DNA of 53,681 bases from the NCBI GenBank assembly GCA_905233845.1, contig CAJOFH010000012.1:1-53681 (forward strand), read 5' to 3'. Source of the stretch: an uncultured Muribaculaceae bacterium (lineage in GTDB: Bacteria > Bacteroidota > Bacteroidia > Bacteroidales > Muribaculaceae). The notes under the pieces are model-generated. The model was not told the DNA's origin. It worked only from the letters and a program-made list of their open reading frames with translations, and made no database searches. Positions 1 to 53,681 of this stretch are shown one piece after another (within the stretch, counting starts at the first letter, position 1; each line of letters starts with the position of its first letter). Both the position numbers and the translations under genes were made by a program.

Positions 1-2
1 AA

Positions 3-131
3 TTTGCTCGCGCCACCCTGCGCCACCTTGTTTTTAGAGCTATCCCCCTGATTTTCAATACCCGCTATGTGATGGCAGAAAAAAGTACCGAAGTCAGGAC
101 AAGAAAACTTCCCGTGGATATAAGAAAATAA
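3..131 (+). CDS. C-terminal tail of a gene cut by the left edge
   Basis: An open frame enters from the left edge and runs 42 codons to a TAA at 129-131. The visible tail is basic, with a short hydrophobic patch (LIFNTRYVMAE) and an end rich in Arg and Lys (TRKLPVDIRK). No family can be named from so little sequence. Its stop codon lies inside the left arm of the terminator hairpin at 128-160, and it converges with the amylase gene. That placement favours a real gene end over a chance frame, but the call stays weak because only the tail is visible. Confidence 0.4.
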   Translation, partial: FARATLRHLVFRAIPLIFNTRYVMAEKSTEVRTRKLPVDIRK

Positions 132-160
132 CGCCCGTCGGTTTTAATGACGGGCGTTAT
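128..160. terminator. hairpin terminator between convergent genes
   Basis: A perfect 12-bp stem (128-139 with 149-160) closes a 9-base loop. On the minus strand the stem is followed by a T-rich run, as expected for the end of the amylase operon. On the plus strand it overlaps the stop codon of the edge gene, so it may serve both directions. Confidence 0.7.
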
Positions 161-177
161 CATTCTATTACAATTTA

Positions 178-1512
178 TTATCTCTTCTTGAGAATCAGAT
201 ACTGGAATGGCTGTAACTTCACGGATTTACGCAGCTTCGTGTGTCGGCCGTTAAACATATTAATCAATCTAATATTCTTCCATCCAGCGGGAACATTCTT
301 GAAGGTTTGTGGAGTGTTACGCACGTTAACAAGCACCAGGAACTTGCCCTTGCTATCGCTTCGTTCAAAAGCAAGAATGTTGTCATCGGGGAACCCGGTC
401 ACATCGCCACTGCGGAATGCCGAGTTCTTCTTGTAGATAGAAATCAGCTTCTTGTGGGTCTTCAGAACATTGGGATTGGAGTTCCAGTCAACAGGCACGT
501 AGTTGAAGAAATTAATTTTGTCGGGATAAGCAACTTCTTGAGAGCCATAGACAAGCATGCCGCCATGCAGGAAAGTGGTAGCGACAAAAGCCGCCAAGGC
601 ACCATCAACACTACCAAACTGCTGAACAGTAGAATATTTCGTTGCCTCATCATGATTAGTAGTGAAACGTAGCTTCACCTTCCCTTCGGGAATCTCGCCA
701 TATTCCTGGCTGTCAACATCAAGAAAATGACTTGCCTTCTGACCTTTTACAAACACTCGGTCGAGGGCACCCATAAAGTTCCAAGCATAATTCATGTCGA
801 AACCTCCTTTAATAAGGTTCTCGGGGTTAGCACCCTCGGCAAGCAACAACAACTTGCGGCTACCTGCTGCCTTGCGTAGGCGTGCAAAAGCATCGTTCCA
901 GAAGTCATAAGGAACCTGATCGGCAACGTCGCAACGCAAACCGTCAAGTCCAACCTCATTGATCCAGAACATCATAGCGTCAATCATCGCCTCGCGCATA
1001 TCCTTGTTGTCGTAGTTAAGGTCGGCAACATCGGTCCAATCAGTTCCAGGAGGATAGATTACGTTTCCGTCCTTGTCCTGTGTGTACCAATCCTTATGGT
1101 CCTTCATCCACACATTATCCCAAGCAGTGTGGTTGGCTACCCAGTCGACAATCAGCGCCATACCATGTGCATGACAAGAGTCGGCAAGAGCTTTCACGTC
1201 GTCAATAGTACCAAACTCAGGATTTACTGCCTTGTAATCGCTGATAGAATATGGAGAGTTTTTACTCTTAATTTTGCCAATTGGATAGATGGGCATTACC
1301 CACATCACGTTGGCGCCAAGTTTGCTGATTGCGTTAACACGCTTGGCAACAGCCTTAAGAGAATTCTCAGGTGCGAACACACGAGGATTTACCTGATACA
1401 TCACCACGTCCTTCACCGCGGGCAACTTAAAGTTGATATCTCTGGCACTAATACCAGGTGAAGTACTTGTTACTATTGCAACCAAGCATGTCAATAATAG
1501 AAATTTCTTCAT
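178..1512 (-). CDS. secreted GH13 alpha-amylase family hydrolase
   Basis: A 444-residue exported GH13 enzyme expected to cleave or transfer alpha-glucosidic bonds in starch- or glycogen-like glucans. Residues 1-23 form a signal peptide. The (beta/alpha)8 barrel motifs are in order: DWVANH at 123-128, GLRCD with nucleophile Asp195, AEG with acid/base Glu226, and NHD with His287-Asp288. A short beta-sandwich tail follows. There is no separate starch-binding domain, so this is a compact enzyme. It is the last gene of the minus-strand operon, 48 bases after glmM. Fine specificity (amylase, neopullulanase or maltogenic) cannot be read from the motifs. Linkage to a hexose-phosphate mutase fits glucan use, but this is inference. 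Confidence 0.88.
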   Translation of the reverse strand: MKKFLLLTCLVAIVTSTSPGISARDINFKLPAVKDVVMYQVNPRVFAPENSLKAVAKRVNAISKLGANVMWVMPIYPIGKIKSKNSPYSISDYKAVNPEFGTIDDVKALADSCHAHGMALIVDWVANHTAWDNVWMKDHKDWYTQDKDGNVIYPPGTDWTDVADLNYDNKDMREAMIDAMMFWINEVGLDGLRCDVADQVPYDFWNDAFARLRKAAGSRKLLLLAEGANPENLIKGGFDMNYAWNFMGALDRVFVKGQKASHFLDVDSQEYGEIPEGKVKLRFTTNHDEATKYSTVQQFGSVDGALAAFVATTFLHGGMLVYGSQEVAYPDKINFFNYVPVDWNSNPNVLKTHKKLISIYKKNSAFRSGDVTGFPDDNILAFERSDSKGKFLVLVNVRNTPQTFKNVPAGWKNIRLINMFNGRHTKLRKSVKLQPFQYLILKKR

Positions 1513-1560
1513 AATTGAACGTGTTTTTGAAATGTTATTAAATGATTTGGTTTAAATGCT

Positions 1561-2952
1561 TTAAATAAGAGTTTCGACGATTCTCTTCACATCCTCACCC
1601 AACTGCTGAGCCTTTTCCATTGTATGTGCCTCGCTATAAATACGAATGATGGGCTCAGTATTGCTTTTGCGCAGATGTGCCCAGCCATCGGCAAAGTCGA
1701 TTTTAACTCCATCAATAGTAGTCAAGTTCTCGTCTTTATAATGCTCTTCTACAGCCTTGAGAATCTTGTCAACATCCATCCCAGGAGTGAACTGGAGTTT
1801 TGTCTTGGCTATGCTATACTGAGGATAGGTCGCTTTGAGCTCGCTCACAGTCTTCCCGCTCTTAGCAAGCAATGTCAAGAACAATGCTACACCCACAAGG
1901 GCATCACGACCGTAGTGCAACTCTGGATAAATCACTCCGCCATTGCCTTCGCCACCAATAACAGCGCCAGTGCGACGCATCTCAGTGGTAACATTCACCT
2001 CACCCACTGCGGCTGCAGTATAGCTGCAACCATGAGCTTGAGTGACATCACGCAACGCACGCGATGACGAGAGATTAGAAACTGTAGAACCAGGAGTATG
2101 ACCAAGTACATAGTCAGCGACAGCAACTAAGGTATATTCCTCAACAAAGAACTCACCATTCTCCATTACTATAGCCAGACGGTCAACATCGGGGTCAACA
2201 ACAAACCCAACGTCGGCCTTGCCCTCTTTCATCAAGTCTTGAATGGCGGTAAGGTTCTCAGGAATTGGCTCTGGAGTGTGACCAAAGTTTCCAGTTGGGT
2301 CACAGAACAACTTAATAATATTATCCTTCTTCACTCCAAGCGCCTCAAGCAATTGAGGTATCGCCACACCACCAACGGAGTTCACTGCATCAACAGCAAC
2401 AGTAAAGTTGGCTTTTTTTATTGCCTCTACGTCAACAAGCTTTAAGTCCTTGACAGCCTCAATGTGACGACGAAGATAGGTATAATTCTTCTGCTCACGC
2501 CCTAAATTATCAACTGTTGCATAGTCAAAGTCCTCGGCCTCGGCTATGCGAAGCACCTCTTTGCCCTGAGTGTCGTCAAGGAACTCGCCATTCTCATTAA
2601 GCAACTTCAAGGCATTCCACTGCTTAGGATTGTGCGAAGCGGTGATAATAATTCCTCCACAAGCCTTCTCGCCAACAACTGCCAGTTCGGTAGTGGGCGT
2701 TGTAGCCAGACCAATATTCACAACGTCAAATCCCATTCCCGTGAGAGTGCCAACAACGATGTTGAGCACCATGCGTCCCGAAAGGCGAGCATCACGTCCA
2801 ACGACAATCACGTTTGAACCATTATTTGAGTTGCGACGAATAAATGTGGCATAAGCCGTTGTAAACTTCACAATGTCAAGTGGCGAAAGACCATCACCAG
2901 CTTTACTGCCAATGGTGCCACGAATTCCAGAAATAGATTTTATTAATGACAT
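1561..2952 (-). CDS. glmM: phosphohexomutase, GlmM-type phosphoglucosamine mutase
   Basis: A 463-residue alpha-D-phosphohexomutase. It should interconvert glucosamine-6-phosphate and glucosamine-1-phosphate for UDP-GlcNAc and peptidoglycan synthesis, acting in the cytoplasm. The phosphoserine loop is TASHNP with Ser106, the metal-binding loop is DPDVDR, the sugar-binding loop is GEGNGG, and the phosphate-binding loop near the C-terminus is RKSNTEP. An in-frame ATG 13 codons upstream (2991) would add an AT-rich extension unlike the family; the internal ATG giving MSLIKSISGIRGT matches the usual N-terminus and is preferred. It follows the DUF4827 gene by 43 bases. Phosphomannomutase or phosphoglucomutase activity cannot be excluded, since the four-loop architecture is shared. 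Confidence 0.85.
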   Translation of the reverse strand: MSLIKSISGIRGTIGSKAGDGLSPLDIVKFTTAYATFIRRNSNNGSNVIVVGRDARLSGRMVLNIVVGTLTGMGFDVVNIGLATTPTTELAVVGEKACGGIIITASHNPKQWNALKLLNENGEFLDDTQGKEVLRIAEAEDFDYATVDNLGREQKNYTYLRRHIEAVKDLKLVDVEAIKKANFTVAVDAVNSVGGVAIPQLLEALGVKKDNIIKLFCDPTGNFGHTPEPIPENLTAIQDLMKEGKADVGFVVDPDVDRLAIVMENGEFFVEEYTLVAVADYVLGHTPGSTVSNLSSSRALRDVTQAHGCSYTAAAVGEVNVTTEMRRTGAVIGGEGNGGVIYPELHYGRDALVGVALFLTLLAKSGKTVSELKATYPQYSIAKTKLQFTPGMDVDKILKAVEEHYKDENLTTIDGVKIDFADGWAHLRKSNTEPIIRIYSEAHTMEKAQQLGEDVKRIVETLI

Positions 2953-2995
2953 ATTGTTCGTACTTAAATAATCATTTAGAAAAAACAGCAAACCA

Positions 2996-3568
2996 TTAAA
3001 TTTGACTGCGGAAATATCTCACGTGATACAGATAGGGAACAACATTTGAAATCTCACTCATCCATCCATACTGTGACTTTATAACAAGATTCACCTCACT
3101 ATCCACACCAAGTAAGGAAAGCGGCAGTTGGATGCCATATCCCCATTGAGACGACACTTGAAGCGTGTAGTTTCCATAATTGAAATAGGTGGAGGCATAG
3201 CTCATCTCGTTCTCATTGCCTTCTCCAATCATCTCATTATATCTATACCAATAACTGAGATTATAGCGCATGTATCGGAAGTAAATTTTCTCCGATATCT
3301 TTGGTTTATCATTCTTGCGATCACCAGCCTTGAGAACTTGCATATACACATTTCCCTCTGGCTCAATGCGATAATAGGGCGCATCCTTGCCCACCTCAAA
3401 AACGGTGTCATCAGGAATCTCGTTCACCACTCGGCAGTTGGCAAGATAAGCGTTAGTTGCATGCCGCTCTTCATTGAGCAATTCGGCATAGCTTTTGTTA
3501 TCATCACACGATGCGAGCGACAAAGCCAATGCCACTAAAAAAAAGAAAAAAATACTCTGTAATTTCAT
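2996..3568 (-). CDS. DUF4827 family lipoprotein
   Basis: A 190-residue exported protein with a hydrophobic N-terminal segment ending in a lipobox (LASC, Cys21), so it is likely anchored to the outer membrane or periplasmic face. The remainder is rich in aromatic residues and predicted beta. I recognise it as the Bacteroidales family DUF4827, whose function is unknown; some members have been compared with FKBP-like folds, but no catalytic motif is visible here. Its ATG overlaps the stop of the upstream DHH gene by 4 bases (ATGA), so the two are translationally coupled. The order DHH-DUF4827-phosphohexomutase is one I associate with other Bacteroidales. Confidence 0.75.
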   Translation of the reverse strand: MKLQSIFFFFLVALALSLASCDDNKSYAELLNEERHATNAYLANCRVVNEIPDDTVFEVGKDAPYYRIEPEGNVYMQVLKAGDRKNDKPKISEKIYFRYMRYNLSYWYRYNEMIGEGNENEMSYASTYFNYGNYTLQVSSQWGYGIQLPLSLLGVDSEVNLVIKSQYGWMSEISNVVPYLYHVRYFRSQI

Positions 3569-4599
3569 ATTGTTTGTTTGTTTTGATTTTTCACTTCTTC
3601 TACGATTTTATAATAAAGTTCAACAGCTTCTTGCATCGAACCATAAAATTCGCCTGCAGCGGCGTGCATGTGACCGCCACCGTTGAAATAACGAGTACAT
3701 AGCTCATCGACGGCAAAGTCGCCCTCACTACGCATCGACACTTTAATACAATTAGGATCCTCTCGCATAAAAGTACTCCAGTGAATATTTTTCACTGACA
3801 AGGGTTTGTTCACCAATCGTTCGGTGTCGCCAGTCTTGTAGTTATAAGTGGCAAGATCGGCTTTGTCGAGTGTAATAAGGGCAAACGAGTCATCAATTAT
3901 CGTCATCTTGTTGAGCAACGCATAGCTCTGAAGCTTGAGGCTGTTAAGTGGAACAGTATCCATCGACATCTTATACAGGTAGGGCTTGTCGATGCCATAT
4001 TCCATCAACTTGCCCATCACATGATATACCTCGGGATAAGAAGAGCTGAAAGAGAGATTGCCTGTATCGGTCATTATACCAATAAATAAACTCGATGCTA
4101 CTTGCTGGTCCACATAGTCAAGCCAGCCAGACTCATCAAGTAGCCTGTAAATGAGCTCGCTTGTAGATGACAGCTCGGGATGAGAAATCATCACATCAAA
4201 CTCTTTTGACGGGTTTAAATGATGATCAATAAGTATTTTGGGAACTTTTGCACCAACAAGTAATGTCTTCATCGATTGGCCCACACGATCCATCTCGTTA
4301 TAATCCAGCGACATGATGAGCTGTGTGTTCCTTATGATGTTCCCTGCCATCACCTCATTGCGACTGAAGGTCACATAGTCAAAGCCTTTGGTCATGAAAG
4401 AGAGTGACAACGGCAACTGGTCAGGGACTATCACTGTAGCGTTCTTTCCCATCTTGCGAAGAACCTTGCACAATGCTAGTGACGATCCCATAGCATCGCC
4501 GTCGGCAGTCTTGTGACACGTGATGACGATGTGCGACACACTGTCAACTATGTCCTTAAATCGCTTGATCGACGCCTCATCAATTATTCGCTTTATCAT
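3565..4599 (-). CDS. DHH family phosphoesterase, NrnA-like
   Basis: A 344-residue DHH-DHHA1 phosphoesterase. Relatives degrade 2-5 nt oligoribonucleotides (nanoRNase), dephosphorylate pAp, or hydrolyse cyclic dinucleotide products. Motifs: ADGDA (around residues 32-36) for metal, MTDTG, the DHH signature in LIDHHLNPS, and the DHHA1 substrate loop GGGHMHAAAG near the C-terminus. A start 9 codons upstream (4626) lies inside the promoter box TACCTTTG at 4631-4624, so translation almost certainly begins at 4599. It heads the four-gene minus operon. A diadenylate cyclase (10547-11311) is encoded elsewhere in the window, so a role in c-di-AMP turnover is possible, but the sequence alone does not separate GdpP-like from NrnA-like substrates. 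Confidence 0.85.
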   Translation of the reverse strand: MIKRIIDEASIKRFKDIVDSVSHIVITCHKTADGDAMGSSLALCKVLRKMGKNATVIVPDQLPLSLSFMTKGFDYVTFSRNEVMAGNIIRNTQLIMSLDYNEMDRVGQSMKTLLVGAKVPKILIDHHLNPSKEFDVMISHPELSSTSELIYRLLDESGWLDYVDQQVASSLFIGIMTDTGNLSFSSSYPEVYHVMGKLMEYGIDKPYLYKMSMDTVPLNSLKLQSYALLNKMTIIDDSFALITLDKADLATYNYKTGDTERLVNKPLSVKNIHWSTFMREDPNCIKVSMRSEGDFAVDELCTRYFNGGGHMHAAAGEFYGSMQEAVELYYKIVEEVKNQNKQTI

Positions 4600-4623
4600 T
4601 ACTGTTTTTTCAAATTTTGACCA

Positions 4624-4631
4624 CAAAGGTA
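4624..4631 (-). promoter_or_regulatory. -7 element for the DHH-glmM-amylase operon
   Basis: TACCTTTG on the minus strand matches the Bacteroidetes TAnnTTTG -7 element. No clear TTG lies 19-23 bases further upstream. The start site would fall near 4617, leaving about 18 bases of leader before the ATG at 4599. Confidence 0.55.
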
Positions 4632-4684
4632 TGAATAAATTTTATATAATAGTATTATGTTAGCTTTTTTTTAGAGTTATATAA

Positions 4685-4715
4685 TTGCATTAAATAAATA
4701 GTGTGATTAACTTTG
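4685..4715 (+). promoter_or_regulatory. promoter of the dsbD-mazG-topB unit
   Basis: TTG (4685-4687), a 20-base spacer, then TAACTTTG (4708-4715) give an exact Bacteroidetes-type promoter. The start would be near 4722, so translation must begin at the ATG at 4744 and not at the in-frame TTG at 4720. Confidence 0.7.
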
Positions 4716-4743
4716 CAAATTGAAAAAACATCTTACTATTAAT

Positions 4744-6897
4744 ATGAAACTACAAAAAACACTTTTAACCGCTCTTATTTTACTGGCTGCAAGCAACATT
4801 GCTAACGCTCAGATTCTAACTCCTGTGAAATGGACTAAGGCTGTGAAAATGACCGACAGCCACAATGGTGTGATTACTTTCACTGCTTCTATCGATAACG
4901 GATGGCACTTATATTCCTACGACACACCCGATGGAGGACCCAACAAAATGGTTGTAAATTGGAACAACACTACTGGCGTGAAACTTGTGGGAGGTCTCTC
5001 AGCCAGTCCGTCGCCCAAAACCATTGATGACGATACTTTTGGAACGAAAGTTCGGCAATGGGAAGGAAAAGTCACTATCAGTCAAAAATTTACTACTACT
5101 GCCGATAATTACAATATCGACGGTGACATAGAATATCAAAGTTGTAACGACCAAACTTGTACTCCACCAACCAAAGAATCATTCTCTTTTTCAGGGAAGG
5201 TGAATGGACCGCCTGCTCAAGACAAGGCTAAAGAAGATTCACAAAGCAAAGACACCGACAAGTACAAAGATAAGGACAAAAACAAAAACGATGAAATTTC
5301 TGGTAACGACAACACAGCCGATGAGGCAACTGTGAAAGAAGAAATACAATCCTTTGATCAAGAGGAGTTAGGCAATGTCGAGGAAGAACTACTTTCAGCC
5401 GACACTGCGTCAATGACAATGGACATGGCTAGCGACTCGCTCGCTCAGAACGACAATGCAGGATTAAAAGGACTTTGGGCTCCGGTAAAGTTCACCGATC
5501 AAGAGGCTGTGGGAACTGAGGGCAAGAGCAAATCGATGTGGTTTTTGTTCTGGGCTTGCTTCCTCGGTGGTTTGCTGGCTCTGCTCACTCCATGTGTTTG
5601 GCCCATCATCCCGCTTACTGTCAGCTTCTTCCTCAAGAAAGGCAACAGCAAGTCTAAATCGATAACGAGTGCGGTAACCTATGGCCTATCAATCATTGTT
5701 ATCTATGTGCTTCTTGGACTTATAGTGACGGCAATTTTTGGAGCAAATGGATTGAATGCTCTGGCTACAAACGCCGTGTGCAACATTATCTTCTTCCTTA
5801 TGCTTGTGCTCTTTGCCATCTCATTCCTAGGTGCTTTTGAGATTAAGCTTCCCGACTCTTGGTCGAGTAAAATGGACAGCCGTGCCGAAAAGACTACAGG
5901 ATTGCTGAGTATCTTCTTTATGGCGTTCACCCTTGTGATTGTCTCATTCTCGTGTACAGGTCCCATCATTGGAACTCTACTCGTAGAGACTGCTAGCAGC
6001 GGAAGCTATTTAGGCCCTATTGTGGGTATGTTTGCGTTCGCGTTGGCTCTCGCCATCCCATTCACATTGTTTGCTCTCTTCCCATCGGTGCTCAAGAAGT
6101 TGCCCAAGTCGGGAAGTTGGCTAAACACTGTTAAAGTGGTGCTCGGTTTCCTTGAATTGGCGCTGTCGCTCAAGTTCCTTTCGGTTGCCGACCTTGCTTA
6201 CGGATGGCACATCTTAGATCGTGAGACATTCCTCTCATTGTGGATAGCAATATTCTTCCTCTTGGGGCTTTATCTGATTGGAAAGCTGTGGCTCAAGAGC
6301 GATGGCGACAAGAAGCCAATTGGTGTCGTTCGGCTCATGTTGGGTCTCATTTCGCTGGCATTCACAGCCTATCTGCTTCCTGGTCTGTGGGGCGCTCCAT
6401 TGCGTGTCACCAGCGCATTTGTGCCACCTCTCTATACTCAAGATTATACCACTAACCCCGAAGTAGCACACGAATTTGACCATTTTGAGAAAGGTGTTGC
6501 AGTAGCTGCTCGCACTGGCAAGCCAGTATTCCTTGAGTTCTCTGGATTTGGCTGCGTGAACTGCCGCAAGATGGAAACGGCTGTCATGGATCTTGATGAG
6601 GTAAAAGGAAATCTTAAGGACAACTTTGTTCACATCAGGCTCATGGTCGATGATAAGACCGAACTCGAAAAGCCTATCACTGTGGAACGAAATGGCGAAA
6701 AGAAAGTGCTCAGGACAGTGGGCGACAAATGGAGTTACTTGCAGGAAGTCAAGTTCAACTCAAATTCTCAGCCATATTATGTGGTCCTTGACTCTAAAGG
6801 TAATCTCATGTCAGGTCCTTTCGCCTACGAGGAGAACGTGCAAGGCTTCATGGACTTCTTGAATCGTGGAAAAAAGAAATATGAAGCCGAAAAATAA
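4744..6897 (+). CDS. dsbD: thiol:disulfide interchange protein DsbD
   Basis: A 717-residue inner-membrane electron carrier that moves reducing equivalents from cytoplasmic thioredoxin to periplasmic thiols. Signal peptide 1-22. The N-terminal DsbD-alpha domain has the redox pair Cys134/Cys139. A long acidic and lysine-rich linker (about 150-240) follows. The membrane core has eight segments with paired cysteines Cys284 (LTPCVWP) and Cys404 (SFSCTGP). The C-terminal periplasmic thioredoxin domain carries GCVNC (Cys604, Cys607). The charged linker is longer than in proteobacterial DsbD. It is first in a plus-strand chain whose next gene overlaps its end by 17 bases. The periplasmic thioredoxin at 28692 is a plausible client. 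Confidence 0.93.
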
Positions 6898-7681
6898 CCG
6901 TCAACAAAAACTAGAGTCGTTTGGCAAGCTTCTCGACGTGATTGACACGCTGCGAGAGCAATGTCCATGGGATTCGGTGCAGACTAACGAAAGTATGCGT
7001 CCAAACACCATTGAGGAAGCTATGGAACTTGCTGAAGCGCTGTTGGGGAATGACAATGACACCATCAAGAAAGAGCTGGGCGATGTGCTGCTTCACGTGC
7101 TGCTCTATGCTCGTATTGGCGAAGAAACTGGCGCCTACGATATAGCCGAGGTTTGTGATGCCCTACGTCAAAAGCTCATCTATCGCCACCCACACATCTA
7201 TGGCAACGACAAAGTGAGCGATGTCAAAGAGCTACTGGAGCATTGGGAGGTCATTAAGATGAAGGAGAAGGGAGGAAACAAGACTATTCTTGGTGGAGTG
7301 CCAGCCACTCTCCCATCGCTCATCAAGGCCGAACGAGTGCAGGAAAAGGCGGCAAACGTCGGCTTTGACTGGGAAAAGAAAGAGGATGTTTGGGAAAAAG
7401 TCAAAGAGGAGCTCAATGAGGTCGAAACTGAGCTAAAGGCTGGAAATGAGGAGAAGATCGAGAAGGAGTTTGGCGACTTGTTCTTTTCCTTGGTGAATGC
7501 ATCAAGGCTCTATAACGTGCGGCCTGACAACGCTCTTGAAAAGACTAACCTCAAGTTTATTGCTCGATTCAACTATGTAGAATCACGAGCCAAAGAGCAA
7601 GGCCTACGACTCAACGAGATGACGCTTGCTCAAATGGACGAGCTCTGGAACGAAGCAAAACAGTTAAAATTAGGAGAATGA
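6881..7681 (+). CDS. mazG: nucleoside triphosphate pyrophosphohydrolase MazG
   Basis: A 266-residue all-alpha NTP pyrophosphohydrolase that converts (d)NTPs to monophosphates, cleaning aberrant nucleotides from the cytoplasmic pool. Two tandem MazG domains are visible: the N-terminal one has the metal-binding pattern EEAMELAE followed by ELGDVL, and the C-terminal one has EVETE and EFGDL. Length matches classical two-domain MazG. A GTG five codons upstream (6866) is open, but the ATG at 6881 gives the usual short N-terminus; it overlaps the end of dsbD by 17 bases. Its stop overlaps the topB start by 4 bases, implying translational coupling. Confidence 0.92.
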
Positions 7682-9759
7682 AAGTTTGTGTGACTGAGAA
7701 ACCAAGCGTAGCAAGAGACATTGCGCGGTTGTTGGGTGCAAATAATAGGCATGAAAGATATTTCGAAGGCAATGGGTATCAAGTGACTTGGACCTTCGGA
7801 CATCTGTGTTGCCTTAAGGAACCTAACGACTACACCGACCTCTGGAAACGCTGGAGCTTGGCTTCGCTGCCAATGATACCTCCTCGATTTGGCATTAAGC
7901 TGATAGAAGATGAAGGAATCAAGAAGCAGTTCAAGGTTATAGAAACGCTCATTGCAAATGCCGACGAGGTTATAAACTGTGGTGATGCCGGCCAAGAGGG
8001 TGAACTAATCCAACGATGGGTTTATCAGAAGGCTCGATGTAATAAACCTGTGAAACGACTTTGGATTTCGTCGCTCACAGACGAGAGCATACGGGAGGGA
8101 TTCCAGCAGCTTCAAGATGCCTCAAACTTCGACAATCTGTATTATGCTGGTCTCTCACGAGCTATTGGCGACTGGATTCTTGGCATGAACGCCACAAGGC
8201 TCTACACTTTGAAATACCGTGACTCCTACTCTCGAAATGTACTGTCTATAGGACGTGTTCAGACTCCAACCCTCGCACTAATTGTTAGCCGCCAACGGGA
8301 GATTGAAAATTTCGTGCCAGAAGATTACTGGGAAATCAAGACCAAATACCGAGAAACTATCTTTAATTCCACCAAAGGAAAATTCAAGACCGAAGGAGAT
8401 GCAAGTGAAATTATTGAGAACATCAAGGAATTTCCTCTGACCGTCACCTCAGTAACCAAAAAGAAGGGTAAAGAAGCGCCACCACGACTCTTTGACCTCA
8501 CAAGCCTGCAGGTGGAGTGCAACAAAAAAATTGGATATAGCGCCAATGAAACGTTAAGGCTCATTCAGTCACTATATGAAAAAAAGGTAACAACCTATCC
8601 TCGTGTCGACACTACCTTTCTGAGCGATGACATCTACCCAAAAATTCCAGGAATCATGGAGGCGATGAAACCTTATGCATCGTTAACAGCTCCCCTGCTC
8701 CAAGCCAACAAGCTGCCTAAGAGCAAAAAAGTGTTTGACAATAGCAAGGTCACCGATCACCATGCTATCATTCCAACCAATGTTGACCCTGCATCGGTTG
8801 CTCTTACACGTGAGGAGAAACTGGTTTATGACCTTGTGGCCAAGCGTTTCATTGCGGCGTTCTACCCCGATTGCGAGTTCTCGACCACAACAGTGATGGC
8901 AAAGGTCAATGAGTATGAGTTCAAAGCCACTGGCAAAGAAATCCTTAAAGACGGATGGCGAGTTATATACAATAAGGATAAATCTCAATCTGCCGAAACA
9001 AAGGACAAGGAAGAGAAAGAGGATGAGGACAACGGCATCATGCCTTCCTTTGTCGAGGGTGAAAGTGGACCGCATGAGCCATCTCTTATCAAAAAAACGA
9101 CTCAACCGCCCAAATACTACACCGAGGGAACACTACTTCGTGCTATGGAGACCGCAGGAAAACTTGTCGACGATGATGAGCTACGAGATGCCATGAAAGA
9201 GAATGGCATTGGACGTCCATCTACCCGTGCTGCAATCATTGAGACGTTACACAAACGCCACTACATTGCCAAGCAGCGCAAGAGTCTTGTGGCGACCGCT
9301 GCTGGCATTCAGCTTATTGACACTATCAAAGAGGAACTGCTCAAATCTGCTAAACTCACTGGACTTTGGGAGAACAAGCTGCGTAAGATTGAACGAGGTG
9401 AATTCAGCGCTCAACAGTTTATCGACGAGCTTAAAGTACTTGTTAACGAAATAGTGCTTAATGTACTGAAAGACAACTCAAGTACTACAATTGCAGTACA
9501 AGATACTACAACCAAGAATTCTTCCAAAAACAGCTCTGCCGACAAAGAGAAAAAGCCTCGCAAACCAAGACTAAAATCCATTGAGGAAATCGTGTGTCCT
9601 GTGTGTGGTAAGGGGCACGTCATCAAGGGACGAACGGCATATGGATGTAGTGAATTCCGAACTGGTTGCGACATGCGCTTACCTTTTGACACCTACCCTG
9701 CCGACCTCACACCAGCAAAGTTGAATACCATGATCAAAAAAGCATTCAAATCCAAGTAA
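7678..9759 (+). CDS. topB: DNA topoisomerase III (type IA)
   Basis: A 693-residue type IA topoisomerase that cuts one strand and decatenates DNA, acting during replication and recombination. The N-terminal Toprim domain has its acidic motif GDAGQEGEL at 102-110. The strand-passage region follows, with the active-site Tyr307 in TTYPRVD. The C-terminus carries one four-cysteine zinc ribbon (CPVCG, then C-x7-C) after a lysine- and serine-rich linker. Bacteroidales often carry several topB copies, including ones on conjugative elements. This one sits in a housekeeping operon with dsbD and mazG and shows no element genes nearby, so it is probably the chromosomal enzyme. Confidence 0.93.
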   Translation: MKVCVTEKPSVARDIARLLGANNRHERYFEGNGYQVTWTFGHLCCLKEPNDYTDLWKRWSLASLPMIPPRFGIKLIEDEGIKKQFKVIETLIANADEVINCGDAGQEGELIQRWVYQKARCNKPVKRLWISSLTDESIREGFQQLQDASNFDNLYYAGLSRAIGDWILGMNATRLYTLKYRDSYSRNVLSIGRVQTPTLALIVSRQREIENFVPEDYWEIKTKYRETIFNSTKGKFKTEGDASEIIENIKEFPLTVTSVTKKKGKEAPPRLFDLTSLQVECNKKIGYSANETLRLIQSLYEKKVTTYPRVDTTFLSDDIYPKIPGIMEAMKPYASLTAPLLQANKLPKSKKVFDNSKVTDHHAIIPTNVDPASVALTREEKLVYDLVAKRFIAAFYPDCEFSTTTVMAKVNEYEFKATGKEILKDGWRVIYNKDKSQSAETKDKEEKEDEDNGIMPSFVEGESGPHEPSLIKKTTQPPKYYTEGTLLRAMETAGKLVDDDELRDAMKENGIGRPSTRAAIIETLHKRHYIAKQRKSLVATAAGIQLIDTIKEELLKSAKLTGLWENKLRKIERGEFSAQQFIDELKVLVNEIVLNVLKDNSSTTIAVQDTTTKNSSKNSSADKEKKPRKPRLKSIEEIVCPVCGKGHVIKGRTAYGCSEFRTGCDMRLPFDTYPADLTPAKLNTMIKKAFKSK

Positions 9760-9760
9760 C

Positions 9761-9934
9761 ATGACCGACACTTGGCAATATATAATAGTTGCTATTGTTG
9801 TAGCAGTGGCATTCGCTCTGGCACTGCGAAGCATTATCCGTGCCATACGCAACAAAAAATCAGCCCTCAATCAATGCTCAACATGCCCACTAAAAGACAC
9901 CTGCACTAAAAACAAACAAGAATGTAATAACTAA
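9761..9934 (+). CDS. small cysteine-bearing single-pass membrane protein
   Basis: A 57-residue ORF begins one base after the topB stop. Residues 7-29 form one strongly hydrophobic helix (IIVAIVVAVAFALALRSII). A basic stretch and a short soluble tail follow with four cysteines (C39, C42, C48, C55), the first pair in a CSTC arrangement. The layout resembles the tiny FeoB-associated Cys-rich membrane proteins, but no feoB is near, so that name would be a guess. Tight spacing, a good membrane segment and clustered cysteines support a real gene. A metal- or cluster-binding tail is inference. Confidence 0.6.
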   Translation: MTDTWQYIIVAIVVAVAFALALRSIIRAIRNKKSALNQCSTCPLKDTCTKNKQECNN

Positions 9935-9952
9935 GCGCAGCCTCCTTACTCC

Positions 9953-10540
9953 TTAGCTAAGATATTGCTTTATATAAAGCTCACAGTTGGCAACCAGTTC
10001 CTCATACCATTCCTTTCCAAAACGACGGATAAGCGGTTCTTTCAAAAACTCATACACTCTTATCCTACGACTACGCCCAAGCACTTCGGCACTCTTGCAA
10101 ATCTTCCAACGGTGATAATTCACTGCCACATTGCCATTGCTCAATGTTTTGAGCCGCAAGGGATAAAGCGCACATGATATAGGCTTAATAAAGTCAATAC
10201 GTCCTTCTCGATAAGCCTTTTCAATGGCACAAATGCATTTTCCGCCAGGAGCATAACACGAAAACACACAATTGCTGCCATCAAGAATTTGAGTCACAAG
10301 TTCGCCCTCTGGGTCAAGATAAGAAACTCCGTTCTCTTCTATCTCTTGTCGTGCACGTGGCAACAAGTCTTCCCAAATCTCAGGCAGGATTCTCTTTATC
10401 TCAGCCTCTTCCTCTAAAGTGAGTGGTGCTCCAGCATCGCCATCAATACAACACTGCCCCAAACAGGTATCAATATCGCAACAAAAGAAACGCTCAACAA
10501 TATCGAGCGTAACAAGTGTGTTATCTTTTATCAGAAACAT
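9953..10540 (-). CDS. DUF3109 family cysteine-rich protein
   Basis: A 195-residue cytoplasmic protein of the DUF3109 family, related to the YkgJ-type zinc/iron cysteine-cluster proteins. Cysteine groups are CCDIDTC and QCC near the N-terminus, then CVFSC, KCICAIE and ISCALYP, so about ten cysteines could hold an Fe-S cluster or Zn. The function is not established; I assign family only. It ends the minus operon, six bases after cdaA, and its 3' end converges with the small membrane ORF at 9934 with only 18 bases between and no obvious hairpin. Co-transcription with cdaA is well supported by spacing. Confidence 0.8.
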   Translation of the reverse strand: MFLIKDNTLVTLDIVERFFCCDIDTCLGQCCIDGDAGAPLTLEEEAEIKRILPEIWEDLLPRARQEIEENGVSYLDPEGELVTQILDGSNCVFSCYAPGGKCICAIEKAYREGRIDFIKPISCALYPLRLKTLSNGNVAVNYHRWKICKSAEVLGRSRRIRVYEFLKEPLIRRFGKEWYEELVANCELYIKQYLS

Positions 10541-10546
10541 TGTTAA

Positions 10547-11311
10547 CTAAGCGATAAGGTCCGACAGTGCATGCTCAAGATCAGTACTTGACAGTTTGAG
10601 ATGCATCTCGCCACGATGAGCATAAGAAATGTTTCCAGTCTCCTCACTGACTACCACAGCGATAGCGTCAGTAGCCTGAGAAATACCAAGGGCCGAACGG
10701 TGACGCAAGCCCAAATACTTAGGCAGACTCGTGTCATGTGACACAGGCAGGATACATCCAGCAGCCTTTATCTTGCCCTCGTCAATTATCACAGCACCAT
10801 CATGTAATGGACTGTTCTTGAAGAAGATATTCTCAATAAGGCGGTTATTTACCTCAGCATTGATGATGTCGCCTGAATGTTCATAATCCTCGAGCGATAA
10901 ATTCTGCTTGATAACTATCAACGCGCCTGTCTTTGACTTTGATAAACTCATGCATGCATACACAATTGGCATAACCCACTTCTTGCGAGCATCTTTGGGT
11001 TGATTGCCCTGCCACAAACGAGCAATCGACTTCCAGCCTCGCTTCGAGCCAAGCTCAGTAAGGAAGCGTTTAATCTGGTCTTGGAAAATGATGATGAGGA
11101 TGAAGATACCGCTATCGATAATGCGGTCCATGATAGTTCCCAAGAGCTTCATGTCAAGTAGTTTGTCTACAACTACCCATGCCACGATGAAAGCAAACAC
11201 TCCCACAAAGATGTTGAGCGCCCCACTCTCTTTCATTGTTCGATAAATATAGTAGAGCAAAACTCCTACAAGTAGGATGTCGATTATATCTTTTATGCCA
11301 AACGATATCAT
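10547..11311 (-). CDS. cdaA: membrane-bound diadenylate cyclase CdaA
   Basis: A 254-residue enzyme that condenses two ATP into cyclic di-AMP, a second messenger for turgor, potassium and cell-wall control. Three N-terminal membrane helices (about 10-26, 32-50 and 66-80) precede the DAC domain, which has both signature motifs: DGA at 171-173 and RHR at 203-205. Length is typical of the CdaA class. It is encoded 29 bases after folP and has its own promoter across the folP stop, so it can be expressed apart from the upstream Tat genes. The folP-cdaA pairing is common in Bacteroidales. The usual CdaR partner is not in the window. Confidence 0.92.
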   Translation of the reverse strand: MISFGIKDIIDILLVGVLLYYIYRTMKESGALNIFVGVFAFIVAWVVVDKLLDMKLLGTIMDRIIDSGIFILIIIFQDQIKRFLTELGSKRGWKSIARLWQGNQPKDARKKWVMPIVYACMSLSKSKTGALIVIKQNLSLEDYEHSGDIINAEVNNRLIENIFFKNSPLHDGAVIIDEGKIKAAGCILPVSHDTSLPKYLGLRHRSALGISQATDAIAVVVSEETGNISYAHRGEMHLKLSSTDLEHALSDLIA

Positions 11312-11335
11312 TGAGTTGTCGGTTTATTGAAAATG

Positions 11336-11366
11336 CAAAGTTACTGATTTCTTGTGAAACATACAA
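11336..11366 (-). promoter_or_regulatory. internal promoter for cdaA at the end of folP
   Basis: On the minus strand TTG (11366-11364), a 20-base spacer, then TAACTTTG (11343-11336). The TAA of this box is the folP stop codon itself. The start would be near 11330, about 18 bases before the cdaA ATG. Confidence 0.6.
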
Positions 11367-12195
11367 GCTTTCGGGCTTCAACAGCCTCTTTAACATCATG
11401 AACACGAAGAATGTGAGCTCCTTTCATCATCGCAATGGTGTTCAAGACAGTGGTACCATTCAACGCATCCTGAGCTGTGCAGCCAAGAATCCTCTGTATC
11501 ATCGACTTGCGTGATATGCCTACCAGCAATGGCACTTCAAGGGCATGAAAAACTTCAAGACACGACATCAGCCTGTAGTTCTGCTCAACAGTCTTACTGA
11601 AGCCGAAACCAGGGTCGGCAATCACGTCATTAATGCCCAGCTGATGCAACGTGTCAACCTTGCGTGCTAGCTCCTCAAGAACCACAGCAGCAACATCGCC
11701 ATCATATTCAGTGAACTGCTGCATAGTCTCTGGAGTGCCGCGCATGTGCATTACGATATAAGGAACTTGCAGTTGCGCTACAGTGCTGTACATGGCAGGG
11801 TCCAAGTCGCCACCCGCAATGTCATTGATAATATCCACTCCAAGCTCTTCAACACAATGACGAGCGACATCGGCACGATAAGTATCGACCGATACAATGA
11901 CATCAGGAGCAGCCTCACGCAATGCAGTGACAGCAATATCAAGACGACGAATCTCTTCTTCGGCCGATGGTTGTTCCGAGCCGGGCCTTGTGGAGCATGC
12001 GCCAAGGTCGATAATATCGGCCCCATCTTTAACCATCTCTCTTACACGAGCAACAATAGCATCATGGTCAAGAACACGGCTCCTGTCGTAGAATGAGTCG
12101 GGAGTGGCGTTGACAATGCCCATAACCAGAGGATGCACTATCTCCACCAAGCGTCCCCTCAAGTTGAGGCTATATTTTTTAAAATTAGTCTGCAT
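11341..12195 (-). CDS. folP: dihydropteroate synthase
   Basis: A 284-residue cytoplasmic TIM-barrel enzyme that joins p-aminobenzoate to dihydropterin pyrophosphate in folate synthesis, the target of sulfonamides. Visible motifs are GIVNATPDSFYD near residue 27, the pterin loop DLGACSTRPGS, DIINDIAGG, DPGFGFSKT and GISRKSM near the C-terminus. All core residues appear present, with no insertion in the sulfonamide loop. The start overlaps the end of the NSS transporter gene by 11 bases. No other folate gene lies in the window. Confidence 0.95.
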   Translation of the reverse strand: MQTNFKKYSLNLRGRLVEIVHPLVMGIVNATPDSFYDRSRVLDHDAIVARVREMVKDGADIIDLGACSTRPGSEQPSAEEEIRRLDIAVTALREAAPDVIVSVDTYRADVARHCVEELGVDIINDIAGGDLDPAMYSTVAQLQVPYIVMHMRGTPETMQQFTEYDGDVAAVVLEELARKVDTLHQLGINDVIADPGFGFSKTVEQNYRLMSCLEVFHALEVPLLVGISRKSMIQRILGCTAQDALNGTTVLNTIAMMKGAHILRVHDVKEAVEARKLVCFTRNQ

Positions 12196-13546
12196 CTAAT
12201 ATTCCAGTGTAAAACAAGAAGATAAGCACTATAGCTATTGGGGCTATGTATCGCAAACAAAATATAATGAATGGTTGCACAAAACGAGAACGGCGAGTGC
12301 CGCCATTGGTAAGTTGGTCATGAATAACTTCCTTCTTAAGAATCCATCCCACATAGACAGCAGTAACCAATCCGCCAAGGAGCATGAAGAAGTTCGGACC
12401 TACATAGTCAAGGAAGTCAAAGATGTTCATATCAAAGAGTTCAACGTCACTTAGTGTGCTGAACGACAATGCACTCACCACAGCTACAGCTGTCATCAGT
12501 ACAGCAGTGATAATAATTGCTTTGCCACGTGAGATTTTGTATTCATCAATCATGAAAGTGATGGGTATCTCACTAAGCGATATTGTAGATGTTATTGAAG
12601 CAAAGAACAAAAGAACAAAGAACAAAACAGCCCAAATGGTTCCACCTGGCATTTGCTGGAAGATGGTGGGCAATATCTCAAAGATGAGCTTGGGGCCAGA
12701 TCCAGGCTCTAAGCCAAAGGAAAAGACTGCAGGGAATATCACAATGCCTGCCAAAATTGCCACAAGCGTGTCAAGTGCCGATATTGTGACTGCATCTTTC
12801 ATCAATGAATTTTCATCTTTAAAGTAAGACGAATAGGTGATGAGACAAGTCACACCAAGCGACAACGACATGAACGCCTGTCCCATTGCATCGACAACGC
12901 CTTCCCAACCAAGTTCGTCAAAATCAATATTGAACAGGAAAGACATACCCTTGCCCGAATTTGGCAGTAACAGTGAATTTATGCAGAACACTATCAAGAG
13001 AACAAAAAGCAGTGGCATCATGATATTGGCCATTCGCTCTACTCCTTTCTGAATTCCACGGCTCAGCACTAAAAAGTTAAGCACTAAGAAGAGTAAAGTC
13101 CAGAGCACACAACGCTGAGGGGTTCCAACAAAAGTCTCGAAAATCTTACCATATTGATCTGGAGTGTGACCCAATAGCGTGCCATCGGCTGAGCTCCACA
13201 GGTACTCAACTACCCAGCCACAAACCACACTATAGTAGCCGCAGATGAGCAATGCACCAAGCACACCAACATAAGCAAAATACTTGAAAGGCGAACCAGG
13301 AGTCAATTGCTCCACTGCACCCTTCATGCTCTTGTGGGTTGAGCGACCTATAATGAACTCCGACATCATAATAGGTATTCCCAGCAATACTATGCAAATA
13401 AGATAGACAAGGATATAGGCTCCACCGCCATTCTCGCCCGCCTGATAAGGGAATCGCCAAATGTTACCAAGTCCCACTGCGCTACCCACTGTAGCAGCAA
13501 TGGCACCAATCCTTGTCGCAAATCCTGTTCGTTTCTCTTTCATCAT
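12185..13546 (-). CDS. NSS (SNF) family sodium-dependent symporter
   Basis: A 453-residue inner-membrane transporter of the neurotransmitter:sodium symporter family (LeuT fold), with about 12 helices. The N-terminal signature is typical: GFATRIGAIAATVGSAVGLG, then NIWRFPYQAGENGGGAY, where the unwound first helix binds Na+ and substrate. Bacterial members usually import amino acids, and the substrate here is unknown. It starts with two methionines; the first (13546) lies 19 bases after tatC. It sits between tatC and folP in a single minus-strand run, an arrangement giving no clear functional hint beyond co-transcription. Confidence 0.9.
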   Translation of the reverse strand: MMKEKRTGFATRIGAIAATVGSAVGLGNIWRFPYQAGENGGGAYILVYLICIVLLGIPIMMSEFIIGRSTHKSMKGAVEQLTPGSPFKYFAYVGVLGALLICGYYSVVCGWVVEYLWSSADGTLLGHTPDQYGKIFETFVGTPQRCVLWTLLFLVLNFLVLSRGIQKGVERMANIMMPLLFVLLIVFCINSLLLPNSGKGMSFLFNIDFDELGWEGVVDAMGQAFMSLSLGVTCLITYSSYFKDENSLMKDAVTISALDTLVAILAGIVIFPAVFSFGLEPGSGPKLIFEILPTIFQQMPGGTIWAVLFFVLLFFASITSTISLSEIPITFMIDEYKISRGKAIIITAVLMTAVAVVSALSFSTLSDVELFDMNIFDFLDYVGPNFFMLLGGLVTAVYVGWILKKEVIHDQLTNGGTRRSRFVQPFIIFCLRYIAPIAIVLIFLFYTGILDAD

Positions 13547-13565
13547 GTTAAGTTTTATCGTTTAG

Positions 13566-14369
13566 TCATTTTGTTTTCTTCACAAGACAGGCACTTACCT
13601 CATAGAGCAAGTAAAGGGGCAAGAACACTATCGTTAGCGTGAATGGGTCCCCAGTGGGAGTAATGAATGCCGCAAGAATGAGTAATACAACAATCGCATG
13701 GCGACGATACTTCTTGAAGAAGTCGCGATGAAGAACTCCTATGTTTCCCAACAGCCACGCCAGTAATGGCAGTTCAAAGATAATACCCATGATGAAAATC
13801 AGCATTAAGAAAGTGTCCATGTAGCTGTCGAGCGATATTTGGTTAGGAACCATCTCGCTAACGTGATAGTCAGCAAGGAATCGCAGGGTCACAGGAAACA
13901 CTACAAAGTAGCCAACTGCCACACCAAGGAAGAACATAAGGTTGCCAAAGGCAAATGCGCGCTTGATGCCTCGCTTCTCATGAGCATATAACGCCGGCGA
14001 CACAAAAGTCCACAGCAGATAGATTACAATCGGGAACGAGAACACCAGTGCCAGCCAGAACGAGGTGCTCATGTGAATGAAAAACTGCGAAGCCAGCTGG
14101 ATGTTGATAAGATTCACTTGAAATCCCTCGGTCGAGAATTGCGGTGCGCCTGGAACAACTGAAGTGATTTGCGCAAATAGTCGGTAGAGTACAAAGTCGC
14201 CATGACAGGGTGCAAGGATTATATTGTCGAAGATATATGGCATGAGGGCAAAAAACACAATAGCCATAGCAACAAGCACCACGGCAATCTTGATGAGAAC
14301 CCCACGCAACACATCGAGGTGATCCCAGAACGACATCTCCTGCAACTGCTCCTTGTTTGCCTCTTCCAT
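13566..14369 (-). CDS. tatC: Sec-independent translocase subunit TatC
   Basis: A 267-residue inner-membrane protein with six helices that recognises twin-arginine signal peptides and, with TatA, moves folded proteins across the membrane. Family hallmarks include the N-terminal MSFWDHLDVLRGVL, the conserved FVSPALYAHEKR loop and FELPLLAWLLG. It is encoded 15 bases after tatA. No tatB is visible, which fits the minimal TatA-TatC systems of Bacteroidetes. Confidence 0.95.
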   Translation of the reverse strand: MEEANKEQLQEMSFWDHLDVLRGVLIKIAVVLVAMAIVFFALMPYIFDNIILAPCHGDFVLYRLFAQITSVVPGAPQFSTEGFQVNLINIQLASQFFIHMSTSFWLALVFSFPIVIYLLWTFVSPALYAHEKRGIKRAFAFGNLMFFLGVAVGYFVVFPVTLRFLADYHVSEMVPNQISLDSYMDTFLMLIFIMGIIFELPLLAWLLGNIGVLHRDFFKKYRRHAIVVLLILAAFITPTGDPFTLTIVFLPLYLLYEVSACLVKKTK

Positions 14370-14384
14370 CAGGGAAACAAGCTA

Positions 14385-14639
14385 TTACTCGTTAGGTTTA
14401 TCGTTTGATTCTTTGTCTTTCACTGCCTCTTCTGCTTCATCAGCAGCATCTTTGAGAGGCTTCTCAAACTCGTCCTTCACCTCGTTCATGCCTTCCTTGA
14501 AGCTTCGGACTCCCTTGCCCATACCCTTCATAAGCTCGGGAATCTTCTTGCCACCAAAGAGCAGCAGAATAATAAACACTATTATTATTAACTCAGTGGG
14601 ACCTAAATTCTGAAAAAGCAATAATATTGAATTCAACAT
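14385..14639 (-). CDS. tatA: Sec-independent translocase subunit TatA
   Basis: An 84-residue TatA/E protein: a short periplasmic N-terminus, one membrane helix (about 13-29), the FGGKKIPEL hinge, an amphipathic helix ([14 protein letters not shown]) and an acidic, unstructured tail. It forms the translocation pore with TatC. It leads the minus operon tatA-tatC-NSS-folP-cdaA-DUF3109 and has a matching promoter 31-38 bases upstream. Confidence 0.95.
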
Positions 14640-14669
14640 GATTTTAATGGTTTATTTAGTTATATCTTG

Positions 14670-14698
14670 CAAAATTAAGCAGAAAAATTGAAAAACAA
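14670..14698 (-). promoter_or_regulatory. promoter of the tatA operon
   Basis: Minus strand TTG (14698-14696), an 18-base spacer, TAATTTTG (14677-14670). The predicted start is about 25 bases before the tatA ATG. Confidence 0.6.
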
Positions 14699-14737
14699 GC
14701 AACAATTATCAATAAAACATTATTTCTGCGTTTTATG

Positions 14738-14768
14738 TTTGCCATAATTGAAAAAATTATTACTTTTG
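14738..14768 (+). promoter_or_regulatory. promoter of fabD
   Basis: TTTG (14738-14741), a 19-base spacer, TACTTTTG (14761-14768). The start near 14775 lies downstream of an in-frame upstream ATG at 14748, so translation from that codon is ruled out if this is the only promoter. Confidence 0.65.
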
Positions 14769-14813
14769 CCCCCGATTTTTAAAAAGTATTTTTTATTTAA
14801 TTATCATTATTAT

Positions 14814-15692
14814 ATGAAAGCATTTGTTTTTCCTGGTCAAGGAGCGCAGTTCGTTGGTATGGGCAAAGACCTATATGAGAATGACGCTGAGGCCCGTGAA
14901 ATGTTTGAGAAAGCTAACGAAGTACTTGGTTTCCGCATCACTGACTTGATGTTTGAGGGCACCGAAGACGACCTAAAACAGACTAAAGTTACCCAACCCG
15001 CTGTGTTCCTGCACAGTGTAATACTTGCAAAGATTCTTGGTGATGATTTCAAGCCCGATATGGTGGCCGGTCACTCGCTTGGTGAGTTCTCGGCACTTGT
15101 TGCCGCTGGTGTTCTGCCTTTTGAGCAGGGATTGAAACTCGTGGAGACTCGTGCACTAGCCATGCAGAAGGCATGCGAAGCAACTCCATCTACCATGGCA
15201 GCTATCATCGGCATGGAAGACGATAAGGTAGAGGAAATCTGCGCAAGCATTGATGGTGTGTGTGTTCCTGCAAACTATAACAGCCCTGGCCAAGTGGTTA
15301 TCAGCGGCTCATTTGAAGCAATAAAAGATGCTTGCATCAAGTTCAAAGAGGCTGGTGCTCGCCGAGCTTTGCCATTAAAGGTTGGAGGTGCGTTCCACTC
15401 GCCACTGATGGAGCCTGCACGCGAGGAGCTTGCAAAGGCAATTTATGAAGCTGACTTCAGCGAGCCCATCTGCCCCATCTATCAGGACGTTGACGCTAAA
15501 CCTCACACCAATCCTGAGGAAATCAAAAAGAACCTCATCAAGCAGCTCACAGCTCCTGTGCGCTGGAGCCACATCGTTGCCAACATGGCAGCCGATGGCA
15601 TGACCGAGGCCGTAGAGCTTGGTCCAGGCAAGGTGCTGCAAGGACTAATTGGTCGTACCTGCAAAGACGTGGAAGTAAGCGGTGTAGAGTAA
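14814..15692 (+). CDS. fabD: malonyl-CoA:ACP transacylase
   Basis: A 292-residue cytoplasmic enzyme that loads malonyl from CoA onto acyl carrier protein for fatty-acid elongation. The oxyanion-hole motif GQGAQFVGMG is at 8-17, nucleophile Ser88 is in GHSLG, the arginine in VETRALAMQ binds the malonyl carboxylate, and the catalytic His is in AFHSPLM near residue 196. An in-frame ATG 22 codons upstream (14748) would add a non-homologous stretch and lies upstream of the predicted transcription start, so the ATG at 14814 is chosen. The gene stands alone with its own promoter and terminator. Confidence 0.95.
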   Translation: MKAFVFPGQGAQFVGMGKDLYENDAEAREMFEKANEVLGFRITDLMFEGTEDDLKQTKVTQPAVFLHSVILAKILGDDFKPDMVAGHSLGEFSALVAAGVLPFEQGLKLVETRALAMQKACEATPSTMAAIIGMEDDKVEEICASIDGVCVPANYNSPGQVVISGSFEAIKDACIKFKEAGARRALPLKVGGAFHSPLMEPAREELAKAIYEADFSEPICPIYQDVDAKPHTNPEEIKKNLIKQLTAPVRWSHIVANMAADGMTEAVELGPGKVLQGLIGRTCKDVEVSGVE

Positions 15693-15712
15693 TAACATTA
15701 AACTTATTATTA

Positions 15713-15748
15713 AAGCATTGTCTCTAAATGATGAGGCAATGCTTTTTT
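15713..15748 (+). terminator. terminator after fabD
   Basis: A 12-bp stem with one wobble pair (15713-15724 with 15733-15744), an 8-base loop, and a T run through 15748. It separates fabD from the antiporter gene 20 bases further on. Confidence 0.8.
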
Positions 15749-15767
15749 AAAAAACAGACAAAACACT

Positions 15768-16742
15768 GTGGACTATCTTTTTTTCTTCTTAGGGCTTGGA
15801 TTGCTGTTGCTGGGAGCAAACTATCTTGTTGACTCGGCAGTAGCCATTGCACAGCGAGCCAAAATCTCGAATTTCATTATCGGTCTCACCATTGTGGGCA
15901 TCGGCACCTCAGCTCCCGAGCTATTTGTCTCTATCCAAAGCGCGCTTACTTGTCACGGCGATATCGCTATGGGTAACGTGTTGGGGTCAAATATCGCCAA
16001 TGTGTTCCTTATTCTTGGTGTGACTGCTATTATCCTGCCGTTCTCCATCGACAAGATGCAACAGCGTCGCGACATCCCAGTGGGCATCGGTGCCGCTATA
16101 TTGGTGATGCTTCTCGCTAACGACTCGCTAATTCCAGGCATTAACGAGAACAGTCTGTCAAGGCTTGATGGTGTGTTCCTGTTGCTAGTGTTCATCATCT
16201 ACATGGCTTTTGTGATTCTAAGAAAAGGAAAAGACCCAAACCAAGCCCTTGCCGAAGCCGATGAGGAGACAAAGTCACAACTAGCTGGCAAGAATGTGAT
16301 ACTACTTTGGGTTATTGCTGCAGCATCGCTCGCCGCACTACTTTGGGGTGGAAATATGTTCCTCGACGCTGCCAAGAGCCTCGCCAAGACTTGGGGAATG
16401 AGCGAAGCCGTGATTTCTATCACAATTGTGGCTATTGGCACATCGCTACCCGAACTCATCACAGCAATTATCGCAGCTTGCAAGAAGAATCCACAGCTTG
16501 CTTTAGGAAACGTCATTGGCTCAAACGTGTTCAACCTGCTAATGATTCTTGGCGTTTCGTCAACAGTTCATTCTTACACTTTGAGCACCATCAACCTCGT
16601 CGACTATGCAATGGCTATTGTAGCTGCACTTTGCATCTTTATCACAATCTTCACCTTTGGAAAGAAAAAGTTCGACCGCATCGAGGGATTCATCTTCCTC
16701 GCAATCTACGTTGGATATACCACCTACTTGTTAATGCGTTAA
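15768..16742 (+). CDS. calcium/sodium antiporter, YrbG type
   Basis: A 324-residue inner-membrane exchanger of the Ca2+:cation antiporter superfamily with ten helices in two inverted repeats. Each repeat carries its ion-binding signature: GIGTSAPEL and GNVLGSN in the first, AIGTSLPEL and GNVIGSN in the second. The start is a GTG, the only suitable start near the terminator of fabD; the protein would begin MDYLFFFLGLG, which fits the family. It is followed after 7 bases by the unknown membrane gene. Physiological ion (Ca2+, K+ or Na+) cannot be set by sequence. Confidence 0.9.
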   Translation: MDYLFFFLGLGLLLLGANYLVDSAVAIAQRAKISNFIIGLTIVGIGTSAPELFVSIQSALTCHGDIAMGNVLGSNIANVFLILGVTAIILPFSIDKMQQRRDIPVGIGAAILVMLLANDSLIPGINENSLSRLDGVFLLLVFIIYMAFVILRKGKDPNQALAEADEETKSQLAGKNVILLWVIAAASLAALLWGGNMFLDAAKSLAKTWGMSEAVISITIVAIGTSLPELITAIIAACKKNPQLALGNVIGSNVFNLLMILGVSSTVHSYTLSTINLVDYAMAIVAALCIFITIFTFGKKKFDRIEGFIFLAIYVGYTTYLLMR

Positions 16743-16749
16743 ATCTGTT

Positions 16750-17436
16750 ATGAGCGCAAAAAAAGGAATACCATGCAGTGTTGTTGCACTTTTTTCTTTA
16801 TTAGTTGTAGTCGTTGGGGTTATAGCTTACCTAAATGACTTTCCGTTACCAATGATAAGAGTAACATCTATTGTACTTGCTATTATTGCTGCCATTATCT
16901 TCTTAATCTACAAAAGGCCTTATGGTAAAGAACATGATAATGCTTTAGAGCACATTGGGGAAGACTCACCTAATAGCAATAGCATTATCTTAACACAAAA
17001 CATGAACGAAACTGAAGTAATTAATGCTATTAATTCGTTCAATAAAATGTGCAAGGAGAATGATGAACATTTTAAATATTTCTCTCCTGAGATCAAGAGA
17101 ATAGGTAATAATTTCCTTTTATTTTTTGACCGAAGTATTAATTACCGTGATTTTTGTTTTTGGTTAAATTATCTTGTTTACAGCGATAAAAACAAACGGC
17201 ATAACAATGACATTACAGGATGGTATGAAGTGGGAAGTACAACCAACAACCATCCTCTATCAAACAAATTACTAATGCTATTCATTCCAGAGAGCGACAA
17301 CGAATTTGACAATGTGTATCTCGTTGACAATTTCAACAACTGCTATAAGCAGGAATTTTCTTTTGATGAGAATATAATCCCTCTAAATGAATCAATCATC
17401 AAGTATAAAGAAAAACCAGATCTTTGGCCTGATTAG
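16750..17436 (+). CDS. unknown protein with two N-terminal membrane helices
   Basis: A 228-residue protein I do not recognise. Two hydrophobic helices at about 9-27 and 35-53 are followed by a basic turn (YKRPYGKEH) and a soluble domain of about 170 residues rich in Asn, Asp and Phe, presumably cytoplasmic. The DNA is visibly richer in A and T than the flanking transporter and lipid genes, suggesting later acquisition. It begins 7 bases after the antiporter stop. Its own stop overlaps by six bases the start of the decayed DUF5103 fragment, so the gene may have arrived with that rearrangement. No motif supports a function. Confidence 0.65.
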   Translation: MSAKKGIPCSVVALFSLLVVVVGVIAYLNDFPLPMIRVTSIVLAIIAAIIFLIYKRPYGKEHDNALEHIGEDSPNSNSIILTQNMNETEVINAINSFNKMCKENDEHFKYFSPEIKRIGNNFLLFFDRSINYRDFCFWLNYLVYSDKNKRHNNDITGWYEVGSTTNNHPLSNKLLMLFIPESDNEFDNVYLVDNFNNCYKQEFSFDENIIPLNESIIKYKEKPDLWPD

Positions 17437-17510
17437 ATGATTACAATGCTTACGAAGTGGTCTTAACGCTCGCAAAAGTGGCGGTCGTAGACCATGAACA
17501 TTTATTCGTA
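17431..17510 (-). pseudogene. decayed copy of the 3' end of the DUF5103 gene
   Basis: Positions 17431-17492 align without gaps to 20069-20130, the last codons of the intact DUF5103 gene, with 48 of 62 bases identical; weaker similarity runs to about 17510. Read on the minus strand the relic gives VYDRHFCER, stop, DHFVSIVII, against VYDRPFGERYDHFVGFGII in the intact protein. Two TA(C/T)-to-TAA changes create stops, yet the frame is otherwise kept. It is too short and too broken to be expressed. It marks the outer edge of the dockerin-lectin patch. Confidence 0.7.
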
Positions 17511-17542
17511 AGCTAACTCAGAGTAAAAACATCATTAAAAAA

Positions 17543-17571
17543 ACAAGCGCAGTTAAGACTAAACTGCGCTT
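17543..17571 (-). terminator. terminator of the dockerin-lectin genes
   Basis: A perfect 11-bp stem (17543-17553 with 17561-17571) and a 7-base loop. On the minus strand it is followed by a run of T, fitting the end of the dockerin protein gene 28 bases upstream. Confidence 0.8.
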
Positions 17572-17598
17572 GAATGTCTTGATGATATAACCTATTTA

Positions 17599-19440
17599 TT
17601 AGTTTCCCAAGAGGATGTTGTAGATGATGGTAATATCTACCGAGGTAATAACTCCATCACCGTCTTGGTCACCGTTGACGATGGTACTGTCGTCGCCGTT
17701 GAGCAACCAGTTGTAAAGTGCAGTCACATCAACGCTTGAAACAAATCCGTCGCCATTAACATCGCCGGCAACAACAGTTGACGCATAGCCCTTTAACGCC
17801 AATTCGGCGAGTTGGAACACATAATGATTGTTCTGCCAGCCACCTCGACCGCATACTTCACTAACCTCGAAACGGAAGTATTGATACTTCGTGTTCGCGC
17901 CATTGATGTCAAAACTGCAGTCGGTTGTGTTGGCAGTGCCCAATCCTTCGTTTTCTCCATTTGTGACGTTGACAATAGTCGTCCAGGAGTCATTCTCATT
18001 GGCCTTAGCATAAATTTTCCACTTCTTGGGATTGCGTCCATACCAACTCTGGGTATCGTTGCCCGTAGTCATGGTGTAACTGGTGGGGCGGAATGGCAGG
18101 CTGCTCTTGAAGTCAACCCAGATGGTCTCCCACGAACCAGTGCTATTGTCAACACACCACTTAGTGCTTTTGTTCTTGTCGAACAGTTTGTAATAGTCTT
18201 CTTTAGGATCGGTCTGTACGTTGTTAGGAGTATACACGTCATATGGAGTGAGTGTCGGTTCGGTGAAGGATTCGTCTATCGACACAATCTTCACGTTATC
18301 AACGGCAAAGTAATCGCCCGTAGGGTTGGTGTCACTATCCTTTGAGTAACTCCACGTCAGTGTGTGAGTGCCGGCTGGTAAATCAATGGCATAGGTCTCC
18401 CAGTCGTTCTGGCGAGCGCCATAAGCGAATTTTTCCTCGCCATCGAGTACAAATGCACACTTGTCCCATGCTGTGTTTATGCCCTCGCCCCATGCCTTGA
18501 ATTCAAACGACAGCATCGAGGTCTTATCCAAATTGACTGTTGCCGTCACCGTTGAGGTGGAGTTGGACTTGCCCTGATTGCTCGACATGCCATATGCGCG
18601 GCCACCATCCTCGACCACAACCCAAGGATATGTGCCTTCGGTGACGAATTTGATATTGCCGCCATCTATATTCATTGCAGTATTCAAATCAACGACTGGA
18701 CCAGGGGGATTGTCGTCCAAGGCTGGAATCTCAAAAGTTTTTGTAACTTCAACTGGAATTATTCGGGGATTAACGAATGTTACTTTAGCTGTGGCCTCCA
18801 CCGTCTGAACTTCGTTGGTGCGTTGAATCGTATAGGGCATGCCCACCCACGTTCCATTTATATATAGTCTTAACTCGCAGCCGCTGTCTCCTTCACCAGG
18901 GTGATAGTTGAACTCTATAGTGCAGTGGTCATCATACACTGTGGGATCGGGGAAAACAAGTGTTCCTGACGGTTCTATCAGGCCTTCGTATAAGGCATTA
19001 ACAGCCGTGAAACCTGAATATGGTGATGTAGAGTAAGAAACTCCTTCTTCATCAGCATCAAGATAGTATTTAGTATTTCCATCCATGAAGCAAATGTAGA
19101 AAGAGTTACCGCTTCGATAGTCCACGAAATCGATGGTTGAGAGATACCTGCTTGTTGAAAAGTACCAGCCATCATTCAGGAACTTTTTTAAATCTTTGTT
19201 GTAGATTACAGTTTTTCCCTGCGATGTGGTCACAAAGCACCAAAGGTAGGCATCATCGCTTGAAGACGCACTTGTACCTACTGCGAGCTCATCGCCTAAC
19301 GCATACAGATACCTGCCGTTGCATTTCAGGAAATACCATTGAATGGGGAAGGTTAAGGGGTCGGTAGTTGTCTCAAACGGTAACGCATGTGCTACAGCTG
19401 TCCCAATCAACAGTGATGCGATTAATAATAATTTTTTCAT
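17599..19440 (-). CDS. secreted discoidin-domain protein with C-terminal dockerin-like repeats
   Basis: A 613-residue exported protein with a signal peptide (1-19). The order of parts is: an N-terminal beta-rich region to about 240, a jelly-roll-like segment at about 250-390 (ending GDYFAVDNVKIV), an F5/8 type C (discoidin) carbohydrate-binding-like domain at about 400-553, and a C-terminal dockerin type I pair at about 557-613. Both Ca2+ loops are visible: DVNGDGFVSSVD and DQDGDGVITSVD. In Bacteroidales this tail is common on cell-surface or secreted glycan- and protein-binding proteins; no cellulosome is implied. No catalytic domain is seen. It follows the ricin-type lectin gene by 28 bases and ends at a strong terminator. 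Confidence 0.8.
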   Translation of the reverse strand: MKKLLLIASLLIGTAVAHALPFETTTDPLTFPIQWYFLKCNGRYLYALGDELAVGTSASSSDDAYLWCFVTTSQGKTVIYNKDLKKFLNDGWYFSTSRYLSTIDFVDYRSGNSFYICFMDGNTKYYLDADEEGVSYSTSPYSGFTAVNALYEGLIEPSGTLVFPDPTVYDDHCTIEFNYHPGEGDSGCELRLYINGTWVGMPYTIQRTNEVQTVEATAKVTFVNPRIIPVEVTKTFEIPALDDNPPGPVVDLNTAMNIDGGNIKFVTEGTYPWVVVEDGGRAYGMSSNQGKSNSTSTVTATVNLDKTSMLSFEFKAWGEGINTAWDKCAFVLDGEEKFAYGARQNDWETYAIDLPAGTHTLTWSYSKDSDTNPTGDYFAVDNVKIVSIDESFTEPTLTPYDVYTPNNVQTDPKEDYYKLFDKNKSTKWCVDNSTGSWETIWVDFKSSLPFRPTSYTMTTGNDTQSWYGRNPKKWKIYAKANENDSWTTIVNVTNGENEGLGTANTTDCSFDINGANTKYQYFRFEVSEVCGRGGWQNNHYVFQLAELALKGYASTVVAGDVNGDGFVSSVDVTALYNWLLNGDDSTIVNGDQDGDGVITSVDITIIYNILLGN

Positions 19441-19468
19441 ATAATGAAAGTGATAGTTTCTGATATAA

Positions 19469-19990
19469 TTATTTGTGAATGCTCCATACTATAGATTCTT
19501 TATCACAATCCTTAAAGAAGTCAGCAAGCTTGATATTAACTCTATCGGCTGGACGTCCATTAAAGTCGAGAACCAGCATATAATCGATATATGAACGGAT
19601 GTGATACTCGCCTTTGTCAATCTTCTGTAGATACCATCGTTGCGCCTCACTACCATTGAATCGCGCAAGTTGTATGTTGCCACCCTCAACTGCTGCATCA
19701 TTCTTTATGGCAAGCACTAAGTTGTTGTCAAGAGCCGAGCGAATGTAGTAAGAATCGTCACCTGCCGATTCAAAGTACCACTTCTGCGCTTTTGTACCAT
19801 TGGCATGATGTATCTGGATATTCGTCTTTTCGGCTGCAACCCCCATTTTAACATCAACACAAAAGTTCTTATTAACAGTTGAGCTAATTACGTAGTATCC
19901 TTCCTTGATATTCGCACCAAGTGAACAATCGGCCGAAGCAACATTGACAGTTGCAACCAGTGTTATTATGCACAGTAAAATTTTTTTCAT
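19469..19990 (-). CDS. secreted ricin-type beta-trefoil lectin
   Basis: A 173-residue exported protein: signal peptide (1-20) and then essentially one ricin B-like beta-trefoil. Repeats end in the expected Q-x-W pattern (AQKWYF, AQRWYL), and a third, degenerate one ends in SIVWSIH. Such domains bind galactose or other sugars. It is too short to hold an enzyme as well, so it is probably a stand-alone glycan binder at the cell surface or in the periplasm. It is transcribed with the dockerin/discoidin gene downstream. A weak promoter match (TAACTTCG, 20036-20029) lies upstream. Confidence 0.8.
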   Translation of the reverse strand: MKKILLCIITLVATVNVASADCSLGANIKEGYYVISSTVNKNFCVDVKMGVAAEKTNIQIHHANGTKAQKWYFESAGDDSYYIRSALDNNLVLAIKNDAAVEGGNIQLARFNGSEAQRWYLQKIDKGEYHIRSYIDYMLVLDFNGRPADRVNIKLADFFKDCDKESIVWSIHK

Positions 19991-20058
19991 AATATCAAAA
20001 TTTATTTGTTAGTAATTGATTCAATTGTCGAAGTTACGCTCATTTTTTTGCACTCTAA

Positions 20059-21321
20059 TTATCTTACTGAATAGATGATTCCGAATCCCACAAAGTGGTC
20101 GTAGCGCTCGCCAAATGGGCGGTCATAGACTTTCACCAGATACTCGTTTGAGGTCTGGTATTTGTCGCCTTCAATCATAGCGGTCTGCCCCACTCCGCTA
20201 CCATTTGGAACCCACAAATACTGGTAATTGTATGCTCCCTGCTTTAGCAAGATATCGCAGTTGTAAGTACCATAGTTCGCGTCGTAGCGCATCACACATT
20301 GCTCAGGAGGCATTCCCAAAGTGAACTCCCCTTGCACAAAGAGATTCCCACCCTCCAATCGTTCACCTGTCTTGAGCATGAAATGAGTGACAATATAGTC
20401 ACTCTCAACCATTGAGTCATAAGCCCCAGAAGTACGGATGGTGAAGTGCCCATGCTGCGTCTTGTCATAAAGATATTGCCCATCAACGCGTGGTTCATTG
20501 ATATAGAGAGTGGCATGGTAATAAGGCTCAAAATACTGGATTTTCTGCACTCCCATATTCAATGAGTTGACATTCACCATTTCGATACGACGGTACTCAT
20601 TGCCAGCAGGAAAAATCAGGTCACGGTTGTGTTCAAACGTCACTTTATTGCCACTCACCATCATGGGCTTGGTGACCGTCACCTCATTGTCGAGGCGTGA
20701 ATTCTGGGTCACTATCGCTGTGAGCTCGATATATGGGTCACTAATGCGCTCACCACCCTTTGTTGTCACAACAAAGTTTACTTGCTGGTTATGAGCGTTG
20801 TAGTCCACGTCGGTGTTGGTGCTCACCTCGGCGTACACTCCCATCGTGTTCTCGCACACCGAGAAGCGCGTCTGGAACAGAACATCATCGGGGTCATCTT
20901 GACGATAGACCTTAAGCAGATAGTTGCCACTTTTGGTTATGATGAAGTCATTGTTCGGAATGCAGAAATCGTAGTTATAGTAGTGCACAAAGGTCGCCTC
21001 GCTTGGCTTGTAGTCCTCGATGTCCGCTTGATTAAAACCATCGATGTACTCGCTTTCCACTAGTTGCGACGGCTGCCAGTTGGCATTACAGTGAGTAACG
21101 CTATAACGCAGGTACTGGATGTCAAGGTCTAGATAATCGAAGTTCACATTCAGTACATCATCGCTTCCCAGCACATAGATGGGCGGGAAATACATATTGC
21201 TCAGTGGAGCTATCTTCAGTGATTTAACATTAGAGTCGAAAATGTGTATCTGGGTGTCGTCGGCAAACGAAGGAGCCATTGCCACAACACACATTATAAT
21301 AAGAGCTAATACTTTCTTCAT
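20059..21321 (-). CDS. DUF5103 family exported protein
   Basis: A 420-residue exported protein of the Bacteroidetes family DUF5103 (function unknown; a beta-rich fold is likely). A signal peptide is at 1-20 after the start MKKVLALIIMCVV. An in-frame start 29 codons further upstream (21408) is rejected because the promoter box TAACTTTG at 21353-21346 lies between it and the ATG at 21321. The protein ends in VGFGIIYSVR, a C-terminus resembling outer-membrane strands. The last codons recur in decayed form at 17431-17510. The upstream neighbour on the other strand is the methionine sulfoxide reductase. Confidence 0.78.
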   Translation of the reverse strand: MKKVLALIIMCVVAMAPSFADDTQIHIFDSNVKSLKIAPLSNMYFPPIYVLGSDDVLNVNFDYLDLDIQYLRYSVTHCNANWQPSQLVESEYIDGFNQADIEDYKPSEATFVHYYNYDFCIPNNDFIITKSGNYLLKVYRQDDPDDVLFQTRFSVCENTMGVYAEVSTNTDVDYNAHNQQVNFVVTTKGGERISDPYIELTAIVTQNSRLDNEVTVTKPMMVSGNKVTFEHNRDLIFPAGNEYRRIEMVNVNSLNMGVQKIQYFEPYYHATLYINEPRVDGQYLYDKTQHGHFTIRTSGAYDSMVESDYIVTHFMLKTGERLEGGNLFVQGEFTLGMPPEQCVMRYDANYGTYNCDILLKQGAYNYQYLWVPNGSGVGQTAMIEGDKYQTSNEYLVKVYDRPFGERYDHFVGFGIIYSVR

Positions 21322-21345
21322 GATTATCTGAAATTTGAATTTTGA

Positions 21346-21353
21346 CAAAGTTA
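21346..21353 (-). promoter_or_regulatory. -7 element of the DUF5103 gene
   Basis: TAACTTTG on the minus strand, about 25 bases before the ATG at 21321. No clear TTG partner is seen at 19-23 bases. Confidence 0.5.
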
Positions 21354-21395
21354 CACATTTTTGGTTTAAAATAACGAATATTTCATCTAAATAAT

Positions 21396-21403
21396 TAACT
21401 TTG
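21396..21403 (+). promoter_or_regulatory. -7 element upstream of the methionine sulfoxide reductase
   Basis: TAACTTTG on the plus strand. The predicted start near 21410 is almost at the ATG of the 34-codon leader ORF (21412), so that ORF would be read from a nearly leaderless mRNA. Confidence 0.5.
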
Positions 21404-21411
21404 CACAAAAA

Positions 21412-21516
21412 ATGCGATTAAGTGAGACAAAGCCAAACAAGGTGCAAGAAGAACGAAAGCCAACCATACTTGAAGCCTTGCAATCGTGCTTATTCTATAA
21501 AAATTCCATACTATGA
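21412..21516 (+). CDS. possible 34-residue leader ORF
   Basis: ATG to TGA, 34 residues, basic at the start (MRLSETKPNKVQEERK) and hydrophobic at the end. Its stop overlaps the start of the sulfoxide reductase gene by 4 bases (ATGA), and its start lies just after a predicted promoter. This could be a translated leader coupled to the reductase or simply an open stretch of 5' leader. No homology is recognised. Confidence 0.3.
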   Translation: MRLSETKPNKVQEERKPTILEALQSCLFYKNSIL

Positions 21517-21974
21517 CAAAGCAAGAGAAATATGAAGAGGTGCTGCCTCAAGTGGTAGCGATGATTGAGGGTGAGACCAATGCCATTAGCGTGATGGCTA
21601 ATGTGACAGCGGCACTGCATGAGGCATTTAACTGGTGGTGGACTGGATTTTATACTGTTAATGGAGACCGTCTTGAGCTTGGACCTTTCCAAGGTCCAGT
21701 GGCCTGCTATCGCATCAAGCGAGGACGAGGCGTGTGCGGAACTGCTTGGGAACGCAACGAGACTGTGATTGTCCCCGATGTGGAGCAATTTCCTGGCCAC
21801 ATCGCTTGCAGCAGTCTCTCACGCAGCGAGATTGTTGTCCCAGTGCATGACAGTGATGGCAACGTTATTGCTGTCCTCGACATCGACAGCAAAGACCTCA
21901 ACTCCTTTGACGAAACTGACAAAATTTATCTCGAAAAATTTGTGAATGAACTCTCAAAAACGCTCAATTGGTAA
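21513..21974 (+). CDS. msrC: free methionine-(R)-sulfoxide reductase (GAF domain)
   Basis: A 153-residue, single GAF-domain cytoplasmic enzyme that reduces free L-methionine-(R)-sulfoxide using thioredoxin. The three redox cysteines Cys65, Cys75 and Cys99 are spaced 10 and 24 residues apart, exactly as the 84/94/118 set of the E. coli enzyme. Surrounding motifs GRGVCGTAW, FPGHIACSS and SRSEIVVPV match the family, as does VLDIDS. It may be coupled to a short leader ORF. No terminator is evident before the next small gene. Confidence 0.9.
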   Translation: MTKQEKYEEVLPQVVAMIEGETNAISVMANVTAALHEAFNWWWTGFYTVNGDRLELGPFQGPVACYRIKRGRGVCGTAWERNETVIVPDVEQFPGHIACSSLSRSEIVVPVHDSDGNVIAVLDIDSKDLNSFDETDKIYLEKFVNELSKTLNW

Positions 21975-21991
21975 CAAAAGTGTTCCAAAAT

Positions 21992-22005
21992 ATGTTATAT
22001 AACAT
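21992..22005. promoter_or_regulatory. perfect 14-bp palindrome upstream of the small-gene promoter
   Basis: ATGTTATATAACAT equals its own reverse complement. It lies 7 bases before the TTG element of the promoter at 22013-22043, a usual place for an operator. A second palindrome (CAAGCATAATGCTTG, 22079-22093) lies in the leader after the promoter. Confidence 0.4.
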
Positions 22006-22012
22006 GTTTTTC

Positions 22013-22043
22013 TTGGTCTATTCAGGAAAAATATGTAATTTTG
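22013..22043 (+). promoter_or_regulatory. promoter of the 43-codon small gene
   Basis: TTG (22013-22015), a 20-base spacer and TAATTTTG (22036-22043), an exact Bacteroidetes-type match. The start near 22050 leaves a leader of about 65 bases holding a 6-codon ORF (MNKHNA, from 22074) and a 15-bp palindrome. Confidence 0.65.
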
Positions 22044-22113
22044 CGGCATAAAAATGAGAAAAATGGTGTTATAATGAACAAGCATAATGCTTGAATGTAT
22101 TATTAAAAATTTA

Positions 22114-22245
22114 ATGAGTATGGAAAACAAAACAACAAGAAGGGGTATCAATCATGGCATAGAGTTGCCTAATCACGCTTATCACCCCAATGTGGCTTTA
22201 AGAAGCCAGCAACCTAAAGGCTACATAGCATGGCCCGAGAAATGA
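22114..22245 (+). CDS. unrecognised 43-residue protein
   Basis: ATG to TGA, 43 residues (or 41 from the second Met at 22120). The product is polar, with no membrane segment or signal peptide, has three His and ends in KGYIAWPEK. I recognise no family. Support comes from context: an exact promoter about 70 bases upstream, palindromes on both sides of it, AT-rich sequence before the start, and a GC-rich hairpin at 22315-22344 that could end the message. It stands alone between msrC and the convergent nfnB. It may instead be part of a regulatory RNA. Confidence 0.45.
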   Translation: MSMENKTTRRGINHGIELPNHAYHPNVALRSQQPKGYIAWPEK

Positions 22246-22314
22246 GAGGAAAAGCCGAACAAGAAAACCGACAATCCTCCATAGAGAGAATAAACAAGTT
22301 TACTAATAATAACA

Positions 22315-22344
22315 GAGGATGCACCCAACAGTGGATGCATCCTC
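22315..22344. terminator. hairpin between the small gene and nfnB
   Basis: A 9-bp perfect stem (22315-22323 with 22336-22344) closes a 12-base loop, between convergent genes. T runs are modest on both sides, so termination strength is uncertain. Confidence 0.55.
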
Positions 22345-22366
22345 AATTTCTTATATCAACTGCTGA

Positions 22367-23833
22367 TTACTTGCCAAGCAGTTGCATTGCCATGTTTTGG
22401 GCAGCACGACGACCATCGCCCATAGCAAGGATAACGGTAGCACCGCCACGCACGATGTCACCACCGGCGTAGAGATCACCAATGTTACTCTGCATGGTCT
22501 CCTCGTTGACAACGATGGTGTTGCGACGACTCACGTCAAGTCTCCCAATAGAGCGAGGCACGAGCTGGTTTGGTGACACGCCTACAGCCACAATCACGAT
22601 GTCAACAGGAATCTCCTCAATAGCGCCCTCAACAGGCACTGGTGAACGACGTCCACTAGCGTCGGGCTCGCCAAGCACCATGCGTTGGATGCGCATTGCC
22701 TTGATGTGTCCCTTCTCGTCACCTATGTACTCGATTGGGTTGTGCAGAGTCATGAACTCTACGCCCTCTTCCTTGGCATGTCCAACCTCTTCGCGACGCG
22801 CAGGCATCTCTTCCTCGCTGCGACGATAAACGAGAATCACGCGCTTAGCACCCATACGCAATGCCGTACGAGTGGAATCCATAGCGGTGTTGCCTCCACC
22901 AATCACAGCGATAGTCTCGCCCTGCATAACAGGAGTGTCGCCACCACGGCCGGCGCTCATCAGGTTGATACGGGTTAGATACTCATTGCTCGACATAACG
23001 CCAATTAGGTTCTCTCCAGGGATATCCATGAAGCGTGGGAAACCAGCACCAGAGCCAACAAACACACCCTTGAAGCCCTGCTCATGCAGATCATCGTAAG
23101 TGATTGTCTTACCCACAAGCACATCCTTCTCAAACTTCACGCCCATCATGCGAAGGCCGTCAATCTCATAGTCTACAATGCTGTTTGGCAAGCGGAACTC
23201 GGGAATACCATACTTGAGCACACCACCAATCTCGTGCAATGCCTCAAAAACAGTAACATCAAAGCCCTGCTTGGCCATATCACCAGCAAACGACAATCCT
23301 GAAGGTCCACTGCCGATAACGGCAACCTTGATACCGTTAGGTTCTTTCATTGGAGGCACTTCTTGTTTGGTGTTGTTGCGCTGCCAATCGGCTGCAAAAC
23401 GCTCCAGATAACCAATAGCCACAGCGGGCTGTTTCATCTTCAGGCGGATGCACTTGCTCTCGCACTGCTTCTCTTGGGGACATACGCGGCCGCACACTGC
23501 AGGCAGCGAACTTGTCTCCTTAAGAGTAGCGGCAGCCTGTGCAAACTCACCACGCTCGATATTCTTGATGAATTTAGGAATGTTGATTCCCACTGGACAA
23601 CCAGTGACACACTGTGGATTTGGGCAGTCGAGGCAACGTGTAGCCTCAAGCACTGCCTGCTCGGCATTGATGCCTTGGTTCACCTCCTCATTGCAGGTGA
23701 TGCGATAGGCCGGATCGAGCTGAGGCATCTCAACACGCTCTATATTGTTTCTCTCCTTTGCGGTCTTAGACTTGCGCAGTTCTTCGCGCCAAGTCTCGTT
23801 GCGAGATTCGTTATAGTTTTCCATTTCTTTCAT
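22367..23833 (-). CDS. nfnB: NfnB / GltA-type NADPH-binding flavoprotein
   Basis: A 488-residue FAD protein with two [4Fe-4S] sites. The N-terminal Cys sets are C67/C70/C75/C79 and C114/C118/C124/C128; the FAD-binding GSGPSG and NADPH-binding GGGNTA loops follow. Sequences like this are usually named glutamate synthase small subunit (GltA), but no large subunit is near. The gene immediately upstream encodes an NfnA-like FNR subunit. That pair matches NADH-dependent reduced ferredoxin:NADP oxidoreductase (NfnAB), which bifurcates electrons between ferredoxin, NADH and NADPH. SudAB-type sulfide dehydrogenase is the close alternative. ATG at 23833 or 23824 are both possible starts. Confidence 0.82.
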   Translation of the reverse strand: MKEMENYNESRNETWREELRKSKTAKERNNIERVEMPQLDPAYRITCNEEVNQGINAEQAVLEATRCLDCPNPQCVTGCPVGINIPKFIKNIERGEFAQAAATLKETSSLPAVCGRVCPQEKQCESKCIRLKMKQPAVAIGYLERFAADWQRNNTKQEVPPMKEPNGIKVAVIGSGPSGLSFAGDMAKQGFDVTVFEALHEIGGVLKYGIPEFRLPNSIVDYEIDGLRMMGVKFEKDVLVGKTITYDDLHEQGFKGVFVGSGAGFPRFMDIPGENLIGVMSSNEYLTRINLMSAGRGGDTPVMQGETIAVIGGGNTAMDSTRTALRMGAKRVILVYRRSEEEMPARREEVGHAKEEGVEFMTLHNPIEYIGDEKGHIKAMRIQRMVLGEPDASGRRSPVPVEGAIEEIPVDIVIVAVGVSPNQLVPRSIGRLDVSRRNTIVVNEETMQSNIGDLYAGGDIVRGGATVILAMGDGRRAAQNMAMQLLGK

Positions 23834-23899
23834 AATTATATAAACTACTGAATTATCTGAAAAATCTGATTATCGCTTAATTCGTTCAATTCGCCGTTA

Positions 23900-24676
23900 T
23901 TACATTTTCAATCGCATTAACAACTCATCGAAGTCAATCTCATGAGCGTCAAACTCAGGACCCTCAACACACACGAAGCGAGTCTTACCACCAACAGTAA
24001 CACGGCAAGCGCCGCACATACCAGTGCCATCAACCATGATAGCATTGAGAGAGGCCTCGGTGGGAACATCATATTTCTTGGTGAGCAGCGACACAAACTT
24101 CATCATGATAGCTGGACCGATAGTCACCACCTTGTCAACTTTTTCACGTTTAATTACTTCTTCAACGCCGACGGTCACTAGACCTTTGTTGCCGTAGCTG
24201 CCGTCGTCGGTCATAATAATCACTTCATCACTCGAAGCACGTACTTCATCCTCCAGGATAATCAAGTCCTTGCTACGGCCTGCCAGAACACTTACCACGC
24301 GGTTGCCTGCGGCCTTCATCGCCTTGATAATAGGCAGCAATGGAGCCACGCCAACACCACCACCACAACACAACACAGTGCCGTAATTCTCAATGCGAGT
24401 AGCTTGTCCCAAGGGACCTACCACATCGGTCAAGAACTCACCTGGCTCAAGTGCACATATTTTACGGGTTGAATCGCCCACGGCCTGAATTACCAAAGTG
24501 ATAGTACCAGCAGCAGGGTCGCTATCGGCAATTGTCAATGGAATTCTTTCTCCCTTCTCGCCACAGCGCACAATCACAAAGTGACCTGCCCGGCGAGCTT
24601 TTGCAATAAGGGGAGCTTCAACAACGAGTTTTGTAACATTCTCGCTGAAACGTTCTTTACTTACAATCTTGTTCAT
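23900..24676 (-). CDS. nfnA: NfnA-type FAD/NAD-binding [2Fe-2S] subunit
   Basis: A 258-residue protein of the dihydroorotate dehydrogenase electron-transfer (PyrK-like) family: an FAD-binding barrel, the NAD site starting CCGGGVGVAPLLP near residue 103, and a C-terminal [2Fe-2S] site. In NfnA the cluster is held by one Asp and three Cys; the matching residues here are Asp216, Cys221, Cys224 and Cys236 in VDGTGMCGAC and beyond. It should pair with NfnB encoded 66 bases downstream and balance NADH, NADPH and ferredoxin. Ferredoxin could come from the IorAB reaction in this window, but that link is inferred. Its promoter is at 24717-24724. Confidence 0.83.
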   Translation of the reverse strand: MNKIVSKERFSENVTKLVVEAPLIAKARRAGHFVIVRCGEKGERIPLTIADSDPAAGTITLVIQAVGDSTRKICALEPGEFLTDVVGPLGQATRIENYGTVLCCGGGVGVAPLLPIIKAMKAAGNRVVSVLAGRSKDLIILEDEVRASSDEVIIMTDDGSYGNKGLVTVGVEEVIKREKVDKVVTIGPAIMMKFVSLLTKKYDVPTEASLNAIMVDGTGMCGACRVTVGGKTRFVCVEGPEFDAHEIDFDELLMRLKM

Positions 24677-24716
24677 TGTTTATAGTTAATGTGAATTAGT
24701 TTTTTATTTGAACGTG

Positions 24717-24724
24717 CAAAGGTA
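24717..24724 (-). promoter_or_regulatory. -7 element of nfnAB
   Basis: TACCTTTG on the minus strand, about 40 bases before the nfnA ATG. A -33 partner is not clear. Confidence 0.5.
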
Positions 24725-24776
24725 AGGAGAATTTCTTAATAAACACCCCTATTATTAATAAACTTTTCAACAAGTA

Positions 24777-26993
24777 TTAATGGCTTGTGCGTTGAACGTC
24801 TTTAACACCCTTGAGGTTCTTGATTTTCTTGACAAGTGTGTCGAGGTTATCAAGACTGTTGATACCAATTACGAGGAATCCCTCGAAGATACCACCAGTG
24901 CTATTGATTGAAACGCTTCGCAATATGGTGTCACCCTCCTTGTTGATGAGTGAGGTGATATTGGAGACGATACCTATATCATCGTTACCCACCACTTTAA
25001 GAGTAACTGCATACTGTTTCCCCAATTTTCCACTCCATTGCGATTTTATTATGCGATAAGGATATTTTTCCATGAGATGCTTGACGTTGCCACAGTTTCG
25101 TCTATGCACCTTTATGGCACCGTCACTAGCCACAAACCCTACAATAGTGTCGCCGTATATTGGATTACAACACTTAGATAACTTGTAGTTGATGCCCTTG
25201 ACGTTGTCTCCAATCACTAAGATGTCGTCATTTCCACGTTGATCATCATTAATTTTATGCTGCAACACAAAATTCTCGGCGGTCTCATGAGGCTTGCTTG
25301 ACTCTTGCTGCTTGGCATTGAAATCAAGATATTCCTCCACCAGAACAGCTATGTCTATTTTCTCATCATTAACATCAACATAGAAATCAGTCATTGTTTT
25401 ATAACCTTTCTTGTTGATGAAACGGCTCATCGTGGCTTCGTCAATCTCGACCTTGCGGTTTTTGAATCGACGTTGCAAGAGTTCGCGTCCCATGTCGGCT
25501 TTCTTGGTCTGAGTCTCATTTAAAGCCAGACGAATCTTGTTCCTTGCTCTGCTTGTCTTGACAATATTTAGCCAATCGACACGAGGCACTTGAGTCGATG
25601 AAGTGATAATCTCGACAGTATCACCACTGCGTAATTTATAATTGATTTTCTGGTTCTTGCCATCAACCTTCGCACCAATGCATTGGCATCCCACACGCGA
25701 GTGGATGCGAAAGGCAAAGTCGAGCACAGTAGCACCCTTTGGAAACTGAAAAACATCTCCGCGTGGAGTAAAGACAAAAACCTCCTCATCATAGAGATTC
25801 ATGTGCATATTACGAATAAGGTCCATGCGATCTTTACTGCCCTCCTCAAGCACCTCACGCACATTATTCATCCATCGGTCAATGCCTCCATCGGCCTTTA
25901 TACCCTTGTATCGCCAGTGAGCAGCAAGGCCACATTCTGCTACTTCATCCATGCGTTCAGAGCGTATCTGTACTTCAACCCACTTGTCTCCAACACCTTT
26001 AAACGTGCCGTGAAGCGATTCGTAACCATTGCTTTTGGGCATGGTAATCCAATCGCGCATGCGACCAGGGTTTGCCTGATATATGTCTCCAATTAGGGAA
26101 TAAGTGTACCAGCAATCACGTTTCTCATACTCACGTGGAGTGTCTATGATGATACGTATGGCAAAGAGATCGTAAATGTCATTAAAATCCACCTTTTTAG
26201 TTTTCATCTTGTTCCAAATGGAGTTAATCGACTTGGTTCGACCCTTAACATGACATTTTATATGTTCGCGTTCAAGCACTTTCTTTATAGGAGCAGTAAA
26301 TACTTCAATATACTTGTCGCGCACTTGTTTAGTTTCTTTAAGATGCTCTGCAATCTTATTGTAGACATCACGTTGCAAGTACTTGAGAGATAAATCCTCA
26401 AGCTCTGTTTTAATCTGATATAGCCCTAGTTTGTGGGCAAGTGGCGCATAGAGATAACGCGACTCAAGTGAAATGTCACGAACAAACTTCTCATCACAAT
26501 GATTGTTTATTTCTCTCATTAATCCCAAGCGGTCCACAATCATAATGATTACTACTCGCAAATCCTCGGCAAAAGTCACTAAAAGCTTGCGGAAATTCTC
26601 ATTCTCAACTGCCGCTTGTTTTTTATAGAGTTGTGAAATCTTAATAAGACCATGCACGAGCTTGGTGACATCCGAGCCAAACCACTCTCCTATCTGCTTC
26701 TCAGTAATGTGACCGTTGCGACACAGATTATAAATGAGCACCGCAATGGTCATATTGCGGTCAGGGGCTATATTGTCATGAAGCAGCTCAGCAGTGTGAA
26801 GTGTCCTTATCACAGGATTGATTCCATATTTATCGCGTCGGTACACACCCTGTTCCACTCCAGTAGCAATGATTGAGTGCAATCGCCTCAAATCGGCAAT
26901 TGACACATCGTTACGTAAGTTGTTCCACAATTTACTTGCCATGAGCAACATCGCATTGCGCTCATTAGCGTGAAAATATCTTTTTTCGGTCAT
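24777..26993 (-). CDS. relA: long RelA/SpoT protein with an inactivated hydrolase domain
   Basis: A 738-residue RSH protein that makes (p)ppGpp in starvation. Order: HD domain (about 30-180), synthetase (about 230-360), TGS (about 395-460), zinc-finger/helical region, ACT (about 660-738). The synthetase keeps its core loops (KGRTKSINSI, IYDLFAIRII, SKSNGYESLHG, EVQIRSERMDEVAE, AAHWRYKG). The HD domain does not: the metal-binding HD of active hydrolases (in the pattern LLHD..ED) is read here as LIYN..RN, with Tyr88-Asn89 and Arg92-Asn93, though H66 and D154 of the fold survive. So this should be a synthetase only, needing another enzyme for breakdown. Its own consensus promoter is at 27022-27053. 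Confidence 0.9.
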   Translation of the reverse strand: MTEKRYFHANERNAMLLMASKLWNNLRNDVSIADLRRLHSIIATGVEQGVYRRDKYGINPVIRTLHTAELLHDNIAPDRNMTIAVLIYNLCRNGHITEKQIGEWFGSDVTKLVHGLIKISQLYKKQAAVENENFRKLLVTFAEDLRVVIIMIVDRLGLMREINNHCDEKFVRDISLESRYLYAPLAHKLGLYQIKTELEDLSLKYLQRDVYNKIAEHLKETKQVRDKYIEVFTAPIKKVLEREHIKCHVKGRTKSINSIWNKMKTKKVDFNDIYDLFAIRIIIDTPREYEKRDCWYTYSLIGDIYQANPGRMRDWITMPKSNGYESLHGTFKGVGDKWVEVQIRSERMDEVAECGLAAHWRYKGIKADGGIDRWMNNVREVLEEGSKDRMDLIRNMHMNLYDEEVFVFTPRGDVFQFPKGATVLDFAFRIHSRVGCQCIGAKVDGKNQKINYKLRSGDTVEIITSSTQVPRVDWLNIVKTSRARNKIRLALNETQTKKADMGRELLQRRFKNRKVEIDEATMSRFINKKGYKTMTDFYVDVNDEKIDIAVLVEEYLDFNAKQQESSKPHETAENFVLQHKINDDQRGNDDILVIGDNVKGINYKLSKCCNPIYGDTIVGFVASDGAIKVHRRNCGNVKHLMEKYPYRIIKSQWSGKLGKQYAVTLKVVGNDDIGIVSNITSLINKEGDTILRSVSINSTGGIFEGFLVIGINSLDNLDTLVKKIKNLKGVKDVQRTSH

Positions 26994-27021
26994 TTTACCT
27001 TATTTTATTCAAAAAATCATT

Positions 27022-27053
27022 CAAAATTAATTTTTTATTTGTAACTTTACAAA
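27022..27053 (-). promoter_or_regulatory. promoter of the RSH gene
   Basis: Minus strand TTTG (27053-27050), a 20-base spacer and TAATTTTG (27029-27022), exact in both parts. The start is about 22 bases before the ATG. A weaker, divergent box (TAACTTTA, 27042-27049) lies on the plus strand for the DUF4301 gene. Confidence 0.7.
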
Positions 27054-27098
27054 TTAATTCTAATTAATTAGCATAATATTACAAAAACATACTCTATC

Positions 27099-28619
27099 AT
27101 GCTTAACGAAAAAGACAAACAACTACTTGGAAACAAGGGCATAACAGCCGAGATGATTGAAGAGCAAATAAAGCGATTTAAGAACGGTTTCCCTCAGCTG
27201 CGCATCCACTCGGTGGCTACAGTGGGGAATGGAATCATGCGCTTGACCGAAAAAGACATTAACCATTACTTAAAACAATGGCGCCAGTCACAGCAAAAAG
27301 GTGTGACAATTGAAAAGTTCGTGCCTGCATCTGGAGCCGCCAGTCGTATGTTCAAGAACATGTTTGCTTTCGCCACATCAGAAAGAACCGAGCCTGAGAC
27401 CGATTTTGAGAAAACCTATTTCGACAGCATCAACCACTTTGCATTCTTCACTGCTCTCAACAAGACTTGTGAACGTCTTTATAAAGATGCTATACCACAA
27501 CTCATCCAAGACGGCAAATATGTTGAAATCGTTAAAGCCATGCTCGACAAGGAGGGGCTGAACTATGGAGCTCTACCAAAGGCTTTACTGTTATTCCATA
27601 AAGCAGCTGGTGGAACGGTTCACACCTCTCTCGAAGAACATTTGGAAGAAGGTGCGCAGTATGCCGTCAATGGCAAGCGACAAGTAAACATTCATTTCAC
27701 TGTCTCGCCCGAGCATCGCAAGGAGTTTGAAAAAATTCTCAAAGCAAAAGTTCCATTGATGGAACAAGTTTGGGGCGTAAAATACAACGTGACGATGAGT
27801 GAGCAAAAACAGTCGACCGACACCATTGCCGTTAATCTCGACAATACTCCATACCGCACCGAAGACGGCATCCTTTTCTTCCGTCCTGCAGGACATGGTG
27901 CTCTCATCGAGAACCTTAATGAGCGTGATGCCGATGTGGTGTTTGTCAAAAACATTGACAATGTAGTGCCTCTTAAACTGCGCAACATTACCGTGCGCTA
28001 CAAGAAAGCAATTGGTGGATACTTAATTGATGTGCAACGAGCCATCGCCAAGCATCTTGCCACACTCGATAAGGGAGCCTCGGCAAATGATTTGAAAAAC
28101 ATACTGAAATTTGTTGAAAACCGTCTTTGCACTCGCAACAAAGCTACTTCTAACATGGAAGAGAAAGAGCTTACAGAATACCTGCGAGGAAAACTTAATC
28201 GTCCGATTCGAGTATGCGGAATGGTACTGAATGAGGGTGAGCCAGGTGGTGGACCATATCTGGCTTATAATTCTGACGGCAGCTACTCACCTCAAATTCT
28301 TGAGGCTGCTCAGATTGATGAGAATGACCCCGCTGCTGTTGAATTAATGAAAAGCGGCACACACTTTAACCCCGTTGATCTGGTGTGCTACATTAAGGAC
28401 TACAAGGGCAACAAGTTTGACCTCAAAAAGTATGTGGACCAAGAGACCGGTCTCATTTCTATGAAGTCAACTGGTGGTGTAGAGATTAAAGCACTTGAAC
28501 TTCCAGGCTTATGGAACGGCTCAATGAGTGACTGGAACACAATCTTTGTTGAGGTACCCATCGAGACCTTCAACCCTGTGAAGACAGTTAACGACCTGTT
28601 GCGTCCACAGCATCAATAA
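27099..28619 (+). CDS. DUF4301 family protein, nucleotidyltransferase-like
   Basis: A 506-residue cytoplasmic protein of the Bacteroidetes family DUF4301. Features recall a sugar-nucleotide transferase fold: FVPASGAASRMFK near residue 75 (like the G-x-G-x-R loop), FRPAGHGALIENL near 270, and FVKNIDNVVP near 290. No tested function is known to me, so only the family is assigned. It is divergently transcribed from the RSH gene across about 105 AT-rich bases and is followed by the exported thioredoxin after 72 bases. Confidence 0.75.
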   Translation: MLNEKDKQLLGNKGITAEMIEEQIKRFKNGFPQLRIHSVATVGNGIMRLTEKDINHYLKQWRQSQQKGVTIEKFVPASGAASRMFKNMFAFATSERTEPETDFEKTYFDSINHFAFFTALNKTCERLYKDAIPQLIQDGKYVEIVKAMLDKEGLNYGALPKALLLFHKAAGGTVHTSLEEHLEEGAQYAVNGKRQVNIHFTVSPEHRKEFEKILKAKVPLMEQVWGVKYNVTMSEQKQSTDTIAVNLDNTPYRTEDGILFFRPAGHGALIENLNERDADVVFVKNIDNVVPLKLRNITVRYKKAIGGYLIDVQRAIAKHLATLDKGASANDLKNILKFVENRLCTRNKATSNMEEKELTEYLRGKLNRPIRVCGMVLNEGEPGGGPYLAYNSDGSYSPQILEAAQIDENDPAAVELMKSGTHFNPVDLVCYIKDYKGNKFDLKKYVDQETGLISMKSTGGVEIKALELPGLWNGSMSDWNTIFVEVPIETFNPVKTVNDLLRPQHQ

Positions 28620-28691
28620 AGGTGAGTTTTAATCCTTTAAGCGTTTTTTTAATCTAAAACTATATTTATTTATAAATACAATTTTTGACTC

Positions 28692-29105
28692 ATGAAAAAA
28701 GCATTTTTAATTTTGGTGGCAATATTCACTATGTGGATCGTTGCCAGCGCACAAACCGAGAGTAAAATAAAAGTGATTGACCAAGAAGAGTTCTTGGAAC
28801 TTTTCGACATGGCAACAGAGAGTGCAAAACAGCCATGTGTAATAGATTTCAATGCCACTTGGTGCGGTCCTTGCAGACAACTCGCACCAGTTCTTGAAGA
28901 ACTCGCTGCCGAGTATGAAGGACGTGTATTCTTTTACAGTATAGACGTTGATAAAAATAAAGAGCTTGCAAAGGGGCTTCAAATTGAGAGTATTCCATAC
29001 GTATTATATTTTGCTGAAGGCGCCGATGAACCTCTTGAGTCGATAGGACTGCTCACGAAAGAAGAAATGAAGGCCTATATTGATAAAATACTACCTCGTC
29101 AATAA
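28692..29105 (+). CDS. periplasmic thioredoxin-family protein
   Basis: A 137-residue exported thioredoxin. A signal peptide ends near ASAQ (residue 21); the fold follows with the active site WCGPC (about 56-60) and the cis-proline in SIPYVLY. It should reduce or exchange disulfides in the periplasm and would draw electrons from DsbD. The next gene, an exported unknown, starts 8 bases after its stop, so the two are co-transcribed. Confidence 0.85.
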   Translation: MKKAFLILVAIFTMWIVASAQTESKIKVIDQEEFLELFDMATESAKQPCVIDFNATWCGPCRQLAPVLEELAAEYEGRVFFYSIDVDKNKELAKGLQIESIPYVLYFAEGADEPLESIGLLTKEEMKAYIDKILPRQ

Positions 29106-29113
29106 ATATTAAT

Positions 29114-29647
29114 ATGAAAAGACTATTTTTTATTTTGCTGCTTGCCGCCATAGTTTCAGCCCCTTGCACCATAGAGGCAAAATCCAAGAAAAAAGTGAAG
29201 CATAAGAGTGTGCAAGCCGAGAAATATGCATTTCTCAACGATATCGAGCGCAAGATTGTAGGCAAGCACATGCTTAGCTTACAATGGCTCTCAACAGAGT
29301 ATTATGGTTATGCAACTATCACAAAAGAGGCTGATGGATCTTTCTCCTGCAAAGGTGAACAACTGGCTCGCAACTGTAAAGATGCCGATCCTGAATGCAT
29401 AGCTAATGATGACTACATCAAGCTCGATGGTGTCATTGACATTGTTGATGCCAATCGTTTCCTTTTCGTTGGAGAGATTCGTGAGAAAATACACTACATC
29501 AACAATGGTGAAGAAGTCTTGCGTCAAGGAACATTCAATTTTGTCGCAAAGGGCAACCGCAAATACTGGCGAATGCAAGAAACGCTTAATCCCACTGGCG
29601 AATGTGCCGACTACATCGACATCTACTTTAAGAAATATTCTAAATAA
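29114..29647 (+). CDS. exported protein of unknown function
   Basis: A 177-residue protein with a clear signal peptide (1-22) and a lysine-rich start to the mature part (KSKKKVKHKS). The remainder looks like a single beta-rich domain with four Cys outside the signal peptide (C78, C87, C93 and C167 by position in CKGEQLARNC, DPEC and GECADY). Adjacent thioredoxin and paired cysteines suggest that disulfides matter, but this is inference. I do not recognise the family. It ends at a strong bidirectional terminator. Confidence 0.65.
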   Translation: MKRLFFILLLAAIVSAPCTIEAKSKKKVKHKSVQAEKYAFLNDIERKIVGKHMLSLQWLSTEYYGYATITKEADGSFSCKGEQLARNCKDADPECIANDDYIKLDGVIDIVDANRFLFVGEIREKIHYINNGEEVLRQGTFNFVAKGNRKYWRMQETLNPTGECADYIDIYFKKYSK

Positions 29648-29656
29648 CCTCTAAAA

Positions 29657-29696
29657 AAAACGGTGCCAATCCTTCTCGAATTGGCACCGTTTTTAT
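29657..29696. terminator. bidirectional terminator between the exported unknown and trpB2
   Basis: A 10-bp GC-rich core stem (29661-29670 with 29680-29689), extended by A:T pairs, with A runs before and T runs after, placed between convergent genes. Confidence 0.85.
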
Positions 29697-29708
29697 TTTG
29701 GGCAATCT

Positions 29709-31073
29709 TTAAAGAATTTTCTCCAAATCTTTTGTATACTGAGCAATTTCCTCGGCAGTGACCTCATAATTTGAAAGGTCGTTGGCGAAGTAACGGTCAT
29801 AAGAAGACATGTCGATTAATCCATGTCCAGAGAGGTTAAACAGTATGGCTTTTGACTCACCCGCTATCTTACATTTCAGAGCCTCATTGATGGTTGCTGC
29901 GATGGCATGTGATGACTCTGGGGCAGGAATAATGCCCTCACTGCGAGCAAACATTGTCGCAGCCTTGAAAGAGTCGAGCTGAGGAATATCAACAGCATCG
30001 ACAAAATTATCATGCTTGAGCTGACTGATAATTGCCCCACCACCATGATAACGCAACCCTCCAGCATGAATATTGGCTGGTTGGAAACTATGACCCAGTG
30101 TATACATAGGTATCAATGGTGTGTAACCAGCTTCATCGCCAAAATCATATTGGAAAACTCCTCGTGTTAGTTTTGGGCACGATGCTGGCTCAGCAGCTAT
30201 AAAGCGAGTTTCTGGCTTCTCACCATTGAGTTTATGCCTAAGGAATGGGAACGCCAACCCTGAGAAATTACTTCCACCGCCAAAACAAGCGATAACCACA
30301 TCTGGGTACTCTCCTGCCATTTCCATCTGCTTTTCTGCCTCGAGACCGATTACCGTCTGGTGCAAAGCCACATGGTTGAGCACCGAACCAAGCACATATT
30401 TACAGTTAGGAGTGCTAATTGCCAGTTCAACAGCTTCACTGATAGCTGTTCCTAACGAACCCTGATAGTTTGGATTGTCTGTAATGATTTTTCTTCCTGC
30501 CTTGGTCGACATACTTGGTGAAGAAATTACTTCAGCACCATAAGTTTGCATCATTGAGCGGCGGTATGGCTTTTGGTTATAAGATATTTTCACCATATAT
30601 ACAGCGAGTTCCAAACCGAAGTGTTTTGCAGCGAGCGACAATGCAGCGCCCCACTGCCCTGCTCCAGTCTCTGTAGTAATATTTGTTACACCTTCTTGCT
30701 TACAATAGTAGGCCTGTGCAATTGCAGAGTTGAGTTTATGTGAACCAACTGGACTCACGCTTTCATTTTTGAAGTATATATGTGCTGGGGTATCAAGTAA
30801 TTTTTCCAATCCAGTTGCTCTAACCAATGGTGTTGGACGCCATATACGATACATTTCTCTCACCTCGTCAGGAATTTCAATCCATCGGTCAGTTGTGTTC
30901 AACTCCTGTTGCGAAGCGGCTTTTGAAAAGATTGGATACAAATCCTCAGCTTTGAGCGGTTGCTTTGTGACTGGGTGAATTAGTGGTAATGGCTTTGTTA
31001 CCATGTCAGGGATAATATTATACCATGCTTGTGGTATTTCTCCCTCTTGCAATAGATACTTTTTAAATTCCAT
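29709..31073 (-). CDS. trpB: TrpB2-type tryptophan synthase beta subunit
   Basis: A 454-residue PLP enzyme of the TrpB2 subgroup, expected to join indole and serine to give tryptophan, often without a TrpA partner. The PLP-binding Lys113 is in GSHKLN, the phosphate loop is GGGSNF, and the long N-terminus (EFKKYLLQEG) is typical of TrpB2. The start at 31112 is rejected because the predicted promoter box covers it (31117-31110). No other trp gene is near, so it may salvage indole. The link to the IorAB block (indolepyruvate) about 4.5 kb away is suggestive only. Confidence 0.88.
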   Translation of the reverse strand: MEFKKYLLQEGEIPQAWYNIIPDMVTKPLPLIHPVTKQPLKAEDLYPIFSKAASQQELNTTDRWIEIPDEVREMYRIWRPTPLVRATGLEKLLDTPAHIYFKNESVSPVGSHKLNSAIAQAYYCKQEGVTNITTETGAGQWGAALSLAAKHFGLELAVYMVKISYNQKPYRRSMMQTYGAEVISSPSMSTKAGRKIITDNPNYQGSLGTAISEAVELAISTPNCKYVLGSVLNHVALHQTVIGLEAEKQMEMAGEYPDVVIACFGGGSNFSGLAFPFLRHKLNGEKPETRFIAAEPASCPKLTRGVFQYDFGDEAGYTPLIPMYTLGHSFQPANIHAGGLRYHGGGAIISQLKHDNFVDAVDIPQLDSFKAATMFARSEGIIPAPESSHAIAATINEALKCKIAGESKAILFNLSGHGLIDMSSYDRYFANDLSNYEVTAEEIAQYTKDLEKIL

Positions 31074-31109
31074 AAATGTATTTTTATTCTTATATTTTGA
31101 ATATCTGTG

Positions 31110-31143
31110 CAAAGATATACAATATTTTTGGATAAATTACCAA
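31110..31143 (-). promoter_or_regulatory. promoter of trpB2
   Basis: Minus strand TTG (31143-31141), a 23-base spacer and TATCTTTG (31117-31110). The start would be near 31103, about 30 bases before the ATG at 31073. Confidence 0.5.
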
Positions 31144-31191
31144 TTTAACATTATTTTTGTTTTTGAAAATATCTATAACAATAATATTGAA

Positions 31192-31199
31192 TAAATTTG
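31192..31199 (+). promoter_or_regulatory. -7 element upstream of the His/Cys-rich gene
   Basis: TAAATTTG on the plus strand. The predicted start is only about 6 bases before the ATG at 31212. Confidence 0.45.
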
Positions 31200-31211
31200 C
31201 AATGAAAAACT

Positions 31212-31556
31212 ATGAGAAATAGACAACAGGCACAAACTTGGCTGCTGCTTGCAATTATAGTTTCTATGCAGCTGGTTAATGCGTTCCATTTTCACGAGCC
31301 ACAACCTGTGGTTGCTGAAGTGGAATGCGACATGTGTGCTCATCACATGCATCATTCAGGGCACTTCACTGGTGACCAGTACCACATGCATCCATGCCTG
31401 TCATGTGAGATATCTAATAACAACTATATAACTCCTAATGTCACACATCTTGCTACTATTCAGCAACGTGTTGAAAAACTTGAGAGTGAATTAATTCAAG
31501 TATTGCCAGTTGTTAATTCCTCAAACTGGCAATCGCGTGCTCCTCCTGTGATTTGA
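31212..31556 (+). CDS. small exported His/Cys-rich protein, likely metal binding
   Basis: A 114-residue protein with a signal peptide (1-24). The mature part opens with a dense metal-ligand patch: HFH at 26-28, CDMC at 39-42, then HH, HH, H, H-x-H and C-x2-C by residue 65 (C39, C42, C62, C65; H44, H45, H47, H48, H51, H58, H60). A helical, mostly polar C-terminus follows. I do not recognise a named family. The next gene, 78 bases on, is a TonB receptor, so a periplasmic metal carrier or sensor for that receptor is a reasonable guess; copper, zinc, iron or heme cannot be told apart. Confidence 0.65.
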   Translation: MRNRQQAQTWLLLAIIVSMQLVNAFHFHEPQPVVAEVECDMCAHHMHHSGHFTGDQYHMHPCLSCEISNNNYITPNVTHLATIQQRVEKLESELIQVLPVVNSSNWQSRAPPVI

Positions 31557-31578
31557 TTTTATATCTTCCCAAATCATC

Positions 31579-31601
31579 CTCTTGACCTTAATAGTCAAGA
31601 G
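31579..31601 (+). other. hairpin between the His/Cys-rich gene and the TonB receptor
   Basis: A perfect 8-bp stem (31579-31586 with 31594-31601) and a 7-base loop, without a following T run. It may protect or divide the message between the two genes. Confidence 0.45.
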
Positions 31602-31634
31602 CAATTATTCATTATTTTATTATATCAAATCACA

Positions 31635-33725
31635 ATGAAAAAGACTTTATCGATTTTGGTTGCCACTTGTTTGGCAACCGCATTCAGCATATATTTACAA
31701 GCACAAGAACAAGAAGATTCGCTTGAGAATGTTCACTTAGGGAACGTTGTTATCACTGCCAATCACACAGCAACATTCCAAAGACTTGCTCCAACACATA
31801 TACAGGTAACAGGTCGAAGACTGCTAACATCAGTTAATGCCGAGTGTGTTGCCGATGCACTTTCTTTCCAGCCTGGAGTACGAGTTGAGGACGACTGCAG
31901 TAACTGTGGCTACAAGCAAGCACGCATTAATGGTCTTGACGGACACTATTCACAAATCCTTATCGACTCAAGACCAGTGTTCACCGCAGTGAGCAATCTC
32001 TATGGCATCGAGCAACTACCTTCGTGCATGATTGATCAAATAGAGGTTATGCGAGGTGGTGGCTCAGCACTATATGGCGCCTCGGCTGTAGCAGGTACAA
32101 TTAACATTATCACCCGTAAACCCACTGCTAATGGGTTTGAAGCAAGCCACACCTTGACTTCAATCGGTTGTGGAAACACATTCGACAATAACACATCGTT
32201 CAATGCATCACTCATTGATGATGACATCACAAGAGGCATCACGGTCTTTGCTGGGAATCGATACCGACAGGGATATAGCCACACAAACGATGGATATACT
32301 ACCCTACCACGCTTGAATATGCAAACCCTTGGCACTAAGATGTTCTATAAGCCAACAAGCCGCTCTCAATTACAGTTCAGTTACTACTTCATGCATGACG
32401 ATAGGCGTGGCGGCAACAAAAAACATGAGATTCCTGAGAATGCCAATATTTGTGAGCAAGCTCGCCACAATATGCATAATGCCAATCTGGCATGGGAGTG
32501 GACCAGTGCCGACCACAAGTGGCACTTCGACGTATATGCTGCCTTAGCATCAATCAATCGCCACAGCTATACTGGCGGTTATGGTACTGATGAAGATCCC
32601 GACCCGGATGCTGCGCTCTATTACAGCCGCACCACCGACCTCACATGGATGTTAGGGACATTAGGACGTTACAGCTTTGACAAACTACTCTTCCTTCCTG
32701 CTCAACTCACGGTTGGCTTTGAGTATAACAACGACCACCTCAAAGACATAGCACAAGGCTTCGATTTCACAACAAAGCAGACTACACACATTACAAGTGG
32801 TTATTTTCAGAATGAGTGGAAAAACAACATGTGGAGTTTCTTGATTGGAGCACGCATCGACAAACACAACCTCGTGAATCACGCCATTTTTAGTCCACGC
32901 GTGAATGTTCGACACAGCCCATCAGAGCAGCTCACCCTACGAGCCACCTATGGTGAAGGATTTAGGGCGCCACAAATCTTTGATGAGGAGATGCACATTG
33001 AGATGGCGGCTGGAAACCGTTTTAAAATTCATTTAATTGATGGGTTAAAGGAAGAACGAAGCCGAACAATCGACCTATCGGTAAATGGCTACCACACATT
33101 CGGCACAACTAATTTCAACTGGATGATTGAAGGATTCTATACTACACTATCCAACGTGTTTGCCGAACGTGAGACTGAATTAGTTGATGAGCAAGGGTGC
33201 ACCATCATTGAGCGGTATAACGGTAGCGGAGCCAAAGTGATGGGAATATCCACTACTCTCGATTTCATGTTCTCAAGGATTGTTGACTTAGAAATTGGTG
33301 CCACATTCCAACGAAGTCGATACAACGAGGCCGAACAATGGAGCGACAACATTGCGCCACAACGCAAGATGTTTCGAACTCCAAATGCCTATGGATACTG
33401 TAATATGAAGATTACTCCCTTCAAAAATTTCGACATTGATGTCACAGGCAACTGCACTGGTTCAATGCTTGTGCAGCACTATGCTAGCAGTGGCACTCCC
33501 GTGGATGTGGAAGTCAACACTCCAACATTTTGGGATATGAATATGAAAGTGTCTTACACATTCAATGTAGCTTCTCGCATAAAAATGAACGTTAATGCTG
33601 GCATAATGAATATCTTCAACCAATACCAAAAAGATCTTGACTCTGGACCAGAACGTGACAGTGCCTACATTTACGGTCCATCGCTGCCACGAAGTATATA
33701 TGCAGGCATAGGATTCAAAATGTAA
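31635..33725 (+). CDS. TonB-dependent outer-membrane receptor
   Basis: A 696-residue receptor with signal peptide (1-23), plug domain (about 35-165) and 22-strand barrel ending in Phe-Lys-Met. It imports an unknown ligand using TonB energy. Plug motifs are ARINGLDGHYSQILIDSRP and EVMRGGGSALYGASAVAGTI. The plug also carries a vicinal pair Cys88/Cys91 (DDCSNCGYK), seen in a Bacteroidales receptor group unlike the SusC type; no carboxypeptidase-like N-terminal domain or SusD partner is present. Together with the upstream His/Cys-rich protein this suggests metal, heme or corrinoid uptake. Confidence 0.88.
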   Translation: MKKTLSILVATCLATAFSIYLQAQEQEDSLENVHLGNVVITANHTATFQRLAPTHIQVTGRRLLTSVNAECVADALSFQPGVRVEDDCSNCGYKQARINGLDGHYSQILIDSRPVFTAVSNLYGIEQLPSCMIDQIEVMRGGGSALYGASAVAGTINIITRKPTANGFEASHTLTSIGCGNTFDNNTSFNASLIDDDITRGITVFAGNRYRQGYSHTNDGYTTLPRLNMQTLGTKMFYKPTSRSQLQFSYYFMHDDRRGGNKKHEIPENANICEQARHNMHNANLAWEWTSADHKWHFDVYAALASINRHSYTGGYGTDEDPDPDAALYYSRTTDLTWMLGTLGRYSFDKLLFLPAQLTVGFEYNNDHLKDIAQGFDFTTKQTTHITSGYFQNEWKNNMWSFLIGARIDKHNLVNHAIFSPRVNVRHSPSEQLTLRATYGEGFRAPQIFDEEMHIEMAAGNRFKIHLIDGLKEERSRTIDLSVNGYHTFGTTNFNWMIEGFYTTLSNVFAERETELVDEQGCTIIERYNGSGAKVMGISTTLDFMFSRIVDLEIGATFQRSRYNEAEQWSDNIAPQRKMFRTPNAYGYCNMKITPFKNFDIDVTGNCTGSMLVQHYASSGTPVDVEVNTPTFWDMNMKVSYTFNVASRIKMNVNAGIMNIFNQYQKDLDSGPERDSAYIYGPSLPRSIYAGIGFKM

Positions 33726-33741
33726 TTTTTTGGTGAGTTTC

Positions 33742-33772
33742 TTGTGTTTTTTTTCGATTTCTATTATCTTTG
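33742..33772 (+). promoter_or_regulatory. promoter of the M48-TerB gene
   Basis: TTG (33742-33744), a 20-base spacer and TATCTTTG (33765-33772). The start is about 23 bases before the ATG. Confidence 0.65.
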
Positions 33773-33801
33773 CAAATCGTGAAAACTAACACCATTATTA
33801 T

Positions 33802-35010
33802 ATGAGCAAATTAAATCCCAAATTAGAATTAGAAAGACAGCTGGGCGTGCAAATTTACAATGCCCTGCAAGGTGAGATAGTAGAAGAAGTGCTACGCAAG
33901 ACAAAGACTTCGAGCCGTGATGCTTATTGGCGTAGCAGCATGGAAGGACACAGCTTGAGGGTTCAAAAAGAATTACTACCCGACTTCTATAAGCTGTGCC
34001 AAGACGTGAAGAAAAAACTCAAATTTAAAGACGAGGTTGACTTCTATATCACTGGTGACAGCGATGTGAACGCTTTCTCGCTTGCTGCCGAAGACGAAGG
34101 GGAGCACCACATTGTTAATGTAAACTCGGCACTCTTTGACCTAATGAGCAACGATGAGCTTAAATTCGTCATTGGGCATGAATTAGGGCACCTTATAAAC
34201 AAAGACACCGCATTGGCAAGGCTTATTGGGTTTGTGTTCCCCGAGGGTGCCGCTGTGCCTGTGACTCTGCAATACAAAATTCGTCTGCATGAGCAACTTG
34301 CAGAGCTTGTCGCCGACCGCTACGGATATATGGCGACCGAGGATTTGGGTGTGTGTGTGACTGCTTTCTTTAAGATGGCTTCTGGACTCGATTTGGAAAA
34401 AATGAATGTTAGTATCGACGCGCTCATCGCTGACAACAACCGACGCCTCGATTACTTCCTTAAGGACAAAGGAATCAGCCGCTCGTCGCATCCTGTTAAC
34501 CCCATCAGGGTGCAAGCTCTCAATCTCTTCGCTACAGCCAAATCTCAAGAAGAGTTGCAGAAGGGCATGGACGAACTCATATCAATCTTGCTAAAGGTCG
34601 GAGACGATGAGCTCGATGAGCACATGGCTCGATTTATCGCCTCAGCTGGTCTCATTGTGGCAAGCAGTGATGATGAGATGAAGGAAGACGAAATCAACCA
34701 AATTATCGAGATGCTTGCGCGACTCAAGATATTCCCACGCAAGTATCTTGAGGAAATCGCACAAGGAGATGTTGTCAAGACATTCAATGAATCGGTTGAG
34801 GGAATTCTCAAAATCAACCCAGGAATGCGTTCAAGCCTACTTGAATATATGATTCATATTGCACTCAGCGACAAAATCATTGCCCGCAAGGAGGTGGACC
34901 TTCTCTATGAATTCGGGGCAAGCATTGCTCTTAGTGAGATGGAAGTGGCTACAGCCATCGCTGAGTCTGTTCAACGCAACTACCTCCCAAGTCTCGAGTC
35001 AATCTGCTAA
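33802..35010 (+). CDS. M48 metallopeptidase fused to a TerB-like domain
   Basis: A 402-residue protein with no signal peptide or membrane helix. Residues about 75-230 form an M48-type zinc protease: HELGH gives ligands His126 and His130 and catalytic Glu127, and AELVAD supplies the third ligand Glu168. The helical C-terminal part (about 270-400; ASAGLIVASSDDEMKEDEI and a second EF-like acidic stretch) resembles TerB. Unlike HtpX it is soluble, so it probably acts in the cytoplasm. The role is unknown; a regulated or stress protease is a guess. Confidence 0.75.
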   Translation: MSKLNPKLELERQLGVQIYNALQGEIVEEVLRKTKTSSRDAYWRSSMEGHSLRVQKELLPDFYKLCQDVKKKLKFKDEVDFYITGDSDVNAFSLAAEDEGEHHIVNVNSALFDLMSNDELKFVIGHELGHLINKDTALARLIGFVFPEGAAVPVTLQYKIRLHEQLAELVADRYGYMATEDLGVCVTAFFKMASGLDLEKMNVSIDALIADNNRRLDYFLKDKGISRSSHPVNPIRVQALNLFATAKSQEELQKGMDELISILLKVGDDELDEHMARFIASAGLIVASSDDEMKEDEINQIIEMLARLKIFPRKYLEEIAQGDVVKTFNESVEGILKINPGMRSSLLEYMIHIALSDKIIARKEVDLLYEFGASIALSEMEVATAIAESVQRNYLPSLESIC

Positions 35011-35032
35011 AGAAACCACATAACACCACATC

Positions 35033-35071
35033 GCATCGGCATCTCCCAAACGGAACATGCCGATGCTTTTT
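35033..35071 (+). terminator. terminator after the M48-TerB gene
   Basis: A 10-bp GC-rich perfect stem (35033-35042 with 35057-35066), a 14-base loop and a T run. Confidence 0.85.
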
Positions 35072-35518
35072 CTTGCTCTAGACTTTATCTCTTTTTAATG
35101 TTGTTTTTACAATTCACCACCCCTTACTTTACCCTTGCATCACATGCGAAAGAGTTCTTTGACTTATTGTCACATATTTATTCCTGAAATTAGTTGACTG
35201 TGTTTTGTCCCATTTGTCCCAAATGTCCCAAGAGTCCCAACTATCCCAAGCATCCCACGAGACTAAGCATTTTCAAAATTGTTTTTTGTCACTACGTTGC
35301 TTTTGGTGTTTGATTTCGATATATACATAAAGATAGTCAACGGAGCTTGGAAAGCACTCTTATTTGCTCTTTTGTATAAAAAAGTAAAAAATAATGTTTA
35401 TATTTTGCTGTTTCGAGAAAAAGTAGTAATTTAGTCCAAAATTTCAGAACATGCCCAAGAGTGGGTATATTTATTGCAAAAACAAGAATACACATAACAT
35501 AAACAACATTTCTAAAGA
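35072..35518. other. gene-free stretch upstream of iorA
   Basis: About 450 bases with no convincing ORF. It holds the 9-bp repeat array at 35208-35261 and AT-rich sequence in front of iorA. No full TAnnTTTG promoter match was found, so the iorA promoter is unclear. Confidence 0.5.
35208..35261. repeat. six tandem 9-bp units TCCCAnnnn
   Basis: TCCCA starts at 35208, 35217, 35226, 35235, 35244 and 35253, exactly every 9 bases, with varied four-base tails. The A/T-rich flanks have no such pattern. It could be a binding array, a slipped repeat or a small element relic. Confidence 0.75.
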
Positions 35519-37120
35519 ATGAAAGCTAAACATTTGCTACTTGGCGATGAGGCCTTGGCACTTGGAGCACTGCATGCTGGACTATCTGGTGTGTGGGCCT
35601 ATCCTGGTACCCCGTCGACCGAGATTACTGAGTTTATTCAAAAGAGTGAGCATGGACGTGTCGGTGGTGTACACTGTCGATGGAGTGCTAACGAGAAGAC
35701 TGCTATGGAAGAGGCACTTGGCATGAGCTATGCCGGAAAGCGGGCCATGGTGTGCATGAAGCACGTGGGCATGAACGTGTGTGCCGACGCATTTGTCAAC
35801 AGTGCTGTAACAGGAGCCAATGGAGGCTTGGTTATTGTTGCATGCGATGATCCTTCGATGCACTCATCACAAAACGAGCAGGATTCACGCTTCTATGCCG
35901 ACTTTGCTATGATGCCATGCTTTGAGCCTTCTTCTCAGCAAGAGGCCTATGATATGGTGCGTTGCGCTTTTGACTATAGTGAAAAAAATAGCATTCCTGT
36001 TCTCATGCGTTTAACTACTCGCATGGCTCACTCTCGAGCTATTGTTGAAACCAGTGAACAACGTGAGCCCAACAAGGTACACTTCCCTGAGAACCCACGC
36101 CAATGGGTTACGCTACCAGTCAACGCGCGTGTTCGAAACGACCAGCTCGTAAAAGACGTGCTCGCCTTTGAGGAAGATGCCTGCACCATGGGCCAAAACA
36201 AGTATATCGACGGTGACGACCACTCGATGGGTATTATCACCTGTGGTATTGCTTACAACTACCTCATGGAGAACTATCCCGAAGGGTGCCCATTCCCGGT
36301 ACTCAAACTCACTCAATACCCATTACCAAAGAAAATGGTACGAAAGATGGCTGCTGAGTGCAAGACCATCATGGTTGTGGAAGAAGGCCAACCTCTAGTT
36401 GAGAAAGTGCTACGTGGTGTGCTTGACACGCCGGTTGAGATTAAAGGTCGACTCGACGGCACTCTACCTCGCACAGGTGAGCTCAACCCCGACGTGTTGC
36501 GCACAGCGTTAGGTATGAAACCTCTTGAAGCTCATGCTGCAGCGACATCAACAGTACCTCGCCCACCAGCATTATGCCAAGGCTGCGGTCACCGTGACTT
36601 CTACACCGCACTCAACAATGTGCTCAAGAATTATGAGAGCGCCCGCGTCTTTGCCGACATAGGCTGCTATACCCTTGGATGGCTCGCCCCATTCCACGCT
36701 TTTCAAACCTGCGTTGAGATGGGAGCTTCGCTCACCATGTCAATAGGTGCTGCTAATGCTGGCGTTCACCCATCGGTAGCAGTGATTGGCGACTCCACAT
36801 TCACCCACAGCGGTATGACGGGTCTGCTCGATGCCGTTAATGAGAAAGCCAACATCACCTTGTGCATCAGCGACAACCTTACTACTGGTATGACTGGAGG
36901 TCAAGATTCGGCAGGAACTGGCCGCCTTGAGCAAATTTGCTACGGTGTGGGCGTTGACCCTGCTCACGTGCGTGTGATTGTTCCTCTGCCCAAGAACTAT
37001 CCCGATATGGAGAAAGTGATTGACGAGGAAATTAACTACAAGGGCGTTTCGGTTATCATCGCTCGTCGCGAATGCATCCAGACTGCTAAGCGTCACGCCA
37101 AAGCTAAAGCTAAGAAATAA
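35519..37120 (+). CDS. iorA: indolepyruvate:ferredoxin oxidoreductase alpha subunit
   Basis: A 533-residue thiamine pyrophosphate enzyme that oxidatively decarboxylates arylpyruvates (from Trp, Phe, Tyr) to aryl-acetyl-CoA and reduces ferredoxin. The N-terminal pyrimidine-binding domain begins at LLGDEALALGALHAG; the TPP fold is in the C-terminal half, with CQGCGHRDF and GDSTFTHSGMTG followed by TTGMTGGQDSAG. Classical IorA ends in a domain binding two [4Fe-4S] clusters; this protein stops at a lysine-rich tail with no such cysteines, so electrons must pass to a separate ferredoxin by another route. iorB follows by 38 bases. Confidence 0.9.
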   Translation: MKAKHLLLGDEALALGALHAGLSGVWAYPGTPSTEITEFIQKSEHGRVGGVHCRWSANEKTAMEEALGMSYAGKRAMVCMKHVGMNVCADAFVNSAVTGANGGLVIVACDDPSMHSSQNEQDSRFYADFAMMPCFEPSSQQEAYDMVRCAFDYSEKNSIPVLMRLTTRMAHSRAIVETSEQREPNKVHFPENPRQWVTLPVNARVRNDQLVKDVLAFEEDACTMGQNKYIDGDDHSMGIITCGIAYNYLMENYPEGCPFPVLKLTQYPLPKKMVRKMAAECKTIMVVEEGQPLVEKVLRGVLDTPVEIKGRLDGTLPRTGELNPDVLRTALGMKPLEAHAAATSTVPRPPALCQGCGHRDFYTALNNVLKNYESARVFADIGCYTLGWLAPFHAFQTCVEMGASLTMSIGAANAGVHPSVAVIGDSTFTHSGMTGLLDAVNEKANITLCISDNLTTGMTGGQDSAGTGRLEQICYGVGVDPAHVRVIVPLPKNYPDMEKVIDEEINYKGVSVIIARRECIQTAKRHAKAKAKK

Positions 37121-37158
37121 TCTAACCACACACTAAATCATTAAAAAACGACCAAATC

Positions 37159-37743
37159 ATGAAACAAGATATTATACTGTGCGGTGTGGGCGGACAAGGT
37201 ATCCTCTCCATTGCTACTATCATTGGTTGGGCTGCCCTAAAAGAGGGTATTCACCTCAAGCAAGCCGAAGTTCACGGAATGAGCCAGCGTGGAGGCGATG
37301 TGCAGAGCAATCTCAGACTATCCGACGAGCCAATAGCAAGCGACCTCATCGCTCATGGAGCATGCGACCTCATCATCTCTCTCGAACCCATGGAAGCTTT
37401 ACGTTACGTGCAATATCTCAACCCTAAAGGATGGGTTATTACCAACACTACTCCTTTTGTCAACATACCCAACTATCCTGAGATGGACAATGTGAATAAC
37501 GAACTCCAGAAACTGGGCAACGTGATTATGATTGACGTTGATGCTATAGCCAAGGAAGTCAAGTCGCCACGTAGTGCTAACATGGTGCTACTTGGTGCTG
37601 CTGCTTCGGTTCTCGAGATGCTTAAGCCTGAGCAGTTACTCGAGGGCATCACTAATGTCTTTGCCAGCAAGGGTGAGGCTATCGTAGAGACCAACATTGC
37701 CGCTTTCAAGGCAGGTTATGACTTTGCACAGAAAAACAAATAA
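37159..37743 (+). CDS. iorB: indolepyruvate:ferredoxin oxidoreductase beta subunit
   Basis: A 194-residue gamma-type subunit of 2-oxoacid:ferredoxin oxidoreductases, with the CoA- and nucleotide-like loop CGVGGQGILSIATIIGW at the N-terminus and the conserved EVHGMSQRGGDV. It completes IorAB. The aminotransferase follows after 24 bases, so the enzyme making the 2-oxo acid and the enzyme using it are co-expressed. Confidence 0.92.
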   Translation: MKQDIILCGVGGQGILSIATIIGWAALKEGIHLKQAEVHGMSQRGGDVQSNLRLSDEPIASDLIAHGACDLIISLEPMEALRYVQYLNPKGWVITNTTPFVNIPNYPEMDNVNNELQKLGNVIMIDVDAIAKEVKSPRSANMVLLGAAASVLEMLKPEQLLEGITNVFASKGEAIVETNIAAFKAGYDFAQKNK

Positions 37744-37767
37744 ACCACATTTATCTATAAAACAACT

Positions 37768-39087
37768 ATGAGTTTCCCTATAAAACAACAAGTTTTAAAC
37801 GATATTTTAGCCGAGCGTGATTTGACCGATGTGTCAAAGACAACAATACGCCAATGTGCTGCAATTGCTGCCGAAATGGAGAAAGCTGCTGGCGAGAAAT
37901 TCTTGCGACTTGAGGTCGGTGTGCCTGGATTGGCTCCTGGACAAGTAGGAATCGAGGCTCAAAAGGCGGCTCTCGACAATGGCATCGCAAGCATCTATCC
38001 AGCAATCAGTGGTCTGCCAGAACTAAAAGAGAATGCCTCGCGATTCATTAAGGCATTTATTGACGTCGACATCAAACCAGAGTGCATAGTTCCCACTGTT
38101 GGCTCTATGCAGGCCGGCATGAACCTGATGCTTGAATGTTCACAACTTGACCCTGCTAAAGACACTATCCTCTATGTGAATCCTGGTTTTGCACCTCATG
38201 TTATGCAAGCTGCTGTGCAGGGCATCAAGTATGAGCAGTTCGACATCTTCAGCCATCGTGGCGCCAAGCTGCGCGACAAACTCGAAGAATACTGCTCTAA
38301 AGGCAACATCGTTGCTATCGTCTACTCTAACCCAAACAATCCCACTTGGGTTTGCCTCACCGATGAGGAGTTGCAAATCATTGGTGAGATGGCCAACAAA
38401 TACGACATGATAGTGCTTGAAGACCACGCCTACTTGTGCATGGATTTCCGTACTGACAAGTCGGTGCCTTTTGAGCCACCATTTCAACCCACTGTTGCTC
38501 GTTACACCGACAACTATATCTTCATGCTCTCGGGTTCGAAGATTTTCAGCTACGCAGGCGAACGAATCGCTGTAGTAGCATTCAGCAACAAGCTCTTCAA
38601 TCGCGAGTATCCAGCATTGCGCAAACGTTACCGCATTGGACGCATGGGCGACAACTTCATTTTCACTTATCTCTATGTTGCTTCATCGGGTACTTCTCAT
38701 TCGGCACAGCATGCTCTTGCAGCTATGATGAAGGCGGCTGCCGATGGAACCTACAAATTTGTCGATGAGGTGCGTGAATATGGCCGTCGTGCTAAGATTA
38801 CCAAACAAATCTTCCTGAAGCATGGCTTCAACATCATCTATGACAAAGATGGAGACAAAGACCTTGCTGATGGATTCTATTACACAATTGGTTATGAGGG
38901 TATGAGCGACTCAGAATTGCTTAATGATTTGATGCTTTGTGGCATCTCGGCCATCACGCTCAACACTACTGGCAGTAAGCAACCAGGTATAAGAGCTTGC
39001 GTTTCACAGCTCAACAGCGATTGGCACATCCAGGCCCTCGATGAGCGACTGAAAATGTTTGTTGAACTACAAAACTCTAAAAAATAA
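37768..39087 (+). CDS. class I/II PLP-dependent aminotransferase
   Basis: A 439-residue fold-type I aminotransferase. It has the substrate-binding YSNPNNPTWV, the Asp-Tyr region EDHAY, and the PLP lysine in LSGSKIFSYAGER, plus the C-terminal arginine in GIRACVS. Its position between iorAB and a CoA-transferase suggests aromatic or branched-chain amino acids as donors, giving the 2-oxo acid for IorAB. Its stop overlaps the next start by one base (TAATG). The exact substrate is not set by the motifs. Confidence 0.85.
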   Translation: MSFPIKQQVLNDILAERDLTDVSKTTIRQCAAIAAEMEKAAGEKFLRLEVGVPGLAPGQVGIEAQKAALDNGIASIYPAISGLPELKENASRFIKAFIDVDIKPECIVPTVGSMQAGMNLMLECSQLDPAKDTILYVNPGFAPHVMQAAVQGIKYEQFDIFSHRGAKLRDKLEEYCSKGNIVAIVYSNPNNPTWVCLTDEELQIIGEMANKYDMIVLEDHAYLCMDFRTDKSVPFEPPFQPTVARYTDNYIFMLSGSKIFSYAGERIAVVAFSNKLFNREYPALRKRYRIGRMGDNFIFTYLYVASSGTSHSAQHALAAMMKAAADGTYKFVDEVREYGRRAKITKQIFLKHGFNIIYDKDGDKDLADGFYYTIGYEGMSDSELLNDLMLCGISAITLNTTGSKQPGIRACVSQLNSDWHIQALDERLKMFVELQNSKK

Positions 39088-40379
39088 TGAATTACATGAG
39101 TGCTGACGAGGCGGTGCGCCTTGTCAAGAGTGGTGACCACATCTACTGCATGGGCAGCACGGCAATTCCCGTGGTGTTGCAAAGCGCACTAGCACGACGG
39201 GCTAGCGAGCTCAAAGATGTTGTAGTCTATTCGGCTTTCAACGTGCCTTACGGTGAGTGCCCGCTGTGCAAACCAGAGTATAAGGACTCATTCATTACCA
39301 AAAGCCTCTTCCTGAGTGGTGACCAGCGTAAGTGGGTAGCTCAAGGATACGGCGAGGTGATTCCTGCTTTCTTGGGCGAGATTCCTTTCCTCTTCCGCAG
39401 CAAGCAGCTACCAGTCGATGTCACTTTCCTCAACTGCTCGCCTCCCGACAAGGACGGTTATTGCAGCTACGGCATGAGTGCCGACTTAGCGTTCAGTGCA
39501 GTGGAGATGTCCAAGACTATCATCGCACAGATTAACGACAGCATGCCTTACCTGTGTGGTGCCGCCAAGATTCACGAGAGCGAGATTGCAGCAGCAGTGC
39601 GTTGCGACGAGCCACCATTGGCGATGGAGTTTGGAGAATCCACACCCATCGAGAGCGCGATAGGTGGATTCATCGCTGCCGAGATTCCTGATGGTGCAAC
39701 TCTTCAAATTGGCGTGGGAGGCATCCCCAACGCAGTTCTCGCTGGCATCAAGAACCACAAACATCTTGGCTTGCACACCGAGGCTATGACCGATGGTGTG
39801 GTACGACTCATTGAAGAGGGTGTTATCGACAACAGTCTTAAGAAGATTCGTCCAGGTAAGAGTGTAGCAAGTTTGGCATTAGGCTCAAAACGCATGTACG
39901 ACTTCCTAGACTACAATGAGGAAGTGGAGTTCTACGACGTGGCATGGACCAATGACCCACAAGTTATCCGCCAGAATCCTCGCCCCATTGCCATCAACAG
40001 CGCAATCGAGGTGGATTTGACTGGTCAAGTTTGTGCCGACAGCATCGGTACGATGATTTTCTCAAGTGTGGGCGGTCAACACGACTTCATGTATGGTGCT
40101 GCTCTTAATCCCGAGGGTAAAACTTTCATAGCTCTACCCTCTCGCACTGGCAAAGGAAAAAGCAAAATAGTGTCTACTCTTACTCCAGGAGCTGGTGTAG
40201 TAACCACAAGGTTCCAGACACAATATGTGGTTACTGAGCATGGCATCATATACCTGCGCAACAAGAGCATGCCAGAGCGCGCCAGAGCTCTTATCTCGAT
40301 TGCCCATCCCGATGACCGCGAGGAACTCGAACGCGCTGCTTACGAACGATTCGGCTACAGCTTCCTACGCTATAAGTAA
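39087..40379 (+). CDS. acyl-CoA:acetate CoA-transferase family protein
   Basis: A 430-residue family I CoA-transferase (acetyl-CoA hydrolase/4-hydroxybutyrate CoA-transferase group). The catalytic glutamate lies in LHTEAMTDGVV, the oxyanion glycine loop is GVGGIPNAVLAG, and NSAIEVDLTGQV and PSRTGKGKSKIV follow. It would move CoA from the acyl-CoA formed by IorAB to acetate, releasing the aryl or branched acid. It is translationally linked to the aminotransferase and ends the plus-strand run at a bidirectional terminator. Confidence 0.85.
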   Translation: MNYMSADEAVRLVKSGDHIYCMGSTAIPVVLQSALARRASELKDVVVYSAFNVPYGECPLCKPEYKDSFITKSLFLSGDQRKWVAQGYGEVIPAFLGEIPFLFRSKQLPVDVTFLNCSPPDKDGYCSYGMSADLAFSAVEMSKTIIAQINDSMPYLCGAAKIHESEIAAAVRCDEPPLAMEFGESTPIESAIGGFIAAEIPDGATLQIGVGGIPNAVLAGIKNHKHLGLHTEAMTDGVVRLIEEGVIDNSLKKIRPGKSVASLALGSKRMYDFLDYNEEVEFYDVAWTNDPQVIRQNPRPIAINSAIEVDLTGQVCADSIGTMIFSSVGGQHDFMYGAALNPEGKTFIALPSRTGKGKSKIVSTLTPGAGVVTTRFQTQYVVTEHGIIYLRNKSMPERARALISIAHPDDREELERAAYERFGYSFLRYK

Positions 40380-40408
40380 GAAACTCAAGCACTAACAATT
40401 CATTAACA

Positions 40409-40443
40409 CAAAAGCGCCCCGATTTTTTTCGGGACGCTTTTGA
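40409..40443. terminator. terminator between the CoA-transferase and butyrate kinase genes
   Basis: A 13-bp stem with one mismatch (around 40409-40422 with 40429-40442), a T-rich loop, A run before and T run after. It lies between convergent genes. Confidence 0.8.
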
Positions 40444-40475
40444 TTATGCATTTTGCTTTATGAATCATGTATTGA

Positions 40476-41537
40476 TTATTTGTATTCTTTAGCCTCGCGC
40501 TTGCCTTTGAGCACTGCAGCGGCATTGCCAGCAAGAGCTCCCATCTCGTCTTCACCAGGGAAGCAATAGGTAGGTGCAAGGAAGTCAATGCGCTTGCGCA
40601 ATTCGCTTGTGAGGTAATCACTGTGAGCCATTCCTCCTGTGAGAAGAATTGCGTCAATCTTTCCGCAGAGTACTGCACTCTCCGAAGCAATTTGTTTTGC
40701 AACATGATAAATCATTGCATCAAGAACTGTCTTTGCATGTTTGTCTCCATTATTGATGCGTTCTTCAATCTCCAACAAGTCGGTAGTTCCCAGATGAGCG
40801 TTGAGGCCACCTTTACCTGTGATCATCTTAAGGAGTTCTTCCTTAGTGTACTTGCCGCTGAAGCACAGGCGAACAAGGTCGGCCGCTGGAATAGAACCAG
40901 CTCTTTCGGGAGTGAAAGGTCCCTCGCCATCGAGTGCGTTTGGAGCATCAACAGCAACTCCCTTCTCATGGGCAGCTACCGAAATACCTCCACCCAAGTG
41001 GCAGATGATAAGGTTCATTTCCTCATATTTCTTGCCAATCTCACGAGCGAAACGACGAGCAATTGCCTTCTGGTTAAGTGGATGCCAAATGCTGCAACGC
41101 TTAATCTCAGGAATACCACAGATGCGAGCATAATCGTTCAACTCGTCCACCACTACAGGGTCGGCAATGAAACTGCGACAACCAGGAATCTGCTGAGCAA
41201 TCTTATGGGCGATAAGGCAGCCAAGGTTGCAAGCGTGCTCGCGAGTTGCGTTGCGAGTGTCCTCGAGCATCTTTTCATTGACTTCATACACGCCACCAGG
41301 AACGGCTTTTCCCAAACCACCACGGCCAATCACTGCCTTGAAGTTAAAGTCCACATTGGTGACCTTTATCTCGTTCATCACCAAGTTGTAACGAAAGTCG
41401 AACTGATCCAATACAGTCTTGTATGGTGCCAGCTCCTCGGGTTTATGACGGATAGAGCGAAGCAACAGCGGAGTCTCGCCTTCGTAAACAGCAAACTTAG
41501 TTGAAGTTGATCCTGGATTTATAACAAGTATACGCAT
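40476..41537 (-). CDS. buk: butyrate kinase family acid kinase
   Basis: A 353-residue acid kinase (ASKHA fold) that makes ATP and a free acid from an acyl phosphate. Motifs: VINPGSTSTKFAVYEG at the start, GRGGLGKAVPGGVY, CHLGGGISVAAH and LTGGMAHSDYL. The name is from the family; branched or aryl acyl phosphates may also be used. It follows the phosphate acyltransferase by 53 bases, and together they finish substrate-level phosphorylation. Confidence 0.9.
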   Translation of the reverse strand: MRILVINPGSTSTKFAVYEGETPLLLRSIRHKPEELAPYKTVLDQFDFRYNLVMNEIKVTNVDFNFKAVIGRGGLGKAVPGGVYEVNEKMLEDTRNATREHACNLGCLIAHKIAQQIPGCRSFIADPVVVDELNDYARICGIPEIKRCSIWHPLNQKAIARRFAREIGKKYEEMNLIICHLGGGISVAAHEKGVAVDAPNALDGEGPFTPERAGSIPAADLVRLCFSGKYTKEELLKMITGKGGLNAHLGTTDLLEIEERINNGDKHAKTVLDAMIYHVAKQIASESAVLCGKIDAILLTGGMAHSDYLTSELRKRIDFLAPTYCFPGEDEMGALAGNAAAVLKGKREAKEYK

Positions 41538-41590
41538 AGTTGTTTGTAAAATTTAATTTGTAATTAAGAAAACGGAATTAAAAAGAATTC

Positions 41591-42496
41591 TCAGAGAGCT
41601 GAAGCAACAGCAAGGCTATAGAACTTCGACTCAATGCTGTCGCCACGGCTTGGAAGCACAACTGGAACATTAGCTCCCTGGAGCAAGCCAGCGGTCTGAG
41701 CATGACACAGTAAAGTGATTGTCTTATAGAATACGTTGCCACTCTCTATCTCTGGGAAGAGAACAGCGTCGGCCTCGCCGTTGATGGGCGATTCAATGCC
41801 CTTGTGATGCATACTCTCATAGCACAATGAGCATTTAAGGTCAAGAGGACCGTCAACGATGCAGTTACCAAACTCACCTTGAGCAGCTTTCTCTTTGATA
41901 ATAACGTAGTCGGCAGTGCACGGGAAGTGGCGCTCGTCAACTTTCTCCGAGCAGTGGATAAGAGAAATTTTGGGCTCCTCAATGTGAAGAGCGTGAGCAA
42001 TCTTAGCCACATACTTCACTTGCTCGATGCGTTGATCAACGGTTGGACAAGGAATAACAGCGGCATCGGTGAAGAGAAGCAGACGTTTCAACTCGGGAAT
42101 GTCGGCAACTGTGACGTGAGTGAGGACATTGCCCTTGGGAAGAATACCGGTTTCCTTGTTTAGAACGGCACGCAGCAGATTGTCGGTGTTCAACAATCCT
42201 TTCATCAGCACGTTGGCACGGTCTTCGCGCACCTCGGTCACTGCCTTGGCAGCTGCGTCATCACGGTCACTTGCGTCGATAATGCTGAACTCGCTCTTGT
42301 ATTGAGCGAAACGCTCATCAGCCTCAATCTCCTTGCGGCAACCAACAAATGTTACGGTGATGATACCTGCCTCTAAGCCTTTAAGTACGGCGCTACGAGT
42401 CACATCATCTTCGGCCCATACTACAGCCACGCGGCTTTTTGTTCCCTTACTAGCGAGATGAGCTGTAAGCTCATCAAAATTCTTGATACTTGGCAT
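41591..42496 (-). CDS. ptb: phosphate butyryltransferase family enzyme
   Basis: A 301-residue cytoplasmic phosphate acyltransferase that swaps CoA for phosphate on an acyl-CoA. Motifs fit the family: NVLMKGLLNTDNLLRAV, LTHVTV, FTDAAVIPCP and the C-terminal VVLPSRGDS. It precedes buk in a two-gene minus operon with its own promoter, and faces the iorAB-aminotransferase-CoA-transferase run. Substrate is likely a short or branched/aryl acyl group; butyryl itself is not proven. Confidence 0.9.
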   Translation of the reverse strand: MPSIKNFDELTAHLASKGTKSRVAVVWAEDDVTRSAVLKGLEAGIITVTFVGCRKEIEADERFAQYKSEFSIIDASDRDDAAAKAVTEVREDRANVLMKGLLNTDNLLRAVLNKETGILPKGNVLTHVTVADIPELKRLLLFTDAAVIPCPTVDQRIEQVKYVAKIAHALHIEEPKISLIHCSEKVDERHFPCTADYVIIKEKAAQGEFGNCIVDGPLDLKCSLCYESMHHKGIESPINGEADAVLFPEIESGNVFYKTITLLCHAQTAGLLQGANVPVVLPSRGDSIESKFYSLAVASAL

Positions 42497-42545
42497 GTTT
42501 TTTAATATAAAAAATTGTTTTGGTTTTATGTTATGTTTTCTTGCG

Positions 42546-42579
42546 CAAAGATAGTCATTATTTTTTATATATCACACAA
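42546..42579 (-). promoter_or_regulatory. promoter of ptb-buk
   Basis: Minus strand TTG (42579-42577), a 23-base spacer and TATCTTTG (42553-42546). The start is about 43 bases before the ptb ATG. Confidence 0.5.
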
Positions 42580-42626
42580 CAACATCATAGTTTTTTTAAA
42601 GACAAAATGCCAACAGCCCTACAATA

Positions 42627-42663
42627 ATAATGCCTCGCCCGTAAAGATTGGGCGAGGCATTAT
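42627..42663 (-). terminator. terminator after glucan phosphorylase
   Basis: A perfect 14-bp stem (42627-42640 with 42650-42663) and a 9-base loop, with a T-rich run on the minus strand after the glgP stop at 42688. Confidence 0.85.
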
Positions 42664-42687
42664 ATAATATGTGTTAGTTAGTCTTGT

Positions 42688-45243
42688 TTAGAACCACTTC
42701 ACATAGGCGAAATCCTGACGGTTGGGCAGATTCTTGCTCCAAGGATAAGCGCGGAACGATAGGCGGAAGATACCAGTGTCCTTGATGCGGTCATTGAGCT
42801 TATAGGTCAATATATCGCCATCTTCCTCCACGACCTTCATCGGCAATGTGCTATGGAATTTGGACTCTCCATCTACATCTCGATAAGCCACGAGTTCGAG
42901 GCACACACTACGTCCAAGCCCTGCTGTGTTAAGTTTCACTGTCGCATCGAGCTTACCATTGTTGATTGAGATATCATAGAACGAATCGCTGAGCTGCATA
43001 TCCTCCACAGCCACGTTATCCCAATTCTCGGCCACATACTCTTTCCAAGCCACTATCTCACGTACAAGAGCGTAATCATTGGCACGCAACTTCTTGCTAC
43101 GAGCAGCCTCTTTGTTATAGAATCGGTCGATGTAGTCCTTCATCATGCGCGACATTGTGTAGTTGGGCGCAATCTGCGAGATTGAATTCTTGATATATTG
43201 AATCCACTCGGGTGAATACCCCTTAGAATTCTTGGCAAAGTACAGAGGAATAATCTCATTCTCAAGCATCGAGTAGATAGTAGCTGCATCAAGCTTGTCT
43301 TGCATCGACTGGTCGGTGTAAGTGCGGTGCGAGGTCAAGGCCCATCCAGCACCCTCACGATAACCTTCGTACCACCATCCGTCGAGTACCGAGAAGTTGA
43401 GCAAGCCGTTCATCTCGGCCTTCTCACCACTGGTTCCCGATGCCTCAAGAGGACGAGTTGGAGTGTTGAGCCAAATATCCACACCAGTGATAAGTCGCTT
43501 CGACACTGTCATGTCGTAGTTCTCGAGGAAGATAATCTTGCCAAGGAATTCTGGCATCTTAGAAATCTCGACAATTCGCTTGATCAGGTCCTTGCCTGCG
43601 CCGTCGGCGGGGTGAGCCTTACCGGCAAAAATGAACTGAACAGGGAACTTCTCATTATTAACAATGCGCGAAAGACGATCAAGGTTCGTAAATAGTAAGT
43701 GAGCGCGCTTGTAGGTAGCAAAACGACGAGCGAAGCCTATCAAAAGCGCATTAGGGTTAATCTTGTCAACAATCGACATGATGCGAGTTGGATCGCCCTG
43801 ATTCTTTAGCCAAGTAGCACGGAAATCACGTTTCACAAAATTGATGAACTTGTTCTTCAAGCGCATGCGCAACTCCCAAATTTCCTCATCAGGAACATTC
43901 TGGATAGGAGCCCAAGTAGCCAAATCCTCCTGCTTGTCAAGGTAGTTGTCTCCAAACACCTTAGCATAGTACTCTTTCCATTCCGATGCGGCCCAAGTGG
44001 GCATGTGCACACCATTAGTAACATAGCCCACGTGTGACTCTTCAGGAGCATAGCCTTTCCACACGCCAGCAAACATCTTCTTGGAAACCTCTCCGTGTAG
44101 CCAGCTCACGCCGTTGCTTTCCTGAGTGGTGTTGAGAGCGAACACACTCATCGAGAACTTCTCTTGAGTGTCAGGGTTCTCACGTCCCATGTTCATCAAG
44201 TCGTTCCAGGTGATACCCAACTTAGCTGGGAATTCGCCCATATAACGTCCAAAGAGACCCTCGTCAAAGTAATCGTGACCTGCAGGCACAGGAGTGTGCA
44301 CAGTGTAGAGCGATGAAGCTCTGACAACCTCAAGCGCCTCTTGGAAGCTCAGACCCTCGTCCTGAACATAGTCGACGAGACGTTGCAAGTTCAACAGCGC
44401 TGCGTGTCCCTCATTACAGTGGTAGATTTGTGCTTTGATGCCCAATTTTTTGAGCATGAGCACACCACCAATGCCAAGCAAATACTCTTGTTTGATACGG
44501 TTTTCCCAGTCACCACCATAAAGCTGATGAGTAATAGAACGGTCAAAGTCGCTGTTCTTGTCAATATCAGTATCAAGCAGATAAAGATTCATGCGGCCCA
44601 CATTAACCTTCCAGATGTTGGCATACACCACTCGTCCTGGATAAGGCACTTCAAGCACCATCTGCTGGCCGTCTTTGTCGATAACAGGTTCAATTGGCAA
44701 GTGGTTAAAGTTCTGAGGCTCATAGTTTGCAATCTGCTGACCATCCATCGAAAGGGTCTGGGTGAAGTATCCATATCGATACAGAAAACCGACGGCAGTC
44801 ATATCAATGCGGCGGTCACTAGCTTCCTTGATATAGTCACCAGCAAGGATACCCAAGCCTCCTGAATAAATCTTAAGAGCATTACACAAGCCATACTCCA
44901 TGCTGAAATAAGCCACTGACGGAAATTCAGGGCGCATGGGTTGTTCCATATATTCCTTGAAGTGCTTATAGATTGTGTCAATCTTTGCCACCAGTTCGGT
45001 GTCTTTACTAAGCTCTTCGAGTTTAGATGCCGACATCTTGTTGAGCATCATGACTGGGTTCTCACCCGACGCTCTCCACAGTTCACGGTCAAGATGATGG
45101 AACATCGATTTAGCCTCACTGTTCCACACCCACCACAAGTTTCTTGACAGCTCGTCAAGTTTCTTCAGGTTTGCGGGCAATTCACTTTTCACTGTAAGAT
45201 TTCTCCACACTGGAGAATTAGAATTACTGACTTTAATTTTCAT
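42688..45243 (-). CDS. glgP: alpha-glucan (glycogen) phosphorylase, GT35
   Basis: An 851-residue cytoplasmic enzyme that releases glucose-1-phosphate from glycogen with PLP as cofactor. The N-terminal DUF3417 region (WRNLTVKSELPANLKKL) leads into the GT35 core; EGHAALL and HTPVPAGHD follow, and the PLP-binding Lys608 is in EASGTSGEKAEMNG. The glycogen synthase gene lies 118 bases upstream on the same strand. Together with the GH13 enzyme and phosphohexomutase in this window it fits storage glucan turnover. Confidence 0.92.
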   Translation of the reverse strand: MKIKVSNSNSPVWRNLTVKSELPANLKKLDELSRNLWWVWNSEAKSMFHHLDRELWRASGENPVMMLNKMSASKLEELSKDTELVAKIDTIYKHFKEYMEQPMRPEFPSVAYFSMEYGLCNALKIYSGGLGILAGDYIKEASDRRIDMTAVGFLYRYGYFTQTLSMDGQQIANYEPQNFNHLPIEPVIDKDGQQMVLEVPYPGRVVYANIWKVNVGRMNLYLLDTDIDKNSDFDRSITHQLYGGDWENRIKQEYLLGIGGVLMLKKLGIKAQIYHCNEGHAALLNLQRLVDYVQDEGLSFQEALEVVRASSLYTVHTPVPAGHDYFDEGLFGRYMGEFPAKLGITWNDLMNMGRENPDTQEKFSMSVFALNTTQESNGVSWLHGEVSKKMFAGVWKGYAPEESHVGYVTNGVHMPTWAASEWKEYYAKVFGDNYLDKQEDLATWAPIQNVPDEEIWELRMRLKNKFINFVKRDFRATWLKNQGDPTRIMSIVDKINPNALLIGFARRFATYKRAHLLFTNLDRLSRIVNNEKFPVQFIFAGKAHPADGAGKDLIKRIVEISKMPEFLGKIIFLENYDMTVSKRLITGVDIWLNTPTRPLEASGTSGEKAEMNGLLNFSVLDGWWYEGYREGAGWALTSHRTYTDQSMQDKLDAATIYSMLENEIIPLYFAKNSKGYSPEWIQYIKNSISQIAPNYTMSRMMKDYIDRFYNKEAARSKKLRANDYALVREIVAWKEYVAENWDNVAVEDMQLSDSFYDISINNGKLDATVKLNTAGLGRSVCLELVAYRDVDGESKFHSTLPMKVVEEDGDILTYKLNDRIKDTGIFRLSFRAYPWSKNLPNRQDFAYVKWF

Positions 45244-45361
45244 ATATTGTTATATTTATATAAATTTCATTAAGATTAGAGTTGAGAGGGAATATATATA
45301 AATGAACAATCACGTTCCTCCTTCTTCGAGCACATAAATATTGTCATTAATAAAACAGTAT

Positions 45362-47020
45362 CTAAAAAGAATTATTCTTGTCATTAATTGTCTTAGAAGC
45401 CATTCTTTCCTCGGCTATGCCAAGTGCGGTTTTATAAGATGTCATATAGTACTCCATAAAATGCTCCCATGTAGCGTGTTTAGAAGTGGACTTAGCCATA
45501 CGACGCAAGCGGTCAAGTTCCCGAGGAGTCATCACGTTTATATCGATGACGCTCTTCACTATCTGAGCAAGTGCCTCGTCATAGTTAGAATCGGTGCGGT
45601 GAATCACTTTAACACCAGTCTTCATCTCATTATTGCCAAGTTCTTTCTCAACCCACTGTCCAAATCCAGCAAGATTAGTAGTGATGGTTGGAACGCCCAT
45701 AGCAACACTTTCAAGCGGTGTGTAACCCCATGGTTCATAGTAAGAAGGAAATAACGAAAGATCGAATCCAGTTAGCAACTCATAATAAGTCATGTTGAAG
45801 ATGCCATCGTCGCCATTGAGATAAGAGGGAACATATATCACGCTAACCTCCTCATCAGGCTGATTTCTGAATCCCAGAAAATTCATTTTGGCATATACAG
45901 CATCACTGTCCTCATTGTAGATCGAATGTGTGATTATGGGGTTGAAAAGACCAACGGCTTTCTGCCGTTTCAAAGCGTCCTTAAGGTCATGTCGGGCCTC
46001 TTGAGTCCAGCCAGGGACGAGTACAAATGCCAAAATCGGGCGACTAAGAGAGTGTTGTGGCCGATGTCGAAGCACATTCATCGTGTCGAGATAAAGATCA
46101 ATGCCCTTGTTGCGCATCTCACAACGTCCACTGGTGACAACAAGCATTGTGTCGTCGCCCATTTCCTCTCCTACGAGTGCACTTGCCACGCCAAGCAGAC
46201 GTTTACGGGCAGCACGACGCACTGCAGTATATTTAGCGCCCTTTGGCACGTAGTTCTGTTCAAAGGCATTGGGCGTGACAACTGGGCGACGCTCAAGAAG
46301 CTGAGCACATTCTCGGGCTGTCACCTCGCTCACGGTAGTGAACACGTCGGCCTCATGGGCAGCGCATTTTTCAAGCGAGTGCTTCGACTCCATGTTGAGC
46401 TCTCTCGACATCTGGTCACCATTATATCCTTCCATGTAGTCATAGAGCGGCTTGCCATTGCCACAGATGCTGCGCCCGATGCTTGTTGCATGGGTAGTGA
46501 AAACTGTTGCCACTCGTGGCAGATGCGATTTCACGTAGAGCAGCCCCATGCCGGTGGTCCACTCATCGAAATGCGCCACTACTCTACCGGCATTGAGGAA
46601 ATTGACCACGCTCTCAATCACCAATGCGGCACCATAGGAGAAAATACACGACTCGTCATAGTCGCCATAGCCGTGAATCGAATCAACACCATATTCTCTC
46701 CACATCTTCGCATAGAGCTGGTTCTTGTAAACATAGAGCGACGTGAAGCCCACAAGCACCGCCAATGGGTTGCCGGGCACTTTCCAGCGGCCAGTTTTCA
46801 CTGTCATGCCTGGAGGGAAGTTCGCTTGCTTTTTCCAAGCGTCAAGACCGGTCTTGACGCTCTCAAAAAATGGGTTTTCATCACCCAGGTCGGGACCTAT
46901 GAACACCACTTTGTCTTTATATAATTGCTGCAAAGTCTTTGCTTTGGTTGAAAGCACAGCATAGATGCCTCCAACTTTGTTGCACACTTCCCAGCTTGTT
47001 TCAAAAATCAGGTCTAACAT
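45362..47020 (-). CDS. GT3-type glycogen synthase
   Basis: A 552-residue GT-B glycosyltransferase of the eukaryote-like family GT3, distinct from the GT5 GlgA of most bacteria; it likely uses UDP-glucose. The start MLDLIFETSWEVCNKVGGIY is a GT3 hallmark, and the acceptor-side motif YYEPWGYTPLESVAMG carries the E-x7-E pair. It makes the glycogen used by GlgP downstream. A long leader of about 120 bases lies between the promoter and the ATG, so post-transcriptional control is possible. Confidence 0.9.
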   Translation of the reverse strand: MLDLIFETSWEVCNKVGGIYAVLSTKAKTLQQLYKDKVVFIGPDLGDENPFFESVKTGLDAWKKQANFPPGMTVKTGRWKVPGNPLAVLVGFTSLYVYKNQLYAKMWREYGVDSIHGYGDYDESCIFSYGAALVIESVVNFLNAGRVVAHFDEWTTGMGLLYVKSHLPRVATVFTTHATSIGRSICGNGKPLYDYMEGYNGDQMSRELNMESKHSLEKCAAHEADVFTTVSEVTARECAQLLERRPVVTPNAFEQNYVPKGAKYTAVRRAARKRLLGVASALVGEEMGDDTMLVVTSGRCEMRNKGIDLYLDTMNVLRHRPQHSLSRPILAFVLVPGWTQEARHDLKDALKRQKAVGLFNPIITHSIYNEDSDAVYAKMNFLGFRNQPDEEVSVIYVPSYLNGDDGIFNMTYYELLTGFDLSLFPSYYEPWGYTPLESVAMGVPTITTNLAGFGQWVEKELGNNEMKTGVKVIHRTDSNYDEALAQIVKSVIDINVMTPRELDRLRRMAKSTSKHATWEHFMEYYMTSYKTALGIAEERMASKTINDKNNSF

Positions 47021-47144
47021 GTTGGTTTATTCTTATTTAAGTGAGAGAGGGGATTGATAAATGCACAATGCATAATTCATATCCTCGTTCACGTTTCACG
47101 CTCACTTACTACTTATTATACAATAGTATTTTCTATTAAAACCG

Positions 47145-47177
47145 CAAAATTACAAAATATAATTTAATCTTGCGCAA
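47145..47177 (-). promoter_or_regulatory. promoter of the glycogen operon
   Basis: Minus strand TTG (47177-47175), a 22-base spacer and TAATTTTG (47152-47145). The leader to the GT3 start would be about 120 bases and contains no obvious riboswitch fold by eye. Confidence 0.5.
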
Positions 47178-47278
47178 TTTATTAAAAAAAGAGAATTTGT
47201 GATTTTATGCAAACCATTGACATGAACGAAAACAGAAAAACAGAAAATCCACCTCACATTAAAAACATGTTGTATTTT

Positions 47279-47309
47279 TTTGTTATAAATCGATTTTTAT
47301 ATACCTTTG
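47279..47309 (+). promoter_or_regulatory. promoter of the LysM-PBP gene
   Basis: TTTG (47279-47282), a 19-base spacer and TACCTTTG (47302-47309). The start near 47316 precedes the upstream ATG at 47325, so both that ATG and the preferred one at 47388 are in the message. Confidence 0.7.
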
Positions 47310-47387
47310 CATGCTTAGACAGGTGTGATGCTTAAACACTACTCTTATCGACGAATTATTAACACACTCTTTCAACTTGACACACAA

Positions 47388-49376
47388 ATGATTAGCAAGA
47401 AATTTCTGTGCATTGCCATTATATTGGGCACAGCGGTAGCACCAGTGAGTGCAAAATTGAACCTGCCAATAAAAAAATTGGGCAAAGAGTCATACTATTA
47501 TTACGAAGTTAAGAAGAACGAGACCATCTTTGACGTGGCTACTAAAATCGGGGTGAGCAAAGACGACATCGTCAAGTACAATCCCTCGGCAAAGAACGGC
47601 CTTGTGAAAAAGCAACTCATCTTCTTTCCCTTGAAAGACTTTGACGGCTCCAAGCCCAGCTCAGCCGTGAGCAACGTCAATCCCTCTTCGTTTGAGAGGC
47701 TGGTGAAACACACTGTCAAGAATGGCGAGAGCGTGTACAGCATAGCCAAAGCCTACAACGTGAGCCAAAAAGACCTGCTCGACGTCAACCCTGCCATAGC
47801 TGGCGGCGTGAAGGCCGGAGACGTGCTCAACATTCCCAACACACTGGTGAGCAGCAATAAAGGAGACTATATCTATCACACGTTGGTTGAAGGCGAATCG
47901 TTGTTCTCCATTGCCAAAAAGTACAACACCACCATAGAACAACTAGTGAAATCCAATCCAGGCATCACAGGCAACAACCTTAAAGAGAATGATATCATAA
48001 GAATCATCCCTAACACCACCGAAAATGTTGTTGTCAACAAAGACTTTGACCAGTTCATCACCTACGTTGTTAACAAGGGCGACACCTATGAGAGCGTGGC
48101 TAAAGCCTACAACGTGAGTGTTGAACAGCTCAAGAGTTCAAACCCCGACCAGAAAAAACTAAAAAAGGGCAAAACCATTTATATACCACAGAAAGGTGTC
48201 ACACAGACGGTAGTCAGCACGTCGGAGCTCACCCAGCAACAATTAGAGGAGGCTTATAAGGGAAAATTAGATGGCATCTACTCCGAGGTGATAGCCCCCA
48301 ACAAAAACAACACCATTGACATCAGCATTATCTTGCCCTTCCAGCTCGGCATGAAACCACAGACTAAAAACGCGAGCAACTATCTCGAGTTTTATAACGG
48401 ATTCATACTCGCCCTTGACAGCATTGGGCCAAAGCTTAGCAAGCCGTTGAACCTAAACGTTTATGACACTCGACATTCACTCACCACGACCGACAGCATA
48501 TTAGCATTAGAGCCACTCAAGACAAGTGACATCATCATCGCCCCAAGCGAGCCACAGCAACTGGAGAAGATTGTGAATTATGGAAAAGCCAACAATATCG
48601 ACATCTTGAGTTGCTTCGCCATACAAAACGATGATTACATCAACAACAGCCGAGTGTTGCAAGTCAATTACCCGTCGCCCTATCTGAGTGCACGCGTCAA
48701 TGAATATATTGACAACAAATTTAAAGATTATGTACTCGTTTATCTCGACGACCCAAGTGGCAAAGACAAGGACATCTATGGCGACATTAAAAGCCATGCC
48801 AGTGAAGTTAAACATCAGAACAAGACTATAACCGTGTCGTCAGAACTTTCAGGAAAAGACATCTCTAAATATCTTGAGCCAGGCTCTAGCTACCTCTTCA
48901 TTCCCGCTAATGGCAAAGAGAGTTTGCTCAAGAAGTTTGCAAAAGGCCTAAAAGAAGCAAAGAACACCCGCATTGATTGTGATCTTGTATTGCTTGGACT
49001 TCCTGAATACACAATGTACATCGAACAATATAAAGACCTTTTCATGTCGATGGACACCCACATCTATTCTCGCTACTACCTGCCCAATAACGATAGAGCA
49101 AAAGATATCAAGAACAAATATGTAAAGAAATATAAATCAGTGCCTGCCACTGTAGCTCCCAACATGGGAGTATATGGGTTTGACACTGGCATGTATCTGC
49201 TTAATGCTTATATTAATGGAGTAGTTCCTGGAAGTAAAGATTCATCATATAACGGCATACAGTCAAACTTTGACTTCGAACGTGCCAACAATTGGGCAGG
49301 ACATATTAACAAGTCGGTAAGAATCATTCATCTTACCCCCAAGAAAGAGATGTTAATCCAAGATTTGAATGACTAA
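47388..49376 (+). CDS. four-LysM protein fused to a periplasmic-binding (type 1) domain
   Basis: A 662-residue exported protein with a signal peptide (1-22). Four LysM repeats at about 36-81, 107-150, 162-208 and 224-267 should bind peptidoglycan. The C-terminal half (about 290-660; IDISIILPFQLGMKPQTKN) resembles a type 1 periplasmic-binding protein (amino-acid/amide family) with no transporter genes near. The start at 47388 is preferred over 47325 because the extra 21 residues are polar and would bury the signal peptide. It overlaps the PorT-like gene by 8 bases. The role in cell-wall sensing or assembly is a guess. Confidence 0.8.
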   Translation: MISKKFLCIAIILGTAVAPVSAKLNLPIKKLGKESYYYYEVKKNETIFDVATKIGVSKDDIVKYNPSAKNGLVKKQLIFFPLKDFDGSKPSSAVSNVNPSSFERLVKHTVKNGESVYSIAKAYNVSQKDLLDVNPAIAGGVKAGDVLNIPNTLVSSNKGDYIYHTLVEGESLFSIAKKYNTTIEQLVKSNPGITGNNLKENDIIRIIPNTTENVVVNKDFDQFITYVVNKGDTYESVAKAYNVSVEQLKSSNPDQKKLKKGKTIYIPQKGVTQTVVSTSELTQQQLEEAYKGKLDGIYSEVIAPNKNNTIDISIILPFQLGMKPQTKNASNYLEFYNGFILALDSIGPKLSKPLNLNVYDTRHSLTTTDSILALEPLKTSDIIIAPSEPQQLEKIVNYGKANNIDILSCFAIQNDDYINNSRVLQVNYPSPYLSARVNEYIDNKFKDYVLVYLDDPSGKDKDIYGDIKSHASEVKHQNKTITVSSELSGKDISKYLEPGSSYLFIPANGKESLLKKFAKGLKEAKNTRIDCDLVLLGLPEYTMYIEQYKDLFMSMDTHIYSRYYLPNNDRAKDIKNKYVKKYKSVPATVAPNMGVYGFDTGMYLLNAYINGVVPGSKDSSYNGIQSNFDFERANNWAGHINKSVRIIHLTPKKEMLIQDLND

Positions 49377-50070
49377 GACGTTCTTAATATTAATTACATT
49401 CATTGCATTAGCGACAGCTACGGCGAGCAAGGCCGTAGCTGCCGACTTATATTACAATAACAACTTAAGCATCGGTGCTAAGGGGGGCGTTAGTCTATCA
49501 AAGGTGAACTTCCAGTCTTCAGTTCCTCAAAAGATGATCACTGGAGCCATTTTTGGAGCATCGGTGAGATATATTGAGGAGAAACATTTTGGCCTCATTG
49601 CTGAGTTGAATTTTGAGCAGAGAGGCTGGAACGAGGATTTCGAGCCATTAGAGGGCTATAGTTTCAAACGTCAATTCACCTATATTCAACTTCCCCTGCT
49701 GACTCACATATACTTTGGCAACGAGAAAGCACGAGTATTTTTCAACGCCGGCCCAGAGATTGGTTTAATGATTGGCGACAAGACAACGAGCAATTTTGAC
49801 TACTCTCATGCGGCCGACATTGAGGACTTCATCACCAATTATCGCCAGACAGAACAGTTCTCATTGCCTGTGAAACGCAAGTTTGACTATGGTATTTCGG
49901 CAAGTTTGGGCATGGAATTAAGCCTGTCGTCTAAGCATGCCCTCAACTTAGAAGGACGCTTCTATTATGGCCTGAGCGATATTTTCAGCAACCGAAAGAG
50001 CGACCCATTTCAGGGCTCCTCATCGATGTCAATCATGGTGACCTTGGGCTATATTATCCGCATCAAGTGA
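49369..50070 (+). CDS. PorT-like outer-membrane beta-barrel protein
   Basis: A 233-residue exported protein with a signal peptide (1-24) and a predicted 8-strand barrel (alternating strands such as SIGAKGGVSLSKVNF and MSIMVTLGYIIRIK) of the PorT/OMP_b-brl_2 group. PorT relatives take part in type IX secretion, but the other Por proteins are not in the window. Translation is coupled to the LysM-PBP gene by an 8-base overlap, so the two likely form a cell-envelope pair. Confidence 0.8.
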   Translation: MTKTFLILITFIALATATASKAVAADLYYNNNLSIGAKGGVSLSKVNFQSSVPQKMITGAIFGASVRYIEEKHFGLIAELNFEQRGWNEDFEPLEGYSFKRQFTYIQLPLLTHIYFGNEKARVFFNAGPEIGLMIGDKTTSNFDYSHAADIEDFITNYRQTEQFSLPVKRKFDYGISASLGMELSLSSKHALNLEGRFYYGLSDIFSNRKSDPFQGSSSMSIMVTLGYIIRIK

Positions 50071-50104
50071 TTTTATCCTTTTATCATTTTTTATCTACAT
50101 CCTA

Positions 50105-50357
50105 AAAACAAAGGATGCTACCCATGCAGTGCAGGTAGCATCCTTTCGTTATAAAAAGCCACATCAAAGGGATGTGATGAAACTCCGATAAATACAGGAT
50201 TTGAGGGTATCCCAATCTTTGTAATCCTCTGGTCGCAAAGACACCAAAATGGTTGAGGCCCGCCATTGACCGAAATACTTAACTCGGCATTTCATAAAAA
50301 TTTGAAGAGTATCCCAATCAGCTTTGATGTGGACATTATTTCAATGAGCATTTTGTT
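50105..50357 (-). ncRNA. candidate structured small RNA, 6S-like outline
   Basis: A consensus promoter (50363-50393) and a strong terminator (50110-50146, then TTTGTTTTT) frame about 250 bases on the minus strand. The RNA 5' part CCACATCAAAG (50332-50322) pairs exactly with CTTTGATGTGG (50169-50159). Inside this closing stem are an asymmetric bubble and a second stem: ATGAAA with TTTCAT, CCGA with TCGG, and TAAGTAT with GTATTTA. Total length near 200 bases before the terminator and this layered hairpin recall 6S RNA. There is no match to tmRNA, SRP RNA or RNase P that I can see. Only a weak 43-codon ORF overlaps (50164-50295). Confidence 0.5.
50110..50146. terminator. terminator of the candidate RNA and of the PorT-like gene
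   Basis: A perfect 13-bp stem (50110-50122 with 50134-50146) and an 11-base loop. The minus strand has TTTGTTTTT after it; on the plus strand it follows the PorT-like stop by 40 bases, so it may act both ways. Confidence 0.85.
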
Positions 50358-50362
50358 CATTG

Positions 50363-50393
50363 CAAAATTACAAACAAATGATGAAAAAACAAA
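50363..50393 (-). promoter_or_regulatory. promoter of the candidate small RNA
   Basis: Minus strand TTTG (50393-50390), a 19-base spacer and TAATTTTG (50370-50363), exact in both elements. The start would be near 50357. No gene in the window other than the candidate RNA would use it. Confidence 0.7.
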
Positions 50394-50487
50394 ATTTTGC
50401 AAATATTTTTTTGAAAAAAGTCACAAAAAAATTGATTAAAAGCAGAAAAATTATTGCTCAAACTGATTATACCTAAGTTGATATCTG

Positions 50488-52572
50488 TTATCGATTATCA
50501 AACTTGATATATGCTCCTTTTTCCTTGATATTATAATGAGGTATTCTCAATGTATCACATTCCTTTTCCAAAGCAGCATTATCCTCATTATAAATTCCCC
50601 CTGAGAGAATGATGCTGCCGCATGAAATAAGATTCTTCAACGTGGCAACATTAGAGTGGAAACCCTTAGTGATTAGAGCAATGTCGAAAGAGATATCACT
50701 ACTGTCCTGGCGTATGTAGTGCTTCCAACGACCTTTACCAGCAGCAACAATTACCAAGTCTTGAATGTTGGCATAAGGAGGGTCGATAACAGCCCCAGGC
50801 AACTCACATTTCACACTGTCAACAAGCCTCAACGAGTCAATGCCATAATGTGCAAGGAAGGCACGATTCCATCGTTTGAAATTAGCCAAATCATAGTCAT
50901 TTTCCACATCAGGGACCCACAACAAAGCATCGCTACCGTTGAAATATAGTACTGGAGTAGAGTTAAAAGAGTTGAAAATAACCATTCCACGCCGAGGCAA
51001 CATGGCATCTTGCCACATCCAGCATGCAACGCCCACCGCCATAGTGGCAGCTGCCGCCATGAGCCATCGCACGTTGCGACGATAAATCCACAAAGCAAGC
51101 ATTACAACAATGGTGTAATAAATTGCAACAATAACCCATGAAACATAAACACCACCATTCGCAATCGACAAAGACGACATCCCCGACGCTTCAGCCTGAA
51201 TGGCATGAGTAATCCAATCTATCACCGAAGAGACAACCCCTATTTCACCTCCAAACGCCAGCATGACCAACACAACAGCTCCAAGTATCATAAACACTGG
51301 GATTAGAGGCATTACCAGCACATTAGAGAAAACTGTTACAAGTGATATGGTATTGAAATAATAAGCAGTGAGGACAAGCGTCGACACCATCGCCACAGCC
51401 GATGTCAATAAAGTCGTATATAGATAGTTAAGAAATTTGTTGTCAGGGAATTTCAACTCAAATGCCTGATAGAAGATAATGAGTGCCACCACAGTGATAA
51501 AGCTAAGCTGGAATCCCACACTATAGAGAGAATTTGGTGAGAACAACAATATCGCCAGAGCCGCCACCAATATCGAGTTTAGCGGTGAAGACTTACGATA
51601 GAAAATTTGCGATAAAAAGACAAAGGCAATCATCACAGTTGACCTAATCACCGATGGCGACAGTCCAGTAAGAATATCGTAGCCAATTAAAGCAAAAATA
51701 GTAATAACTAACCTCACCTTCTTTCCACGAATGTAGTCAAAAGGGAAGAGCAAGAACCAAATGATGAGTGAGATCACCACTACATGGAGTCCACTCAAGG
51801 CGAGTACGTGGGCGATACCTGCTTGAGAAAAACTGTCACGCACCGAAGGCTCGATGAAATCGTCGTTGCCAAGCAGCATTGCTATTATTAGTGATTGGGA
51901 CTCGGGGCTGAGGTTTGAGTTTAGAACACGGTGTTGCAAGTCGCTCCTAAAGTTGAATGTCCTAGTCAAGATTGTAGGCGAGTCACCCACTTTTGCCACC
52001 TCACGCGCATCGGTGTGCTGCCGGTAGATTATCCCCTTGTCGTGTAGATATTGAGCATAATCCATCTCATCAGGATTGCCCATGTTGCGCACCAGGCTTA
52101 AATTAAGGCTGAAAGCGATGAGATTTCCAGCTTCTAAATCATAGTCACATCCTCTTGTCGAGAGCAGGATGTGAGAACCTCCCACTGATTTCTCATCACC
52201 GCCTGCGTTAAGCAGTTTTACCTGCATCAACATGCTTTGTTCATTGTATTTTATTGTCTCGATGCGTGCGCAAGCAGTCTTGTCTTTGAGATAATCAACG
52301 TCGAGACGTGGAGGCTCGAAAAGCCATGATGTAGTCCATCCCACCGCCACCATAGCAATCGAGAGCGGAACGATGCGATAGCTGCGCAGCTTCAGCTTGA
52401 TTGCAGGAGAGCTGCCAGCTAATCGCATTGCCAGCAGCGCAGCAACAGTCACAACTGTCAGCACAATAAGAACGAGAATGCTATCAGTGATGCGATACAA
52501 AACAATTCCCACCACCATTGGCAGCAGGAGCCTGAGCACAGGAAAGCGTGACAAAACACTGACGTTGCCCAT
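50488..52572 (-). CDS. comEC: ComEC/Rec2 family DNA-uptake channel protein
   Basis: A 694-residue polytopic inner-membrane protein of the ComEC family, which moves single-stranded DNA into the cell in transformation. An N-terminal DUF4131-like part (about 15-180) precedes the competence core with ALSGLHVVVISLIIWFLLFP near residue 255. The C-terminal domain after the last helices resembles a reduced metallo-beta-lactamase domain, but no H-x-H-x-D-H motif is seen, so no nuclease activity is expected. The ATG at 52572 is preferred over 52611, which would overlap aroE by 32 bases and add a polar stretch. Natural competence is not shown by this gene alone. Confidence 0.85.
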   Translation of the reverse strand: MGNVSVLSRFPVLRLLLPMVVGIVLYRITDSILVLIVLTVVTVAALLAMRLAGSSPAIKLKLRSYRIVPLSIAMVAVGWTTSWLFEPPRLDVDYLKDKTACARIETIKYNEQSMLMQVKLLNAGGDEKSVGGSHILLSTRGCDYDLEAGNLIAFSLNLSLVRNMGNPDEMDYAQYLHDKGIIYRQHTDAREVAKVGDSPTILTRTFNFRSDLQHRVLNSNLSPESQSLIIAMLLGNDDFIEPSVRDSFSQAGIAHVLALSGLHVVVISLIIWFLLFPFDYIRGKKVRLVITIFALIGYDILTGLSPSVIRSTVMIAFVFLSQIFYRKSSPLNSILVAALAILLFSPNSLYSVGFQLSFITVVALIIFYQAFELKFPDNKFLNYLYTTLLTSAVAMVSTLVLTAYYFNTISLVTVFSNVLVMPLIPVFMILGAVVLVMLAFGGEIGVVSSVIDWITHAIQAEASGMSSLSIANGGVYVSWVIVAIYYTIVVMLALWIYRRNVRWLMAAAATMAVGVACWMWQDAMLPRRGMVIFNSFNSTPVLYFNGSDALLWVPDVENDYDLANFKRWNRAFLAHYGIDSLRLVDSVKCELPGAVIDPPYANIQDLVIVAAGKGRWKHYIRQDSSDISFDIALITKGFHSNVATLKNLISCGSIILSGGIYNEDNAALEKECDTLRIPHYNIKEKGAYIKFDNR

Positions 52573-52579
52573 TGAAGTA

Positions 52580-53341
52580 TTATTTCTCGGTCCAGATTCT
52601 GTAAGACTCAAAGGCTTGGAGCAGCAACATTTCGAGGCCGCTTTTCACTGCGGCGCCTTGTTCCTTGGCACGCTTCATGAATGTGGTCTCGCTTGGGTTA
52701 TAAATAAGGTCATAGCACAGGTGTTGAGGTGTGATAAAGCGGTAAGGAATATCGGGGCACATCTCAGTGTCGGGGTAGGTGCCCAATGGAGTGGTGTTCA
52801 CAATTATCTTGTGCTCATGAATCATTTGCTTGGTAAGCTCCTCATAGGTGATGATGGCTGCCGACTTGCGACGAGAAACATAGTGAACATCAATCCCCAG
52901 CGACTCAAGAGCCGCCTTCACCGCCTTACTTGCTCCGCCAGTGCCAAGCACCAGCGCACTTTTCATCTCGGGAGTGAGCAATGGTTTAAGTGTGTCGATA
53001 AACGCTGTGTAGTCGGTATTGTAGCCCACAAGCTTGACGCCCCCCGCCCTCGCGCTCTTGATTATTTTTATCACATTCACGGCTCCAACCTTTTCGGCAG
53101 TCTCGTCGAGCTCGTCCATGAAAGGCATGACCTTCTCTTTATAAGGCATCGTCACGTTCAGGCCATCGAGGTTGGAATACTCGCTCAAGATTGTCATCAG
53201 CTCGCCAATGTCGTTGAGCTCAAAGTTGAAATATTGAGCGTCTATGCCCTCGCTGATGAATTTCTGGTTGAAGAAATCCATCGAGAAGGAGTGAGAGAGG
53301 GATGTACCTATCAGCCCATATATCTTGCCTTCGGAGGTCAT
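52580..53341 (-). CDS. aroE: shikimate dehydrogenase
   Basis: A 253-residue enzyme that reduces 3-dehydroshikimate with NADPH in aromatic amino-acid synthesis. The substrate site includes GTSLSHSFS near residue 12, catalytic Lys68 in NVTMPYKEK and Asp110 in YNTDYTAF; the cofactor loop is LGTGGASKA. It is short but complete for the family. It precedes comEC by 7 bases and has its own promoter. Confidence 0.93.
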   Translation of the reverse strand: MTSEGKIYGLIGTSLSHSFSMDFFNQKFISEGIDAQYFNFELNDIGELMTILSEYSNLDGLNVTMPYKEKVMPFMDELDETAEKVGAVNVIKIIKSARAGGVKLVGYNTDYTAFIDTLKPLLTPEMKSALVLGTGGASKAVKAALESLGIDVHYVSRRKSAAIITYEELTKQMIHEHKIIVNTTPLGTYPDTEMCPDIPYRFITPQHLCYDLIYNPSETTFMKRAKEQGAAVKSGLEMLLLQAFESYRIWTEK

Positions 53342-53681
53342 CAGCGCGAGACTTTTTTAAGAAACAATTATATTTGTTTTGCAAAATTAATCAAAAATGA
53401 TAGCAAAACAAATTATTTAGGCATTTTTTTCCAAAAACACAATAATTGAAAGAATCCCTTCGTCTATTAGACCATGCTTTAAACGGGAAAGGAGTTTGGT
53501 TGCAATAAAGAAAGGTTATTGCGACGCGCAACTACACAAAAGTGAGAGATGGGGATGACTAAAAGAATCACAAAACAAAATATGAACATTCAAGATAGAA
53601 ATGCATAATTTTATCTTGAAAAAATAATGATGATGTGCTGTTAGAATCGGAAATAACTTAGTAGTGGAGCGCAGCGCAACT
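53342..53681. other. gene-free stretch at the right edge
   Basis: About 340 bases with no supported ORF. It contains the aroE promoter, a 9-bp inverted repeat TTCAAGATA/TATCTTGAA (53589-53597 with 53612-53620), and two copies of GCGCAACT (about 53526 and at the very end). The edge prevents a fuller reading. Confidence 0.4.
53382..53412 (-). promoter_or_regulatory. promoter of aroE-comEC
   Basis: Minus strand TTTG (53412-53409), a 19-base spacer and TAATTTTG (53389-53382). The start is about 35 bases before the aroE ATG. Confidence 0.65.

Follow-up and report, generated by a model that had tools for sequence, protein, structure and literature searches.

A probable 6S RNA gene with its own promoter and a boxA-like leader element in an uncultured Muribaculaceae bacterium

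In this work, we analyze a stretch of 53,681 nucleotides from an uncultured Muribaculaceae bacterium (contig CAJOFH010000012.1 of assembly GCA_905233845.1), referred to below as the window. On its minus strand, a structured RNA gene lies between a gene for an outer-membrane beta-barrel protein (49369-50070, plus strand, PF13568) and a comEC-type gene (50488-52611, minus strand, PF03772). An earlier note on this DNA, written from the letters alone, had placed an RNA gene between comEC and what it called a PorT-like gene, and this gene is real: in a cmscan search of Rfam, the family RF01693 (the Bacteroidales-1 RNA of Weinberg et al. 2010, PMC2864571) matches positions 50151-50334 of the minus strand over the whole model (1-179), with 110.5 bits against a curated cut-off of 60 and an E-value of 1.7e-17. 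It belongs, therefore, to a kind of RNA already catalogued, and not to a new one. The same model finds a single copy in the window's genome. Among the matches listed by a scan with a GC-rich pattern, which hit unrelated genomes for the most part and served to name relatives, the closest named record is an uncultured "Prevotellaceae" genome, with 92.9% identity over 184 nt, followed by a Muribaculaceae genome with 85.9%. RF01693 was found in 17 of 31 genomes of relatives (16 above the cut-off) and, at E <= 0.001, in 79 of the 295 genomes of a Bacteroidales sample (56 above it).

The gene has an exact promoter sequence of its own. Read directly on the minus strand, a -33-like TTTG (50390-50393) is followed, after a spacer of 19 bases, by the -7 box TAATTTTG (50363-50370), just as the earlier note had described; a further TTTG just downstream of the first makes the -33 box less telling. 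The -7 box is the informative part. Of 70 core loci, the window included, 65 have a sequence of the form TAnnTTTG in the 80 nt ahead of the RNA, where shuffled sequences give a mean of 5.2 and a maximum of 13; the same holds for all 15 loci from the genus of the window (shuffle mean 0.88). Moreover, the box has been kept although the flanking sequence diverges between loci. Transcription would be driven from this housekeeping promoter, starting near 50356, and the transcript would consist of a short leader with a boxA-like element followed by the 184-nt RNA, made up of a closing stem, a large conserved central region and an apical stem.

At the other end of the gene, the terminator scan returned two terminator-like sites in the stretch, compared with 0.1 in shuffles. 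One is the 13-bp hairpin that the earlier note took for the terminator, which is present on the minus strand at 50110-50146 and runs into a T tract (GTTTTT tail). The other is nearer and smaller, located at the closing stem itself (50159-50177), with a T tract directly behind that stem (50153-50157). Of the 15 genus loci, 14 have a hairpin of 8 bp or more and a T run behind the RNA (shuffle mean 1.45), as do 31 of 71 loci outside the genus (shuffle mean 3.0). A second terminator had not been expected. Because there are two such sites behind the RNA, the primary transcript is probably about 200-250 nt long, around a conserved core of 184 nt; it may stop just past the closing stem, at the T tract, or continue for another 45-50 nt to the second hairpin.

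The interval might instead be an untranslated leader or a small-protein gene belonging to its neighbors, given that the minus strand has two small open reading frames (43 and 54 aa), but we consider this extremely improbable. Of 14 congeners, two have the 43-aa frame open and four the part of the 54-aa frame that was examined. Both frames are net frame-shifted in 9 of the 14 and, with internal stops counted, the first is broken in 12 and the examined part of the second in 10. Neither has a Pfam match. A coding reading was thus rejected, and the claim that no protein gene accounts for the interval holds. As for a leader, the RNA leads into neither neighbor, since comEC precedes it on the same strand and the beta-barrel gene converges on it from the opposite strand. 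These neighbors are not even kept: among the 15 genus loci, most of which reach about 1.5 kb to each side, the window alone has comEC next to the RNA, and just two further loci (L042 and L046) share its beta-barrel and LysM genes. The RNA is therefore a free-standing gene, structured and with the outline of a 6S RNA.

This outline was studied in alignments of 69 homologues from the order, leaving out loci that were weak or outside it (L004-L006, L050 and L075-L090) and one cut by a contig end (L069). Covariation was counted on 66 rows, after removal of three sequences more than 97% identical to others (L018, L024 and L025), and a MAFFT alignment, A1, was made from 46 of 90 loci chosen for diversity. 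The 11-bp long-range stem pointed out in the earlier note, which pairs 50322-50332 (5' arm) with 50159-50169 (3' arm), is exact in the window and covaries among relatives. It is paired in 611 of 682 cells of the 66 rows, and all 11 pairs show at least two Watson-Crick types, each seen at least twice. On A1, the closing stem and the apical stem (50207-50278, with conserved GGCGGGCC and GGAUUACAAAG side loops) together reach a covariation score of 0.454; none of 500 shuffles came up to this value (mean 0.211), and slid versions gave at most 0.158. In an R-scape-like test with a tree-based null, the top 14 of 17,205 column pairs include seven pairs of the closing stem and six of the apical stem. 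When all 17,205 column pairs are allowed for, E < 0.05 is reached by just two, both in the apical stem, and single pairs of the closing stem are not significant (best E 0.61); the inner six pairs of this stem are formed in only 64% of the cells of A1. The long-range closing stem, a general trait of 6S RNAs, is present.

Covariation among relatives, which the earlier note had named as a check on all its stems, favors the closing stem and not the inner ones. The latter are present in the window, but their covariation score of 0.091 is hardly above that of shuffles (0.082, reached by 56 of 500). They are paired in 61.9% of the cells of A1, compared with 60.5% in shuffles (20 of 500 reach the observed value) and at most 47.2% in slid versions; taken singly and counted on the 66 rows, ATGAAA/TTTCAT is paired in 74% of cells, CCGA/TCGG, nearly invariant, in 87%, and TAAGTAT/GTATTTA in 48%. 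The two strands between the closing and apical stems are partly near-invariant and open to competing pairings, while both flanking stems covary. The 5' strand (50279-50321) is in part highly conserved, and the 3' strand (50170-50206) carries a near-invariant CUCAAAUCCUGU and GGAGUUU. GAAACUC can pair with GAGUUUC in 94% of cells (the window and its genus carry a U-U mismatch in this otherwise near-invariant pairing), and AAAUCC with GGAGUUU in 97%; since the strands hardly vary, covariation can scarcely judge these pairings.

The 3' arm of the closing stem may also pair locally with 50171-50176, forming the hairpin CACAUC/GAUGUG of the nearer terminator, which is paired in 77.5% of cells. In the window this local hairpin (50159-50176) would compete with the closing stem, a possible switch between terminator and closing stem. 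Single-sequence folding alone provides weak evidence, being only slightly better than that of shuffles: the core has a z-score of -1.98, with 4 of 200 shuffles folding as well, and the core with its leader -1.15, with 22 of 200 as good.

Two smaller elements of the earlier description had to be given up. The direct repeat GATTGGGATAC was rejected as a functional unit because its second copy, which falls in the variable apical stem, is not conserved. Likewise, TCCCTTTG, read there as a promoter mimic, is simply part of the 3' arm of the closing stem and changes with that stem among relatives.

The earlier note had also named Rfam covariance searches as a check, and the outcome was mixed, with the match to RF01693 described above and none in the window's genome to the other two 6S families. 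The canonical 6S model, RF00013, has no match there at E <= 0.001, and matched 5 of 14 control genomes. RF01685 (6S-Flavo) has no match there either, in a run in which the control genomes also remained without one; in a search of a phylum sample, RF01685 matched 36 of 296 genomes, and the window's was not among them. RF01693 matched 6 of 296 genomes in the phylum sample, three of them outside the order, and RF01693 and RF01685 meet at the same three loci (genomes G012, G095 and G053).

We therefore turn to R1, a covariance model built with the closing stem, whose E-values are rough because its calibration was short. Its training set overlaps the search of the order and includes the window's RNA, which scores 152.3 bits; 40 examined new loci and 11 loci of 6S-Flavo lie outside it. 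R1 matched 146 of the 295 order genomes, in one place each, including all 79 found by RF01693, and had no match in the other 149 genomes sampled. Among the loci of 6S-Flavo, it matched all 11 that were tried (the three shared loci plus the 8 with the best scores out of 36), each time at the position and on the strand expected, with E-values from 1.6e-10 to 1.1e-5 and one stray match at 0.37. It did not match the tmRNA and RNase P RNA control loci. When 20 of the new weak loci were scanned against Rfam, seven scored at E <= 0.1, always with RF01693 or RF01685, and RF00013 matched none of the 20. These sequence comparisons support homology between the window's RNA family and 6S-Flavo. A model that includes the closing stem thus joins two Rfam families and raises the number of genomes with a match in the order almost twofold, from 79 to 146 of 295.

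Moreover, R1 brought out a gene order. Of the 67 new loci, 40 were examined, 20 from among the best-scoring and 20 that were the weakest or nearly so, and fetched with more flank. All 40 are located directly behind zapA: in each, a frame of about 100 aa either ends no more than 67 nt before the RNA begins or runs a few bases into it, and the frame was identified by a loose ZapA motif in 35 loci (L320 also by Pfam ZapA) and by Pfam in the other five. The ZapA motif was likewise seen in the gene ahead of the RNA in all 11 loci of 6S-Flavo. The downstream gene, which from its sequence features we take to be RNase Y-like, has this resemblance in 13 of 16 loci listed as zapA-linked; two of the three exceptions (L074 and L076) have zapA elsewhere in the genome. 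In E. coli, the 6S gene likewise adjoins zapA (zapA-ssrS), and the order found with R1 resembles this one.

In the window's genome, zapA is found on another contig from the RNA, and in other lineages the RNA follows rplT (Pfam L20 in the case of L014; B. finegoldii is a named case). TAnnTTTG precedes the RNA in 11 of 11 rplT-linked loci and in 0 of 11 zapA-linked ones, both sets having been gathered with strict patterns that undercount, and it is missing within 100 nt upstream in all 40 new zapA-linked loci. The B. finegoldii match (L386, NZ_OY725913.1 57084-65229) belongs to a record labelled as a plasmid, in which a 6S-like match comes after thrS-infC-rpmI-rplT; a plasmid-borne 6S was rejected, since this surrounding is chromosome-like.

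We also looked for a 6S copy left at zapA in genomes that have 6S elsewhere, and discarded the idea, the best R1 match in 26 such zapA loci having an E-value of 2.7. The gaps between zapA and the RNase Y-like gene in these genomes (L360-L385; for instance G000:C1 behind 73411) show a hairpin like TTCCTGCACTGC...GYAGTGCTTTTTT, present by eye in 16 of the 26 gaps printed and resembling the closing stem of zapA-linked 6S. A loose pattern for the start of this hairpin occurs in 21 of 26 gaps, a count that comes without a chance estimate, and 20 of these loci scanned against Rfam gave no match in the gap. The hairpin is perhaps a remnant of a 6S gene.

An unexpected feature, which looks unusual to us, is a boxA-like element resembling that of rRNA leaders just before the RNA. 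In the window it is GCTCATTGAAAT (50338-50349, minus strand). Of the 15 genus loci, 13 have the pattern G.TC[AT]TTGA[AC] in the 40 nt ahead of the RNA, at a distance of 14-19 nt from the core (shuffle mean 0.045); this pattern was widened after the sequences had been inspected, an earlier and narrower one having given 11 of 15 (shuffle mean 0.06). Two congeners that lack the motif (L045 and L047) have a common GTAGTTCCAACACATT just ahead of the RNA. A looser core of the motif was found ahead of the RNA in most of the new zapA-linked loci (32 of 40; shuffle mean 0.9) and of the loci of 6S-Flavo (9 of 11; shuffle mean 0.32). In loci of the order outside the genus, zapA-linked ones included, the motif within 40 nt was found in only 9 of 72 (shuffle mean 0.62), which counts against its being universal. 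Two simple accounts of the motif were discarded. It does not belong to zapA: none of 26 loci with 6S elsewhere has it in the 110 nt that follow this gene. Nor is it a general leader of stable RNAs, since the leaders of tmRNA and of RNase P RNA in the same group, 17 of each, do not have the narrower pattern.

The element resembles boxA of E. coli and B. subtilis, and this likeness is computational only. It could instead be a site of RNA processing, or belong to a promoter read by another sigma factor, a reading that competes with the boxA part of our proposal alone and has close to an even chance of being correct. Since no TAnnTTTG was seen within 100 nt in the 40 new zapA-linked loci, the motif might serve there as part of a promoter; moreover, most Bacteroides-type loci do not have it at all. 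Its presence in rRNA leaders argues against such a reading, a similar motif being located 100-200 nt upstream of 16S rRNA in five of eight order genomes with usable leaders, one of them a congener (shuffle mean 0.16; with a stricter pattern, four of eight, mean 0.017); the genome of the window itself yielded no 16S gene. So does its position in the window's genus, where it stands behind the promoter and hence inside the inferred transcript, as well as its absence upstream of tmRNA and RNase P RNA.

If the element is a boxA, its most likely role, offered here as a hypothesis drawn from these sequence patterns, would be to recruit NusB-NusE so that Rho does not end the untranslated transcript. 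It may shield the RNA from Rho, couple it to rRNA synthesis, or both. More broadly, we tentatively propose, at somewhat less than even odds, that the 6S RNA of Bacteroidota is under Nus-factor (boxA) control like rRNA. The ancestral gene, untranslated, would have had zapA on one side and the RNase Y-like gene on the other, and a boxA-like element right behind the zapA stop would have held off Rho; relocated genes would have gained a promoter, some lineages, that of the window among them, keeping the element. If this is true, the RNA that shuts polymerase down is tied to the machinery that drives rRNA synthesis. The boxA-like leader would then provide a specific and testable link between 6S synthesis and rRNA antitermination.

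In known systems, 6S RNA occupies the RNA polymerase that carries the housekeeping sigma factor, and is freed by the synthesis of a short product RNA (pRNA). By analogy, the RNA of the window most likely occupies the active site of the housekeeping-sigma polymerase and leaves it through pRNA synthesis. The mature RNA would mimic an opened promoter and bind the polymerase when growth slows, being released once the polymerase has copied a pRNA from the bubble, for which the 5' strand of the central region is the candidate template. The present analysis supports the homology, the conservation of the promoter, the closing and apical stems and the gene order in relatives.

A structured RNA with another function, such as a base-pairing regulator or a protein sponge, could be 6S-like only in size and outline. 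The lack of a match to RF00013 is in line with this, as is Rfam's own wording for RF01693, "6S-Bacteroidales RNA suggested", but we regard it as improbable: the family occupies the same loci as 6S-Flavo, in relatives the gene lies behind zapA, no other 6S RNA was found in the window's genome, and pRNAs have been reported for the 6S RNA of Bacteroides thetaiotaomicron (PMC7366714). We conclude, with a probability of roughly nine in ten, that the gene encodes the 6S RNA of a Bacteroidales species, transcribed from its own housekeeping promoter into an RNA that mimics an opened promoter. The 6S idea of the earlier note was thus probably a correct guess as to the kind of RNA, backed by the outline and by the Rfam suggestion. 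For a large group of gut bacteria, these results put 6S RNA on a firmer footing.

How the RNA of the window compares with known systems can now be considered. Relative to RF01693, it is the same over the whole model and scores far above the cut-off, but the Rfam structure that it matches has both ends unpaired, whereas in the window's RNA the ends form a covarying closing stem. With 6S-Flavo (RF01685) it shares the three loci found by both models, blocks of AAACUC and GGAGUUU common to the two families, and, in part of its own order, the position of zapA upstream that was seen in all 11 loci looked at; it differs in that RF01685 does not match the window's genome and in that the window's gene stands away from zapA with its own TAnnTTTG promoter. 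The canonical 6S RNA (RF00013, SsrS of E. coli) has an outline of closing stem, central bubble and apical stem that the RNA of the window would share, its sequence model finds nothing in the window's genome, and its zapA neighbor in E. coli recurs in the zapA-linked relatives within the window's order. For B. thetaiotaomicron, a dRNA-seq study reports a 6S RNA and two classes of pRNA (PMC7366714). That RNA is presumably of the same family as RF01693, judging from B. ihuae, which matches RF01693 above the cut-off, and from the B. finegoldii record, which has a 72%-identical stretch behind rplT.
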